NCBI GenBank assembly: GCA_949128115.1 | Contig: OX421964.1 | Coordinates: 4,798,501-4,862,500, forward strand | From: Anaspis maculata | Lineage: Eukaryota > Arthropoda > Insecta > Coleoptera > Scraptiidae | Reading direction: 5' to 3' | Length of the DNA stretch: 64,000 bases | In this document: positions 1 to 64,000 of the stretch, one piece after another | How positions within the stretch are numbered: the first letter of the stretch is position 1 | Layout: the number at the start of each line of letters is the position of its first letter | Notes under the pieces: model-generated | Seen by the model: only the letters and a program-made list of their open reading frames with translations | Databases searched by the model: none | Told to the model about the DNA's origin: nothing | Program-made: the position numbers and the translations under genes

Positions 1-714
1 TTTTCTGTTGGCGCAGTAGTTGCAAAAACGACCAAAGACTGTGATTATGGTAGCGTTAGATCATTTCAATACGGAATGTAACTTTCCAGAGGGGGTTAGT
101 GGCTTCTTTGGCGAGAGAAATTGCCATTTCATTATCTCCGGCTCCTGCGCGTCAATGATTGCTGATTTGAAGCTGGAAGCGGCACAATACGTTTTGTACC
201 ATAGAACTTGATAGTTTGTGAAGTCGACCACCAAAATTTATGATCATGAATCGAATGATTCATTGTTGGTGATTGGTTGAAGCAAAGTGTCCTCATTTTT
301 GGCAGAAAATGCCTAAAAAGTGTGTTTTTAGTGGACATTACAAAGCTCTGGATGGAGACCTGCGGCCGAGATTGGCGGCGAAAGTCATGTAACTAGTTAA
401 AGTGAGTATGCTCTATAACAAGGAGCTGTAATGAACCGTGTAGGTTTCTTGAAGATCTCTAAGAAGGTCGAATACCGAATAGGTCGAAAGGAAGAATACG
501 TATGGTAACTTTCATAACTGTATCTCTTTCGGTTCATTATTCAACATTTTTTATGTCTTTTTCACATTTTACTCCCCCTCCCGCTGCCCAGTCGCGGGTC
601 TCAGATGTTCGCCATCGCGAAATTAGTTCAGCATGATCTAAGGAGTAATTTGACACCAACCACTATACTCTAGTCTCAACTTGCACACGGGATACCATAA
701 GAAAACGTATTATA
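1..714. other. No gene recognised
   Basis: I see no convincing coding potential, RNA gene or repeat here. The short open frames lack family motifs and codon bias. A run of C/T-rich sequence lies near 570-600. Confidence 0.5.
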
Positions 715-1145
715 GAGTAGGAACTCCTCCAAACAGAAAATGTTGGAGTAATGCTATAAAAATTGGAAATTTTCCAAAAAAATTTGGAAATTTTTGATTT
801 TGATTTTGATTTTTAAAAATCCAAAAACTAGATAGCATCGTACATAAATCTATCTTCAAGAAATTCGCATGCCAAATTTGAGCTTCCTATTTCCATGAAA
901 AGGTACCAAAAATGATTTCTACTAATTCACTTTTTCATGTCTACGAGAAACGATTTTTTGTATCTTTTTTTATGAGAATAGAGAGTTTAAATTTGACATG
1001 CGATTTTTTTGAAGATAGACGTATGTGCAATGCTATCTAGTTTTTGGATTTTCAAAAATCAAAATTAAAATTCCCAAATTTTGGAAATTTTGAAAGTTTA
1101 ATAGACATGCCCGTACATTTTCTCTTTGGCGGAGATTCTACCTCT
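715..1145. mobile_element. Fold-back (palindromic) MITE-like element
   Basis: The two halves are imperfect reverse complements around a centre near 930. The left-arm stretch with AACTAGATAGCAT (about 827-839) mirrors ATGCTATCTAGTTTTTGG at about 1031-1048, and the outer ends (CCAAACAGAAAATGT at 729; ACATTTTCTCTTTGG near 1117-1131) are also complementary. There is no ORF, so it is non-autonomous. The exact ends and target duplication are not clear. Confidence 0.75.
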
Positions 1146-2855
1146 GAGAAAAAAATGAAACTGAACCGATTCCCGTCAACAACTTTTTTAGTCACATCAG
1201 AAACAGAAACCCCTTAAGTCTCTTCCGAAAGCTACAAGGATGTACTTTGGTTTAAGCTCATTGGCGTTTCCAAAATTCAAGAAAATTCCGGAAATTTCAA
1301 CATTTGGAAAAATTATTTCTATATTTCGGAAATGCCAATGGGCTCAGAAAAAAAAAGCTCAAACCTCCAATGCTCAGTATGATAAAATAATTGTTCTAAC
1401 AATCTCTTTATCTAATTTTCTAGGTGCAGGCTTGATACAAATCCCGGCGTGGTTGATACACAAACTCGGTAAGTTATTTTTATACCGAGTGTCTCATAAC
1501 TGGGCCGATCGGGCGTCAATACTTTGTCAGCCGATTCTACGACCAAAAATACAAAAAAAGCTCTCATGGACATTATACCGAACAATTGAATACTTCTAAA
1601 GGAGGCTACAGCCCCCAAATATGTGCTTCTGAAGATGGCTTTCATTAATTATTTCAGGAACTATTCACGGTAAACTGATGTTAGCACAATCACATACCTA
1701 ATATTTATGTAGGTACTTACAAAAAAAAAAATTCACAACTAGCTGTGAAGTATGCCATTATTGACCTGTTTAGAGGTCGTGAAGTGAAATTTCACAACCT
1801 GTTGTAAAATCAAACAGGCCGTGCATATTATCAACCGCTTCGTATGATTGACGTTTGGCGACTTGGCGTTTGAATCTCTCAAATTTTGGACAACGGCAGC
1901 TCATTTACACGAAAAGGTCGAGAAATTGTTTGACCGGATTTTATTTAATGAAGAACTTGATGTGGTGTACGTGAATTTGGTCGGTTTTGTGAAAAAACAG
2001 CTAAAGGTCGAATGGTCAGTTGGTCAGTACAACATATAACCTCACATTATCTACTTTTTTGGAATTATTCCCAATTACCTGTGTTCACTTCTCGATTAGC
2101 ACACAATCATATCATTTACAATCCGTTATTGTTAGAGTATGCAGTTTTCTCAAAAGGGAGCAGTTCTTAAAAGTTGCATACGTTTTCATGTACCTAAATC
2201 GTTTTTGGTTTTTTATTTTGCTAGCAGAAGTCATTGGTGAACTTATCTGCTGCCTCGCACAATTCGAAACGTGTCTCGCGACCGTCATTCATTGTCATCA
2301 TCACCCCGGCGAATAGTAGTTGAAGTTGAAAACTTTCAAAATGCTCGAAGAGTCTATTTGGTATCAATTGACATCTGAGTACAATAAATGCAGAGCTTTT
2401 TCTGTAAAATTTTGGAACTTCACAAATCGGTTCTGCTTTGCTAGTAGTGAAAAAAATCGTATATAAACCGCGCTTGGGAAGGTTATTATAGCCTTCGCAC
2501 GTATCTCCCTCGCCGCTACGCGGCTCGGGATTTAGACTGTGCTCACGCTATAATAGCTCACTTCTCAACCTTGGTACCTATATAATATACTATTTTGCTC
2601 AATATAATGAGGTGAAAATCATAAAAATTTTCTCAGGGGTGATGTAATTGGGAATAAGCGGGGTGAAAATCGACTCAAATCTTTTGTGTGTAGGTACTGT
2701 TTTCAGAATTTCATGCAACGTTATGTTTTAGTGTGTTTCACGTTATGAAAAATAGCTTCTCTTTTTTAATGCCGATAACTTGCACCGTTTCCAACTAAAT
2801 ATCCAAACAGTGGACTATCTGAGGACATAATTAAGAATTGGAATGTTGCTAAGTT
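1146..2855. other. No gene recognised
   Basis: There are only short shadow frames. A small hairpin (AGGTCGTGAA...TTTCACAACCT) lies near 1771-1797. The right part (about 2600-2855) may include the 5' end of the LINE that follows, but I see no clear LINE start or target duplication. Confidence 0.4.
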
Positions 2856-2859
2856 TGAC

Positions 2860-3980
2860 TTGGTTCAAGCTGGACCATCCACAGGAGGTACACATACACA
2901 CTTGCCCATGAAACACAGAGCACCTGGTCAATCATCCATTTCCTTCGAGGTGCGTGACGATAAATTGAAACAGGGTATACAGATTATGAATGCTTGCTCT
3001 GTAGAATATGCTTCACATCTGAACATGGTTTGTCTGTTCATATGGACAAATCACACAAGAACACAAACAATGACACCATTATTGACAATTATTCACAAGC
3101 ACAACGAGGAGCACAACAAACGACAAACGTGTCATGTAAACGATCATACTTACCTGTAGCAGGATTGGATTATCATGCTCATTTTGTGATTACAAATCGA
3201 AATCCGAGCGTGGTGCAAGACAGCACTACCGAATGAAACACAAAGCATCGTGTGTTCTACCTGATTCAGCAAATTATTATAACACAAGTAAGTTACGATA
3301 ATGGTCCGATAATGAGTCAGTTACAAGACTCCAAAATAGAAGTAGAATACCATTACCTATTTGCGTCATCTCGCTTCCAAAAAATGAAAAAGCTACTGAT
3401 ATCTTCAAACTCGACAAACTGTTTTATTCAATAGTATCTGTTGAACCAAGAAGGAAGACAGGAGAAACGCCTCAATGCCATCGCTGTCAATTATTTGGTC
3501 ATACTAAGAATTACTGCCAATTACAACCAAAATGCGTAAAGTGCTCAGGACAACACTACTACAAAGATTGTAAAAAAAACAGAAGACATCCCACCCACAT
3601 GCTCAAATTGTGGAGAACATCATCCAGCAAACTACAGAGGATGCAAAGCTTTCACAGAATACAAACAAAAGCAAGAGTCCCACAAATACTCTCGTCGAAG
3701 TCAAAATCCTGATGCCAACACCCGCCCAGAGAAAACTAATAACGCTCGCACTGCAATTACAGCCAATAACATTCCTAGAACATCATATGCTGATGCTACT
3801 AGAGAATACCAATACCCAAGATCCTCTACCACCAATATTACCCATCCTCTAAACCAGTCATCACAATCCCTAGTAGACACCATCCTGAAAGTCGTTATGG
3901 ACCTCATAAAACCACATCTTGAACAAATCAAAAACTTTCTGCTGACAAACCTACTTCCTATCCTTTTAAATGGCAAATAA
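2860..3980 (+). pseudogene. LINE ORF1 (gag-like), frameshifted
   Basis: This is the decayed ORF1 of the LINE whose ORF2 follows. Three zinc knuckles can be read: CHRCQLFGHTKNYC (3476-3517), CVKCSGQHYYKDC (3533-3571) and CSNCGEHHPANYRGC (from 3600). The third is in a different frame from the first two, and the frame changes at an eight-A run (3572-3579), where one base too many breaks the ORF. Two C2H2-like fingers lie upstream in other frames (about 3000-3056 and 3176-3241). ORF1 proteins of this class are nucleic-acid-binding chaperones that coat the LINE RNA. Its TAA (3978-3980) overlaps the ORF2 start (3970), so ORF2 was probably translated by reinitiation. The N-terminal limit is uncertain. 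Confidence 0.7.
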
Positions 3981-6663
3981 TCTTGACCATACAATTAACA
4001 ACATCAAGCTCCTCAACTTTAACGCCAATGGAATAAAGCGACAGCGCTCATCAATAATAAATTTTTTGAATCGCCACAACATTGACCTAGCATGCATCAG
4101 TGAGACTCATTTACATGAACAAGAAACTCTGAGAATACCTGGATATTCCATCTACAGGTCGGATAGAGACGCACCTACAGCCTCAGGGGGTGTAGCCATC
4201 ATAATGAAAAGAAAAATTCCACATTATTCCATAGGAGAACTGAATCTGAACAGTCTAGAAGCAGTAGGAGTTATAATAACCGCACAGAAAGGAGTGAAAA
4301 TCAACATAATTGCTGCTTATAAGCAGCCTAACAAAAGATTACATAATGCCGATTTTGCCACAATATTCAGCAACCAGACACCGACTTTACTTATTGGCGA
4401 CCTTAATTCAAAAAGTCAAACTTGGGGCTGTCGCGCCAACAACCCAAATGGAACTGTCCTAAACCATATTGCAACAACACATGCCCGCGGAATTGATGCG
4501 CCGACAGAACACACATATGCACCATACCAACAAGATCGGCTCTCAGATATCCTAGACATAGTGGTACACAAAAATTTCACATTCCCGATACAGCAAGAGG
4601 TCCTACTAGAACTTGACTCTGATCATCTACCGGTAATCATAGCATTCACCAACATGACATACAAACCACCAAGAGCAACAAAGATACATGGCATAACTGA
4701 CTGGGAACTTTTTAAAAGAAAACTAGACAACAAAATAAGATATCCTGAAATTCTACAAACTACTGAACACATTGATGAAGCCATAGAACATTTCACTTAT
4801 TGTCTTGGAAATAGCATAGAAGAAGCCACAGTCAAGAGCGAAAATAAAAAACAGAAATACCCAAAAACGCCAACAGCCATTCTTACTATGATAAAAGAGA
4901 AAACTTGTCTAAGAAGAGAGTGGCAAACGACCAGACAGCAAGCAACCAAGACACACTTGAACAACTTGGGCCATCGTATCAAATACGAACTTGACAAACT
5001 GAACGTCGCTAGTTACAAAAAATTTATTGAAGATATGAGGCCCAACGATCCAGGACTATGGCGAACAACAAGAAGAATCCTGCAGGAAGAAACCATTGCA
5101 CCACCCCTCATTAAAGACGATATTAAGTACTGTTTGGACCAAGAAAAATGTAACATATTCTCCAAGCAGCTGGAGAAGACGTTCACACCTCACAGCACCA
5201 CCATGCCTGGCTTCCACGCCCAAGTGGTAAATTATGTTGAAAACCATGCGCCTTCTGCAGACAATATCGAGCCTACATCCCCACAAGAACTGATAACTGT
5301 CATAGAAGATCTATCGACAAAAAAATCACCTGGACCAGACGGAATCCCCAATACTGTCCTTAAAAATGTGTCAAAAAAATTCCTAGCATTTTTGGCATCC
5401 ACATTCAATGCTTGTCTGAGAATGGGATATTTCCCTGATAAATGGAAATATGCCCACATCTTGATGTTTCCCAAGCCTGGTAAGGACAAGGCAAGACCGG
5501 AGAGCTTTAGGCCTATAAGCTTGCTAAACACACTGTCGAAGCTGCTGGAAAAAATCATCAAAATACGCCTGCATAGAGAACTAGAGGGTCGCAGTATCAT
5601 ACCATCCATTCAATTCGGGTTCAGAAAAGGACACTCAACCAATCATCAACTCGCCAGAATAGTGGAAATCATTGAGAGAGGATTCGAGGAGAAAAAATAC
5701 ATCGTAGTAGCTTTTTTGGACGTTTCTCAGGCCTTCGATCGAGTCTGGATTGACGGTCTGAAGTATAAGCTAATAAAACTGAATCTGCCCAAGTATCTCC
5801 AAGCCATCCTGTTCTCGTTCTTGGACAATCGAACTTACTCGGTTAAAGTGCAAAACGAGCTATCGATATCGAGACAAATAGCAGCAAGTGTCGCACAAGG
5901 CAGTATACTTGGCCCGGATTCATTTAATATCTTCGTCCACGACATACCCAGCCAAGACAACATCGCTATGTTCGCTGATGACACCGCAGTTATTTCTTAC
6001 AACCCCGACCTGGACACTGCGATAGAGAGGCTTCAGGACGGCGTGAACGAGGTAACCAATTGGTGCAAGAGATGGAGAATCGAACTAAATCCTACCAAGT
6101 GCGAGGCCAAAATTTTCACCCTGAGAAGAATTCGCGATCCACCTCACCTCTACATATGCGGAAATGTTGTCCGATGGAATCAGGAAGCAGTCAAATACCT
6201 TGGCGTTCACCTGGATACCAAGCTGACTTGGGGCTACCACATCAACAAAAAAATCAATCAAGGATACGCAAGACTACAAAAACTCCACCCGCTCCTGAAA
6301 AGAAAGTCCTTCCTTCGTGTTGACTGCGGTCTGCTGATCTACAAATCCGTCATACGACCACTACTGACATATGGCTGTTGCATTTGGAGCAATGCATCAC
6401 AAACCAACATACGAAAACTCCAAATACTTCAGAACAAGATTCTACGAATAATCCTCGACCCGCCATGGTACATCAGGAATCAGCAGATCCATCACGAACT
6501 GGGTATTGACACCATGCACGAGCACATCAAGAGACTAACGACCAACTTCCATAACAACCTGAGCAACTGCCAGGGAGCCGTCCAGTTCAATTTGGGAGAA
6601 AGAGACATACACCGCAGACTCCGACGCGCACTCCCTCAAGACACACTTGACCCCAATGATTGA
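3970..6663 (+). CDS. Jockey-type LINE ORF2: endonuclease + reverse transcriptase
   Basis: This is an intact 897-aa non-LTR retrotransposon polyprotein. Residues 1 to ~230 form an AP-type endonuclease (LNFNANGIKRQRS, ISETHL, GDLNSKSQTWGC, and SDHLPV near residue 216). The reverse transcriptase starts near residue 448 (KKSPGPDGIPNTVLKN) and continues with FRPISLLNTLSKLLEKII, FGFRKGHSTNHQL, the catalytic aspartate in FLDVSQAFDRVW, AQGSILGP, and the active-site box FADD at about residue 667 (a variant of YADD). There is no RNase H domain, which fits the Jockey clade. It nicks target DNA and reverse-transcribes its own RNA there. The ATG at 3970 overlaps the ORF1 stop by 11 bp, the usual Jockey arrangement. 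The reading frame has no stop or frameshift, so this copy is recent or was recently active. Confidence 0.93.
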   Translation: MANNLDHTINNIKLLNFNANGIKRQRSSIINFLNRHNIDLACISETHLHEQETLRIPGYSIYRSDRDAPTASGGVAIIMKRKIPHYSIGELNLNSLEAVGVIITAQKGVKINIIAAYKQPNKRLHNADFATIFSNQTPTLLIGDLNSKSQTWGCRANNPNGTVLNHIATTHARGIDAPTEHTYAPYQQDRLSDILDIVVHKNFTFPIQQEVLLELDSDHLPVIIAFTNMTYKPPRATKIHGITDWELFKRKLDNKIRYPEILQTTEHIDEAIEHFTYCLGNSIEEATVKSENKKQKYPKTPTAILTMIKEKTCLRREWQTTRQQATKTHLNNLGHRIKYELDKLNVASYKKFIEDMRPNDPGLWRTTRRILQEETIAPPLIKDDIKYCLDQEKCNIFSKQLEKTFTPHSTTMPGFHAQVVNYVENHAPSADNIEPTSPQELITVIEDLSTKKSPGPDGIPNTVLKNVSKKFLAFLASTFNACLRMGYFPDKWKYAHILMFPKPGKDKARPESFRPISLLNTLSKLLEKIIKIRLHRELEGRSIIPSIQFGFRKGHSTNHQLARIVEIIERGFEEKKYIVVAFLDVSQAFDRVWIDGLKYKLIKLNLPKYLQAILFSFLDNRTYSVKVQNELSISRQIAASVAQGSILGPDSFNIFVHDIPSQDNIAMFADDTAVISYNPDLDTAIERLQDGVNEVTNWCKRWRIELNPTKCEAKIFTLRRIRDPPHLYICGNVVRWNQEAVKYLGVHLDTKLTWGYHINKKINQGYARLQKLHPLLKRKSFLRVDCGLLIYKSVIRPLLTYGCCIWSNASQTNIRKLQILQNKILRIILDPPWYIRNQQIHHELGIDTMHEHIKRLTTNFHNNLSNCQGAVQFNLGERDIHRRLRRALPQDTLDPND

Positions 6664-6821
6664 TCATCTTTTTACTTTCACTGCTACAATAATTTAATTC
6701 TTATTTTGGCCTTATTTGCTTGACGCTATTTTATTTTGTTATGTTCTACTATTAGCCATAGATGCTATGAATAACATGTAATATGTTGAGCTGGCAATAA
6801 ACAGATTAAAAAAAAAAAAAA
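6664..6821 (+). terminator. LINE 3' UTR, AATAAA and poly(A) tail
   Basis: A short AT-rich 3' UTR ends with AATAAA (6796-6801) and an A-run at about 6808-6821, the expected 3' end of a retrotransposed LINE copy. I could not find a matching target-site duplication upstream. Confidence 0.8.
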
Positions 6822-6976
6822 CAATAATGGGACTGCAACTGAAATGGATGTGGAAGTCAAGTCGCTGTTGGGAACACTGATGAGGGTAAAACATTCTCAC
6901 AATATTACTCCCTCGATTACTCCATTTTCGCCAAAAGATGGCAGTGCAACCTTGCAAGAAGAACATCAATTACCAA

Positions 6977-7115
6977 TAGGTCTGTTCCATCAGGAGTCCC
7001 TGACTGTCCGTGGACGTCAGCAGCATGCGCTATACGATTTTGGCGTTCCATAAATCGTAATGCGCAGGCTGCTGACGTCCACGGACAGTCAGGGACTCCT
7101 GATAGAACAGACCTA
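6977..7115. repeat. Near-perfect inverted repeat (hairpin)
   Basis: The left arm AGGTCTGTTCCATCAGGAGT (from 6978) and its continuation through GTGGACGTCAGCAGC are mirrored on the right up to 7114 with very few mismatches. Arms are about 60 bp around a short loop near 7045. The high arm identity suggests recent formation or gene conversion. Confidence 0.85.
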
Positions 7116-7124
7116 ATGTTGTCT

Positions 7125-7895
7125 CTACGGGTGTCTTCATCGGAAAAACATTGTCACCCAAGGTTTTCATGGTAATACGCATTCGCAGCGCCTGTGATGG
7201 CTAATGAGAGACCTGAAAGAGCAGAGTGAGTTCTTTGTCACAATCCTACATTCATTTTGAGCTGAATCACCGGAATTCATAATGATTCGTCCAAAGGTAA
7301 ACTCTTGATGGTTTGCTGAACAAAATAGGTGGCGCTTTTTGGTGGGAAATGCAAAAAAAATCGGGCTATCATTATCATATTATCCCTAACGAAGAGAAGT
7401 CTGTTGCAAAAACTGAAACAAATCAACGCTAAAATGTTTTGTGAGATTGTAGCCTATATTCTTGAGCCAATAAACGTTGGACACAATCATGCGTCCGGTT
7501 GCCAGAGAGAAGACATGAAAGGCGTGCATGCCGAAAAAAATTCAAAATTCTTATTCACATATTTCATTCAGAAACCCACCAAAAGTTGATGACTAACAAT
7601 ATTACATCCATTTTGAGATTGAGTACCAAAATTCGTCATAATCGATCCAGAGACAAAATTTTGGTAGCTTTCTGGAAATAATACGTGGCTCAGAACTTGG
7701 AGAAAACTTTCTGCAAGCAAGTCTCGCATGTCTTCTGGTCATCATGAATTTTGGTAATTCAGCTCATAATGAATGTGGGATTATGACGAAAAGCTCACTC
7801 TGCTCTTTTAAATCTCTGATTAGCCATCACAGACGCTGCAATAGCGTATTACCGTGAAAACCTTGGATAACACTGTTCTCTCGATGAAGAGACCC
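7125..7895. mobile_element. Fold-back element
   Basis: Sequence at 7130-7300 (ATGGCTAATGAGAGACCTGAA, AAAGAGCAGAGTGAG, CATTCATTTTGAGCTGAAT) is repeated in inverted orientation at 7735-7895 (ATTCAGCTCATAATGAATG, CTCACTCTGCTCTTTTAAAT, TGATTAGCCATCACAG). It is non-coding and the centre is near 7510. The ends are approximate. Confidence 0.7.
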
Positions 7896-8897
7896 TTACC
7901 TTGCTCCAAGGCTATTTTTTCCATGATAGGGTGACTGGATGTCAACTATCTCACATTCGGTTGACATTTTTTCAACTTTTGAGTGGAACGGAAATTCAAG
8001 ATGGCGGTCGCGAAGAAAAAAAAGTTCACTGTCTCATTTCTGGAAATGGCAGGTCTTGCATTTGGCTTCTGATCGTTTTTGATTCATGACCATACTGGCC
8101 ATAGAACTACAAAGTTGCACTTCGATATCTTGAAAATTCACTTATTTACCGAGAAATAGAATAGTCAGAAGAAAATTCAGTTTTTCAAAAATATTTCAGG
8201 AACCGCCCAAAATTTTTCAAAACCGTTGACTCTTCCTTGATGGGTGATATATTGTGAATATATGTGCCTATTTACGTGAATCCATCTGGTTTGGTTATTG
8301 ATATACGAATTTTTTACTTTTTTTCTATACGACACCCTGTATACGACGCCTGCATTGCTTGCGACTTTGGCTCCTGATTTTAATCGGTCAAACATGGTCT
8401 CGGCAACAGGTGTGCCAAGTGGCATTGCTTGTTATAAAAGTGAAGGGTATTATCATTGTATAACCATTACTAGTAGGTCAGCCTCGAATTTGTGATTTTG
8501 TCGCTAGATGTCGCCTAGAGCAATTAGCTCGCAAAAAATCATCAGCGCATATGAGAAAAATTAAAATTTCTGTACCAAACCATCAACATCTATCAGTTAG
8601 TTGGGCGCCACGTTGAAATTTGAAGACAGCGTGATTATTAACTAATTTGAGCGACCAAACGACAAATGCGGAACACGCTACCTGCCCGTACTTTCCGAAA
8701 ATTGCACAATTTGAACGGCGGCTGGCCTACTAGGACTAGTTATACAATGGTATTATACCTGGACTACTACCTTACTGAATTCTAAGCATTATTGTCTATA
8801 TCATTATTTTGTTTTTGAATTTCTAGTAGATTTAGTCTCGATACAAACGGTCAAAAGGGAGTCACCACCACCAAAATTTGGTAAGTTATGTTCTTAT
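7896..8897. other. No gene; one transposon-end motif
   Basis: I recognise no coding sequence. ACACCCTGTATA at about 8332-8343 is the inverted form of the TATACAGGGTG end motif that recurs across the window, so an eroded element probably ends here. Confidence 0.4.
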
Positions 8898-8898
8898 T

Positions 8899-9895
8899 AT
8901 ACCGGGTGTCCGCGCGAAAACTCACAATTGCGATAATTTCCGCAATTTCCAAGGTGCAGATTTCAAATTTCTCAGTATCAAAAAGTAACACATATTTCTA
9001 CATCTCGTAGTTCGACAAGAAACATCAAAGTCAAATGTGTTGCAATTTTAGATCAAGAAAAAATCTAGTTTTCTCAAAAAAAAATTGAACTCATTCCTCT
9101 GTCCGCCGCGGCTTCTTACGGTGGCACGGATCCGAGTGGTCCAATTTTTAATTACTCTGTCGCATAGATCCGGGGGAATTTAAGCGATGGCATTGATTAT
9201 GTTGGCTTCAAGGGCATCGGTCGATTGCGGCCTATTGGCATAGACCTGTGACTTCGGAAAACCCCACAAGAAAAAGTCTAGCGGGGTCAAATCGCACGAT
9301 CTTGGTGGCCAATTCACATCACCTTTGCTAGAGATAACCATACCCTCAAATCGTTCATGCAGAATGTCTATCGCGTCTGGTGTGTGGCACGTAGCCCATT
9401 AAATTCAAGTTCCTGGGTCAGCTGGATCTTGTACGGGTCTTTGCCCAAGTTCCGACGCAAAATTTTCCAAGTTGAAGTCTGCGACAAGCCGAGTTCTTGT
9501 GCACGGCGAGGAATTGACTGCCTCGGGTTCTCCTGTACACTTCCAAGGACCGCGGCAATGTTCTCGGCCGACCTGGCGTTCTTTTGACGTACGATTGTTG
9601 GTTTATTGTTCACCGGACCGGTTGTCTCGAATTTGGTCACCAAACGTTGGAGAGTAGACTGAAGGGACACCGCGCCTGCCGTAAAATGGGCGCAACGCGC
9701 GCAATGTTTGAAATGACGAACACTTTCATTTTGATAGTAAAGTTATATCATTTGGACATGCTGCTCAGACGTGTAACTTGCCATGATGATTTGGCATCAG
9801 TGAAAAAATAATATTATAGTTCGGCGAATTTTGAGGGTCTAAGAACAATGAGTTGAAAAATTTTTTTTGTTAACTCACAACGTTTGAATAATAAA
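8899..9895 (-). mobile_element. Mariner-like element, internally deleted
   Basis: A likely terminal motif TACCGGGTGTCC (about 8899) precedes a transposase relic that reads on the minus strand (next entry). The right end is not resolved and is taken near 9895. The motif resembles the CAGGGTGT-type ends of other IS630/Tc1/mariner elements here. Confidence 0.5.
9176..9670 (-). pseudogene. Mariner/IS630-type transposase relic, middle deleted
   Basis: The N-terminal part (9670 down to about 9380) has a helix-turn-helix region: TLQRLVTKFETTGPV, SAENIAAVLGSVQENPR, SIPRRAQELGLSQTSTWKIL. It then jumps to the C-terminal catalytic part in another frame (about 9360-9176): VNWPPRSCDLTPLDFFLWG, which contains the last catalytic aspartate, and VYANRPQSTDALEANI. 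The central region with the first two catalytic aspartates is absent. A normal transposase of this family is about 340 residues. It would have cut and pasted the element at TA sites, but this copy cannot be functional. Confidence 0.85.
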
Positions 9896-11269
9896 CATAT
9901 TAGACAGACGCCACCAAAAAGCCATGGCCGCCTCATGCTCCCAAAATCGACCCGTCCCAATTGAAAACCCTACAGTTATAAAGCCTTTGCTGAGTTCCCT
10001 TCCTGCAAAGTGGACCTAAGAATTTGTGATGAGCCGCATAAAATCAAAACATACCTGTCTCGGCTTTTGGCTTTTTCGGGAAACATGAACACATGAATAA
10101 AAAAGGCGCAATAGTGCGGGATCAGTTCATCATACGGGTCCACTGATCGTCCAATGTTCAACAAGATGAAATCATTATTTTGATATTTGTTTTCAATTTC
10201 AAGATTTCCAAAATATGCCGTGGAGACGTATGGCACGTGTGCAGGAAAAAGTCGATGTTCCTGGTAAGTTTTTTTTTTCATATAACTGAATACATTTTCC
10301 GTAACAGCTCAGTGACGAAGCTAGCTGGCTTTCTTATCTTGCAGTTTCAAAAACCAGAGACGTATCAAACAGAATATTGCAGAAGTTAAAGGCCGTCATT
10401 TTCTGTATCTAGCTCCGTCACTAAATAGCTTAGCCAAAAATTGAGATCAGCATTCTGCGTGGTTGAAACTGAGGAGCTTATTTAAATGTTGAGCAACGAA
10501 AATGTTCGATATATTGGAAGCTGTGCCTAGAGATGTGCCTCCACGACGAAAAACGTAGTTTTTGAGATTTGAAAGTCTGTTTCTTCATTGTGAATCGTGA
10601 ATCGCTGTCCACGGTTTTTTCACCACGTCCTGATCCTTTCGCACTTCTCAATCGATTATGGAAATAGAAGGAAAGATCTGTTGGGGCATGGTGAGATAAA
10701 CAGAAAAACCATGCGGACTAACGGAAGCATAAAAGCACTAGCAAGGCTCTTTCCCAATGATTCCTTTGAAAAGCTGTATCACTGTTGTTAGTTACTTATT
10801 TCAAAAAAAGTTCATTATATTGATTTTTCTGCAATTCTGTGCTCATCCTCCGAGTTACCGGACTGAAATCAAAGGATTTTTGAGCCTTGACATGAAAAAA
10901 GTGATTTCGTAGGTAGTCCTCGACCGATTGAAATTGAAAAAACTTTTTGACCTGTGAGAAAATACAGATTCGTGGCTAGCGAATAGACAAAGACAACTAG
11001 CGAGTCGAATTTAGATAAGTTTCAGTGCAATGCTGCTCACAGTATCGTATGACTTGTTGAAAGATGGCTGCTCGACCTAATGTGATTATAAAAAAAATCC
11101 CATACCTCTTCCCTGCGATATCAGTTGCAAAGAGGTATACTGCAAGAAGGCATCTGTGACCTTCTTGCAGTGACGTAATATTATGCTACAGAAAGCTGAG
11201 TCACGCAAAAGTAAGCTAGATCTCTTTTGGCATATCTTAGAGACACCATCGATTTAGTGTTCATCCATT
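9896..11269. other. No gene recognised
   Basis: Only short frames without motifs occur. A short inverted repeat lies at about 11141-11166 (CTGCAAGAAGGCATCTGTGA / CCTTCTTGCAGTGACG). Confidence 0.4.
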
Positions 11270-12281
11270 CTAGTATATTGGAAATAGAATATCTGCTGGA
11301 ATTAATTCAAACAAAAACGATTTTTTTACCATGGCTAGCTCTCAGTTCCCTCTTCAACATATCAAAAGTCCTCAACTCTGAGCCTGCTACAAATTAGTAT
11401 ACAGGGTGAAAATGTATTATTTTTCTTTATTTTCGTTCTTTTCCAAAAAACTTATGACTGAAAAAAACGATTTTAGGCTAGTTTGATAGGCCATAGTCTT
11501 CCAATAAACATATGAAAAATATACCACTCAGCAACTGCTGTGTATCAAGTTACAGGGTGAAAACTATTTTTGATATTCAATTTTTTTTCGTAGTGAAACT
11601 GATCTAGATTGGAGCCGGTTCCAATTCTTTTGCAAGCTTATAATGTCATACTGAACATATAAAAAGGATACATTTCTGCAACTGCTGCTTTTCAATTTAC
11701 AGGGTGAAAAGTCATTTTCACGTTTCAATTTTTTTCTTGGTGAAATTGGCTCACACATCAATTTCGACTGATTCTTCTGTAAACTTGAAGTCTCTAGTCA
11801 AACATACCAAAATAATACATTTCTGCTACAGCTACGTTTTTTTTGTACAAATTTAAATGTTTGGGTGTATTCGGGTAAATTGCATCAAAAATTCAAAGAA
11901 TCTTGGAACGCAACCAAACATTTAAATTTGTAAATAAAAACGTAGCTGTAGCAGAAATATATTATTTTGATATGTTTGACTAGAAACCTCAAATTTACAG
12001 AAAAACCAGTCGCTATTGTTGTGTGAGCCGATTTCATCAAGAAAAAAAATGAAACGTGAAAATAACTTCCCACCCTGTAAATTGAGGAGCAGCGGATGCA
12101 GAGATGTGTCCTTCATATATGTTCAGTATGACATTATAGGTTTGCAAAAGAACTGGAATCGGCTTCAATCTAGATCAGTTCCACCAAGAAAAAAAATTGA
12201 AGATGAAAAATAGTTTTCACCCTGTAACTTGATACGCAGTAGTTGCTGGATGGTATATTTTTTATATGTTTATTGGAAGAT
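11270..12281. mobile_element. Fold-back element, left part, arms of tandem subunits
   Basis: A palindrome is centred near 11890. The left arm holds three CAGGGTGAAAA motifs (about 11402, 11554, 11700) spaced ~150 bp, each in a similar subunit containing TTTCAATTTTTTTC and GTGAAAT. The right arm holds the inverted CACCCTGTAA copies (about 12070, 12217) and then continues at 17690-17930 after an insertion (CACCCTGTATA near 17778). Tandem subunits within inverted arms recall FB-type fold-back elements. It is non-coding. Confidence 0.75.
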
Positions 12282-12284
12282 TTG

Positions 12285-13720
12285 TTACGACCGAAAATGG
12301 GCCTACAGAAAGGATACCGCTATTTTGCTTTGTTCTACACTTTATTTCGTAATTACAGCACTACGTACTATAGGCTGGATTCCGTCCACTGTATGGTTTG
12401 AGCATGGTATCGTCTGATATTTTCCTCCGGGTGCACTGTTCCACTTTTTGGTTGAAATTGGGCACTTCTCTGGTCGGTTCCGTTCCTGAGGGGTGTTCGC
12501 TTGTCCTTGTTGTCGTCCTAAGTGTCCTGTTGTGCAGGATAAACCTGAAATTACTGTTTTAATTAATTGTAAAACTTTGTTGACGAGGGTGATCCTAACC
12601 TCATTCGTGATTTCGTGTCAAACTGGGCCCGGCCGGTGGTTGCCGCGGATGATGGCTGTGTGGATCGGTGTTGATTTCGGCGTTGTCTCCGCTCCTCGAA
12701 GATGCAAGCTTCACGGAAGAAATTGGAATTGGGAATTGACCGGTTTGTTTTGTTGTTCTGGCAGAATATTCCGTTCTGTCAATGCTGTCATACTTGGTTA
12801 CCTGTCACTGGGCATTGCTGCCAATCGAGCATATGAACTGACACTGTTTTTTTTTGTTGCACTTGCGCGGCAAAAACAGAAACAAGAAGTCTCAGTGGAG
12901 ATAAACGAAAAAGTGGCGTCGCTATTTTTCCAAAAACGTGTAGCTACCTGTAAAGTGAAACCTCGACGGATTTTGTGCATTTTTCTCGTTGGAATTGAGA
13001 ATTGGCCGTCGAGATTTCGTCGAACCTGTTCGGATTAACACAGGTACACGTAAAAGCGAAATTTGTTTGAAAATTCGCACGACTGCGGTCGGATCAAAAA
13101 TTGGAAAAATTCGTGACTTTGCCCCTTCACCTTCAATCTCCGATTTACCATCACCAGGTATGTCACTGATTTTCTTTGACGCGTTTCCCGAGGAAAACAT
13201 TGTATATTTTTAGGCATTTGGATTTTCTTTTCGTGGAAGGCGGAAGAAATACTTCTCTTCATCGTTGTTGAGGACGGAATCTGGAGCGCTGAAGTCGATC
13301 CGTACAACTGAGTTTTGCAGTGTATATCTGCCTACTTAAAGAGCCGCACACGATCTGAGGTGGGCTTTGGAATTTTGCTTTGGGTGCTTTGGTAATAATT
13401 TGTTGTTGTTTTTTTTAGGCTCTTTTCCTCTTTTCTCTTCTTTTTTCTTTTCTTTCCTTTCCTTTTCTTTTCTTTGGTCTTTATTTTTCGTATTCATTTC
13501 CTGAGAATCGAAGTCGCAACCTGCTGGATCGAAGCGTGCCTTTTGGAAGTACCTATCGTTCGTGTGTGTCATCAGCAATACACGAGGCCACATCACCGTC
13601 ATCTAGGTCGCCACCATCAGTTAAGTTGCATGCTTCGGTTCCTTTTTTGTTTATTCTTATTTGTGTAGTGTGCTACTACGCTTGTAGTTGTAGTCAATAC
13701 TATTATTCGGTCGTAGATAT
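12285..13720. other. No gene recognised (part of the insertion)
   Basis: There is an open frame of 181 codons at 12493-13038 without any domain I recognise. A polypyrimidine run lies at about 13420-13490. The sequence is less AT-rich than the surroundings. It may be untranslated or regulatory sequence of an unidentified element. Confidence 0.35.
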
Positions 13721-13721
13721 A

Positions 13722-16700
13722 GGGGAGACCGGGGTTGGTTGTTACAATTTTCACTTCTGATTTTTTTTCAAGTGTATGTTTATGGTTAGCGAGAAACAGA
13801 ATGCACCTGCATATAGATTGAATCTTCCTCCTACTCCAAACATAGCAGTTGCGTCTCAAAGTGACCACAAAAAATTATAAATTTGTTTTTAGGTGCTGGT
13901 GCAGATTGTAAGAACTTGCCCCATGTCGGGGTTGGTTGTTACAAGCTTGGGGCAGGTTGCTACAAGCTTAAATTGTAATACATTTTAAAGATTTTTATTA
14001 GACACAAAATAACATTAACATTAAAAATAAGAAACGTCAGCCTTAAACAAAATGAAACAAAAATAAACTCTTATAAAGTCTGCAAATTAAAAAAAATAAC
14101 TCATGGTAATTAACAAAAAAAATCCAAAACCAACATTAGTCTGATAGATCGTCATCCGAGTCGCAATTTTGGCAACGATAGAATAACGGATTCATACCAT
14201 CCGTGCACTCCTCATGCGCCCATTGGTGACATTTTGTGCATTTTATCCACTTTTCACCTGGTTTTGAGTTGGTGTAGGGCTCACCGCATACCAAACAAAA
14301 AGTATCTTCATCGCTCGATCCATCTGTTTCTTCGAACTTTGTACTTTTATTCTTCCTCTTTCTCTTTGGTTTTTTATCAGTTCCAATGGTAGTAGATAGA
14401 TTTCGCTTTGTTCCTTTAGATTTCACCACCTGTTTCATTTTCTTCGCATTTCTCTTTTCTTGTTCTTCTTGTAGTTCATTTTTATTTGGAGTATCTGTCA
14501 GTATTGCGGTTTTACGTTTCTTGCGGCCCTTTCTAGTGTTCAGACGTTTCGCAGCCTTAGGAAACAGTCTTAAGTCTGAAGGACTGTAATAGGTCTTCGA
14601 ATTGCCGGACAATCCTGACCCTGAAGGCTTTTGCACATCAACATCTTCAAACGATATAGAAGATTGGGGCGGCGTTTGATGTCCAGCTACAATGGAAGCT
14701 TGGAACTCTTCCTGAGCTGCAGAAATTACCTCTGCTGGTTCATCGGCTTGGACATCCATTATATCGTCATCATCATTTCTTCTTGCATCACTAAATCGCT
14801 CTTCATTGCGATTTCTTTCTTGAACACCGTTCTCTTCTTCATCGCCGTTCCTGTCTTCGTTACCGTTCCCTTCCTCGTCGCTGTTTCTTTCTTTGTCACC
14901 GTTCATTTCTTCATTATCGGCATTTGGATTGGGACGGTCCGTTACGGCACTCGCCATAAATTCGTCATCTGTAAATATGTGTCGGTTCAGGGGCCAGATG
15001 CCAGAGACTCGGAATCCAGATTGAATATTCTTTGGAGTCGTGGCTAACGGCAGAGAGTCCTTTACCACTCCTGGAATATCGTAGATATTCATAGTCTTTC
15101 CGGGATTGTTGCGCATCCAAGCATCGGCCATGCTGTTGACGTATTTTTTGAAAGGTCCAAAGACCGAACGATCGAGTGGTTGGAGTTTATGGGAACAATG
15201 TGGGGGAAGTGATACAATTACAACTCTGCTTTCCCTACAGAGCTCAATACCTTCTAGCGAAAGGTGTGAATCATGATTGTCAAGTATCAACAATACAGGT
15301 CGCTCTTTAGTGCACCGCGCATGTTTGATGAAGTGCTTCAAGAAAATCACGAAATCTTCCTGTATCATCCAACCCGATTTATTCACCGTTCCAATACAGC
15401 CTGGCGGACCATTGGCAACAAAATAACTCCTGTAATTCTTACGTGGGAACACGAACATTGGTGGAATTGCGTTTCCACTGGCGCTGACTGCTAGGGCTAA
15501 TGTCACTAAAGTTCCTCTTTCTGCAGAGGTGACTGACTCGACTTGTTTAACTCCTTTTTTAGCGATTATCTTATCGGGTCGTTGCACCGTTGTAACCCCA
15601 GTTTCGTCCATGTTGTAAATGTCTTGACACTCAAAGTTGTAACGAGTCATTACGTCGTGTAGCAAATCAAAGAACTTGTTGACGTTTTCTCTGTTGAAAC
15701 TGGTTGCCCTGCTAAGGCTAGTTGCCTCCGGAGTTCGCAAAGATAAATTTGGATGGCGCTTGAGAAACGAAGATAACCAGTCAACCGATGCCATCTTATT
15801 CTCGCGCCAGGATTCATGCACCGCCATATTGTTTTTGATGGCAAAATCGTAGCCCAGTCTCCTTACTTCTTTTGTTGAAAGACCAAAGTACATCTTGGAG
15901 CATTCGATCAGGTACTTTGACAGCTCTTCCTCCATGGCGTCCGTAAAAATCTGACGATTTCTTACATACCCAACCGTAGGATTTTGTACTGTAGAAAAAT
16001 AATACGCAAGACTGTTAAAAAATATGAACCCAAATTATTATTATCATTTCAGTTTAGGTACCTACCTCCATCTTCAATTTTTTTGCAAAATCTACGCAAA
16101 GTCATAAAGTTGATCATAAATTCTTCGGCAACTTTGCAAAGTGATCTTCGGTTTTGTAAAACCTCCACGGCTGCGGAATGGAAAATTTCATCCGAGATTT
16201 TGCCCCTTTCAGTTTTTCTTTTGTACGTCCTCATCCTGTTAAATATTCAAAAGATTAACAGTGAGTAAACTTTTTGCTCACATTACGATTTCACAATAAA
16301 ATAGATCAATGGGGTTGGTTGTTACAATGTTACAACTGACCCCGTCAAGACTGTAACAACCAGCCCCAACTGTACTTTGAAAACTCAATCGGCCATTCCT
16401 ACATAACCCTTGAACTGATCACAATGGGTAAGTATGGAAAATATTCTGCATTTGCCAATGTTTCTTCAAAACAATTAGTAGATATGTCGGAGTTTATCCG
16501 TAATTGTAATGAAACGAGCAATTCACTGATTAATATTTACTCAGAGGGCTTAAAAACACTGAAAATCAGCTCACCTGACAACGCCTTCTCATACCGCCAT
16601 GCAACTTCATAGGAACTTAAGTCGGCAAATAACGAACATCTAGGGAACAGGATTGCCACTCTCCCCCCAAAGGCGCGCTTTTTAAATGCACTGTAACAAC

Positions 16701-16732
16701 CAACCCCTGTAACAACCAACCCCGGTCTCCCC
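13722..16732 (-). mobile_element. Complete pogo/Tigger-like DNA transposon
   Basis: The ends are perfect inverted repeats beginning GGGGAGACCGGGGTTGGTTG (left 13722; right ends CCGGTCTCCCC at 16732). A TA dinucleotide flanks both sides (13720-13721 and 16733-16734), the target duplication of this superfamily. The length is 3,011 bp. Variants of GGGGTTGGTTGTTACA recur inside both ends (about 13927, 13950, 16310, 16358, 16692) and may be transposase binding sites. It encodes one spliced transposase. Confidence 0.9.
14136..16234 (-). CDS. pogo/Tigger-like DDE transposase with PHD-like C-terminus (two exons)
   Basis: The gene is read as exon 1 16234-16066, a 77-bp intron 15989-16065 (minus-strand donor GGAG|GTAGGT, acceptor TTTCTACAG), and exon 2 15988-14136. 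The spliced length is 2,022 nt (673 aa) with phase preserved. Exon 1 carries a psq-type HTH (ISDEIFHSAAVEVLQNRRS). Next is a CENPB-type region (VDWLSSFLKRHPNLSLRTPE), then the DDE core: D in YNMDETGV, D in LLILDNHDSH, D in HKLQPLDRSVFG. The last two are 36 residues apart. After a low-complexity N/E/D-rich stretch and basic K/R blocks comes a C-terminal zinc finger with PHD-like spacing (CLVCGEPY, CTKCHQWAHEEC, CQNC). It would bind the element ends and cut and paste into TA. No disruption is visible, so it may be active. Without exon 1 the ORF would start at 15935 and lack the HTH. Confidence 0.92.
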
Positions 16733-16734
16733 TA

Positions 16735-17689
16735 CCGCTAACCGTAGACACGTAGCACGTGGTTTAAATCAGTTGCAATCAATCAGTAGTGACGTCATAC
16801 ATTTGTTTTTATTGTATTGTATTTTGAAATTGTGATTGAATTGATGCATAAGTAGTTGAGTTAGTTCTGGCGCTTGATTAACAGCTTAGTTCTGAATACT
16901 ATTACGTAGTGCCGCCTACTGGCGCTTGCCGCGGGTGGGTAGTTGCGGAATTGGTCGTAGTAGTAGTCGCTAATTCCGGTCTAGCCCCTAACAAAGACTG
17001 CCCCGTGTACACGTAGGTAACATCCTTGTTTAGGTTGCGCTTGTGTTTTTTTTTACAGGACACTACCTACGGCTGAGGCTCAATACTTGCCTGTTTCGGT
17101 CGAATGGTGTCGCCGCTACACCCAGTATCATTAACGTGTTGGTTTATTGTTCACTACTTACGGTATCAGCTCACTTAGGCCCTTCAGGCTCTTGTCAGTC
17201 AGGTTATGATACACCTGATATTTTATTTTAAACTGCACTTCATATAACTTATAACTGTACTTACCTTCACGTAATTTCTTTTGTTTTCAACATTATCATT
17301 TCCTGTCAAGTAATACAGACACACGAATTGGTTCTGGAATATATTTGTTTTATTACCTTCGCAATCACAACTACGTATTTTTTTTTATAAGTGCTTACCT
17401 TATTGTGGCGGTCATTATTTCGTGGTTCATTTGAGCGCAATAAGTGATGAGTATCAAGTGACTTGGCGGCAAATTGGACTTTGTCTGATTTTCCCTTCTG
17501 ATTATTTTTAGTTGTGTTTTCTTGATCAAACATCTTTCGACCTTGTAGAACGGTACTGTGGTGAATCAACTAAACCACGTGGCGCCCAGTTATCTATTTA
17601 CCCACCCCATTCTCCACTTGTAGTCGGCGGGCCTCTGCAGTATCTAACTACCTGGTCACAGGAAGGTAACGAATTGAAACGTGGTTATA
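16735..17689. other. No gene recognised (part of the insertion)
   Basis: Non-coding as far as I can tell. TGGCGCCCAGTTA near 17580 superficially resembles a retroelement primer-binding site, but no LTR is visible next to it. Confidence 0.35.
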
Positions 17690-17930
17690 GACTATGGCCT
17701 ATCAAACTAGCCTGAAACCGTTTTTTTCGGTCATCAGTTTTTCAAAAAAAAAAGAAAGTAAAGCAAAATAATAAACTTTCACCCTGTATACTGATTTGTA
17801 GCAGTCCCAGAGTTGAGGACTTTTGATATGTTGAAGAAGGGACTGTAAGCTTGCCATGGTGAAAAAATCGTTTTTGTTTGAATTAATTCCAGCAAAGCAC
17901 CTATTTTTCTCTATTTCCAATATACTATTC
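17690..17930. mobile_element. Fold-back element, right outer arm
   Basis: This is the reverse complement of 11270-11500. GACTATGGCCTATCAAACTA, CACCCTGTATACTGAT and CCAATATACTATTC mirror the left arm. It is the distal part of the palindrome split by the 5.4-kb insertion. Confidence 0.75.
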
Positions 17931-18429
17931 ACTTTGTGGACTAGAAGTTACAAAATATCCAAATTTCTGCCACATTCACCAGGAGTCAGTACACGGATTT
18001 TTCAATGAAATGTGCGGGATTCCTTTACTACGCGTCCATTACTCCATTAGTCTCCCAAATGTTTAACATCATTGAGTAATTATATCTGTGCTAATTATTG
18101 TACTATATTTCTTTTTTGATTTTCCAGGTTTGGGAGAATCAGAAGGGGAGCTCTATTCTTTTTATACAGGTACTTATTTTTGTCTTGTAGCAATAGCTCA
18201 TCTACAAGTGTCGTCAAACGTCAAACCTACGTCAAATCGCAAATATACCATCTTTGCGTAATTACTCAGCGTGAAACCTGAATTTACATTGATCATCAAA
18301 AGACGGATTAGCTATCAACTGGTTGAATATTTGGGTGAAACCCACGGTTATTCAGTTAGATTTGAGTTTCACCTCGAGTTTCACTAAATAAAGTGAATTC
18401 ATAAGTCAAGTGAATCTGGAATATTCCAA
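17931..18429. other. No gene recognised
   Basis: AT-rich spacer between two fold-back structures. I see nothing supportable in it. Confidence 0.4.
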
Positions 18430-19225
18430 AACTAGTGGGGTCGGCTTTGTCCATCACCGCAAGCGAAATTTTAGTTCAGATCCTGTATACAGGGTGAAGA
18501 AGAAAAACAATTTAAAAATATTGCGTCTTTTAAACCATCAATTGGATGGTTGTTGAGGTACACCAAACCATTTTGATACATTAATAACTGTTTTTGGGAT
18601 AATTTAAAAAAACTGAGATCTGTCAAAAAAAAAACATTATCTTTATTATATCGCTTATTTTTGAAGATATCTGAATGAAATTTGGTATTTGCTTTATAAA
18701 AGACGTCATAAATGGATAACAGCTGCAGTTATTTTCTAGGCTTACTATTTTCCTAAATAAGACAGTCAACTTTTTTGGGGGGGATCCGCCATCTTGCTTA
18801 GTGAATATCAAGCTGATGACCGGAAAAATGACTGATAGTCATTGGGCTAGTATCATGCCATTACTATATCATGTGAAAGATCACCTTGGATGGACCATCA
18901 TACCATTTTTGCTGAAAGAAACATGACGCACTGATTTTATCGGGTTCCTCAGAGCTCAAGGACCTACTTCCAGCCATCGAGCCATTGCAAATAATTAAAC
19001 ACCGCATTTATGACCCCTGATCATTTCTCAGGTTGCTCACCAAGATTCATAGCCATAAATGTAGCGGTTTGGTTTTAGCAGCTGTTTGAATTGAGAAGTG
19101 TTGCCTTTTCGTGAAAAAAAAAAACAGAAAGTTACAAGGTCTCTAGGTCATTGGGAATAGGTCCTCCACGGAATGTTGAAAATTCATACTAAATTATTAG
19201 AGAAAAGTGCATTCTTTAGCATAGG

Positions 19226-21599
19226 TTTAAAGAAACGGCTGAAAATTGTTCGAAACGGTTTCTTTTGTCTTGTTAAGCGTTAAATTATGGATCTTTTTGG
19301 CGATTTTCATGCCTCCAGCCTATTTAGATGATGAGATGAAATTCTTCGATTTCTTATCACCCTGTGATGTCATCTGCATAGATCGCCATCATGCCAACAT
19401 TTCCCAAAGTTGAAGGAGAAATCTGAATATAATATATTCCAAAATACATTGCGGCATCAAAATTAATAAGGTTCTCTCCTCCATTATTAGTGTTGCCCTA
19501 CCGCATAATTTGTCCGCTTCCTACCTACTGCAAAATAGTCTTTCATGTTCGTCCAACATCACATGAGTACATCCTGTGCCAGTTTTTTGAAATCTATACT
19601 GTGACCGATCGCACCCCACCCCATTCAGGAAATTGAATGAGGCAGAAACGAAAGGGCCCGCCAGAGGCGTTTGACATGCAGAAATGAAAATGATACTTCA
19701 CCTTTCCCTTTACTCAATGGTTTTGGCCGGCTGATCTGGCTCTAGGGTAGTTCCACTGCTTTGCGTAGCATCTCAAGGTCGTATCCTAGGTAAGAGCAGT
19801 CTCGAAGGAGGAAGTCAGGCGGAAGTAGAAGAAGAATCAAAACACACACACTCTCGACAAACAGTTTTACTTTCAGAAAGAATTTTATAAAGCTTTCTAC
19901 ATGAAATAAGGTATGAGTCAGTAACAGAATCAAACTTCACAAATGACAGGATTTCGTCAGGCAAGATTTCCCCTCACAACAAAGCTCAACACCCCCCCCC
20001 CCCCTTTGTATCGCATTTGCGCCCGGACAGAGAGCCACGCGACAATGTGTAAAGAGAGACAGAAGATTAATCTGGAACAAACTAAATCAGTGTCGTTGGT
20101 GTACCTAGAGGAGAACACACTCTCAACACACGACTCTTTCTTTTGGCGTGGACACGAGGGTGGCAAAGGATTTAGACACACAGTATAATCATGCACAATG
20201 TGAATAAAAATTATGTAGGCACAGAAAACAATAGATAATCAATAAACAATAACTTAACTTAATCCTAAACCTTGGGAAGAGAACCCCAAATTTCACCCCT
20301 AACGGACAGTTTATGGGAAAGCTCTTGTAAGACCAACAAGAGCAGAAAACATGAGGAGTGTCCAACACTTGAGATGCCAGAGGAGAACGAGTGTATTACC
20401 ATCGGGCACTAACGCCAGTTAAGTGCGGGTCATCATGGGCCTTCACCGCATACTGAGCTAGCTTGACCGGGCCAGATAGCAAAGCATGTCTCGTGGCTAC
20501 TGGCCGGACGTAATACAACTCAACTCGAACACAGAACAAGTATACTAGTGCCGCAAGAAAGAGCCCATTTACACCCAATAAATGAATAAAATACAATCAT
20601 ACACTCCCTGAAATAAAGAGATGTGAAGAAGACCAACAATGAGTAAAGCTCACCCTGTCCCACACAAATCTCACACACAATGGGTGACTAGGACATGTTT
20701 ACATCTTGTAGATCCCATCTCAATTTCGTTTACGGCTTGTAGATTCCATTTCAATTTTTATGTGCATCTCGTAAGTCTCATCTCAATTTTATGTTCATCT
20801 CAATTTCCACGTGCCGGTTTAATAAACCCCTTGTGGTAAAGTTGATGTCGTACGAGCCCTCTCTCGTAAACAAAATCCCTTTTTTGGTCATTGTTGTTGT
20901 TGGACATGCCCTGTGTCTTGAAGCTAACCATCAGCTACCCCCGGGGTATGAGAATCGGAAGGACAAAGCCACTCACAACCACTAATAAATATTTTTACCA
21001 TCTTTTGTACAAACCAGGGCCAAGAATTATCCGCCACGGCGATGACCCAGTCTCTCTCTCCGCCACTGGAAGGTCCACTTGCCCAGGAGGACTGCAGGGC
21101 GATATCTCGATCCCCTGTCTCTCCAAAACATGCCGCGAAACTCTCCCCGCGAACACAAAGCAAACGATACAAGCCTAACTTGAGGTTTACTAATTCCTAC
21201 TACGCAGTTAGCAAGCAAATGAATCTTTTCCTCGTCGGAAATTGGTAAAAGTTACGGGTTACCTGGCGTTTTTACTGCCAGCCAGCTCCTGATGCCTCAT
21301 CTTCGGTCTTTCGGGATGATTTCCAAAATTACCGTGGTAGAATCGGCTGAATATTCGAGTGTTTTACGGACGGGACACAGCAACTGGGCCAAGCTTCTAG
21401 TATGGCGTCTCTCTACCTTCTTCCTCCCGCTCGCCCGCTTCCCGTCGGTCGAGCAAAATCAATAAAACCAATAATCCATATGTGTCACGTACAGTGGATA
21501 TCTGGTGGTATACGTCAGCCTCTAGGTTCGTAGTTATTTTACTCGATTTTACTCGAGGGAGGAATTAGTTGACGGCCGGGGGTCCTGGACGGTTTCAAT
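19226..21599. other. Unique centre of the fold-back, no gene recognised
   Basis: I see no transposase, RT or RNA gene. There is a short poly-C tract near 19991-20003, and short frames without motifs. It could be an inserted non-autonomous element or captured host DNA. Confidence 0.4.
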
Positions 21600-22205
21600 A
21601 CTGAAGAATGCACTTTTTTCTAATAACTCAGCATAAATCTATCAAAATTCCATGGAGGATCTCTTTCCAATGACCTAAGAAATGACCCAGAGACCTCACG
21701 ATTTTCTGTTTTTTTCATGAAAAATCGACACTTTTTTATTTAAATAGCTGCTAAAGACAACCTGAAGAATGATGATCAAGGGTCATAATCGCGGTGTTCA
21801 ATTACTTGCAATGGCTCGATGGCTAGCAGTAGATCCTCTAGTTCTGAGGAATCCGATAAAATCTGTGCATTACCTTTCTTTCAGCAAAAATGGTATGATG
21901 GTTCATCCAAGGTGATCTTTCACATGATGGAGTAATGGCATGATACTAGCCTAATAACTATAAGTTCTTTTTTCGGTCATCAGCTTCATATTCACAAAAC
22001 AAGATGGCGGCTCCCCTCCAAAAAAGTTGACTGTCTTATTTAGGAAAATAGTAGGCCTAGAAAATAACTGCAGCTGTCATCTATTTATGACGTCTTTTTC
22101 AGGGCAAATACTAAATTCCATTTCGATATCTTCAAAAATTAGCGATAAATGAAAATAATGTTTTTTTGACAGATCTCAGTTTTTTGAGAACATCTCGAAA
22201 ACGGT

Positions 22206-22541
22206 AATAATGGAGTATTATGCTGAAAAATTTTTTTGATTGAAATGAAAACTACATTGAAAAATAATTGACCCGTGTTTTTTTATTCAGTCAAAAATCG
22301 TATCGTTTGGGCGCAATAAATAAATAACATCAACTAGTTCTGACGTCACAGCGGGTCACCGCCTATACCGCCTGTGTAAATGACGTCAGAAATAGGCAGA
22401 ATATAGGAGTTTCGTTTATTTATTGCGCCCAAACGATACGATTTTTGGCTGAATAAAAAAATACGGGTCAGCTATTTTTCAATATAGTTTCTGATTCCAT
22501 CGACAAAAAAATATTTTTCCAAAAGTATAATACTCCATTGT
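22206..22541. mobile_element. Nested palindromic MITE
   Basis: AATGGAGTATTAT at the left end is mirrored by ATAATACTCCATT on the right. CGTATCGTTTGGGCGCAATA (about 22300) is mirrored by TATTGCGCCCAAACGATACG (about 22422). The centre near 22365 has TGACGTCA-like sites on both sides. The opposite arm of the host fold-back lacks it, so it inserted later. Confidence 0.8.
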
Positions 22542-22715
22542 TTCAAAATGATTTGATGTACCTCAACAACCATCAAATTGCGCATCATATGACATGTCCT
22601 GCGATACTCTACCTTTGTCCGTTCAAAAGATGCAATTTTCTTAAATTGTTTTTCTTCTTCACCCTGTATACACGATCTAAACTAAAATTTTGCTTGCGGC
22701 GATGGACAGAATTGT

Positions 22716-23368
22716 TCAGACAGGTTCTAAGAACATGCCTGCCACAAAGCATTGCAATACTCAAAAATGCAGCGTACAGGACTTTTTCCAAACGTGCCGA
22801 CTCCATCAAACGGCAACAACTTACATAGATCTTTACACGCATCATTTCTTTTCCAGGTAAACGCTAATGCAGTTTTCAACGAACGGCCCCCAGTCGGCCG
22901 GCCTACACCTACGCAGTCGCCCCCACTCGGTGTTCTTCTCAACTCATCAAATTGTTTGTTCATCATGACTTTTCTCAACCCCCTCAAATCTTTAATATAG
23001 GAATTGTCACTTGAACACATTGAAGTTTATTTAAATTTTATAATTATTTTTTTACTGTTTTGCGACGCATCAATTACCTAGGTAGGTACTATAGGTTATA
23101 TTAGCATTGACGGAACATTTAGTGAGGTCTGTAAAACCAGAAGCCAAAATCAAAATGAAGTGTGCAGGTGAGATGACAATATTATAAGCTGGACGGCTCA
23201 AAAACCGAAATCTAGGAGGAAAAGGGTCTTCCGTGAGCGCGTAGGTCACAAAGTAGGCACCCAGTGACAAACGGTGATCATAGCCAAGTGTATATTTGGA
23301 AGTTTTGCTGCGATACAAAGGCTATATTTGATTGAAGAAGTATGTAACAAGACGCAATCTTACTATAC
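22716..23368. other. No gene recognised
   Basis: Short frames only. A GC-richer stretch at 22880-22935 has no recognisable product. Confidence 0.4.
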
Positions 23369-26300
23369 TGGGTGATCATTTGAAAACTATTCACCTATGC
23401 AATAACTCCCGATTCCCAGTCGATATTTTTTCGAGCAAAAACAGGTCGATTTTTATATCTAGGGGGACATCTGAAACATACATTAGCAAATTTCTACCTT
23501 CAGCTTGAAGCGACCCGCATTTGGCGGGCCGAAAATATTCCGGAGGAAAATAATTCAAAGCCGTGAAATCGAGGTATGAGAATGTGAATATTCAGAGTCA
23601 AGGCATCATTAAAAGATGTCGCTAGCTATTTAATTCATTCGTGTAAATCCCGCAAAGCTCTATAACATAATTTACTGGCCCATCATCGACATTCAACAAC
23701 CGTCCCTGCTTGACGTCCGACGAAATGGGTAATTGGTGTATATGAAGTGAGGCACCCGCACTTCGACCCAGTTAGTTGCTGCCGTACTCCTGCTGTGTTG
23801 ACACGCCATCGGCCACCGCCCGCTGCCCGCTGCCCGCCACCATCCGATTCACACGTGTTAACACCGCCGGTCGCATTCTTCAGCGGCTTCTCAGATTACC
23901 TGAGCCGTCTATACACCGTTCGCGATCGTTTTGGATGCAATAAAATATTCCGAATTGCTGGGAATGGAGGATATCGCCGGAGATTGACCGTGGTACCTGG
24001 ACCAATCCTCCTGGGCTGCCGTCCGCTCCCGACTTGTCACGTCCGTCGCCGAGTGCTTCTGCGGGCCTGTTAGCGAAGAGTTTTAGTCCCCCTCGAGGAA
24101 GCTGAGTTAGAACCCGTTTATGTTGCGTCGCGACCCTCCTAGAGGCCGAAGCGTCGAAGCCCCAATGATGAGTCCCAGCCCACTTGGAAAATGACGAGTC
24201 GATTTCCCCCGGCTGATGTGTCTCAAAGGCCCCCTGGAGAAAGCCGAGTTGGAACCCTTCGGAGTCGTGTTTTGGTCCCCTTGGAGGCACGCTGAGTCGA
24301 GAACCCTCCAGGTTGAGTTTTGACCCTCCGAGAGACTGATGAGTTGCTTCCCCCGTTGAGTTGCAACCCGTCTCTAGGATGTCGAGTCAGAGCCCTTGGA
24401 CGTTGAGTCTTGATCCGCCTCCAGGTGTCGAGTCAGAGCCCTCCGGCGACGAGTTCCAGCCCTTCTCCAGGTCGATGTGCCAAGACCCTTCCGGTGTTGA
24501 GTTTCGACCCTTCTCCAAGTCGCAGAGTTGGGACCCGTTGACGAAGTGTTTCGAACCCCCTCCAGGATGCTGAGTCGCGTTCCCTCCACGATGAGTTCTA
24601 GCCCACCTCGAGGATGTCGAGTTAAAACCCCTAAATGATCCAGGCCCGATAGAAATGAGGTCTCTCGTTTCGGTATCTCGTGTGGCGGAGTGATGACCTC
24701 GACGAGCGGGAGGTTAGTCTTGGTGAGTTGGGATAGTTGCTTACGGTTAGGCTTTGTCGGAAAAATGTATGATGGGGCTCACGCGTGCTTTCTGAATCTG
24801 CCTGCACGTGCTGGTATCTGCGCTACTGTCTGCCATCAGGTACAGCCACTGGCAAGCCTCGTCCTTTGTTGGATACCTTCATAGAAAGGTATTCGCGCTC
24901 TTGGGCCCTCTGGACTTGGCTTTGTGACTGCTGTACTCAGAGCACCGGACCTAGTGGGTTAGATCTGGAGACTCGCGGGTGAGCTTCCTCTGCGTTTCTG
25001 AAGCTCCTAGTTATTCGGAAAAAGTAAATTTTGAGAACTACGTGAAAAATCAAGTAATTGGTAAAATAGAATCGCGTTGAGATCGGGGTTCGGACCCTGC
25101 CGTAGAGTCGCAATTGTTAATCGGATTGATGGACACCCCCCCCCCCTCCTTGAAACTAATAATTTTGTTTTAGCGCCACGACAGTTCCGGATATTTCCAT
25201 GTAGAGTTGTCCCGGGAATGAAGACGTTCTTATTCGAAACTGATGAATTCAATCCGGTACCCAACGACGCCATCGTTCAGATAGGGACTTTGTAAAAATG
25301 AACTGTTATTAGGGCTCGATCAGGAATAGTGTAGACGGCGATTACTTCGTGTTAGGGCAAAGATTATTTCGACGCCTCTCCGCATCGGCTTTCGACGAAC
25401 ACCCTGTATAGTAAACTCTCTGCGTTTTGTTTTTCCTGGCTGCGGCCTTCTCTCACAAATTGCTAAACAACAACGAACTAGCGCGTATACGGGGCGTGCT
25501 CAAAACGTTTTCCACATTAAATTAGTACCTTGATTTGAGTAATTTGTTTCGCGTACACCATCGGTTCGAAAGTTTTGGAAGGGCGAAATTTGGTTCAACA
25601 TTTCCGGTTATAGGCACTTTCGATCACGGGAATCTTTCTGAGCATTGGGGGCAATTCACGGCGAAAACAGGTTTAAAGCCCCCACAAAGGCCAGCCATAT
25701 CCAATCCCTTCCAAACGGGCAAAAGAGAACCATAGCCCAAAAAGAGCGTTAGCCTTTGAAAAGAGGCTCCACAAAAAGGGGGCCACCGCACACACCGGCC
25801 CACAAATCTTAGATTGCATTCGTGGTCGAAGTCACTCTTCTCTTTGCAGTGTCTAGAAGCCGGGCCCAACCCTAACATAACCTCTAACACTAACATAAAT
25901 GTTGGATCTGATGTAACCACAAAAGGAACTTTGAACCGCGAAAGCCAGTCAGAATTAAATGTCGGTCAAGGTGTAGAGTCAGGTGTTCGTCGGAGGGTTG
26001 GGGTGTTGGGACGTCTGAAATAATTAGGGGAAAGTTATCTCTTCGGGAATAGGGTAGATCACTTCGATAATTTAGCCTGCGATGTGAAGGTAGGACTAGG
26101 TATAGGAGCGAGCCATTATTTAAACATTTTGAATTGTACATAGAGGTCAATAGATTGATGTTACGTTAAAATTTTATATTGTGTCTTATTGCGTTCAAAC
26201 TTGTAGTCAGACCTGTCTCAACAATCTCGAGAACTCTATAATCGAACAACAAGAAGAGAGGCACAACGGGATGTCGTCCTGATACTAGATGATCATCGGC

Positions 26301-27383
26301 CAAGCGGTTCCAAAAGTGGGAAAAGTGATTTAATTCAAATAAGTTGAATTAAATGCCAGTATAATGGGTTGCCTACCCATTCAGGGGTACAAGACGATAG
26401 CTGGGGTCGTTTCAAGCTTCCTCGCCCCCACCCATCCCAATAATAGAATTTCAAATGACGCTACCTACCTTGCGATACATAAAATAGAAGAGAATTAAAT
26501 TTTTCTTTCAAACTATATCTTCAAACTTTTTAACCCCACCCCCTTTCTCCTCAAAAATCCTCTTGAGTGTCCCATTCAATATTTTGATCCCCTTAATTCT
26601 CTTTAGTTTAGTCAGCATTAACCCAAATGGCATCGAAGAAGATAATTTTTGGTGGAAAAAGTGCCACCCGAATTCACCCTATTGCTCTTCCCCACCTCAA
26701 CTTTAAAATTCAATAAAATACCACCCTTTTTGTAATACATCAAATCAAAGAAAATTGAATTCTCATTCTAAAAACAATTTTTTTGGAATTTTCAACCCCT
26801 TCCTCATTAAATTGGACGTTTGGAGTACTTCAGGAGGGAAACAAGGGTTTTCAAAATTTCGAAATAATTGTGTTCAGGGGAAGAATACAATTTCCTTAAA
26901 TTTGATGTATCGCAAAGTAGGTATTGTCATTTTAGATTTTTAAGGTGAGGTGAGGGGAGCGTAGGGATGGATTTGGGTGACACTTTTTCCATAGAAAATT
27001 TCCTCTTTCGATGCTGTGCAGGATGACGTGGACGGCATTGGAGAGAATTGAGATGTCAAGGATATCAAATTGGACACTCAGAGAACTTAAGGGAGAAGAG
27101 AGGTGGGGTAGAAAGTAAAGTAAAGCAAAGTAAATTTTTGAAATATTTTTTCAGGAAGAGAAATCAATTCTGTTGAATTTGATGTATCGCAAAATACTTA
27201 GATGGTGTCATTTGAAATTCCAAAGTTGAGGCGGGTGAGGGCGAGGCGGCTAAAGATGGAAAGTTGCCAATGTATGTTATGGATGTCTCCCTCAATATAA
27301 AAAATGGCATGTTTTTGCTCGAAGACATTTTCACAAAGAATCGGGAGCTATTACAGGTGGACAGTTTTCGAATGATCACCCGG
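23369..27383. mobile_element. 4-kb non-coding element with TIRs, repeat family copy A
   Basis: The left end CTGGGTGATCATTTGAAAAC (23369) is matched by the complement of the right end (GTTTTCGAATGATCACCCGG, to 27383) with two mismatches in 21 bp. TA flanks both ends. Inside, 24700-24960, 25077-25200 and 25535-26400 recur elsewhere (34.4-36.0 kb inverted; 37.7-40.45 kb direct). A degenerate GAGT-rich minisatellite lies at about 24080-24640. I recognise no transposase. The long frames in the minisatellite are by-products of its periodicity. Confidence 0.6.
24080..24640. repeat. Degenerate GC-rich minisatellite
   Basis: Imperfect repeats of roughly 35-40 bp contain GAGTC/GAGTT followed by CCCT/CCCC and CTCCAGG (for example GTCGAGTCAGAGCCCT at 24379 and 24427). 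Confidence 0.6.
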
Positions 27384-27712
27384 TATGTACCGCCGAAGCG
27401 AGTACAGCAAGACGCAATCTCATGTTGCTCGTAGCCGCCATATCTCAGTAATAATTAGGCATTTCCACATGACGTCACGAGCTCGTCAGTGTTGCCAACC
27501 CAGTTGAATTTATAACCTCAAAAAAGCGTTTGAGAACAACCCGCGTTGTTATGATTGGAAAAAAAAGTACTTTTTTGAAATTTTGTATAACTTAAGAAGC
27601 AAGTTTGTGCGTGATAATTATTCACAAAACTTCGGAGTTTCGATCAATACCGACAGTTGGAAGTGTATTGACCTGGATAGCTCAATAAACAAAAAAGTTT
27701 GGTGAAGTGCTT
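27384..27712. other. No gene recognised
   Basis: Spacer between the 4-kb element and the 27.7-kb minisatellite. CAAGACGCAATCT (about 27406) also occurs just left of the 4-kb element (about 23349). Confidence 0.4.
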
Positions 27713-27761
27713 ATAGGTAAATCCGAGGGGTTAACCACTGTGGAGGTTTTCTGTCCCTTGC

Positions 27762-27950
27762 CTTGGAGATCCGTGGAGGTTTGGTGGAGATCCGTGGGGA
27801 TCCGTGGAGATCCGTGGAGGTTTGGTGGAGATCCGTGGGGATCCGTGGAGATCCGTGGAGGTTTTTGGGGATTCGTGGAGATCCATGGAGGTTTCGTGGA
27901 GATCCATGGAGGTTTTATGGAGATCCGTGGAGATTTGTGGAGATTTTTGC
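27762..27950 (+). repeat. GGAGATCCGTGGA minisatellite, left block
   Basis: Tandem units are built on GGAGATCCGTGGAGGTTTGG and GGAGATCCGTGGGGATCCGT. A second block in the same orientation lies at 32925-33050. The long open frames on both strands come from the period being a multiple of three. Confidence 0.9.
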
Positions 27951-28417
27951 TCAATTTGGACATTTTTCCGATATTTGAAGTCATGATATCTTTGGATCAA
28001 TATTTTGATAAGTTTGATTCGTTGGCCAGCTCTAGTTAAAAATAGTGAAGAAATACTTCCTATTGATAGAACGGCAAATTTTTGATATCGTTAATACATA
28101 ATTCTGTACTATCCCATTCAAATTCAAGACGACCTGTAACGGATATCACTCCTGTTTTCCTTTTCTTGTTTTCAAGTTATTGACTTTTAAGCCAAACACG
28201 TAACTTCCGTGCTCGTCGAAATGTTCGTGTTTGTTGCGAATCGTTACTAATGAGAAAATCAAGGTAAGTGCTTGAGTAAGACCAGTTTGACATAAGCGAA
28301 ATAGCACTTTTCGAGAATAAATCTTGGATGGAGTAAACTGCACGCCGCACATAGGGGTATTTGATCAAAAAAGCTGGCCAAAAGTCGAAAAATAAAATGA
28401 AATTGTAGGAGAAAATT
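27951..28417. other. No gene recognised
   Basis: Only short frames without motifs occur between the minisatellite and the fold-back structure. Confidence 0.4.
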
Positions 28418-31400
28418 GACAATTTTCGTAGCGTGCTTTAATTTTTCGCTCAAGTGATATAGGCAACCAACAATACAGCCGTTTTCACTGTTGCCTAAGT
28501 TGAGCCCGTGAGGTCCCATCAAGAGTTCTGTATTGACCCTGCATGACACAAAAGCTGAAATATCTGGCACGTATTCTGTTTTTTTTACAGCATACACTTT
28601 GAAAGGCACAATAACGATAACCTGCAATGAGCGATGTCGCACGCAGCTGTCGGCTAGCTGTCAAACGTTTGACCATTGTGAATGAAACGTCAATTGTCAA
28701 AAAAAAGACCAGCAAGAATAGAGTGTGGTTACCATGGCGATAAGCAAGGAAAGTTAACAATAGGGGCTTGTCCTGAGCAATCATTTCAGGGACATGCGCT
28801 GAATTTTAGGCAGGCTTTTTGAAACAACCGGACAAAAACCTTCGAATCCTACTCTAATGCACCTGTAATGTAATACCGCGCGGAAGATTTCCAACGCTAG
28901 TCTATTTTTGAGATAAAATAGCAGATATTTCATCTGTGCAAAAATTTGGTTCATGACAAAAGGTGCGTTCAGTCAGCTTATTTATAGTCTAGGAATTTTA
29001 GCTGTTTAAATCGCAAATAGCGAAAAAAAAAAGATAACTAGCCGGATATTTTTATATAAGCTCAGTTAAGCATGTGGTTCAACATAGTAAAAGTCCTCAA
29101 GAATCCGGTGTGAGCTTCGGCCGTTGTGGCCTCGAGAAGAACTTAAGGGTCAGTTTTTCGCGTATATCTCATGAACAATAGCACTTGGGAAAAAAGTTCC
29201 CGGGAAGAAATTGTTGGAAATTTTATTGTCTACAAGAAAAGTCCTCACACATTCCATCGTCAGTCATCTCCTTCTTCGTCAAAACACAAGAAAATAAAAA
29301 TAGTCCAGATGCTCGATGCTGAAGACTGGTATGGACCTTGAGTTTTATGATGGCGGAGTGCCACTTTGTAGAGGTATTGTTTGACCCACTCTCTTTTGGT
29401 TGAAACTTAAAGCCATCAAGACGAACTATGCCGGCGGCATATACAGGGTGAAATAAAAATAAAAAGTTAAACATTTGTACCTCGAGAACCAAAATAGGTG
29501 AAGACATGTAAATCGTCATAAATAATTCTGATTTCATGGTCATGAAGTCGTCGTAGACTTGAATTGAATATCTTGAGCCGTTCTTGAAATATCTTCAAAA
29601 GACTGAAGTTGTTACCAAAAAAATATATATTTTCGTCTACTTATCAGAAGAAAAGTTGACTGTGTTTTTTCTAAAATTAGTTGGCCTAGAGAGGGCTTTT
29701 CACTGTAATTTCATTTTAAATGTAATTTATCATTGTTTCGATTCAAAACACCAAGTTTCGATTCAAAACACCAAGTTTCGATTCAAGATCTGAAGAATTA
29801 CCTCGAGAATTACTGATATACGAAAAACTATTTTTTTTCCGTAACGACTTCAGTCTTCTGAAGATATTTCAGAAACGACTCAACATATTTGATTCAAGTT
29901 TACGACGACTTCATGGCCATGAAATTAGAAATATTTTAGGCGATTTACATGTCTTCACTTATTTTGGTTCTTGAGGTACATTTGTTCAACTTTTTATTTT
30001 TATGTCACCCTGTATATGCCGCCGGCATAGTTGGTATTGATGGCATCAAATTTCAATCAAAAGAGAATGGATCGAACAACACTTCTACCAAGTGGCACCC
30101 TGCCATCATAAAACTCAAGGTCCGTACAGTCTTCGGCATCGAGCATCTGGACTATTTAGATTTTCTTGTGTTTTGACGAAGAAGGAGTGAACTGATGATG
30201 GAATATGTAAGGACCTTTCTTGTAGACAACACAATTTCCAACAATTTTGCTTCAAATGCTTTTTCTCCAAGTGCCATTGTTTACGAGATAAACACGAAAG
30301 ACTGATCCTCAAGTTCTTCTCGAGGCCACAACGGCCGAAGCTCACACCGGATTCTTGAGGACTTTCACTATGTTGAACTACATGCTTAACTGAGCTTATA
30401 CAGGGTGGTCCGACTTTTATGTCATTAAATTCAAGGATCGATAGAGAATGAAAAATGAAGGGGACTTTCTCCAGAAAACATATTTGAGAAATGCCTAATA
30501 ACAGAGATACAGCCCTTCAAAGATGGAAATAAATAATCGTTTTTTCCGCATAACTTTTGAACCGTTCAACCGATTTGATTCAAAATAGAACTAAAGGTTT
30601 ACTGAAATTATCCCCTGTCAAACAATCATAACATGTTCCACAAAAAAGTTTCAGGAGCGTAGACATTACGGGGTGTCTCTACTTTTCCCCCCTATTTCTC
30701 ACCTCCTTAGTTATTTTTGGAAACTGTTCATAATTTTGAATTCTACGTTCAATTTAGAAGAAAAAATCACTGTTGCAAAATTTTGATTAGAGGCTTTGTT
30801 TGGGAGATATTTAGGATTGAAGGTTTGGAAAACATCTCAAAAGCACAACTTTCAAAGGTCTAAAAATTAAAATCCAAAAAAACTCATGATTTCTCAGCTG
30901 AAATAGGTTTTCTAGAATTTCTAAGTTGATAAACTACAATTTTTTTCAAAACACGAGAAATTTTCAGGGAAAAACAATTTGGGCTCTGGAAAGTGGCGAC
31001 TTCGGGATGTTTTCCAAAGTTTGAAAATCAAATATCTCCTAAACGAAGCCTCTAATCAAAATTTTGCAAGGGTGACTTTTTCTTCTAAATTGAACGTAGA
31101 GTTCAAAATTATGAATAGTTTCCAAAAATAACTTGGGAGGTGAAAAATAGGGGAGGAAAAGTAGGGACACCCCCTAATGTGTACGCCCCTGAAACTTTTT
31201 CATGGAACATGTTATGATTGTTCGACAGGGGATAATTTCAGTAAACATTTGGTTCCATTTTGAATCAAATCGGTTGAACGGTTTAAAAGTTATGCGGAAA
31301 AAACGATTATTTATTTCCAACTTTGAAGGGCTGTATCTCTGTTATTAGGCATTTTTCAAATATGTTTTCTGGAGAAAGTCCCCTTCATTTTTCATTCTCT

Positions 31401-32108
31401 ATCGACCCTTAAATTCAATGACATAAAAGTCGGACCACCCTGTATACAAAAATCCGGCTAGTTATCATTTTTGTTCGCTATTTTTTCTATAATTTCTGGA
31501 CTATTAGCCGCAAGTTTTAATTTTAGTCGAAGCGCTGCATCGCTCATTGGCTGTTCTGAGGGAGCTGGTTCATAAGAGCCAATGGGCGTCTCTGCGCTTG
31601 CGACTAAAATTATTTTGTCATGAACAAAATTTTTGCACAGATGAAATATCTGCTTACATTACAGGTGCATTAGAGTAGGATTCGAAGGTTTTTGTCCGGT
31701 TGTTTCAAAAAGCCCGCCTAAAATTCAGCGCATGTCCCTGAAATGATTGCTCAGGACAAGCCCCTATTGTTAACTTTCCTTGCTTATCGCCATGGTAACC
31801 ACACTCTATTCTTGCTGGTCTTTTCTTGACAATTGACGTTCCATTCACAATGGTCAACGTTTGACAGCTAGCCGACAGCTGCGTGCGACATCGCTCATTG
31901 CAGGTTATCGTTATTGTGCCTTTCAAAGTGTATGCTGTAAAGAAGAAAACAGAATACGTGCCAGATATTTCAGCTTTTGTGTCATGCAGGGTCAATACAG
32001 AACTCTTGATGGGACCCCACGGGCTCAACTTAGGCAACAGTGAAAACGGCTGTATTGTTGGTTGCCTATATCACTTGAGCGGAAAATAAAAGCACGCTAC
32101 GAAAATGT
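28418..32108. mobile_element. Large fold-back structure (3.7 kb) with nested element
   Basis: Left arm (about 28418-29620) and right arm (about 29825-32108) are reverse complements. Landmarks: CAACCAACAATACAGCCGTT (28465) and its complement near 32047; GCATGACACAAAAGCTGAA (28541) and its complement at 31970-31988; TATGCCGGCGGCATATACAG (29427) and its complement at 30010. A 1-kb palindrome (30402-31442) is inserted in the right arm. The loop (about 29736-29785) has a short direct repeat of CAAGTTTCGATTCAAAACAC. No coding sequence. Confidence 0.85.
30402..31442. mobile_element. Nested palindromic element, TA/TATA target
   Basis: The ends are CAGGGTGGTCCGACTTTTAT (from 30402) and its exact complement ending CCACCCTG (31442). 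The two halves are reverse complements throughout, with a centre near 30920. Comparison with the uninterrupted left arm of the host fold-back (GCTTATATAAAAATATCC, complement of about 29045-29062) shows insertion within a TATA stretch with duplication of TA or TATA. It is non-autonomous. Confidence 0.85.
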
Positions 32109-32919
32109 ACAGTTGTATTGTTACTCGTATGTTGCGTATAGGAGCTGTGTTTTATTCTTTTTTTTACGTACTTTACCCCTTTTTATGCTTTTGCGCAATG
32201 CTTTTGATGCGTTGTTATCCTTTTCTTGAGCTCTTTCGGTTTTTTCCCTGCATTTCATTTTTTCTTTACACGCGTCGACTGCCTTATCTTGCGACTTTCT
32301 TCCCGTTTCGTGTGAGTTATTCTTACTTTTTTATGTTTCTTTTTACGATTCTTAGCGATTTTCAGCCCTGTTTCTTGTTTTATTACGCGTTCTTTTCAGA
32401 TTGTCTTCGCCCAACACCTCTATTCCGCTCCACGGTCCCGTTTGTGCCTTTTGGTAGCGTATTATCACTAAACAATGTCTTTTCCTGCTTTTCTCAAGAT
32501 TTCTTGCCATTTCCTGCCCTGTCTTGTTTTATGGCGCGTTATTTCCAGCTTTTCCCGGCTCAACAACTCTTTTTACTCCCCAGTCCCATTAGTGTGTTTA
32601 TTCTTTCGTTAAGTACCATTTCCACTTCGTTCGGGAGGTTGCATATCCGCCCGGCGCTAATAATAGACTGCGTAGTTTCCTACTTTTCTTGAATTTTTTC
32701 TTCAAAATGTGTGTATCTTCCGCAAAATTCCTTTCAGAAAACCTTCTTAGCCACTGTTTGTAGTCCATTCCTACTTATAGAATGATCAAAATCGAGATCG
32801 CCTCTATGACACGGTCACAATCACAAACTTATCAGAAAACAATTGGATTTGATTCCCACTTGAGACAACCCTATATGCAGTATGTGTGTACGAATGTATG
32901 AAAAAACTGCGCATGCGCT
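32109..32919. other. T-rich segment, no supportable gene
   Basis: There is a 195-codon frame at 32105-32692 rich in Phe, Tyr, Leu and Cys. That composition follows from T-rich DNA, and I see no domain or signal that would make it a gene. Confidence 0.4.
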
Positions 32920-32924
32920 AGAGT

Positions 32925-33050
32925 GTGGAGATTCATGAAGATTTTGTGGAGATCCGTGGAGGTTTTGTGGAGATCCGTGGGGATCTTATGGAGATCCGTG
33001 GAGATCCGTGGGGATCCGTGGAGATATTGTGGAGGTATTGGAGGTTTCAC
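32925..33050 (+). repeat. GGAGATCCGTGGA minisatellite, right block
   Basis: Same unit and same orientation as the block at 27762-27950. Just outside the two blocks, TAGGTAAATCCGAGGGGTTA (27714) and ACCCCTCGGGTAAAT (from about 33093) are inverted to each other, so the pair may delimit one compound element. Confidence 0.8.
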
Positions 33051-33109
33051 TCTATTTGGAGGTTTTTTGTACCGGAGTTTTGACCGTGGTCGACCCCTCG
33101 GGTAAATCT

Positions 33110-34345
33110 TTCTTGTCGAAAAAAAAAAGAAATCCGTGGCTTTTTTCGGAAAACTGGACTCTTGGAAGGAAACGGCATCTCAGGAAGTATCTCAAAGACC
33201 CAAGAAATGCGACTCAAAAACATCTGGGGAGGAGAAAAAATGCCAGTTTATTCTCCTGCCGATAAGGTCAAAAGCTGACTAAATTGTTGGAATGCAGAAT
33301 AAATGTGAGATGATTTTACAAATTATCCATTACTAAGCGCCCTTCTGATTTCAGAAAGTATGGCTGTGGCAAAAACTGTGACCTGTGGCAATCTCGAAAT
33401 GGGAAAATCCAGCGACCAAGGAATTTCTAAGTTGACCACAATTTTACCTCAAATCCTGCTTATAAGAAGAAATTTCAGGATTTATTAAGCAATGTGTCTT
33501 GACGCGATGAAGCCATCAACATAAAATTCAAGATTGTCAAGTAAGGTGTACGATTTGGTCATAATATGAAGATACCCGGAGCCAAGCTCGGAGCCGATCC
33601 CATCTGGTTCACATGTGCTTTTATCACAGCGAATATTACAACTACAGTGAAGTAGAAAATGGAAATTATTGTCAATTCAAACATCCAGGCTTGTGAAAGC
33701 AATGGAGAAAGCATAGCTAGAGATGTAGAGGGCTCAATGGACGTGAAAGTTGGATTGGAGTAGTTGAATCTTTTTTTTAAGCAAAAAAAAATTCATGCTT
33801 TTCTCGAAACGCTGAGCTTGTGGAAGTACGAAGTATCACAGAAAGTATCTCAAAGCGCCAAGAAATGAAAAAGAGGAAGGAAGGAGTAAACTTGAAAAAA
33901 TATATGGAGGATGTACCGTTAACGATAAGGATGGGTAACTAAATTGCTGTAATACAGTTATGATGTTTGCACAAAATTATATGTTGCTGAGCCTCTCTAG
34001 TTTCAGGAAGTACCTGTGTCAAAAATTGTGGCCTTCGGCAATCTAAAAGTAGGAAAATATACGGACTGAGGAATTGCTACGTCGACCACAATTTGGAACC
34101 TTGAATCCTCAATAGAACAATAAATATTTGTATTTTCAAGAAATGTATCTTGACACAATCAAGTTGTTATTGAGAGTTCAACATCGTTGAATCAGGTGTG
34201 AAATTTTTGTCAAGGAGGGCTCCGGTGACCGGAGACATCTTCGGTGGCCGAACAGCTGTTTGAGTTGAACTTCCATGTTTTGCCTCTGTCCATATTCTAC
34301 AACCGAAGTGAAGACACTCCTGCACTTTTAAAATAAAAAATATAA
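33110..34345 (+). repeat. Two-unit diverged tandem duplication (~660-bp unit)
   Basis: The unit at about 33110-33770 recurs at about 33775-34345. Shared landmarks in the same order: AAGTATCTCAAAG with CCAAGAAATG; a later TTTCAG|AAAGTA or TTTCAGGAAGTA; GTGGC or GTGGCC followed by GGCAATCT; GTTGACCACAATTT versus GTCGACCACAATTT; GTGTCTTGACGCGATGAAG versus GTATCTTGACACAATCAAG. No open frame is conserved between the units. Confidence 0.75.
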
Positions 34346-34369
34346 ACTAAAACTATTGTTTGTTTCTTT

Positions 34370-36800
34370 AATCCAGCAGTGAAAGCTGTGCCTCAAGTAT
34401 TTGGGTGATTGGGAAGCACGAACCAAAGAGGTACATACTGAAACCCCCCTAACTCTTTAGCTTCTGCGCCTGTATGGATAGGCAACCCAACATACTCCAA
34501 ATTAATCCAACTTATTTGAATTAAATCACTTTTCCCGCTCTTGGGACTGCTTGGCCGGTGATCGTCTAGTATCAGGACACCATCCTGTTGTGCATCCTTC
34601 TTGTGGTTCGAGGATAGAGATCCTGGGCGTGTTGAGATCGAATTAAACTCTAGTTTGAACGCAGTAAGACACAAAATTAGTTGTAACATAAAGTCGTTAT
34701 ATTGTCTTCTATTTACATGTCAAAGTGTTTAAATAAAGGCTCGTTCCTATACCTGACTCTACCTCAACGCTGGTAACTAAGATAGCTGAGTTTTCTAAGT
34801 GTTCCCTAAGAGATGAGTTTCCCCTAATAATTATTTCAAAGCCATCGAACATCAATACCCCGATGACCACCTGATTCTACACCTTGACCAACATTTAAAC
34901 TTTGTGTGGGGCGTGGTTCGAAATTCTTATCGTGGATCCATCAGACTGAACATTTAAGTTAGTGTTATAGGTTATGTTAGGGTTAGGCCCAGCGTCTAGA
35001 CACCGAAAAAGGGTTTGAGTGACTTTTGCGAGCGATGGGAACTCCCCCCTCTCTTTTCTGTTGTTCCCCTGTTCCCTACAATCTAAGTTCGTGGGCCGGT
35101 GTGTGCGGGGCTCCTCCTATTATGAATCTCTTTTCAAAGGCTGCGTCTCTTATTCTCTGGACTATTCTTTTTGCATGACTCTTTTTAGGCTATGGTAATC
35201 TTTTGCCCGTTTTGGAAGGGATTGGATATGGCCCGGTGCCTTTGTGGAGAACTGGACCTATTTTCACCTTGAATTGCCCTTGAAGCTTAGAAGGATTTCA
35301 CGACCGCGAGTGTCTATAGCCGGAAATGTACAACCAAATTTCACCCTTCTAAAAACTTCGGAACCAATGGTGTACGCGAACAATTACTCAAGTCAAGGTA
35401 CAAACTCTCCCACGTGAAGACCCTTTGGATTGAACCCCATTCTGTTGTGTGTGAAGTGAACCCCATTGTTGCTAAAAACCTACTAAGGTGCTCGCCGACG
35501 AACTAAAGCGAGAAGGCTTCGAAACAACTATTATTCCCTATGAATAAATATCAGATCGCTAACCAACTATTGAGCCGTAACAATTCATTATAGGTACAAA
35601 TTTATCGAAGCGTCGCGTCGTCGAATGTCCAGGGAATTATCAGAACCGCTCTCCATCTCACGATTAAGCAATCTTCATTAACTTCATGGGAATACTGCAA
35701 CAAATTAAGTAGTGTTACGCGACCCCAAACCAGACGTCCCTCTAGGTGAAACTCCTCTCCATAACTTCCGTCATTTAATAATAATTCTCTGGTACTTAAT
35801 AACCCAACCAACATGGAAATCTAAGTAACTGCAGTTGCACGCTAAAACAAAGTCATATTAGTCTCACGGAAGGGGGGGGGGGGTCGTTGTCCTAAACCGA
35901 TTATTATTAACAATTGCTACTCTAGGACAGGGTCCGAACCCTGGTTTCAACAAACGCGATTTTAGTTCTTTTCAGTTCCTATCCGTTTCGCGATTCTCCA
36001 AACTCAGCAGCGCGTATTCAGAAGTGTCGTTCAAAACTCTGTCGAAGTTCCAACCCCACCCCCTGGACTGCGGGTACCACCCACTGAGAAGTTGAAGTCT
36101 ACCCCGTGTCGATCGTGGCTTTCTAGGACATTGCAAATCTCAATCGTAGGCCGTCTACCCCACCCCACAAGATCGCTCCTTTTCCACCGCGAGGTACCGT
36201 TCGTCAATTACAAGCATCCACTCCTGAAGCCTAGCTGAACCGAAGCAGGACAAGACGCACCCCGCGAGGAGGCCCAGACGCAGCCAGTGAACTGTCAGGA
36301 ACCACCCCCAATAAAGGCCATGACGCATCGCCTGTGAAGGCCAGGACACAACGCTAAAGAAGGCCCCGACGCGTCCAGTAGAAGGCCTGGACACAACCCC
36401 GAAAGGAGGCCCAGACGCAGCCAGTGAACTGTCAGGAACCAACTCCAACGAGGCCATGACGCATCGCCAGTGAAGGCCAGGACACAGTACTAAAGGAAGC
36501 CCCGACCCGTCCAGTAGAAGGCCTGGACACAACCCCGAAAGGAGGCCCTGGCTCGCCACGGAGGAGCTTTTTGTCAGGGACAGATTACAAGTGCTCGATG
36601 CAGGTTCCTCTTCCAACAGGCAGCGTTCTGTGTGAAGGGTTACAACCCCATGGATATGAAATTATACAATCTCTTCGAAGGCAAAAGACGCACTCAGGTT
36701 TACCTCGGTTACTCGCGATACCCACACGGTCCAAAGGCTCTGGCTTTAGCTTAAAAACTCCTTGGTAAAAGACGTCTCCCAAAGTACAACGCAATTAATC
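34370..36800 (-). repeat. Repeat family copy B (inverted relative to copy A)
   Basis: 34480-35400 is the diverged reverse complement of 26400-25535, and 35850-35955 that of 25200-25077 (both carry a GGTTCGGACCC-type motif next to a C- or G-run). 36200-36560 is a minisatellite of different sequence (GAGGCCCAGACGCAGCCAGT, TCCAGTAGAAGGCCTGGACA repeated). No coding capacity recognised. Confidence 0.6.
36200..36560. repeat. GC-rich minisatellite with two long repeats
   Basis: AGGCCCAGACGCAGCCAGTG occurs near 36268 and 36406. The following ~140 bp recur in the same order (GCCATGACGCATCGCC, GAAGGCCAGGACACA, CCCGACGCGTCCAGTAGAAG), so it is an approximately 140-bp unit repeated twice. Confidence 0.8.
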
Positions 36801-37660
36801 CCGGAGCAGAAATGAGGTGCGCACCGGTGCGAAATCCAACAAGCTTGATACTAATTTTCACACGAACGCGAGCAAATGTGCAATTCCGGTGTTTAGAAAT
36901 ATGGGATGAACAATCATGCGCGAGTGGTGTGCCGACTGCAACTCCCGATGATGAAGAGCTTGATGTAGACGGGCAAATCACATCTAATCCTACCACGGCG
37001 CGGATGGAAATCTCTTCGATGGCGGGCTGGACTGTGCCACTGGCGCGTGTGGCGATGAGCGTATTGGTAATCAGACGTCGGAAATTTTGTCGCGCATTTA
37101 ATTTGGGAACGCCGATATGCGGGCTATGGCACACGAGGAGGCCGCGAAATTCCGAGGTGCGGCGGAGCACACGGACATCGGCTCGCCTACGGTGTGGGAT
37201 TGAGAATGCCATAAGAATTATAGCTAAATTGTTTTATACCAGGTCTCGAACTTTCTATGTGTCCATTACACGGCTAGCGACATCTTTTAACCATGTGGTG
37301 AACTTGCATCGCACGCTCAATTCCCAATACACTTATTGATTTTTCCTTCGCGTGATTTGGATCCCGTACAAACGGTGGGCTTCAATACCTAGCCCCTCAC
37401 AAGTCATATCACTCCAGCAATGCCGGGAATGTAAACCCCCAACATCCAGGTGAAGTTTGGTGGCAAAGTCCAGGCCCAATTTCGTCGGAAAATATAAATT
37501 TTCACCACCATCCTGTGCAGGTAACCTAACATGCTTGGCTTGCTTTTTCACAAAAGAACACTTTTTCACGAGAACTTATTTTGCAGACGCCTTAAGGACT
37601 TTGCTTTGAACTTATTACAAAGGTTTCAAACTCAAACTCGAAAAGGTAGCTGAGAAAAAA
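36801..37660. other. GC-richer segment of unknown nature
   Basis: Open frames of 175 codons (plus, 36812-37339) and 153 codons (minus, 36751-37212) overlap. Neither has a motif I recognise. It lies between inverted copy B and direct copy C of the repeat family, so it may be the centre of that inverted pair. Confidence 0.35.
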
Positions 37661-38485
37661 AATGCAGAAACTGGAACTCAATAAGTGCCCTGTAGGGTTG
37701 TCCCCGAACATTATTTGCTTCAAATTTGGCGGGCAATTCTGGACTGTTAGCAACATTGCTGTGACGTCAATGGAAATGCCTAATAGCTTTTGTGCGTTTC
37801 AAGTGTCTATGGTTTCGAAGTGCATTCATTCGGGATTTGCCTACATCTCCTGGTATCTGCTCCGCCATCGGTACAGTCACAGTTGAGCCTCGTCCTTTAA
37901 TGGATATCTTTCACAAAATAATTATTCGAGGTCTTTTGGTAAGTTGCATTGTGTCTGTGGTAATAAGACAGCCAGACCTGGTGGAAGAGTTCTAGAATTT
38001 TACGCTCTGCTAAATTTTGAGAATCGCCAAAAAAATACTTAGGTATTGAAAATCACCAGATTCGCGCTTGTTATTATCAGGGTTCGGACTCTTTCGTAGA
38101 GTTGCAGTTGTTAATAATGCAACAAAGACTCCCCTTTCTTTGAAATTAATGACTTTGTTCCAGCGTGCAACTGCAATTATTCAAATTTTTACGTTGAATA
38201 GATTTTCAAGCATAAGAGGATTATCAACGACAAATGCCATGCAGGGGAACTCCACCTAGAGGAACGTCCGGTTTGATCTCGCGGAACTAATTAATTTATT
38301 GCAGCATTCACCTGGAATTCATGGAGGTAGCCTTCTCGTGAAATGTGAAATCTATCGAGAACTGGTCGTATAATTGCTTGAACACTTGACGGCGCGACGA
38401 TTCAAGAAACTTGTAGCAGTAATGAATTATTAGGGCTCAATAATTAGTAGGCGATCTGCTATTTATATTAAACATATCTGAATAT

Positions 38486-39578
38486 ACAATGTGTTTGCAA
38501 ACTTGGGGTGGAAAATTGAGCCGCAGTTACAGAAATGCTTTGAAAGTACCTATCAGAAAAATGTTGAAAAAAAAGGATTTCTATTTTTGAAAATATGGAA
38601 GGTCAAAAGGTGGTCCTTCGGCGCCTCTATTTTCGTTATTCTGGAAGATTCCAGTAAACTCTTCTCAGCAGATCAAAAATCAATGTTTTTGAACTAATCA
38701 CTAATCACTAAAGGGTGATCCAACTCGAGCTTTACAATAGCAATGCTGAATCTTTCCAAAACGGTGAGATATTTGTTCATCTCACAGTGATATGTGTACA
38801 CAAAGAACATGTACAAAGTGGACCATGGACCAATAACGGCCAATAAACGTTATACAATAGAAATATGGGTGTTCGAAAAAGTTCATATTGTGGTCGTCGA
38901 GAATTTTTGGATTTTCAAAATCGACATGTAAGCGAAGCAATCTAAGGTTTGATGTTAGCTACAGACCCAGTTTTGCTCGAATATCTGGATCAAATTCCAA
39001 ATTACGCGTTCAGGAAGTCGATTTCGAAAAACCAAAAAGTTGACGTCGACTACAATTGCCTTTTCCCGAACACCCATAGGTACTTCCATTTTACAGCGTT
39101 TATTGGTCATTATTGGTCCATGGTCTACTTTTTACATGTTCCTTGTGTACAAATATCACTTTGAGATGGACAAATAACTGACTGTTTTTTAAATATTTAG
39201 CAATGTCTTGTAAAGCTCAAGTTGGATCACCCTTTATTTGTGATATTTGTTGCTCTACATCAGTTTCATAACCTCTAGGCCTTTTTGAGGCAAAATAGAT
39301 TGTCATGATTCATGACCCACCCTGTACACTGAATAAAATACAAAACACATCCAAAAGTTGAAAAAATTCGCTTTTTGGTCTGATGGATCTGATCGAAAGA
39401 GTTCCCTAAAATCTTCCAAACTAACTAAAATGGAAGGGGTCGAAGGACCACCTTTTGACCCTCCGTATTTCCAAAAATAGGAATCATGAATTTCTTTGAA
39501 GAATATTTTTCTGGCACTTTTGGAACGTTTCTCTAACTGCGACTCAATTTTCTACCCCAAGTTTGCAAACACCCTGTA
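38486..39578. mobile_element. Fold-back element with CAGGGTG-type ends
   Basis: The left end TATACAATGTGTTTGCAAAC and right end GTTTGCAAACACCCTGTATA are inverted. The arms continue with AAGGTCAAAAGGTGGTCCTT (38608) mirrored by AAGGACCACCTTTTGACC (39442). The left terminal motif has decayed from CAGGGTG to CAATGTG. A younger palindrome sits at its centre. Confidence 0.8.
38711..39234. mobile_element. Nested palindromic MITE, TA target
   Basis: The ends AAGGGTGATCCAACTCGAGC and GCTCAAGTTGGATCACCCTT are inverted repeats flanked by TA. The interior is palindromic around about 38970 (GGACCATGGACCAATAA mirrored by TTATTGGTCCATGG). Confidence 0.8.
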
Positions 39579-40460
39579 TAGGAATCAGTAATTCTTTTGA
39601 AGCCCTTTCGCGTTAGTTCGTCGGCCAGCACCTTTAGGATCAACCTCGGAATCAACAATGGGTCTTTTGAACACAAAACAGTACGGGGCGCAATCAAGAA
39701 GATTTTTACGTGAAAGTTAGTACCATAACTTAAGTAATTGTTCACATACACCAATGGTTCCAAAAATTTTAGAAGGGTGGAATTGAGTTCAATATTTTTG
39801 GTCATAGACACCAGTGTTTGCTATATCCTTCTTAGCATGAAGGGCAATAATTCAAGAATGAAAATAGGTCCAGTTCTCCACAAAGACAAAACCACATCTA
39901 ATCCCTTCCAAAACTGGTGAGAGAAATCATAGCCTGGAAAGAGCAAAGCAAACAGAATAGTCCAGATATAAGAGACGCAGCCTTCAAAAAGAGATTCATG
40001 ATAGGAGGAGTTCCGCACACATGGGCCCACGAACTTAGATTGTAAGGAACAGGGTAAGAAAAGAGGAAAGAAAGAAGAAGTTCTCACTCGCTGGCAAAGT
40101 TCATTCACTAATTCTGCAGTGTCTAGAATGTGGGCCTAACCCTAACCATAACCCCTAACACTAACTCAAATGTTGAATTTGATGTTTAAACCCAATGGGA
40201 ATTTCGAACCACGCTACCCAAATAAGGTTTAAATATTGGTTAAGGTGTAGAATCAGGTGCTCGTCGGAGTATTGATGTGTGACGGCTTTGAAATACCTGA
40301 TTATCAGGGAATAGTTATCTTTTAGGGAACAATAATTTAGGAAACTTAGCTATCCTAGGTAACAGCGTTGAGGTAGGGTTAGGTCGATCCTTTATTCAAC
40401 CACTTCAACATGTATACATATTATATAAGTCAATACAATGATTTCATATATCACAACTAA

Positions 40461-42072
40461 TTTATGTGTCTTATTGTGTCCAAATAACATTCAATCGCCA
40501 GTGTCAAGATCCTATCTGGAGAGGTAACTATCTGGAATAAATAGTTTCTAGATCTCGCTCACATTCAAAGCTATTGGTCCGCGAGTGTAGCTTAATCGAA
40601 TAGACAATTTTGTTGTATCTTTTCTTGTAATTTTCAGGAAAATGGCATGAAGAGTTGATCTTTTGGATCATGATTATAATAAGTGTTGGAAATATTAAGA
40701 GAGACTTTAACAGTCTGTACCTATAGCTTATTCTTCTTTGGTAAGAATTGAAATCATATGGGTACTATCGTTCCTTTTGTAGTTAGTTGTTGATTTATCA
40801 TCTTTTCCGAAATTTCCTTTTCACTTTTCACCGATAAATCACTCCAATAATCTCGTGTACAAATGATTGGTATATTCCTCTAGCAAAAGCATTCAATCAA
40901 TTTGTTGCCTTTGACAGAAGCTTCGATTGAGAAATGTGGGTATCATGATATGATATTGTTACGAGCAGCGATTCCGTGCATTCTGGTGAACATGCGATCT
41001 TTCTAGATTCTTCTATCCATTAGATCGCGGTGTAGATACAACTGCAGAGCTCTGGACGTTTCCAGCATATAGTGATAACTTGGCATTGGGAACTTTCAAT
41101 GATCGGTCAAGACACATCTGCTCATTTTGGCGGAGGCGCCGGTTCTAGAGCACGGCAGAATTTTACGCGAAAGGTGTGTGATAATTAGGGAGTCATCTTG
41201 GAATCGTAAGCCGAGGTCACTGAAGAAACTGCTTGAGAATGTATGGAACATTTTTAGTGAATCAGTGGGACCTATATAAGGCCTCAATAGTCGCCTCACG
41301 AGCAGTATTGAATTAGAATGCGAAATGGTAGCGAGCAGATTAAAAGCAAAGTACCTGCGATATTTCCAAGTAGATAACTGTTGGTTGTATTTATTTTAGT
41401 ACGCAGTAATAAATAGAGTGTGTTTTCAAACGATGGTCTCAATTATATTCGAACCCGTACGCGAAATATGTAACAATATTTTTACCAGGCAGTCATCTGA
41501 AATTTTAATTAATAATAGTAACTGGACGGTTATTCTTGGAAATGTGAATATCAGTTTCATTCTACTCAGGTACTTGATTCACTTCGCGTTGAATTCCATG
41601 AATTTTTGTGCTCATACAATTTATCTGCGTGTCACTGGAATGTATTTCAACTCAACAATATGAAATTCAATGCATATAATATTTTAAGTTGAAAATTATC
41701 AACAATTTCTCATCCAACGTGCTCGGTCAGTCGTCAAAATCGTCAAATTATTTCCACAATACATTTCACTACCTACCCATATATCAACAATAGGCAATAA
41801 ATGATTCACGGTCCAAATTTTGATAGCATGATACAACCTTTTAAAAGTTATCACCAGGTGTTTACTGGACAAGTATTATAGGTGGTATATTGAACGTACA
41901 TGAAATGTCAACTAGAATTCCTATTTTTATGTGATCTTCCAGTGCTTTTCATGACAACTGCTATTGTTTTTATGATGCGCTTGAAGCTATCTCTTCAGCT
42001 ATCCGTCTCCAACAAAAATACGTTTTACCAACAAAACCAATTGATTATTTTCCAAGTCCAGAAGAAGTCAAC
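40461..42072. other. No coding sequence recognised
   Basis: Only short frames. It contains a possible core promoter at about 41274 (separate entry). Confidence 0.4.
41274..41307 (+). promoter_or_regulatory. Possible core promoter (TATA + initiator-like)
   Basis: TATATAA at 41274-41280 is followed about 25 bp later by GAGCAGT (41301-41307), which resembles an arthropod initiator. It could serve the exon-like segments starting at 42073 if there is a 5' UTR intron. This rests on spacing alone. Confidence 0.22.
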
Positions 42073-42249
42073 ATGGAGACCATCATCGTAGTAGCGATGG
42101 TCTTGACTGTGGCAGTTGCGGTAAGTTATGTTTTCAATTGTTTTTTTCATTTTCTCTCATTTGTCCTCGCATTTGCTTAAACTATCGTCTCTTTTTGTAG
42201 GTACAGCACACGGCAGACTCAAATGGCCAGAGGAAAGCTTCTTCTAAAC
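42073..42249 (+). CDS. Putative first exons of a secreted-protein gene
   Basis: Exon 1 (42073-42120) begins in a good context (GTCAACATGG) and encodes METIIVVAMVLTVAVA, which looks like a signal-peptide core. It ends at a strong donor (GCG|GTAAGTTATG). Exon 2 (42201-42249) follows an acceptor (CTCTTTTTGTAG), encodes VQHTADSNGQRKASSK in phase, and ends at AAAC|GTAAGAAC. I do not recognise the protein. The next exon could be 44310-44415, which fits in phase (next entry). This is a candidate host gene. The risk is that short splice-like signals arise by chance. Confidence 0.35.
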
Positions 42250-43560
42250 GTAAGAACAGTGCAGCAATGACCTTGATCTTCTTTCAATCAAGTGACACAT
42301 TCTCTAGCAGGAAGTGGAGGAATGTAGCGGCTCTTATTATCACGAGCTTTTTCAAAAGCTATAACTCGATCATGCTATTTAAAGTTTTGGTTACCTATCT
42401 GTCTTCCCACAGTTTTTGTAATAGTAGTTTGCGACACGAGTTGGCTGTTACATTCGTAGTTTTCAGACACGAAGCCAGCCCTATAAGAGGCTGACCGTGG
42501 GTTCCACAAAACAGATAATACGAGATTAGTTGATTTGCGATTTTTGTTTGTCAATTTGTAGCTGACTGATCAATGAAAATGGTGGTTTATCCCTCAATAA
42601 TGGAAAGATGATGGGTCTAGTACAGATTTCAGGCATTTTTTGTGAGTAATCACCCAGCATTCAGCATAAAAATGTTCAGTTAATCTGCAATCAGCCTTGA
42701 TCGCTGATCATCTTTTTTGTGGAACTGACGGTGAGTGTCTGAAAGAATCTTGTGTAACCAGCCACGATTGTTGTAAACTATTTTACTTGTTCTTCCCATT
42801 GCAATCGTATAATTTTTGCAATGTTAGAGGTTATTTTGACAAGTGTCAACTTCGAGGTCAACTTGAAATCCATATAGTGGAAAAAAAGGTTGATACATGA
42901 TGGCGACAACCCCCTCTGGAGCCCTAGGGTTCAAACTTGGCCCCCATACAATCCATACAACCCTCCCAGGGGCTCCGTAACCTCTTAGCTAAGGCCGTTT
43001 TGTCACCATGGTGTTGAAGCCAGATGTAAACGCAGACCCTCGTATCAATACAGGTCCCCTTACGTGGGGGGCTACTACTAAGACACAGTTGACACCCGAT
43101 GTCTTTCTGGTCCCCTCAAACGATCAAACTTTCGCTTCAACAGATGTCAATTTCAGCTGAAATTCCTAATTTTTTTTGTAAAATGAGTCTCAAATCTCTA
43201 TTTTTTGAAATAATATTTGACAATGTCAACCGACCAATCAAAACTGTTTGGCATTGAAAAATAGTTATCATGGCGGTTAGCTTAGCTGTAATCATTTTAT
43301 TCGCTTAACTTATTCAAGAATTCAAAACTCGGAGTAAAAAATCTCTTACTTCCAGACGTTGTATTTCGAGAACGATATTTTAGTACAGAGAGACGGTTAG
43401 TATGTCTGAGAATTCAACAGGCTACAAAATATCTTATGTGCAATTTTTTTCTCACGTTACTACAAATCGCTGTACTACCTAGTTCAAGACAAAGCATTTC
43501 TGGCGACAGGGATGGCAGCTATCGTATTTGTTATGGTATGACAAATGGGTCAAGGTCAAG
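42250..43560. other. No gene recognised
   Basis: Would be intronic if the exon model at 42073 is right. A GC-richer patch at 42900-43120 (GACAACCCCCTCTGGAGCCC) has no visible coding meaning. Confidence 0.35.
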
Positions 43561-43589
43561 CATTTTACAGAGCTTCATTATCTAGTCCA

Positions 43590-43990
43590 TACTCAGGGCA
43601 CTGCGTGTGATGTGGTTTGCTACATTGATGATGTCATCATTATCGGCGAAAACGAAGATCAGTGTATGGCCAGGTTGTAGGTACATGGTCATGGATAATC
43701 ACCACATCAAGATAAACTGGGAAAGTTGGAATGCTTCAAGCTTGGGTACCTTGAGTTCAACTAAGGGTTCACAGCGAGAGATGATACCAACTCAAGACAA
43801 ACCAGAAGCCATTCATAATTGACCGAACCGATAAATAAGGGAAATAAATTTTCATTCATTAATAAAAATATCACACAGCTGAAGTCGCACCTGACGTTGC
43901 CGAGTTTATACATATGCGAACATAAGTCTGATGTCTTTGTCTCTCCTGCAACCGTTCAATCGACTTCTATAGACGAAACATCAGACTCAA
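43590..43990 (+). pseudogene. Ty3/gypsy-like reverse transcriptase fragment
   Basis: VVCYIDDVIIIGENEDQC (about 43611-43664) holds the YIDD active-site box of LTR-retrotransposon RT, followed by positions that normally read as the RT thumb (WESWNASSLGTL region). The frame is broken by stops soon after, and no LTR, protease or integrase is nearby. It is a small relic, perhaps lying in an intron of the putative host gene. Confidence 0.65.
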
Positions 43991-44309
43991 CTCCAGCTTG
44001 TTAGAAGAAACAAAGAAGAAATCTCGACTCGCCATTTGCTAATTATTACACTGCGAGCAAGATTTGCCATCACAGTTGGTAACAGACGCTTCATCAGTAT
44101 ATTCTGTGATTAGATATTCGAAATCATTACAGATGCCCAGGTGGTAATCTTTGCAACACTCCAATGCAGTGTGAAACAGTCTCAATAGGGGGAAAGTTGA
44201 TGAATCGTGTACGTACATGAGGCTGTACGAAGTAGATTTGTGCTTTTATTTGTAATAAATATTTTCAATGAACATTGAACATGGTTTGAATGCTATTCAA
44301 AACTTTCAG

Positions 44310-44415
44310 CTACCAAAGCCGCTACTCGTCCAGACTTCATCAGCTGGATTCTGCAGAGAGACCACGGTGGCGGGGGAAGCCATTCTGATAGAGGCGAAAT
44401 CGGGAAAAGAAGCGG
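44310..44415 (+). CDS. Putative exon (first copy of duplicated block)
   Basis: An acceptor-like AACTTTCAG precedes it and a donor AAGCG|GGTGAGC follows. It is in phase with the putative exon 2 at 42249. Two frames are open. In one, GEAILIEAKSGKEAG matches GEAILMEAKSEKTG at 45279-45317 with mostly synonymous third-base changes. In the other, GGGGSHSDRGEIGKR matches GAGGSHSDGGKIRKN. The first looks more constrained. The product is not recognised. Confidence 0.3.
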
Positions 44416-44640
44416 GTGAGCTTGTCAAGGTTTTGTTGAAAAATGTCTCCACGTGATAGGAGATTAAGCGTTAAAAAATGACATAACTAAAAGTAAGAGT
44501 GAACAGTATTATATTACAGATCGAGACGGGAAATGCTTTATAGGTACTCTAAGAGCAAAGAGAACCCATTATTCTGAAATTCTTGTTTTAAAGCTACCAT
44601 TCCTTTTTATTCCCGCAGAGTAGGTAGTAAGCTAGTCACT
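44355..44640 (+). repeat. Direct duplication, copy 1 (copy 2 at 45265-45545)
   Basis: GGGGGAAGCCATTCTGAT, CACGTGATAGG, GATTAAGCGTTA, CTAAAGCTACCATT and a later CCCGCAGAGTA occur in both copies in the same order. This is a ~285-bp segmental duplication that includes the exon end, the donor and downstream intron, with an offset of about 910 bp. Confidence 0.85.
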
Positions 44641-44940
44641 TCCTGTCCTCTTGAATGGTATGTAATGAATCAATTATTATCATAGTGACTGTGGAGTTAG
44701 AGTTACAGATAAGTGAAGTTAGATTACATTAGGCCAGGTTGATCAAAGGCGCTGCAATCGGCAGTTGCTTTTGAGTAACTATTGTTGTGCATGGTCGTTC
44801 TACGGACTGATATACACTTATTAGTACCAGTTTATAGAACACTATCAGAATTTAAATAGGGGCCGAACTCTAAAACATGAAGAGGGTTTGATGACTCGTT
44901 CTTCTTTGGTAGATTTTGGGGCGCGGGTTTGAACAATCAG

Positions 44941-45090
44941 GAACCAGAAGATGATGAAGATGATGGTGAGAATCGGACGCCGTCGAGTCAAGTCGATCCG
45001 TCCCAGACGGTTCCGGAACTCCTCCAAGCTCAAGTGTCTGACCAAGGAAGTCAAATGGCGGCTGGTGGATATCATCCTGGACAGTACCAG
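44941..45090 (+). CDS. Putative acidic, Gln-rich exon
   Basis: An acceptor-like GAACAATCAG precedes it and a strong donor TACCAG|GTGAGT closes it. The open frame (EPEDDEDDGENRTPSSQ ... MAAGGYHPGQYQ) is 50 codons, phase 0, and would splice in phase into the poly-Q frame of the next segment. The polypyrimidine tract before the acceptor is weak. Unrecognised. Confidence 0.3.
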
Positions 45091-45198
45091 GTGAGTAACT
45101 CTAGCTCACGGATGACTGACGAGTGGCTCTTGAAGTTTGGCTACTCATGGTGAGGGATAAGGCAATAATATGAAGTCTGTATTTGATATCTACAATAG

Positions 45199-45239
<41 letters not shown>

Positions 45240-45314
45240 GCAGCAAGAGCAAAAACTTGAAGACCTTGGTGCCGGGGGAAGCCATTCTGATGGAGGCAAA
45301 ATCAGAAAAAACAG
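45199..45314 (+). CDS. Putative exon with CAG/CAA repeat (second copy of duplicated block)
   Basis: A (CAG/CAA)n tract of about 50 bp (45199-45246) reads as poly-Gln in the phase set by the preceding exon, then EQKLEDLGAGGSHSDGG. In another frame it is a Ser/Asn run and then LVPGEAILMEAKSEKTG. The donor is ACAG|GTGAGC. It is homologous to 44355-44415. The true frame cannot be decided by eye. Confidence 0.3.
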
Positions 45315-45638
45315 GTGAGCTTGACAAGATTTCATTAGAAATTGTCCTCACGTGATAGGTGATTAAGCGTTACAGAATGACGTAATTCAAAGGAAGAGTA
45401 AAGTTGTGACAGTATTATATAACATACCGGGAAGGCAAATGCACCATTAGGTACTTCTAAGGGCAAAGAGAGCTCATTGTTCCGAAGTTCTTGTTCTAAA
45501 GCTACCATTTCTTCATCTTCCCGCAGAGTACGTGATAAGTGAGGTGATAAGTTAGTCACTTCTGCTGCAATCGTCAATTGATTCCAATGAGTCGAAGTTT
45601 TGGGCCCCACGAGGCCCTTATGACTGTTTCATCATTTT

Positions 45639-45995
45639 TTGGTCATATATTGGAAAGGTGTCAATCTTCAAATAGGCAAAGTTACAGAGAACAGTCATGT
45701 GGGGACCATCATTAAAAAGATTTTTTTCTTCTCCACTATCCCAGGTTATTATGATACCATAAATCGTACAGATGTTATCGCTTGGAATGGCCTGAAAGTT
45801 GCTACTCGTGGTATCGCGATGCTATCCGGCAAGATTGTCATATAGACCAATGCCCTGATTCCGAAATGTGTCTCTCCGATGGTAACTCCTTCGCAGATGC
45901 CTACAGGGTGATCAAAATCGAGAAATTCTGTTTTATGAACCAAAATAGATCGGAACATGAAAATTATCACACATGCTCCTTATCTGATGCTTATT
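45639..45995 (+). CDS. Putative downstream exon(s), frame uncertain
   Basis: A long pyrimidine tract and acceptor (CTTCTCCACTATCCCAG, to 45744) and a second AG at 45771 precede open frames. One frame (45639-45845) contains VGTIIKKI and DVIAWNGLKV, which loosely resembles the core of a PDZ domain. The other (from 45772) is cysteine-rich: CYRLEWPESCYSWYRDAI, then DCHIDQCPDSEMCLS. The second fits in phase after 45314. The two readings are mutually exclusive. I cannot name the protein. Confidence 0.25.
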
Positions 45996-46000
45996 AATAG

Positions 46001-46509
46001 AGAGCGGATTTATAATTTTTTACATGTTCTATTCGCTAAGTTGGATACAACTGTCGACTTGCAGCTTGACGTTTCCATCTATAAGGAACCTAAATACCAA
46101 GTATTATTTCGCATATAATTTATTATTTTGACTTTTTACCGCATACAAATTGATAGTCCATATAATCGCATATAGCCGCAAATTTAGTCCATATTTTTGC
46201 ACATAACTGAATATTTGTCACTATTTTGGCCATTTTATCTATATGTGCGAGAAAATCACGGTATTTTTATTTCAAGGAAAAAATAATTTCAATTTTTCGA
46301 AGAACATTTTTTTTTTTACTTAGATAGTCAAAGTTGGTTGGTTGGTTTTACATGTAAATATTGTATTTTTCACTATTCTTGCAGCTTATATCACATATTT
46401 ACTCACATATATTGCTGTATTTGGACATTTTTACCGCATATTTTGATACTTTTTAAGCGCATATAAACTGCATATTTTGGACTTTTTTACCGCATATAAA
46501 TCCGCTCTC
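46001..46509. mobile_element. Short TIR element (509 bp), TA target
   Basis: The terminal repeats GAGAGCGGATTTATA and TATAAATCCGCTCTC are perfect complements, with TA on both sides (45999-46000, 46510-46511). The interior repeats TTTACCGCATA several times (about 46136, 46430, 46488). It is non-coding, hence a MITE. Confidence 0.85.
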
Positions 46510-46511
46510 TA

Positions 46512-47040
46512 CATTAATGTGGAACAAACCATTTTGAGATATCTCAGACTGTTTTTTAAATGTACCCAAAATACAGGTGTTACTCATCATAAAAGTAGGG
46601 ACCTTCCTACTGGGGTGGGCCTAGCAAAAACCTGACTGTTTTATTTTCTTTTGCCAGATATTTATTATTTCTCCGATTCAAGCAAACTCAGTATTACTGA
46701 ATAGCCAAATGAATGGGTTGTGGAAGTCGAATAACACAATGGACAAAACGGTCAAGATTCAAAATGGCGGGGACAAGTGGAAATATACTATTTTTTGAAC
46801 TCGTTCTTCTTTTATAAACGCTCTTGCGATTCTTGCGATGGTAACTACTCTATGGATGGTTTGAGAAAGAACAGATTTTCTCTAACAAACCAAAACAAAA
46901 ACGACCCAAATCGGTTCATCCTGTACAAAGATATAGCGATTTGGAAAAATTTGGTTAATCACCTATTTTATTGATTTGTCTCTTGCCTGCCATTCTCATT
47001 TATTTGCATTTGATTTTTTACTTTTTTTTTGTTATATAGC
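46512..47040. other. No gene recognised
   Basis: AT-rich spacer with short frames only. Confidence 0.4.
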
Positions 47041-48180
47041 GCCCCTTGGACCCCCTAGTGTCACCAGTATTGTTTGAAGCCCTTCGTTTCAGCTCCTTTA
47101 TGTTTTTCCGTGGCTTTCAGAATTCCAGTGAGCCATCTTGTGCCTTTTTGCATTGCTGGAAGCCCCAGTGTGTGTTTCTTGTGCCTGTGTCTTCATCTGA
47201 TATACGGAGTGCTCTCGGACACCCTTGTGTCCGCAAATGTAATTTGGAGCCCTAGTTAGCCCCCTTGTGTTTTTTCATCATCATCAGAATTTCAGTAAGC
47301 CCCCTGCTGCCTTCTTGTAAGCATTTCATGACTTCATATGATATTCGGAGCCCTAATTAGACCACTTATGTTTTTATTGGCTTCAAGAATGGGTACCACT
47401 AAGCCCCCTTTCACCTTCATTTGTTATGAAAGGCTCGATCCATTGGACACCTTTGTGTCTTCAATATCGTTTGAAGCCTTACCGAGCCCCTTTGCATTTT
47501 TCCGTATCACTTGGATCTCTATTGAGCCCCCTTGTGTCCTTAGGTGTCGTTTGTTATGTTTTTTCTTGACTTAAATCTCTTGTGCCTTAATGCGATATAC
47601 GGAGCCCTGTCGGGCTCCCTTCATGTCCGCAAAAGTGGTTTAGAGTCCCAATTAGTCTCCTTATGTTTTTTCATAGATATCAAAATCTCAGTGAACCCCC
47701 TCTCGCCTTCATTTATTACATAAAGCTTCCTTGGGCCCCCTTGTGCCTTCAATATCGCTTGAAGCCCTGCCGATCTCTCCTCACATCTTTTTGTGGCTTT
47801 CGGAGTATTAGTGAACACTTCAAACCTTCACGGGCCTTTTATGTCCTCAAACATATATGAAGCCCTATTCAGCCCCTTTATGATTTTCCCTGGCTCTCAG
47901 AAATCCAGTAATCCCCCTTTTGCTTTCTTGTATTATCCAGAGCTCCCTTTGGCCCCCTTGTTTCTTCAACGTCTTTGGAAGCCTCTAAAATTTTTCCAAG
48001 GGGCTTCCGGAGCATTAGTTAGTAAGTACCTTGTGCCTTCATTTGACTTTGGACACCGACACCTTGTGTCCTCAAGTATAGTATGGAGTCCCCCAGTGAG
48101 CCTTCTTCTGCCTTCGTATGTTATATGAAGCCTCACTGGGCCCCCTTGTGTCTTCAATTCCTGCTGAGCACCCCTGCATT
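47041..48180 (+). repeat. Degenerate GC-rich tandem repeat block
   Basis: Many imperfect units contain GAGCCC or AGCCCC, CTTGTG(T/C)C, and CTTCA(A/T)T. Reverse-oriented relatives lie at 48300-48770 and 62040-62760. The short open frames are not convincing genes. Confidence 0.65.
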
Positions 48181-48299
48181 TTTGCGTGGTTGGCCTGGCG
48201 CGGCGGTGAAATGGACATGACGTCAAACTGTTTCGTGTTAAACCGGCCGCTTTAAACATTCTAAGCATCCAACCAGCCGCGTCAAACCGTCATGTATTC

Positions 48300-48770
48300 G
48301 GTTGACCCCATAGCAGGGCTTCAAAAGACGTTGGAGAAGCAAGGGGACCAAATGGGCTTTGGATAATACGAGAAGGCAAAAAGTGGCTTACTTGAGAGCC
48401 AGGAAAAAAACAAAAAGGAGCTGATTGAGGCTTCATATTCTTTGGAGGACACAAGGGGCCCGATAGAGCTCCAAAATCACATGAAGGCCTGAGATTTTAC
48501 AAATGCTCCGAATGCCACGAAAAGATCAAAAACCATAAGGGGATCAATTAGGGCGCTAAACTGCACTTGCGGACATAAAGGGAGCCCGATTGGGCTCCGA
48601 ATATCGCATTAAGGCACAAGGGATTTACATTGGGGCTTCCAACAACGCAAGAAGGCACAAGGGGCTCACTGGAACTTTGAAAGCCACGAAAAAAACGTAA
48701 GAGGGTTCATCAAGGTTCCAAACGACACATGAAGGCACAAGAGGGCTCAAGAAAGCCGAATGAAACAAAA
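48300..48770 (-). repeat. Degenerate repeat block, inverted orientation
   Basis: This is the same family as 47041-48180 but on the other strand (GGCACAAGGGGCTCACTGGA near 48651; AAGGCACAAGAGGGCTC near 48732). Confidence 0.65.
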
Positions 48771-48979
48771 CAAGTGAGTATGCCTTCACGTGCGTGAGTC
48801 TCAGTAGCGCATTTTCTCGAAGAGGCATATTGTGAACGTAAAGAAATTTGGTTGAAGGAGAAACACCATTCCTTGCCCACTTTCTTCATTCGAAACTCAT
48901 TGTGATATTGTGTTATCAGAATGGGGTACTTGCCAATGAAACAGATTTGAATGGAAATTCGTTCACATATCAATATATT

Positions 48980-49562
48980 TTTTCGTTTGAGGGCGGGAGC
49001 TGGGAGCGGCGACTAATCAACAGTAGTCTATTCCATTCTCTTCCATTTTTAGTCGGCTATCCATATAGCGAAAGAATTAGATCGCTATGTCTTCGGGTTT
49101 ATGTTTTCCATTTATCTCTTATACTTTGAGAGCAGCGTGTGGGGGTGGCAGCATTCAGCAAAGTAACTGTTGCACAGTTTGAGTTAGGAGTTTCTAAATG
49201 TTTAAGGGAATATGACAATCAGTGAAAATTGTGAAAGTTGCATTTTTTGTTTGGGGGCGGGAGCTGGAGGCGGCGACTAATCAAAAGTGGCCTATCTCTT
49301 CCCATTTTTAATCAGCTATCTATATAGCGGAACAATTAGATCGCTATGTCTTCAGGGTTATGTTTTACATTTATCTCTTACTTTGGGGGCGGCGTGTGGG
49401 AGCGGCAGAGTTTGGCAAAGAAATTCTTCCACAGTTTGAGTTGGGAGTTTATCTATGTTTGAGGTAACATTAACATCCAAATCAGTGAAAATTGTTGAAA
49501 GTTGCACTTTTTTTATTTTGGGGGTGGGAGTTGGAGGCGGCGCCATTTCAAAGGTAGCCTAT
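48980..49562 (+). repeat. ~265-bp tandem array, left part
   Basis: Units begin near 48990, 49253 and 49520 (GGGCGGGAGCTGGAGGCGGC-like) and carry ATAGCGAAAGAATTAGATCG and TTTGAGTTGGGAGTTT-like blocks. The third unit is cut at 49562 by the virus-like element and resumes at 60738. Confidence 0.85.
49557..49562 (+). other. 6-bp target-site duplication, left copy
   Basis: GCCTAT stands immediately left of the element end AGTAGGGTAAG. The identical GCCTAT is at 60738-60743. Six base pairs is the usual Polinton/Maverick duplication length. Confidence 0.93.
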
Positions 49563-50982
49563 AGTAGGGTAAGATAGCCGGTTCTGGGACCTCCTCCTCC
49601 TCCTCCTCCTCCTCCTCCTCCTCCTCCTCCTCCTCCTCCTCCTCCTCCTCCTCCTCCTCCTCCTCCTCCTCCTCATCCTCCTCCTCCTCCTCCTCCTCCT
49701 CCTCCTCCTCCTCCTCCTCCTCAGAGACATAGGGGAAAGTGGGCTAACCTGAGCTGACCCGAGTATGTAGGGGAGAGTTGGAAAATTTAGGATACAAAAT
49801 GGCGGCCTGACAGATGTCACCTGTCAACTGTCACCTGTCAGCTGTACATAGGGAAAAGTGGGCTAACCTGAGCCGACCCGAGTTTGTAGGGGAGAGTTGG
49901 GAAATTCAGAATACAAAATGGTGGCCTGTCAACTGTCACCTATCAACTGTCATTTGTCAGCTGTCAACTATCACTTCTCAGCTTTCAACTGTCCTGTCAC
50001 TTTGCATAGCTGCGCCATCCATGGATCGAATTTCTAACTATTGCCACCTGTCAAATGTCACTTGTCAGCTAGCAGAGCTACGCCATCTATTGATTGAATT
50101 TTCAACTGATCTCAGAACTGTCAGCTCGTGCCTGTCATATGTCATCAGCTACCAGAGATGTGGCATCTATGGATCGAATTTCCAACTAATCTCACAACTA
50201 TCAGCTCCCACCTATCACATGGCAGCGGTCAAAGATGCGCCGCCTATGGGTCGAGTTTCTAACTGATCTAACAGATGATAGCTCAAGGGCCCAAGGTCAT
50301 TGCATGTCACCTGCCACAACTGCCGGCTGTCAGAAATGTCACTCGACGTCATCTGGCGGTGGACTTTCGAGGCGATGCTGTCGAAGCTCTCAGTAGACTC
50401 TTACGTGATGCGACACCTGACGACTAGAGATTGTAGAATGTCTCATCTAGCGACGGACTTCTAGTGGAAGGTCTACCAGATGATATATTTTCATCATTTT
50501 CACTCCGGCAATAGGTATATGTTCATCAGTGTAATCAGTAACCACCAATCTCGAGAAATATTGTGATGGCTCGCGCGAAACTAGCGTCATACACCCGAAA
50601 TCGCGTCTACCTACAACTTCCGACTCATCTATTGAACGTCTCGCGTCGAGCATCATCTGCACGGAAAGTCTCAAAGTAGATATCAGCAAGGCAAGCTGTC
50701 ATCTAGCGTAGAGGTCTCAGAGCTGCCATGGCGCTATCTTTCCTTCATGTAAAACAGTAAAACATCCGTTGGAATCATACGACGACGATGAGGATGTTGT
50801 CCTGTTACATACATGTTCGCAGTTAACCTATGCGGGATAGCTACCTCACTATTTATAAATACACCATATTCATCAGTAGATCATCAGTCCAATGCTGATC
50901 GCTAAAGAAGGTAGTGGTTTGATGAATAGCGCAATAAATAACTTACCATTTGAGCTACACGTGCCAGGATATCAATATCTAG
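49563..50982 (+). repeat. Left TIR of the virus-like element
   Basis: It is the complement of 59176-60737. In order it carries the terminus, a (TCC)n tract, two ~120-bp direct repeats (GGGAAAGTGGGCTAACCTGA ... ATACAAAATGG), a zone of CTGTCAACTGTCACC-like short repeats, and the upstream region and first 30 codons of the PLA2 gene. Open frames such as 49814-50266 occur in both TIRs and look like by-products of the short repeats. Confidence 0.92.
49592..49720 (+). repeat. (TCC)n microsatellite in left TIR
   Basis: Nearly pure CTC/TCC triplets with one interruption (CTCATCC). The complementary tract in the right TIR is longer (about 60500-60710). Confidence 0.97.
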
Positions 50983-51836
50983 GACCTGGAACTAAATTAG
51001 CAAAACGTTTGAGTCGAGGTGACCCTGGCATCAACGAATTGGACCGGGCGGCTAAGGACCACGACATTGCCTATTCAAAATCGAAAAAATTGAGCGATCG
51101 GCATATAGCCGATGAAATTCTTCAAGAGAAGGCCTGGAAGCGGGTTAAATCTAAGGACGCTACATTTGGTGAGAAAGCGACGGCCTGGATTGTCACCAAC
51201 GTTATGAAAGTTAAGCGCAAATTGGGCATGGGGATCGCAGCGAAGAGAAGGATGGTTGATGAAAACAGTTCGATGGCTGCTGCTATGAAGAGGCTTGAAA
51301 GAGCTGAAACACCCGTGAAAAGGGGGAAAGGCGTAAAGCGTGTGAGGGAGACGACCACCTTGCGCAAAAAATTGAGTAAGACTAGGAAGTATGTGAAACC
51401 ATCTCGTTCAGGCGGTGCGCTGAAGATTCCATTCCGCAAGGCATTACTCGACCCTCTGAAGCGATATTCCAAGCGCATTGAAGATGATGAAGATGTGAGA
51501 AACATATCGGAGAAATCACTTGAAGTAGCACGTCGACTCATTAAAAACGTGGGAGGGCGCAAGCGCATTAGAATACCGCGGGTAATGCCGGTGCCAAAGA
51601 TTGGTGGATTTCTACCACTGATTCCCCTATTCGCAGCCCTATCAGCAGTTGGAGGCCTGACTGGTGGTGCAGCCGGTATTGCCAAGACTGTACTAGAGGC
51701 TAGAAGTGCTCAGAAGAGGTTGGATGAGGCCGAGCGGCATAATAAGCATATGGAGGCTATAGCATTAGGCAAGGGACTCTATCTGAAAAAGCATGGATCC
51801 GGACTCAGACTTTTTTACAACCAGTCAAAAAACTGA
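50892..51836 (+). CDS. Phospholipase A2-like virion protein with hydrophobic C-terminal segment
   Basis: This 314-aa protein starts inside the left TIR. Residues ~23-65 contain the two hallmarks of the parvovirus VP1-type PLA2: the calcium-loop motif YLGPG and the catalytic HD dyad with tyrosine in DRAAKDHDIAYSKS. In parvoviruses this enzyme cleaves endosomal membrane lipids during entry; a similar role here is inference. The middle is strongly basic (many K/R clusters). Residues ~235-270 form a hydrophobic Gly/Ala-rich stretch (GGFLPLIPLFAALSAVGGL), possibly membrane-active. LTGG|A within it fits the (M/I/L)xGG|x adenain cleavage pattern, so the neighbouring protease might process it. No stop or frameshift. 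Its TGA overlaps the next ATG (TGATG). Confidence 0.85.
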   Translation: MLIAKEGSGLMNSAINNLPFELHVPGYQYLGPGTKLAKRLSRGDPGINELDRAAKDHDIAYSKSKKLSDRHIADEILQEKAWKRVKSKDATFGEKATAWIVTNVMKVKRKLGMGIAAKRRMVDENSSMAAAMKRLERAETPVKRGKGVKRVRETTTLRKKLSKTRKYVKPSRSGGALKIPFRKALLDPLKRYSKRIEDDEDVRNISEKSLEVARRLIKNVGGRKRIRIPRVMPVPKIGGFLPLIPLFAALSAVGGLTGGAAGIAKTVLEARSAQKRLDEAERHNKHMEAIALGKGLYLKKHGSGLRLFYNQSKN

Positions 51837-52213
51837 TGGAGATGCTGCCCAGGAGAGCCCTGACTGACAGTGACATCCTAAAGTTTGCCAGGGTGTTTGA
51901 AATACCACATTTTCGAGGGGTGTTTATGCGGAATGAACTAAATGATCTGAAGCCACCGCATAAGTATGAAACGGCAATTGTGAATCTGGATTCGACGATC
52001 GGTGCTGGAACACATTGGGTGGCATATATGAAGCGTGAAGATAAAATATACTACTTTGACAGTTTCGGTGATTTGACACCTCCAATGGAACTTATAAGAT
52101 ACTTTGGCGATAAAAATTATAAAATATTTTTCAATTATGATAGATATCAAAAATGTAATACATTCAATTGTGGACACCTATGTATGGAATTCCTTCTCAA
52201 TAAAATGTTGTAA
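51836..52213 (+). CDS. Adenain-like cysteine protease
   Basis: This 125-aa protein has the layout of adenovirus/Polinton maturation proteases (C5/ULP1-like fold). The catalytic His60 is in GTHWVAY, the acidic residue Asp75 in YYFDSFGD, Gln105 in YQKC and the nucleophile Cys112 in FNCGHLC. It is shorter than adenain (~200 aa) but holds the whole catalytic set. The family cuts capsid and core precursors at Gly-rich sites during virion maturation. Its ATG overlaps the PLA2 stop by one base, so translation is probably coupled. The frame is intact. Confidence 0.88.
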   Translation: MEMLPRRALTDSDILKFARVFEIPHFRGVFMRNELNDLKPPHKYETAIVNLDSTIGAGTHWVAYMKREDKIYYFDSFGDLTPPMELIRYFGDKNYKIFFNYDRYQKCNTFNCGHLCMEFLLNKML

Positions 52214-52276
52214 TCTGAATTATTTCTGTCAGTTATTTATCGAACATTCTCCCTTCCTGATGTAAACGGCACTATC

Positions 52277-53039
52277 ATGTCAACTCCTGCTACCGAGGTG
52301 GGTGATGATGATGAGGAGGAGGCTGAATATGATGATGCTGTGACTGAGCTTGAGCAGACATCTCCGCTCAGCGCATTCAACTTCAGATTTAATTCAAACA
52401 GCCCGCTGGGGGTACAATTGATGGGGCTGCATGATTCATCCGATCGAAATAGCATAGATAGGACTTATGGGCCAAGTGTTATCAAACCTTGCTGCGAGTA
52501 TCAGTTGAGTGAAACCAGATTAAGAATCTGCGAGAGAACGCCCGACATTATCTCCATAGGGATGAGTCGATCTGATGAGGCGCGTAGGTTTAGAGGAACA
52601 CCTGGGATATATGAGCTGATATTTCTGATCTGATGAGGCGCGTAGGTTTAGAGAAATCCCTGGGATATATGAGCTGATATTCCTAAGATATCCTTGAGAG
52701 TATACGCGAATCGATGCTCGTCAATATGGTAAAATATTGAAGCTGACCAATGCGGCCAGAGTTGGGGCATCTTCCACAGGTCGAATTATGGGTAATAAAC
52801 GATATAGCTCAATGAAAATTATTGAACCATTACCAAGTGCTGCGGCCTACAGGGGCTCGGGAACGAGATATTCACAATATACCGAGAGTCCGGTAGAAAT
52901 TAGGTACTGGAATGACCCCAATGAATTAGTGAGAAGACTTGTTCGTCTCCACGCATCTCGCGGAGCCGGTAATAGTGCATGTGAGGTCGAAAGAATTCCA
53001 ATTGAATCGACATTACGCAAAGCTGGAATAATATATTAA
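52277..53039 (+). pseudogene. Broken element gene with C-terminal module shared with the 56.2-kb gene
   Basis: The first part (52277-52633) begins with an acidic stretch (EVGDDDEEEAEYDDAV) and continues to a GIYELIFL motif. A 58-bp direct duplication (52570-52627 and 52628-52685) shifts the frame, and a TGA at 52695-52697 adds a second lesion. The rest is open again to 53039. The final ~43 residues (YWNDPNELVRRLVRL ... RIPIESTLRKAGIIY) resemble the C-terminus of the DNA-binding protein at 56203-57516. I recognise this as a protein type associated with Polinton-like elements but know no function. It sits between protease and fibre-like gene and is probably inactive in this copy. Confidence 0.65.
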
Positions 53040-53044
53040 AGTTG

Positions 53045-53402
53045 ATGGCTGAAGTACACCTCACATCGATCATGTCAATTGACAAGTTCGGACGTGCATC
53101 GCATGTGACGAGGACTACGAACACCGCTACATCCAGTCATATATCAACCTCATTATAAGCTTACGGCTGACGGTGGCATCGATTGGGACAATCGTCGACT
53201 AATTGGTGTCGAGTACCTCAAGGCGGATCAGGACTGTGCTACAAATAAGTTTGTTGAAGATTACACGGGGAAATTTTTAGTTGAACTGCGACGGGGAGTG
53301 GAGGGGAAACTTGATGGCATACCATCACTGATTGAGAACATTATCATAGGCAACGGGATTCGATATGAAAGAGAGTGCAATCAACATGAATCACCCTGCT
53401 GA
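53045..53402 (+). pseudogene. Broken small gene, possible fibre- or virion-associated protein
   Basis: A 37-codon frame from the ATG at 53045 contains MSIDKFGRASH and stops at 53156-53158. An open frame in another phase (53160-53402) has LIGVEYLKADQDCATNKF, a layout resembling repeats of phage/virus fibre-like proteins, and runs into the integrase start. The two halves look like one gene split by a frameshift. The function is tentative. Confidence 0.4.
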
Positions 53403-54311
53403 AAAAGTTGAGCTGATCAATGAGCTGTTCAGGCCAGCGATTCGAAAATTCAGACGATGTCGTACAATCATAAAGGGGCTAGACGATCTATGGCAAGTGG
53501 ATTTGGCTGAATTTCGCGAGTATAGCAAAAGTAATCGCAACCATAATTATGTGCTAGTGGTGATTGACTGTTTTTCAAAGTTCCTATGGACAAGACCCTT
53601 GAAGACTAAGAGTGCAGGGAAAGTGTGCGCTGCAATGGCCGATATATTGCAAAACTCTAATGGTAGGATTCCAAAACACTTGCAGACTGATCAGGGTACT
53701 GAATTTTTCAATAAACAGTTCAATGCTTTAATGCGAAAATATGGAATTAATCATTATAATACATATAGTGTAATTAAAGCATCGATGGCTGAACGTGTCA
53801 TTAGAACTTTGAAATCTCGATTATACAAGGCATTCACACTTCATGCTACCCATAATTGGATTGATGATCTATTAGATGGAAGCACGAGTGAATATAATGA
53901 CACCAAGCATCGTACAACTGGATTGAAGCCAAATTTGATTAATAGGCGGAATGCTGCCAGAGTCCTACGAGACTCGTACACTCATTTGAAGAAATTTGGG
54001 AAAACTAAATTTGCAGTTGGTGATACGGTTCGGGTTAGCAAGTGTAAGCATCTATTTGAGAAAGGCTATACCCCGAATTGTTCAAAATCTCAAAAGTGAA
54101 TCCCACCACAGATCCGCCGACATATTTACTAGACGATCTTAAAGGGGATCCAATCAAGGGCCGCTTCTATACTGAGGAGTTGCAGCACACAAATCATCCT
54201 GAAATTTACCTGGTTGAAAAGGTCTTGAAGAGGAGGGGCTCTAGAATTTATGTCAAGTGGCTGGGCATGCCCGACTGCGGCTGGGTTCAGTCTGAAGACG
54301 TACTGAACTGA
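53365..54311 (+). pseudogene. DDE integrase + chromodomain, frameshifted
   Basis: This is the retroviral-type integrase of Polintons (related to the worm protein F54H12.3). The main frame (53365-54099, 244 aa) has the catalytic triad Asp46 (DLWQVDLAEF), Asp109 (LQTDQGTEFF) and Glu143 (SMAERVIRTLKS). After FEKGYTPN the frame is lost near 54080-54100 and resumes in another phase (54078-54311) as the domain normally fused to it: a chromodomain (EIYLVEKVLKRRGSRIYVKW, then WVQSEDVLN). The enzyme joins element ends to the target with a 6-bp stagger, matching the GCCTAT duplication. The core is intact but the chromodomain is uncoupled, so targeting would be lost in this copy. Confidence 0.9.
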
Positions 54312-54413
54312 GAACTGAGATCGTCAGTCGCAGTTGAAACCTGTCCGAGAAAAGTCATCATCACGATCATCACCATCAAAAGCATTCACAATAGTTACTA
54401 CAGCTAAGAAGAG

Positions 54414-55196
54414 ATGATGATGTTTAGCCAAGAAGATGCAAGGCGTACTTCCAGCCTCGATAGCCCGTCAGGGGATAGCAAAGTGTATCAGCCCCCATCT
54501 AATGATGTGGTGATCAACATCGAACCTGGCAGCGGTGAGGATGTCTGTGGCAATGGTGCTCCACTGACTTCCCTCAACCAGCTGATGAATAGATATGATG
54601 AAGCTATTCGAATGGAGCGAGAATTGACATATCAGTCAGTTCTGAATGGTGTGCATACAAAGATCGCTGTCGGATTCAGCCATGTCAGAGGATATTTGCC
54701 AACGATTAGTGTAACATCATTGGCAGAGTCTACCACTGTATCGTTCCTGTCACATGAATGGAATGAGTTCATGAACGTCCTGCGTCAGCCCAGTGCAACG
54801 AGTTCGGTCATTTATGAAAATTTCTCTGTCAAATTCGATGGTGATAAGCCGTTATACATATACAGTAGAGGGGAGACAATTCATTTAACAAGTGATTTCA
54901 TCGATGAAATCACTGCAATGTCACCGCTACTTCTATACCGGATGAAGATTTTGCATGAAATGAAGTTCAACGATTTCTATAATACCTTCTTGAGAACTGT
55001 TGGAGCTGTATTGGATGAACGCCGACGCTCGCCCCCATCAATAGCCGTCATCGTTGATGCTGCTGCAGCGCGTGAATTTATGGAACGATTACTATATAAC
55101 TTTGATACATCACAGCAAGTTTCATGTATGCTGGAGTGTATTCAATTCCACTATCGTACTATTTTATGTGACATAGAATCTCTATGCCGCGCCTAG
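54414..55196 (+). CDS. Unrecognised 260-aa element protein
   Basis: The frame is intact, directly downstream of the integrase on the same strand. It has a Ser/Asp/Pro-rich N-terminus (~60 aa), a probable beta-rich middle (~residues 80-165, with FLSHEWNEFMNVL and YIYSRGETIHLTSDF) and a helical C-terminal half ending in DIESLCRA. The middle faintly recalls a PC4-like ssDNA-binding fold; the position would also suit a minor virion protein. Neither is established. An AATAAA lies about 45 bp after the stop (55241-55246). Confidence 0.6.
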   Translation: MMMFSQEDARRTSSLDSPSGDSKVYQPPSNDVVINIEPGSGEDVCGNGAPLTSLNQLMNRYDEAIRMERELTYQSVLNGVHTKIAVGFSHVRGYLPTISVTSLAESTTVSFLSHEWNEFMNVLRQPSATSSVIYENFSVKFDGDKPLYIYSRGETIHLTSDFIDEITAMSPLLLYRMKILHEMKFNDFYNTFLRTVGAVLDERRRSPPSIAVIVDAAAAREFMERLLYNFDTSQQVSCMLECIQFHYRTILCDIESLCRA

Positions 55197-55240
55197 ATGT
55201 TTAAGTATATTTATGTATTACATATTTAGATAGGTACTAC

Positions 55241-55246
55241 AATAAA
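55241..55246 (+). terminator. Poly(A) signal after the 260-aa gene
   Basis: AATAAA lies ~45 bp downstream of the stop at 55196, in AT-rich sequence. Confidence 0.5.
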
Positions 55247-55438
55247 TAATTATCAAATGACGTTCATCTTTTTTTTTTGCCATGTCTATCTCAGATACAC
55301 TATAATAATTAATAACCATTGTAATAATGCTAAACTAGTGGTGTCGAAAGCCTTAGCGCCCCACTTATACCGACAACCTGGCGTCCCAGGCATATCGACA
55401 ACCTTCAGCGTCCCACCCATGGGGAAGAGGTGAGTCAC

Positions 55439-55750
55439 GCCGACTAACTTAGTGTCCCAATCATGCCGACTAACTTAGTGTCCCACCCATGCCGACTAAC
55501 TTAATGTCCCACCCATGCCGACTAACTTAGTGTCCCACCCATGCCGACTTACTTAGTGTCCCACCCATGCCGACTAACTTAGTGTCCCATCCATGCCGAC
55601 TAACTAAGTGTCCCACCCATGCCGACTAACTTAGTGTCCCACCCATGCCGACTAACTAAGTGTCCCATCCATGCCGACTAACTTAGTGTCTCACTCATGC
55701 CGACTAACCTAGTGTCCCACTCATGCCGACTAACTTAGTGTCCCACTCAT
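55439..55750 (+). repeat. 26-bp tandem array, 12 units
   Basis: Units begin GCCGACTAACTTAGTGTCCC followed by a CACCCAT-type end. Twelve exact 26-bp steps run from 55439 with few substitutions. Degenerate units flank it on both sides (about 55370-55420 and 55751-55790). It lies in the only long non-coding gap of the element. Confidence 0.95.
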
Positions 55751-55868
55751 GCCGACCAACAAACCAACTTAACGTACCACGCATACCGACAACATCCTCT
55801 ATCACGAAATCCAACCCGGGGATATCATTTAGCTGAAAAATCGCCCTTCAAAGACGACACAACGGCCA

Positions 55869-55938
55869 GACTATAGCGGGAATCGAACCCGCAACCTCCG
55901 AATCACAGGTGGATACTGACCACCTGTACTACGGGGTC
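55869..55938 (-). tRNA. tRNA-like sequence (degenerate or pseudo-tRNA)
   Basis: Read on the minus strand, a perfect T-arm (GCGGG TTCGATT CCCGC) contains the Pol III B-box GGTTCGATTCC. Upstream is an A-box/D-arm-like TAGTACAGGTGGTCAGTA. The anticodon-loop candidate is CTGTGAT (GTG, would be His), with only about three of five stem pairs, and only the outer three acceptor pairs form. It is therefore probably a decayed tRNA or a tRNA-derived Pol III promoter, not a working tRNA. It is unusual cargo for a Polinton. Confidence 0.55.
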
Positions 55939-56202
55939 GTCAAACGTCAAATAGTATTCAGCAGCTATCTAGGAATATATTGACGATGGTAGTAGTAGAA
56001 ATAAAGATGCCAAACATTTGGTATAGCTCATTTATTATTATCATTGTCCACATCAACGCTAACACCTCATATATTTCAACTCTTACTATAGGTAAAATTA
56101 GATTATGATACCGCTCAGAGCACATGCGCTCATAAATGTGATAGAAATCATAAATGATCAGCTAGGTATATGAAGCCGCGAATGGTGCCATGATACTCAC
56201 TC

Positions 56203-57516
56203 GTGGTCGATCTACCATCAATTATGGAAGGCAGTGATCCGAAAAACATGAAAATTCAAAATAATTCTGAAGTAATGGAAAATGCTATAGATAGAGTCCA
56301 ACGTGGAGCGTCGCTAAGGGCGATCGGACGTTTGTTCGGTATTCCGAGATCTACACTGTGGCGCTTGGTGCGACGGTATGAAGAAGTAGATGATGTGCAA
56401 ACTTATGATCCAAATATCGGGAATAGGAGAATCTTCTCAGCAGGCGAGGAATTGATACTTGCTGATTCCATCAAAGCTGCATCGAAAATGCAAGATGGTG
56501 TGTCACGCATGAAGGTGTGTAAACTCGCATTAAAACGAGCTAGGCTGCTGAACAAGAGATATCCCAAGCTCTGGGACAGGCGCCAGGCCGCATCTTTCGA
56601 CTGGTGTAGAGGATTCATAAAACGCCACCCAGACATTTCACTTAAAAGCCCTAGAGACGGCAATTTGATTCGAGTGGTAGATCTTGACAAAACATCTGAA
56701 GTCATCCCCCATAGAAAAAATCCTGTTACTGCCCCAAAAAGTGGGTTCAGCTCGAATGATTCGGCTATAAGTCTGAAGTATCCATTCACCGCTCCATCGA
56801 TCACATCGGCATTTATCCTCCCAGCCTCATCAACACCTCAGTCGACGTCGTCGCAGTCGTCAGCGCTCTCACCATCAGTCATCTTAATATCGCAAACAGA
56901 TGTGTCTGCTGGTGCTGCCGATGATGATAATGATGATGATGATGATGATGATGATGTGGCGTATGATTATATAATGCCAGATGTCAACTCCACTGTTGCT
57001 GATCCCAGTGCTACTGCTAGAGCGGATCCTCATGGTTCACAAGTTGAAGTGATCAAGGCCTGTGATTATGTCAACGTTGTCAGCCCGCGTTTTTCATCGA
57101 AGGATCCAATCAAATCGCGCGAGGGCTCTGAACATGTGACCATCACTAATCCTTCGAAGAATAATTCCATCTTGAAAAGTGGTATCAGGCGCGATGAATA
57201 TTGCAGCGGCTCAAACGTTTTCGATGATGATATGTCAGATAACAGCATCAATCATTTCACTGATGATGGGGAAGTTTCTTTTCCGAAGTCGCGAGTTGAA
57301 TCGCGTAAGGACTATAAGAATGTCTACAAGTACCACTCTTCATCGGAACGCCAATTTGTAAAGAGGCCCGTAGTATATAAATATTTCAGCGACATGAATG
57401 AGGTTGTAGAAAAATTGGTAACATTGAGTGCACAACAAAAAACTGGCGACGTCGACTGTATGCCGGAAATAGAGTCATTGGAGAACATTCTTCGGGAAGC
57501 TAAAGTGATATGGTGA
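56203..57516 (+). CDS. pogo/CENPB-type DNA-binding protein with shared C-terminal module
   Basis: This 437-aa protein is intact. Residues ~26-62 form a psq-type HTH (SLRAIGRLFGIPRSTLWRLV). Residues ~76-150 match the CENPB-like second HTH of pogo/Tigger transposases (DWCRGFIKRHPDISLKSP). No DDE catalytic core follows. Instead there is a Ser/Pro-rich linker, an aspartate run (~residues 245-256) and a C-terminal ~44-residue module (YFSDMNEVVEKLVTL ... SLENILREAKVIW) shared with the broken gene ending at 53039. Compare VDWLSSFLKRHPNLSLRTP in the transposase at 14136-16234: the same fold, different family. It probably binds element DNA as a regulator or end-binding factor. An alternative in-frame start is the ATG at 56224. 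Confidence 0.75.
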   Translation: MVDLPSIMEGSDPKNMKIQNNSEVMENAIDRVQRGASLRAIGRLFGIPRSTLWRLVRRYEEVDDVQTYDPNIGNRRIFSAGEELILADSIKAASKMQDGVSRMKVCKLALKRARLLNKRYPKLWDRRQAASFDWCRGFIKRHPDISLKSPRDGNLIRVVDLDKTSEVIPHRKNPVTAPKSGFSSNDSAISLKYPFTAPSITSAFILPASSTPQSTSSQSSALSPSVILISQTDVSAGAADDDNDDDDDDDDVAYDYIMPDVNSTVADPSATARADPHGSQVEVIKACDYVNVVSPRFSSKDPIKSREGSEHVTITNPSKNNSILKSGIRRDEYCSGSNVFDDDMSDNSINHFTDDGEVSFPKSRVESRKDYKNVYKYHSSSERQFVKRPVVYKYFSDMNEVVEKLVTLSAQQKTGDVDCMPEIESLENILREAKVIW

Positions 57517-57662
57517 TATTTTTTTTTTAGGCCATCATTATGCATAATATAAATAACTTTATTTCTATCATAAGTTTCTATATCATATACTTGGATGAGT
57601 TTCAACTCATGCCAGACTTTGCTTTATGGAATAGTTATCTGCAGATGTATTAAATATTCTGG

Positions 57663-57672
57663 TGAAAATAAA
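57663..57672 (+). terminator. Poly(A) signal after the DNA-binding gene
   Basis: AATAAA within GAAAATAAAATG lies about 150 bp after the stop at 57516, between two convergent genes. ACTTTATTTC near 57553 could serve the minus-strand capsid gene (AATAAA on that strand). Confidence 0.4.
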
Positions 57673-57748
57673 ATGTTAATCGATTGGAATGAGACATTTT
57701 TTCATCATTACTGGATGTATTGGATTAAGCGATTTTTTGTCCAGCATA

Positions 57749-58972
57749 CTACTGAATCTCTCTAACTGTGGAGTGGAGTGGGGAGTATTCATACAGCTTA
57801 TCATGTATGATTAACGCATATGCACGGGTATTTGCCGGGAAATTGTTGGCCGACTCAAACTCAAGTTTCACATCTACTGTAGACGATTGAAGCGACTCGA
57901 TCTGTTTGGAGCAGTCAATGATGAATATTGGATCAGTCTCGAATTCCTCATATTTTAGTAGCGGTGTCACACTTGACTTTCCGAGGAAGTTTCTGGGAAA
58001 ATCACAATAATTCTGGTAGGCCTCGGTATATTTTATAGTTGTAAAGTCGAAATTTTGATTCTCAAATGGATAGCTTACACTATTTAGCCAGAGTTTAATA
58101 TTCCGCAGTGTAATGTTGTCGAATCTGGTGCTATCGACTCTTGGATTATCCCGTCGATTAGTCTGATATGCCACAATACATGCTATAGGCTTCTCCAATT
58201 TCAGGCTGGTCTTGATCGACCAGATATCTTTGTTGGCAGGCCGCAACGCCGGTAGCTCGTGTAATTCAAATCTCCGGAATGGAATTTTAAATGTAACGCC
58301 GCTACCAATGTTTTTTAGCAATTTCAGCTTGAATTCGTCATTTGGGTACACATGCTGGACCTTTATGAATATTTTTCGAATTTCAATGGTCGCGCGGCTT
58401 GTTCCAGTAGATATATAGCAATTATCATCAACTCGGCGTCTCACAAGTCTGATTTTCTGACGACCCATCAATACCCGTTGATAATCATTGAAAATGTTCA
58501 ATAGGAATGGTAGTGGAATCCTAAAGCTCATCGTTCGATCATTATCATTATAGGTAGCAATCCCAGCTCTGGTTGGATCCCATCCGGTAGTGGCTAAAGC
58601 TCTGCTCTCATCCCGGCTGTATGAGGCTAGACCTCTCATGGCGGTTGTCGTCCCGGGATCGCGAAGCACGTCCAGTTCGCATCCATTTAGCTCATATGAT
58701 ATACGTTCAAAGAGGTTGATGCCGCAATTATTAGAGAGGGTACACACACCGCCACCTTGCACCTGAGCCTCAAGCCCGATCGGATTGAAGGCACATTCCA
58801 TATAGAGATGACCATCGTGGAATGCAATCAGAACATCTTGCTGATTAATCGCTATCTCAATTTCATCATTATTTTCAAACGAGGCTGTCTGTGCGTAGTA
58901 GGAGTGACCTTCTTCGCGCCAAATGCTCTCATCATAGACGGGGTCTTTAAATATGTCTAATTTTTCTGACAT
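57749..58972 (-). CDS. Major capsid-like protein (double-jelly-roll type, F54H12.2-like)
   Basis: This 407-aa intact protein is on the opposite strand to the other element genes. It opens with EKLDIFKDPVYDESIWREEG, then a pattern typical of the N-terminal strands of Polinton capsid proteins: NNDEIEIAINQQDVLIAF, HDGHLYMECAF, LFERISYELNGCELDVL, and YSRDESRALATTGWDP. The family (annotated F54H12.2-like in many animal genomes) forms the double-jelly-roll capsid shell. At 407 aa it is at the short end for the family. The neighbouring F54H12.3-like integrase supports the call. I rely on sequence pattern only; a structure prediction would settle it. Confidence 0.72.
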   Translation of the reverse strand: MSEKLDIFKDPVYDESIWREEGHSYYAQTASFENNDEIEIAINQQDVLIAFHDGHLYMECAFNPIGLEAQVQGGGVCTLSNNCGINLFERISYELNGCELDVLRDPGTTTAMRGLASYSRDESRALATTGWDPTRAGIATYNDNDRTMSFRIPLPFLLNIFNDYQRVLMGRQKIRLVRRRVDDNCYISTGTSRATIEIRKIFIKVQHVYPNDEFKLKLLKNIGSGVTFKIPFRRFELHELPALRPANKDIWSIKTSLKLEKPIACIVAYQTNRRDNPRVDSTRFDNITLRNIKLWLNSVSYPFENQNFDFTTIKYTEAYQNYCDFPRNFLGKSSVTPLLKYEEFETDPIFIIDCSKQIESLQSSTVDVKLEFESANNFPANTRAYALIIHDKLYEYSPLHSTVREIQ

Positions 58973-59159
58973 GATATCCCAAAGCTCTGAGATCTCGAAG
59001 AGATTTGGCTGTTACTTTTGGCGATGTTCCACGTACTAAATTGCCCAAGGCTCGGAGGTCTTGAAGAAATTTGGCTGTTTTCTTTGCTGATGTTCCACGA
59101 ACTGAATCGAATGATCGAACTGTTGGACTTTTATACAGTTGGTTGAATCTCAGCCCCAT
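58947..59159 (-). CDS. Small basic ORF with 22-residue tandem duplication
   Basis: The 70-codon frame lies between the right TIR and the capsid gene and overlaps the capsid start by 26 bp. It contains two near-identical modules (VRGTSAKKTAKFLQDLRALG and VRGTSPKVTAKSLRDLRALG) and is rich in Lys/Arg. It could be a small core-like DNA-binding protein, or simply a tandemly duplicated leader. No family recognised. Confidence 0.35.
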   Translation of the reverse strand: MGLRFNQLYKSPTVRSFDSVRGTSAKKTAKFLQDLRALGNLVRGTSPKVTAKSLRDLRALGYHVRKIRHI

Positions 59160-59167
59160 CCTGCTAA

Positions 59168-59266
59168 CTAATCTACTAGATATTGATATCCTGGCACGTG
59201 TAGCTCGAATGGTAAGTTATTTATTACGCTATTCATCAAACCGCTGCCTTCTTTAGCGATCAGCAT
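59168..59266 (-). pseudogene. Truncated PLA2 start carried by the right TIR
   Basis: The right TIR copies the upstream region and first 30 codons of the PLA2 gene (ATG at 59266, minus strand). Identity ends at 59176 and a stop follows two codons later (59168-59170). It is a 32-aa leader that cannot fold as an enzyme, but it places the same presumptive promoter upstream of the capsid gene. Confidence 0.7.
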
Positions 59267-60737
59267 TGGACTGATGATCTGCTGATGGATATGGTGTATT
59301 TATAAATAGTGAGGTAGGTATCCCACATAGGTTAACTGCGAACATGTATGTGACAGTCCAACATCCTCGTCGTCGTCGTATGATTCCAACGTATGTTTTT
59401 ACTGTTTTATATGGAGGAAAGATAGAGCCATGGCAGCTCTGAGACCTCTTCGCTAGATGAGAGCTCGCCTTGCTAATGTCTACTTTGACACTTTCCGTGC
59501 AGATGGTGCTCGACGCGAGACTTTTAATAGATGAGTCGTAAGTTGTAGGTGGACGCGACTTCAGGCCTAAAAACGCGATCTCATGTCGAAATTTCTTTTT
59601 TTTTTTACCCGCGCGCTAAGGTTCAAGTTGTATGACGCTAGTTTCGCGAGAGCCATCACAATATTTCTCGAGATTGGTGGTTACTGATTACACTGATGAA
59701 CATATACCTATTGCCGGAGTGAAAATGATGAAAATATATCATCTGGTAGACCTTCCACTAGAAGTCCGTCGCTAGATGAGACATTCTACAATCTCTAGTC
59801 GTCAGGTGTCGCATCACGTAAGAGTCTACTGAGAGCTTCGACAGCATCGCCTCGAAAGTCCACCGCCAGATGACGTCGAGTGACATTTCTGACAGCCGGC
59901 AGTTGTGGCAGGTGACATGCAATGACCTTGGGCCCTTGAGCTATCATCTGTTAGATCAGTTAGAAACTCGACCCATAGGCGGCGCATCTTTGACCGCTGC
60001 CATGTGATAGGTGGGAGCTGATAGTTGTGAGATTAGTTGGAAATTCGATCCATAGATGCCACATCTCTGGTAGCTGATGACATATGACAGGCACGAGCTG
60101 ACAGTTCTGAGATCAGTTGAAAATTCAATCAATAGATGGCGTAGCTCTGCTAGCTGACAAGTGACATTTGACAGGTGGCAATAGTTAGAAATTCGATCCA
60201 TGGATGGCGCAGCTATGCAAAGTGACAGGACAGTTGAAAGCTGAGAAGTGATAGTTGACAGCTGACAAATGACAGTTGATAGGTGACAGTTGACAGGCCA
60301 CCATTTTGTATTCTGAATTTCCCAACTCTCCCCTACAAACTCGGGTCGGCTCAGGTTAGCCCACTTTCCCCTATGTACAGCTGACAGGTGACAGTTGACA
60401 GGTGACATCTGTCAGGCCGCCATTTTGTATCCTAAATTTTCCAACTCTCCCCTACATACTCGGGTCAGCTCAGGTTAGCCCACTTTCCCCTATGTCTCTG
60501 AGGAGGAGGAGGAGGAGGAGGAGGAGGAGGAGGAGGAGGAGGAGGAGGAGGAGGAGGAGGAGGAGGAGGAGGAGGAGGAGGAGGAGGAGGAGGAGGAGGA
60601 GGAGGAGGAGGAGGAGGAGGAGGAGGAGGAGGAGGAGGAGGAGGATGAGGAGGAGGAGGAGGAGGAGGAGGAGGAGGAGGAGGAGGAGGAGGAGGAGGAG
60701 GAGGAGGAGGTCCCAGAACCGGCTATCTTACCCTACT
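59176..60737 (-). repeat. Right TIR of the virus-like element
   Basis: It is the complement of 49563-50982. It is longer because of an expanded (GGA)n tract and an insertion of about 65 bp (about 59564-59628, including a T-run) absent from the left TIR. Confidence 0.92.
60500..60712 (+). repeat. (GGA)n microsatellite in right TIR
   Basis: About 210 bp of GGA/GAG triplets with one GAT interruption, complementary to the ~130-bp (TCC)n tract of the left TIR. The long Arg-rich open frame here is an artefact of the repeat. Confidence 0.97.
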
Positions 60738-60743
60738 GCCTAT
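60738..60743 (+). other. 6-bp target-site duplication, right copy
   Basis: GCCTAT is identical to 49557-49562, and the ~265-bp repeat unit resumes directly after it (TCTTTCCCATTTTTAG). Confidence 0.93.
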
Positions 60744-61640
60744 TCTTTCCCATTTTTAGTAAGCTATCCATATAGCGAAAGAATTAGATCGTTATGTCTT
60801 CGGGTTTATGTTTTTCACTCATCTCTCACTTTGAGGGCAGCGTGTGGGGGCGGCTGCATTCGGCAAAGTAACTGTTGCACAGCACAGTTGGGAGTTTCTA
60901 AATGTGAGGGAAATATGAAAATCAGTGAAAATTGTAAAAGTTGCATTTTTTTTGTTTGGAGGCGGCAGCTGGAGGCGGCGGCTAATTAAAAGTGACCTAT
61001 ATTTTTCTAATTTCAGTCAGCTATCAATATAGTGGAAGAAGTAGATCGCTATGTCTTCAGGTTCATGGTTTACATTCATCTCTCACTTTGGGGGCGGCGT
61101 GTGGGAGCGGCAGAGTTTGGCAAAGAAATTCTTGCACAGTTTGAGTCAAGAGTTTCTAAATGTTTGAGGTAACATTAATAGCTAAATCAGTGAAAATTGT
61201 TGAAAGTTGCACTTTTTTTCTTTTGAGGGCGGAAGCTGGAGGCGGCGCCATATCAAAAGTAGCCAATCCTTTTCCATTTTAAGGCAGCTATCCATATAGC
61301 GAAAAACTTAGATCGCTATGTCTTCGGGTTCATGTTTTTCATTTATCTCTCACTTTGGGGGCGGCGTGTGGGAGCGGCAGCGTTCGGCTGAGCAAATGTT
61401 GCACAATTTGAGTTGGCAGTTCTTAAATGTTTGAGGGAACATCTCAATCAGTAACATTTGTGAAAGTTGCACTTTTTATCGTTTGGGGGCGGGATCTGGG
61501 GGGCGGCGACTAACCAAAAGTAGCCTATCCTTTCCCATTTTTAGTCAGCTATTTATATACCGAAAGAATCAGATCGCTATGTCTTCGGGTTTATGTTATT
61601 CATTTTAAAGTGATTGGGGGCGGTTTTTAGCAGTTTTTTC
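60744..61640 (+). repeat. ~265-bp tandem array, right part
   Basis: The array continues with units near 60957, 61225 and 61484. AAAAGTAGCCTATCCTTTCC at about 61509 shows the uninterrupted target sequence into which the element went. Confidence 0.85.
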
Positions 61641-61938
61641 ATGTCGGCGGCGCATATTGAAGACGGAATGTTTCTTGGCTTACGTTTATAAGTGGCAACT
61701 ATGTATTATTCAAAAAATGAGAACACCAGAGCATCAGGTCTGGTAGAAAGTGCAATATTATGTTATTATTATATGTATATTCTTATGTTATTTCAAGTTT
61801 ATCGGCGGCGGTTTTCTCTATGTTGGCGGCGCAAAATAGACATCCAATATAGCCTAGCCCTCCTTTGGGAGTGGCAGCTATGTAACAGCGAAAAAATTAG
61901 AAAGCTAGGTCGTCTAGTTTGGGAGGAGTTCGAAGAAC

Positions 61939-61998
61939 GCACGGACGGACGGACGGACGGACGGACGGACGGACGGACGGACCGAGGGACGGACGGAC
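61939..61998 (+). repeat. (ACGG)n microsatellite
   Basis: About 13 copies of GGAC/ACGG with one interruption (CCGAGGG). Confidence 0.95.
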
Positions 61999-62039
61999 AA
62001 AGCGGTTGCAATAGCGATTTTCATCAAGATGGAAAATGC

Positions 62040-62760
62040 GCTAAAAATACAAGGGGGCTCAAGGGATCGAGCTTTATATTACAAATGGAGGTGAAATGGG
62101 GCTTATTGTACTAATTCTTGAAGCCAGCAAAAACTTAGTGGGCTAAGTGGGGCTCCATACTACACTAGAGGGCACAAGGGGGCCCGACCCGATAGGTCTC
62201 CGAATATCATTTGGAGTCATGAGGTGCTTCCAGCAATGAAATAAGGCACAAGATGGTTTACTGGAATACTGAAAGACACGAAAAAACACAATAGGGCTCA
62301 TTAGGGCTCCAAACAAAGGGCTTCAAACAATCCTGGTAATACAAGGGGGTCCAAAGAGCTTCATATAACAAAAGAAGACAAAAGAGGGGTTTACTGAGTA
62401 CTGGTATTGTGGAAGTCAATAAAAACCGAGATGAAAACATAAGTGGGCTGATTATAGGCCTCCTAACTATACATGAGGGCACAAGGGGAGCCGAAAGGTC
62501 TCCGAATGACATGACGGCACAATGGTGATCACTATGCTCTGAAAATAACAAAAAATGCAAGAGGGTTCAGCAGGGCTTCAAATCACATTTAAGTAGCAAT
62601 AAGGGGGGAGGGTCCAATTGAGCCTAGATAGCACAAGATGGCAAATGAAGGCTTATTGGAATTCTGGAAGCTATGAAGCAGATAAAGGGGGTCATTCGGG
62701 CTCCAAATCATACTTGAAGACACAAGGGGGCCCCTCGATTTGAGATAGTAAACTGTTACT
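62040..62760 (-). repeat. Degenerate GC-rich repeat block
   Basis: Same family and orientation as 48300-48770 (ACAAGGGGGC, GGGCTCCAAA, GTCTCCGAATATCAT motifs), so the two blocks bracket the 265-bp array. Confidence 0.6.
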
Positions 62761-64000
62761 GTGAAGGTGTTAGCAAACGAGAAACGAGGAACGAGGAAAA
62801 AAATAATCACGAAAAAAAGTGCCCACAAATAGCCTCCGCCACTACGTGTGACGAGGCTTGAAAATAACTAGACAAAGCTATAATCAACTTAAGATTGCTG
62901 ATGTGGAGTGTCTCCTCCAAAATGTGATGATTATTATTGTTGTCTATTTTACAAATTACAAATTACCGCTGATCAAATTTTGAAATATCCAATATAGGAA
63001 TAATGATGTAGGTGAAGGGATTGAAATTCTGAATGACCAAGTGACATAAAGATAGGCAAGCTGTGATCAGTTATTGGAATTAGAAGCAAAAATAGAAATA
63101 TTTCCCTGAAAACCACGAAGTTTTTTCCAAGTACCTAATATCATTGTAAAAATCGTCAGCGGTTGAAGCTTCATTCAAATTTATTATTTGAGTCTGGTTC
63201 CGATAAGCTAAGCCAGTTTTGCATTTCTTAGTAGGAAGGAAACCCTCGGAAAATTGAGAGAATTTTGACAAAATTGTCGGGAAATATTCAAGAACCAGTA
63301 ACGTCTCGTTTGAAAAACAATTGGTGAAAATCTGATTACGGGTCAAGAAGTTGGAAATTTGCAGCTATTCCAGGGAGGAAAATTCGAAATCCGTTAGTCC
63401 GATTTCAAAAATTTACCCCTCAAAACTTGATTTATTCAGTCCCTTAACTATGACTTGCAGCAAGTCTGCACCAAAAATCAATATTTCGTGTGGCTTACCG
63501 CAGGTCACAATTCGCACTGCATTTTTCAATTCACGAAATGTGCAAGTTTCATTTTGAACAAATCACCGTCGAAAAATCGAAACCGTGTCGAGTTTGGAAA
63601 TAGGCCTGCACGACGCCCAATGCAATCTACTTTTGATACCAGTTGGAATTTTTCGAAAAAAAGCGATCTACGAACACAAAAGAGCATCTCGAGTAGAGTT
63701 CTGCACCAAACGCGGGTATTCCTAGACAAAGCCAGGGTGAGAGGCCGTCTCGGGTAGTAACGGCCAGAAAGAGGGCGTTTTTGTGTAGAGGCATGCGGGC
63801 AACATTTAATGGACATGATTTTCCACACGTTCCGTAACAAATTTCCCACGTTTCTTCTTTAATATTAGAAAAGTATTATTCAAATATTTTGGAAAATAAA
63901 AAAGTTATCGACATTTCAAAACCTACCTCCTACCTACCTGATGTGAGTCTAGGCCCAGTTATGAGCATTTTCTCTTCTTGGAATTAATCACTTCGAAAAC
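62761..64000. other. No gene recognised
   Basis: There are open frames up to ~107 codons on both strands near 63.5-63.85 kb but no motif or repeat I can support. The window ends inside this stretch. Confidence 0.4.

What the first reader, a model, noticed from the sequence alone, without database searches (positions are those of the whole stretch)
49563..60737. Compact Polinton-like virus-transposon without DNA polymerase B or packaging ATPase
Seen: TIRs, a perfect 6-bp target duplication, PLA2, adenain-like protease, integrase+chromodomain and a capsid-like gene in 11.2 kb. Known: Polintons/adintoviruses normally also carry PolB and an FtsK/HerA ATPase. All genes identified here are for virion, entry, maturation or integration. 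Inference: this is a minimal or satellite-like lineage that borrows replication and packaging from another element, or a deletion derivative.
Basis: partly seen in the sequence, partly recalled or inferred. Interest (0 to 1): 0.9.

Follow-up and report, generated by a model that had tools for sequence, protein, structure and literature searches.

The report
Capsid-bearing satellite Polinton lineage
The element is one copy of a small virus-like jumping-DNA family in what is probably a beetle genome that kept its shell gene but lost its copying and packaging genes, apparently depending on a larger sister that shares its end sequences; elsewhere in the same genome a related family seems to have its genes split over separate pieces.

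Summary
Window 49563-60737 is a Polinton-type element: ~1.1-kb TIRs, 6-bp duplication GCCTAT, PLA2, adenain-like protease, rve integrase (frame broken in this copy), double-jelly-roll capsid. No PolB, A32 ATPase or penton was detected. It is not a one-off deletion: nine other related copies were found (one a chimera, one deleted), none with PolB or ATPase in the pieces read. A 20.3-kb sister family (6 copies) carries PolB, ATPase and penton and has the same 29-bp terminus, although capsid genes differ at dS ~0.73. Capsid and PLA2 genes are under purifying selection among compact copies. Best reading: a satellite Polinton using the sister's PolB, ATPase and penton in trans. A second TIR family (Z, 129 end matches per strand) has a relative of this gene, with an array sharing CATGCCGACT. 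There, 102 paired elements fall into exclusive classes (54 HTH, 25 capsid+ATPase, 1 capsid only, 9 PolB, 13 unassigned), as if the genome were segmented. Function is inferred, not shown.

The parts
49557..49562 (.). target site duplication GCCTAT, left
49563..50593 (+). left terminal inverted repeat (begins AGTAGGGTAAGATAG; CCT microsatellite 49590-49722)
50594..50982 (+). inner, diverged continuation of the TIR (91-94%), covering the first 30 codons of the PLA2 gene
50892..51836 (+). PLA2-domain virion-protein gene, 314 aa
   Evidence: PF08398 1.5e-12
51836..52213 (+). adenain-like cysteine protease, 125 aa
   Evidence: PF00770 1.1e-4; 79-82% identical to sister's
52277..52633 (+). front piece of a conserved Polinton protein (sister counterpart L035:6317 onward); frame disrupted in this copy
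52737..53039 (+). rear piece of the same protein; its C-terminal motif recurs in the HTH protein
53063..53330 (+). homologue of sister ORF124, unknown role (two aligned pieces)
53365..54099 (+). rve integrase, catalytic part
   Evidence: PF00665 6.3e-16
54075..54305 (+). integrase C-terminal part (chromodomain region of the sister's integrase) in another frame: integrase broken in this copy, intact in 6 of the 9 non-chimeric compact copies
54414..55196 (+). o260, fast-evolving protein with relatives in the 20-kb family and in the Z HTH and structural elements read; unknown role
55439..55760 (+). 26-bp tandem array, 12.4 units; 12 exact CATGCCGAC words in the element
55868..55938 (-). tRNA-like stretch (below Rfam cut-off)
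56203..57516 (+). HTH437: pogo/Psq-type DNA-binding domain, acidic linker, C-terminal motif of the Polinton protein at 52737-53039
57749..58972 (-). double jelly-roll major capsid protein, 407 aa; inverted and displaced relative to the sister family
   Evidence: PF21738 3e-75
59176..59565 (-). inner part of right TIR: copy of the PLA2 upstream region and first 30 codons, just upstream of the capsid gene
59629..60737 (-). right terminal inverted repeat
60738..60743 (.). target site duplication GCCTAT, right

Best explanation
A satellite (non-autonomous, capsid-encoding) Polinton lineage. Shown: same-type copies at many sites, no PolB/ATPase/penton detected, identical 29-bp termini with a 20.3-kb sister family that has all three, 6-bp target duplications, purifying selection on capsid and PLA2. 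Inferred: when a sister element is expressed, its protein-primed PolB copies the compact element from the shared ends; sister penton and ATPase complete and fill particles built with either capsid protein; the compact element's own integrase (84% identical to the sister's) or the sister's inserts it. The capsid gene may be driven by a second copy of the PLA2 promoter region created when the TIR grew inward (inference). HTH437 most likely binds the 26-bp array; its tail, shared with a Polinton protein, may dock the bound DNA to the sister's replication or assembly machinery and so favour the satellite. This adaptor step is a hypothesis (about 0.35).
For: Copies: TIR search, gene mapping. Termini: 31 of 35 matches to the 29-bp end have no mismatch, in both families. 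TSDs perfect in 8 of 9 two-ended compact and 5 of 5 two-ended sister copies. Divergence: capsid dS 0.73, dN/dS 0.073 between families; mean capsid dS ~0.02 within compact, ~0.006 within sister. Selection within compact: capsid pN/pS 0.19 (P 2.7e-5), PLA2 0.27 (P 5e-4). Capsid frame open at the 8 compact loci that have it. PolB and ATPase frames open in 6 of 6 sister copies. PolB identity: exo and polymerase motifs in order (motif definitions recalled), and a 60%-identical frame scores 8.8e-24 to PF03175. Penton identity: predicted fold of a 75%-identical relative matches mavirus penton, Foldseek E 2.7e-9. HTH: 33% identity over 148 aa to a psq+DDE_1 protein; tail alignment; array word 12 times in the window element, 22-55 times in the other nine compact copies, 0 in the 12 of 16 sister pieces counted.
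Against: No expression, particle or mobilisation data. Integrase (pN/pS 1.08) and protease (0.74) show no detectable selection among compact copies (few changes), and integrase is broken or interrupted in 3 of 9 non-chimeric copies. Why a helper-dependent element keeps its own capsid gene is unexplained. Selection between families may partly predate the loss of PolB. Identical ends could also come from gene conversion. HTH binding to the array is untested; the shared 10-bp word was reached in 47 of 20000 shuffles. The PolB protein itself gave no PF03175 match.
Confidence: 0.72

Rival explanations
1. One component of a segmented (multipartite) Polinton: the compact element is a genome segment that the other elements also need, as the Z family in the same genome appears to be split.
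For: Z family: 102 paired elements fall into exclusive gene classes, none with two classes and none near 20 kb; 0 of 18 Z-type PolB loci have listed MCP, ATPase or integrase within 15 kb, and 0 of 46 Z-type capsid loci have a listed PolB within 20 kb. HTH-plus-array elements occur in both systems.
Against: The window family's 20.3-kb sister looks complete by itself, so the compact element need not be essential. The PolB search scored 42 of 362 candidates; 24 of the 129 Z end matches per strand were never listed and 3 per strand stayed unpaired; 13 of 102 elements are unassigned; the left 5 kb of the PolB element was not read.
Confidence: 0.2
2. A dead-end deletion derivative of the 20-kb family with no life of its own.
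For: Gene loss relative to the sister is real; the window copy has a broken integrase and a disrupted second gene.
Against: Capsid divergence dS 0.73 from the sister, nine other related copies mostly with the same rearranged content and an extra gene, 8 of 9 perfect TSDs, capsid frame open at 8 of 8 loci that have it, purifying selection.
Confidence: 0.06
3. An autonomous minimal virus-transposon that copies itself with host polymerases, HTH437 and the 26-bp array acting as an origin and initiator like iteron plasmids.
For: An HTH gene (whole in 8, partial or broken in 2) and the array word (12-55 hits) in all ten compact copies; the word is absent from the 12 sister pieces counted.
Against: No helicase, nickase or polymerase family in the frames scanned; no ATPase or penton; termini kept identical to PolB-bearing sisters, as expected for PolB dependence.
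Confidence: 0.07
4. An interfering element tolerated by the host because it titrates the sister's capsid and polymerase, as virophages do to giant viruses.
For: It retains a divergent capsid gene and an HTH gene but no detected replication enzymes.
Against: No data on interference or host benefit; not separable from the satellite reading with sequence alone.
Confidence: 0.12

Closest known systems
Polinton/Maverick (Eupolintoviridae, polintoviruses)
   Same: TIRs, 6-bp TSD, rve integrase, adenain-like protease, double jelly-roll capsid
   Different: no PolB, A32 ATPase or penton detected; extra HTH gene and array. Size is not diagnostic: this copy is 11.2 kb and near-complete compact copies reach 12.9 kb, against 15-20 kb in PMC4028283 (passage), but intact vertebrate Mavericks start at 12.7 kb (PMC8097293 passage)
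Polintons lacking virion genes (nine elements without MCP, PRO and ATPase in PMC4028283, passage seen)
   Same: gene loss within Polintons is known
   Different: here another set is lost: polymerase, packaging ATPase and vertex genes go, capsid, protease and integrase stay
Adintoviruses without a detectable penton (PMC11071296, passage seen)
   Same: penton absent although capsid is present
   Different: adintoviruses are defined there by PolB plus hexon; PolB is absent here
Virophages such as mavirus (recalled; penton structure matched)
   Same: capsid-encoding, small, presumed helper-dependent, related genes
   Different: mavirus has its own PolB (mentioned in a passage of PMC11071308) and ATPase (recalled) and a giant-virus helper; here the presumed helper is a sister Polinton
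Segmented bidnaviruses (PMC11071296 passage)
   Same: adintovirus-type PolB in viruses whose genome can be in several segments; a parallel to the Z family
   Different: parvovirus-type single-jellyroll capsid; ssDNA genome (recalled); no double jelly-roll capsid
pogo/Psq-type transposase (P0055)
   Same: DNA-binding region 33% identical to HTH437 over 148 aa
   Different: HTH437 has no DDE match and ends in a Polinton protein motif

Membership tests
Polinton/Maverick | long TIRs and 6-bp TSD | tested here: met
Polinton/Maverick | rve integrase (with chromodomain) | tested here: met
   broken in the window copy, open in 6 of 9 non-chimeric compact copies; chromodomain by alignment to the sister, whose own Pfam match is weak (0.011)
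Polinton/Maverick | protein-primed PolB | tested here: not met
   no listed match in the element, which scored only part of their candidates
Polinton/Maverick | A32/FtsK-type packaging ATPase | tested here: not met
   none listed near the element (150 of 353 candidates scored)
Polinton/Maverick | adenain-like protease | tested here: met
Polinton/Maverick | double jelly-roll major capsid protein | tested here: met
Polinton/Maverick | single jelly-roll penton | tested here: not met
   no hit in the nine non-chimeric compact copies, window included; a piece only in the chimera's large-family half; penton identity by fold
Non-autonomous Polinton (satellite of a PolB-bearing family) | termini shared with an autonomous family in the same genome | tested here: met
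   identical 29-bp ends
Non-autonomous Polinton (satellite of a PolB-bearing family) | mobilised in trans by that family | not testable with these tools
   sequence only
Adintovirus (definition in PMC11071296) | OTU-type PolB together with hexon | tested here: not met
   no PolB detected
pogo-type DNA transposase (HTH437) | DDE catalytic domain | tested here: not met
   only HTH families; P0055 has DDE_1
Segmented virus (Z family) | genes split over separate elements with the same ends, no complete copy | tested here: inconclusive
   102 paired elements, 0 with two classes; 24 end matches per strand unlisted, 13 elements unassigned, one PolB element only partly read

The most novel reading that the evidence does not exclude
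This genome holds Polintons with a segmented genome: in the Z family, integrase+ATPase+capsid elements (11.7-12.9 kb), PolB elements (11.4-11.7 kb) and HTH+array elements (9.6-14 kb) share the same ends but not each other's marker genes, so they can only spread by complementing one another; the window's compact element is a hybrid on that path, and the HTH protein with its CATGCCGAC array is a dedicated adaptor that lets a piece recruit machinery encoded on other pieces.
Probability: 0.42. Interest if true: 0.93.

Novelty: new variant of a known kind. Interest (0 to 1): 0.78.

Why it matters
Polintons are treated as self-sufficient virus-transposons. A lineage that keeps its capsid while giving up polymerase, packaging motor and vertex protein, and that persists beside a complete sister with identical termini, is a virophage-like relation inside one animal genome. 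The Z family raises the larger question of whether double-stranded DNA virus-transposons can be segmented, which can be checked directly in other assemblies.

Tried and rejected
Rejected: one-off deletion (other copies, dS, selection). Rejected: PolB or ATPase remnant inside. Rejected: dependence on an unseen PolB element with the same ends: the ends search found, besides compact and 20-kb copies, only two lone ends on C2 and near-matches within 2.4 kb on C4. Considered: chimera G (C1:80.05M, large-family left half, compact right half) as proof of shared replication; it could equally be ectopic recombination or an assembly join, so not used.

Led nowhere: viral-contig scans with HTH437, capsid and PolB gave no relatives; PDB sequence search of the penton profile and of PolB gave nothing informative; PolB against phages and plasmids gave none; no NCBIfam match for PolB; PHROGs gave transposase-like and unnamed families, and single weak DNA-binding and terminase-small-subunit hits. 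HTH437 has one database relative at E<=1e-3. Host species not identified: the COX1 search did not complete; 'beetle' rests on the six species named for capsid relatives, all beetles by recalled taxonomy, and one named penton relative.

Limits: genome searches score only some candidates (MCP 102 of 272, ATPase 150 of 353, HTH 96 of 526, PolB 42 of 362, integrase 126 of 2623, PF03175 84 of 275). 19 of 102 capsid loci have no listed ATPase within 9 kb: the 8 compact ones, the chimera's large-type one and 10 others. One search used 72 of the 102 MCP and 62 of the 150 ATPase rows (the top-scoring ones); one search used all rows of both and 72 of the 126 integrase rows, and did not re-sort the 102 elements. 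One search left out broken, split or unequal-length copies: integrase 5 copies, HTH 4 (its label wrongly says 3), o260 7, protease 8. Motif counts covered 12 of 16 sister pieces.
Full report
OBSERVATION. The window maps to G000:C4:4798501-4862500 of a 757.8-Mb assembly in 50 contigs. The element spans 49563-60737: 1004-nt perfect TIR core, ends AGTAGGGTAAGATAG, TSD GCCTAT on both sides. It interrupts a host ~260-bp tandem array. Pfam finds PLA2, adenovirus-type protease, rve integrase, double jelly-roll capsid and an HTH_psq protein. A Pfam scan of 45 stop-to-stop frames of the element adds no polymerase or ATPase. In this copy the integrase frame is broken and the gene at 52277-53039 is disrupted. 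Six of the nine non-chimeric compact copies have an open integrase frame; the others are the window, F with two stops, and B, whose integrase pieces lie 3.6 kb apart (coordinates).

COPIES. A TIR search lists matching ends in the genome; pieces of fifteen further elements were fetched. Ten belong to the compact type, counting the window, one internally deleted copy (C2:69.23M, 7.7 kb), one of 9.0 kb without capsid gene (C6:60.03M), one of 15.4 kb (C4:95.09M) and one chimera (C1:80.05M). The other five are 11.9-12.9 kb. Six belong to a 20.3-21.3-kb sister type, one cut by a contig end. tblastn with sister PolB, ATPase, ORF195, ORF295, ORF114 and penton gives no hit in the nine non-chimeric compact copies, window included; the chimera has penton and ORF195 pieces in its large-family half but no PolB or ATPase. 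Sister and compact proteins are about 73% (PLA2), 79-82% (protease), 84% (integrase) and 89% (capsid) identical. The capsid gene is on the opposite strand relative to PLA2 and beside the right TIR in compact copies, next to a copy of the PLA2 upstream region.

NAMING THE SISTER'S GENES. The ATPase matches Pox_A32 (8.6e-7). The polymerase gave only an Endonuclease_7 match above its cut-off, but it holds exonuclease and polymerase motifs in order (motif definitions recalled), and a frame 60% identical to it (C2:15895344) scores 8.8e-24 to PF03175 at the same place. The 243-aa protein has 286 database relatives; the AlphaFold2 model of one (pLDDT 90.7) matches mavirus penton best among solved structures (Foldseek E 2.7e-9) and, among viral models, unnamed proteins and putative minor-capsid or penton proteins.

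AGE AND SELECTION. Mean capsid dS is 0.73 between the types, 0.019 among compact and 0.006 among sister copies. dN/dS between types: capsid 0.073, protease 0.113, integrase 0.144, PLA2 0.178. Among compact copies, capsid (16 synonymous, 11 nonsynonymous segregating sites, P 2.7e-5) and PLA2 (15 and 13, P 5e-4) are constrained, HTH weakly (P 0.03, 4 copies), while protease, integrase and o260 are not distinguishable from neutral. The lineage is therefore old, recently mobile, and maintained at least for its capsid and PLA2 genes. PMC8097293 (passage) reads purifying selection on Maverick virion genes as a sign of particle formation and reinfection.

SHARED ENDS. The 29-bp terminus matches 35 places with up to 3 mismatches; 31 have none: 18 compact ends, 11 sister ends, 2 lone ends. 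With dS ~0.7 in genes, identity of ends across types points to recognition by common machinery, or to gene conversion. TSDs are perfect in 8 of 9 two-ended compact copies (the deleted copy fails) and 5 of 5 sister copies.

THE HTH GENE AND ARRAY. HTH437 has one relative at E<=1e-3 among about 5.8 billion proteins, a psq+DDE_1 protein, 33% identical over 148 aa. Its last ~45 residues align with the C-terminus of a conserved Polinton protein present in sister, compact and Z elements. A 26-bp array lies 5' of it. The word CATGCCGAC occurs 12 times in the window element, 22-55 times in the other nine compact copies, and not in the 12 sister pieces counted (of 16) or the rest of the window.

THE Z FAMILY. 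The same genome has at least 86 HTH relatives with an open 473-aa frame and nearly equal scores. One was read in two pieces: a 9651-bp element with its own ends AGTAGATAGAGAAGAGGG, TSD TCTGTC, the HTH gene, an o260 relative, an integrase tail and a 59-bp array. The two array units share CATGCCGACT (47 of 20000 shuffles reach 10 bases). The end pattern, up to 2 mismatches, occurs 129 times on each strand; 105 per strand were listed over and gave 102 pairs. Of these, 54 hold only HTH, 25 capsid+ATPase, 1 capsid only, 9 only PolB, 13 none of the listed genes; lengths 9.6-14.0 kb. Among 32 pairs with an identical 50-bp end the split is 19 HTH, 6 capsid+ATPase, 4 PolB and 3 unassigned. Of 18 Z-type PolB loci none has listed capsid, ATPase or integrase within 15 kb; of 46 Z-type capsid loci 44 have ATPase and 45 integrase within 9 kb, none a listed PolB within 20 kb; of 24 other PolB loci 18 have ATPase within 15 kb. 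The right half of one structural element shows the tail of an ORF195 relative, the conserved protein, integrase and o260 but no PolB. Its left 5.2 kb was not read; by coordinates it holds the end, ATPase and capsid with 2.2 kb between the two genes, too little for a PolB of the length seen here. The right end of one PolB element shares the TIR. This looks like a split genome, but 24 end matches per strand and the left part of the PolB element were not read, and size alone does not exclude complete elements, since intact vertebrate Mavericks of 12.7 kb are reported (PMC8097293 passage).

LITERATURE. Ten full-text searches listed, among the rows shown, no title or abstract start about a segmented Polinton or a capsid-bearing Polinton without PolB. 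Only listings, and passages of PMC4028283, PMC6035795, PMC11071296, PMC6431247, PMC8097293, PMC11071308 and PMC12567637, were seen. PMC4028283 reports nine Polintons without MCP, PRO and ATPase; PMC11071296 reports adintoviruses without detectable penton and segmented bidnaviruses with adintovirus-type PolB. Subscription literature and Repbase were not searched; non-autonomous Polintons may be recorded there (recalled).

VERDICT. A real, multi-copy satellite Polinton lineage: a new variant of a known kind. The trans-dependence is inferred. The segmented-looking Z family is the more surprising result and deserves a direct check.

Noticed in passing
G000 whole genome: Z family: among 102 paired elements with the same ends, marker genes fall into HTH, capsid(+ATPase) or PolB classes, no element with two classes; looks like a segmented Polinton.
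   Followed up: partly
G000:C4:17263854-17273504 (L042/L043): 9651-bp HTH element of the Z family with TSD TCTGTC, inserted in a frame that looks like a reverse transcriptase (judged by eye, no family search).
   Followed up: partly
G000 whole genome: At least 102 capsid and 150 ATPase loci of several Polinton families, most with open frames: a very Polinton-rich genome.
   Followed up: partly
window 55868-55938, minus strand: tRNA-like stretch (23.0 bits, below the Rfam cut-off of 29); its B-box word is found in 9 of 10 compact copies (A box in 8 of these) and in no sister piece.
   Followed up: partly
G000:C1:80054800-80069800 (L022/L023): Chimera: left half of the 20-kb type (truncated), right half compact.
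   Followed up: no
G000:C4:13841871-13844227: Near-matching ends of the window family 2.4 kb apart, possibly a miniature derivative.
   Followed up: no
window 48978-49569 and 60738-61666: Host tandem array of ~260-bp units interrupted by the element; neighbouring units show a comparable uninterrupted site.
   Followed up: partly
window 50892-50982 and 59176-59399: The TIR has grown inward over the PLA2 upstream region and first 30 codons, placing a second copy upstream of the capsid gene.
   Followed up: partly
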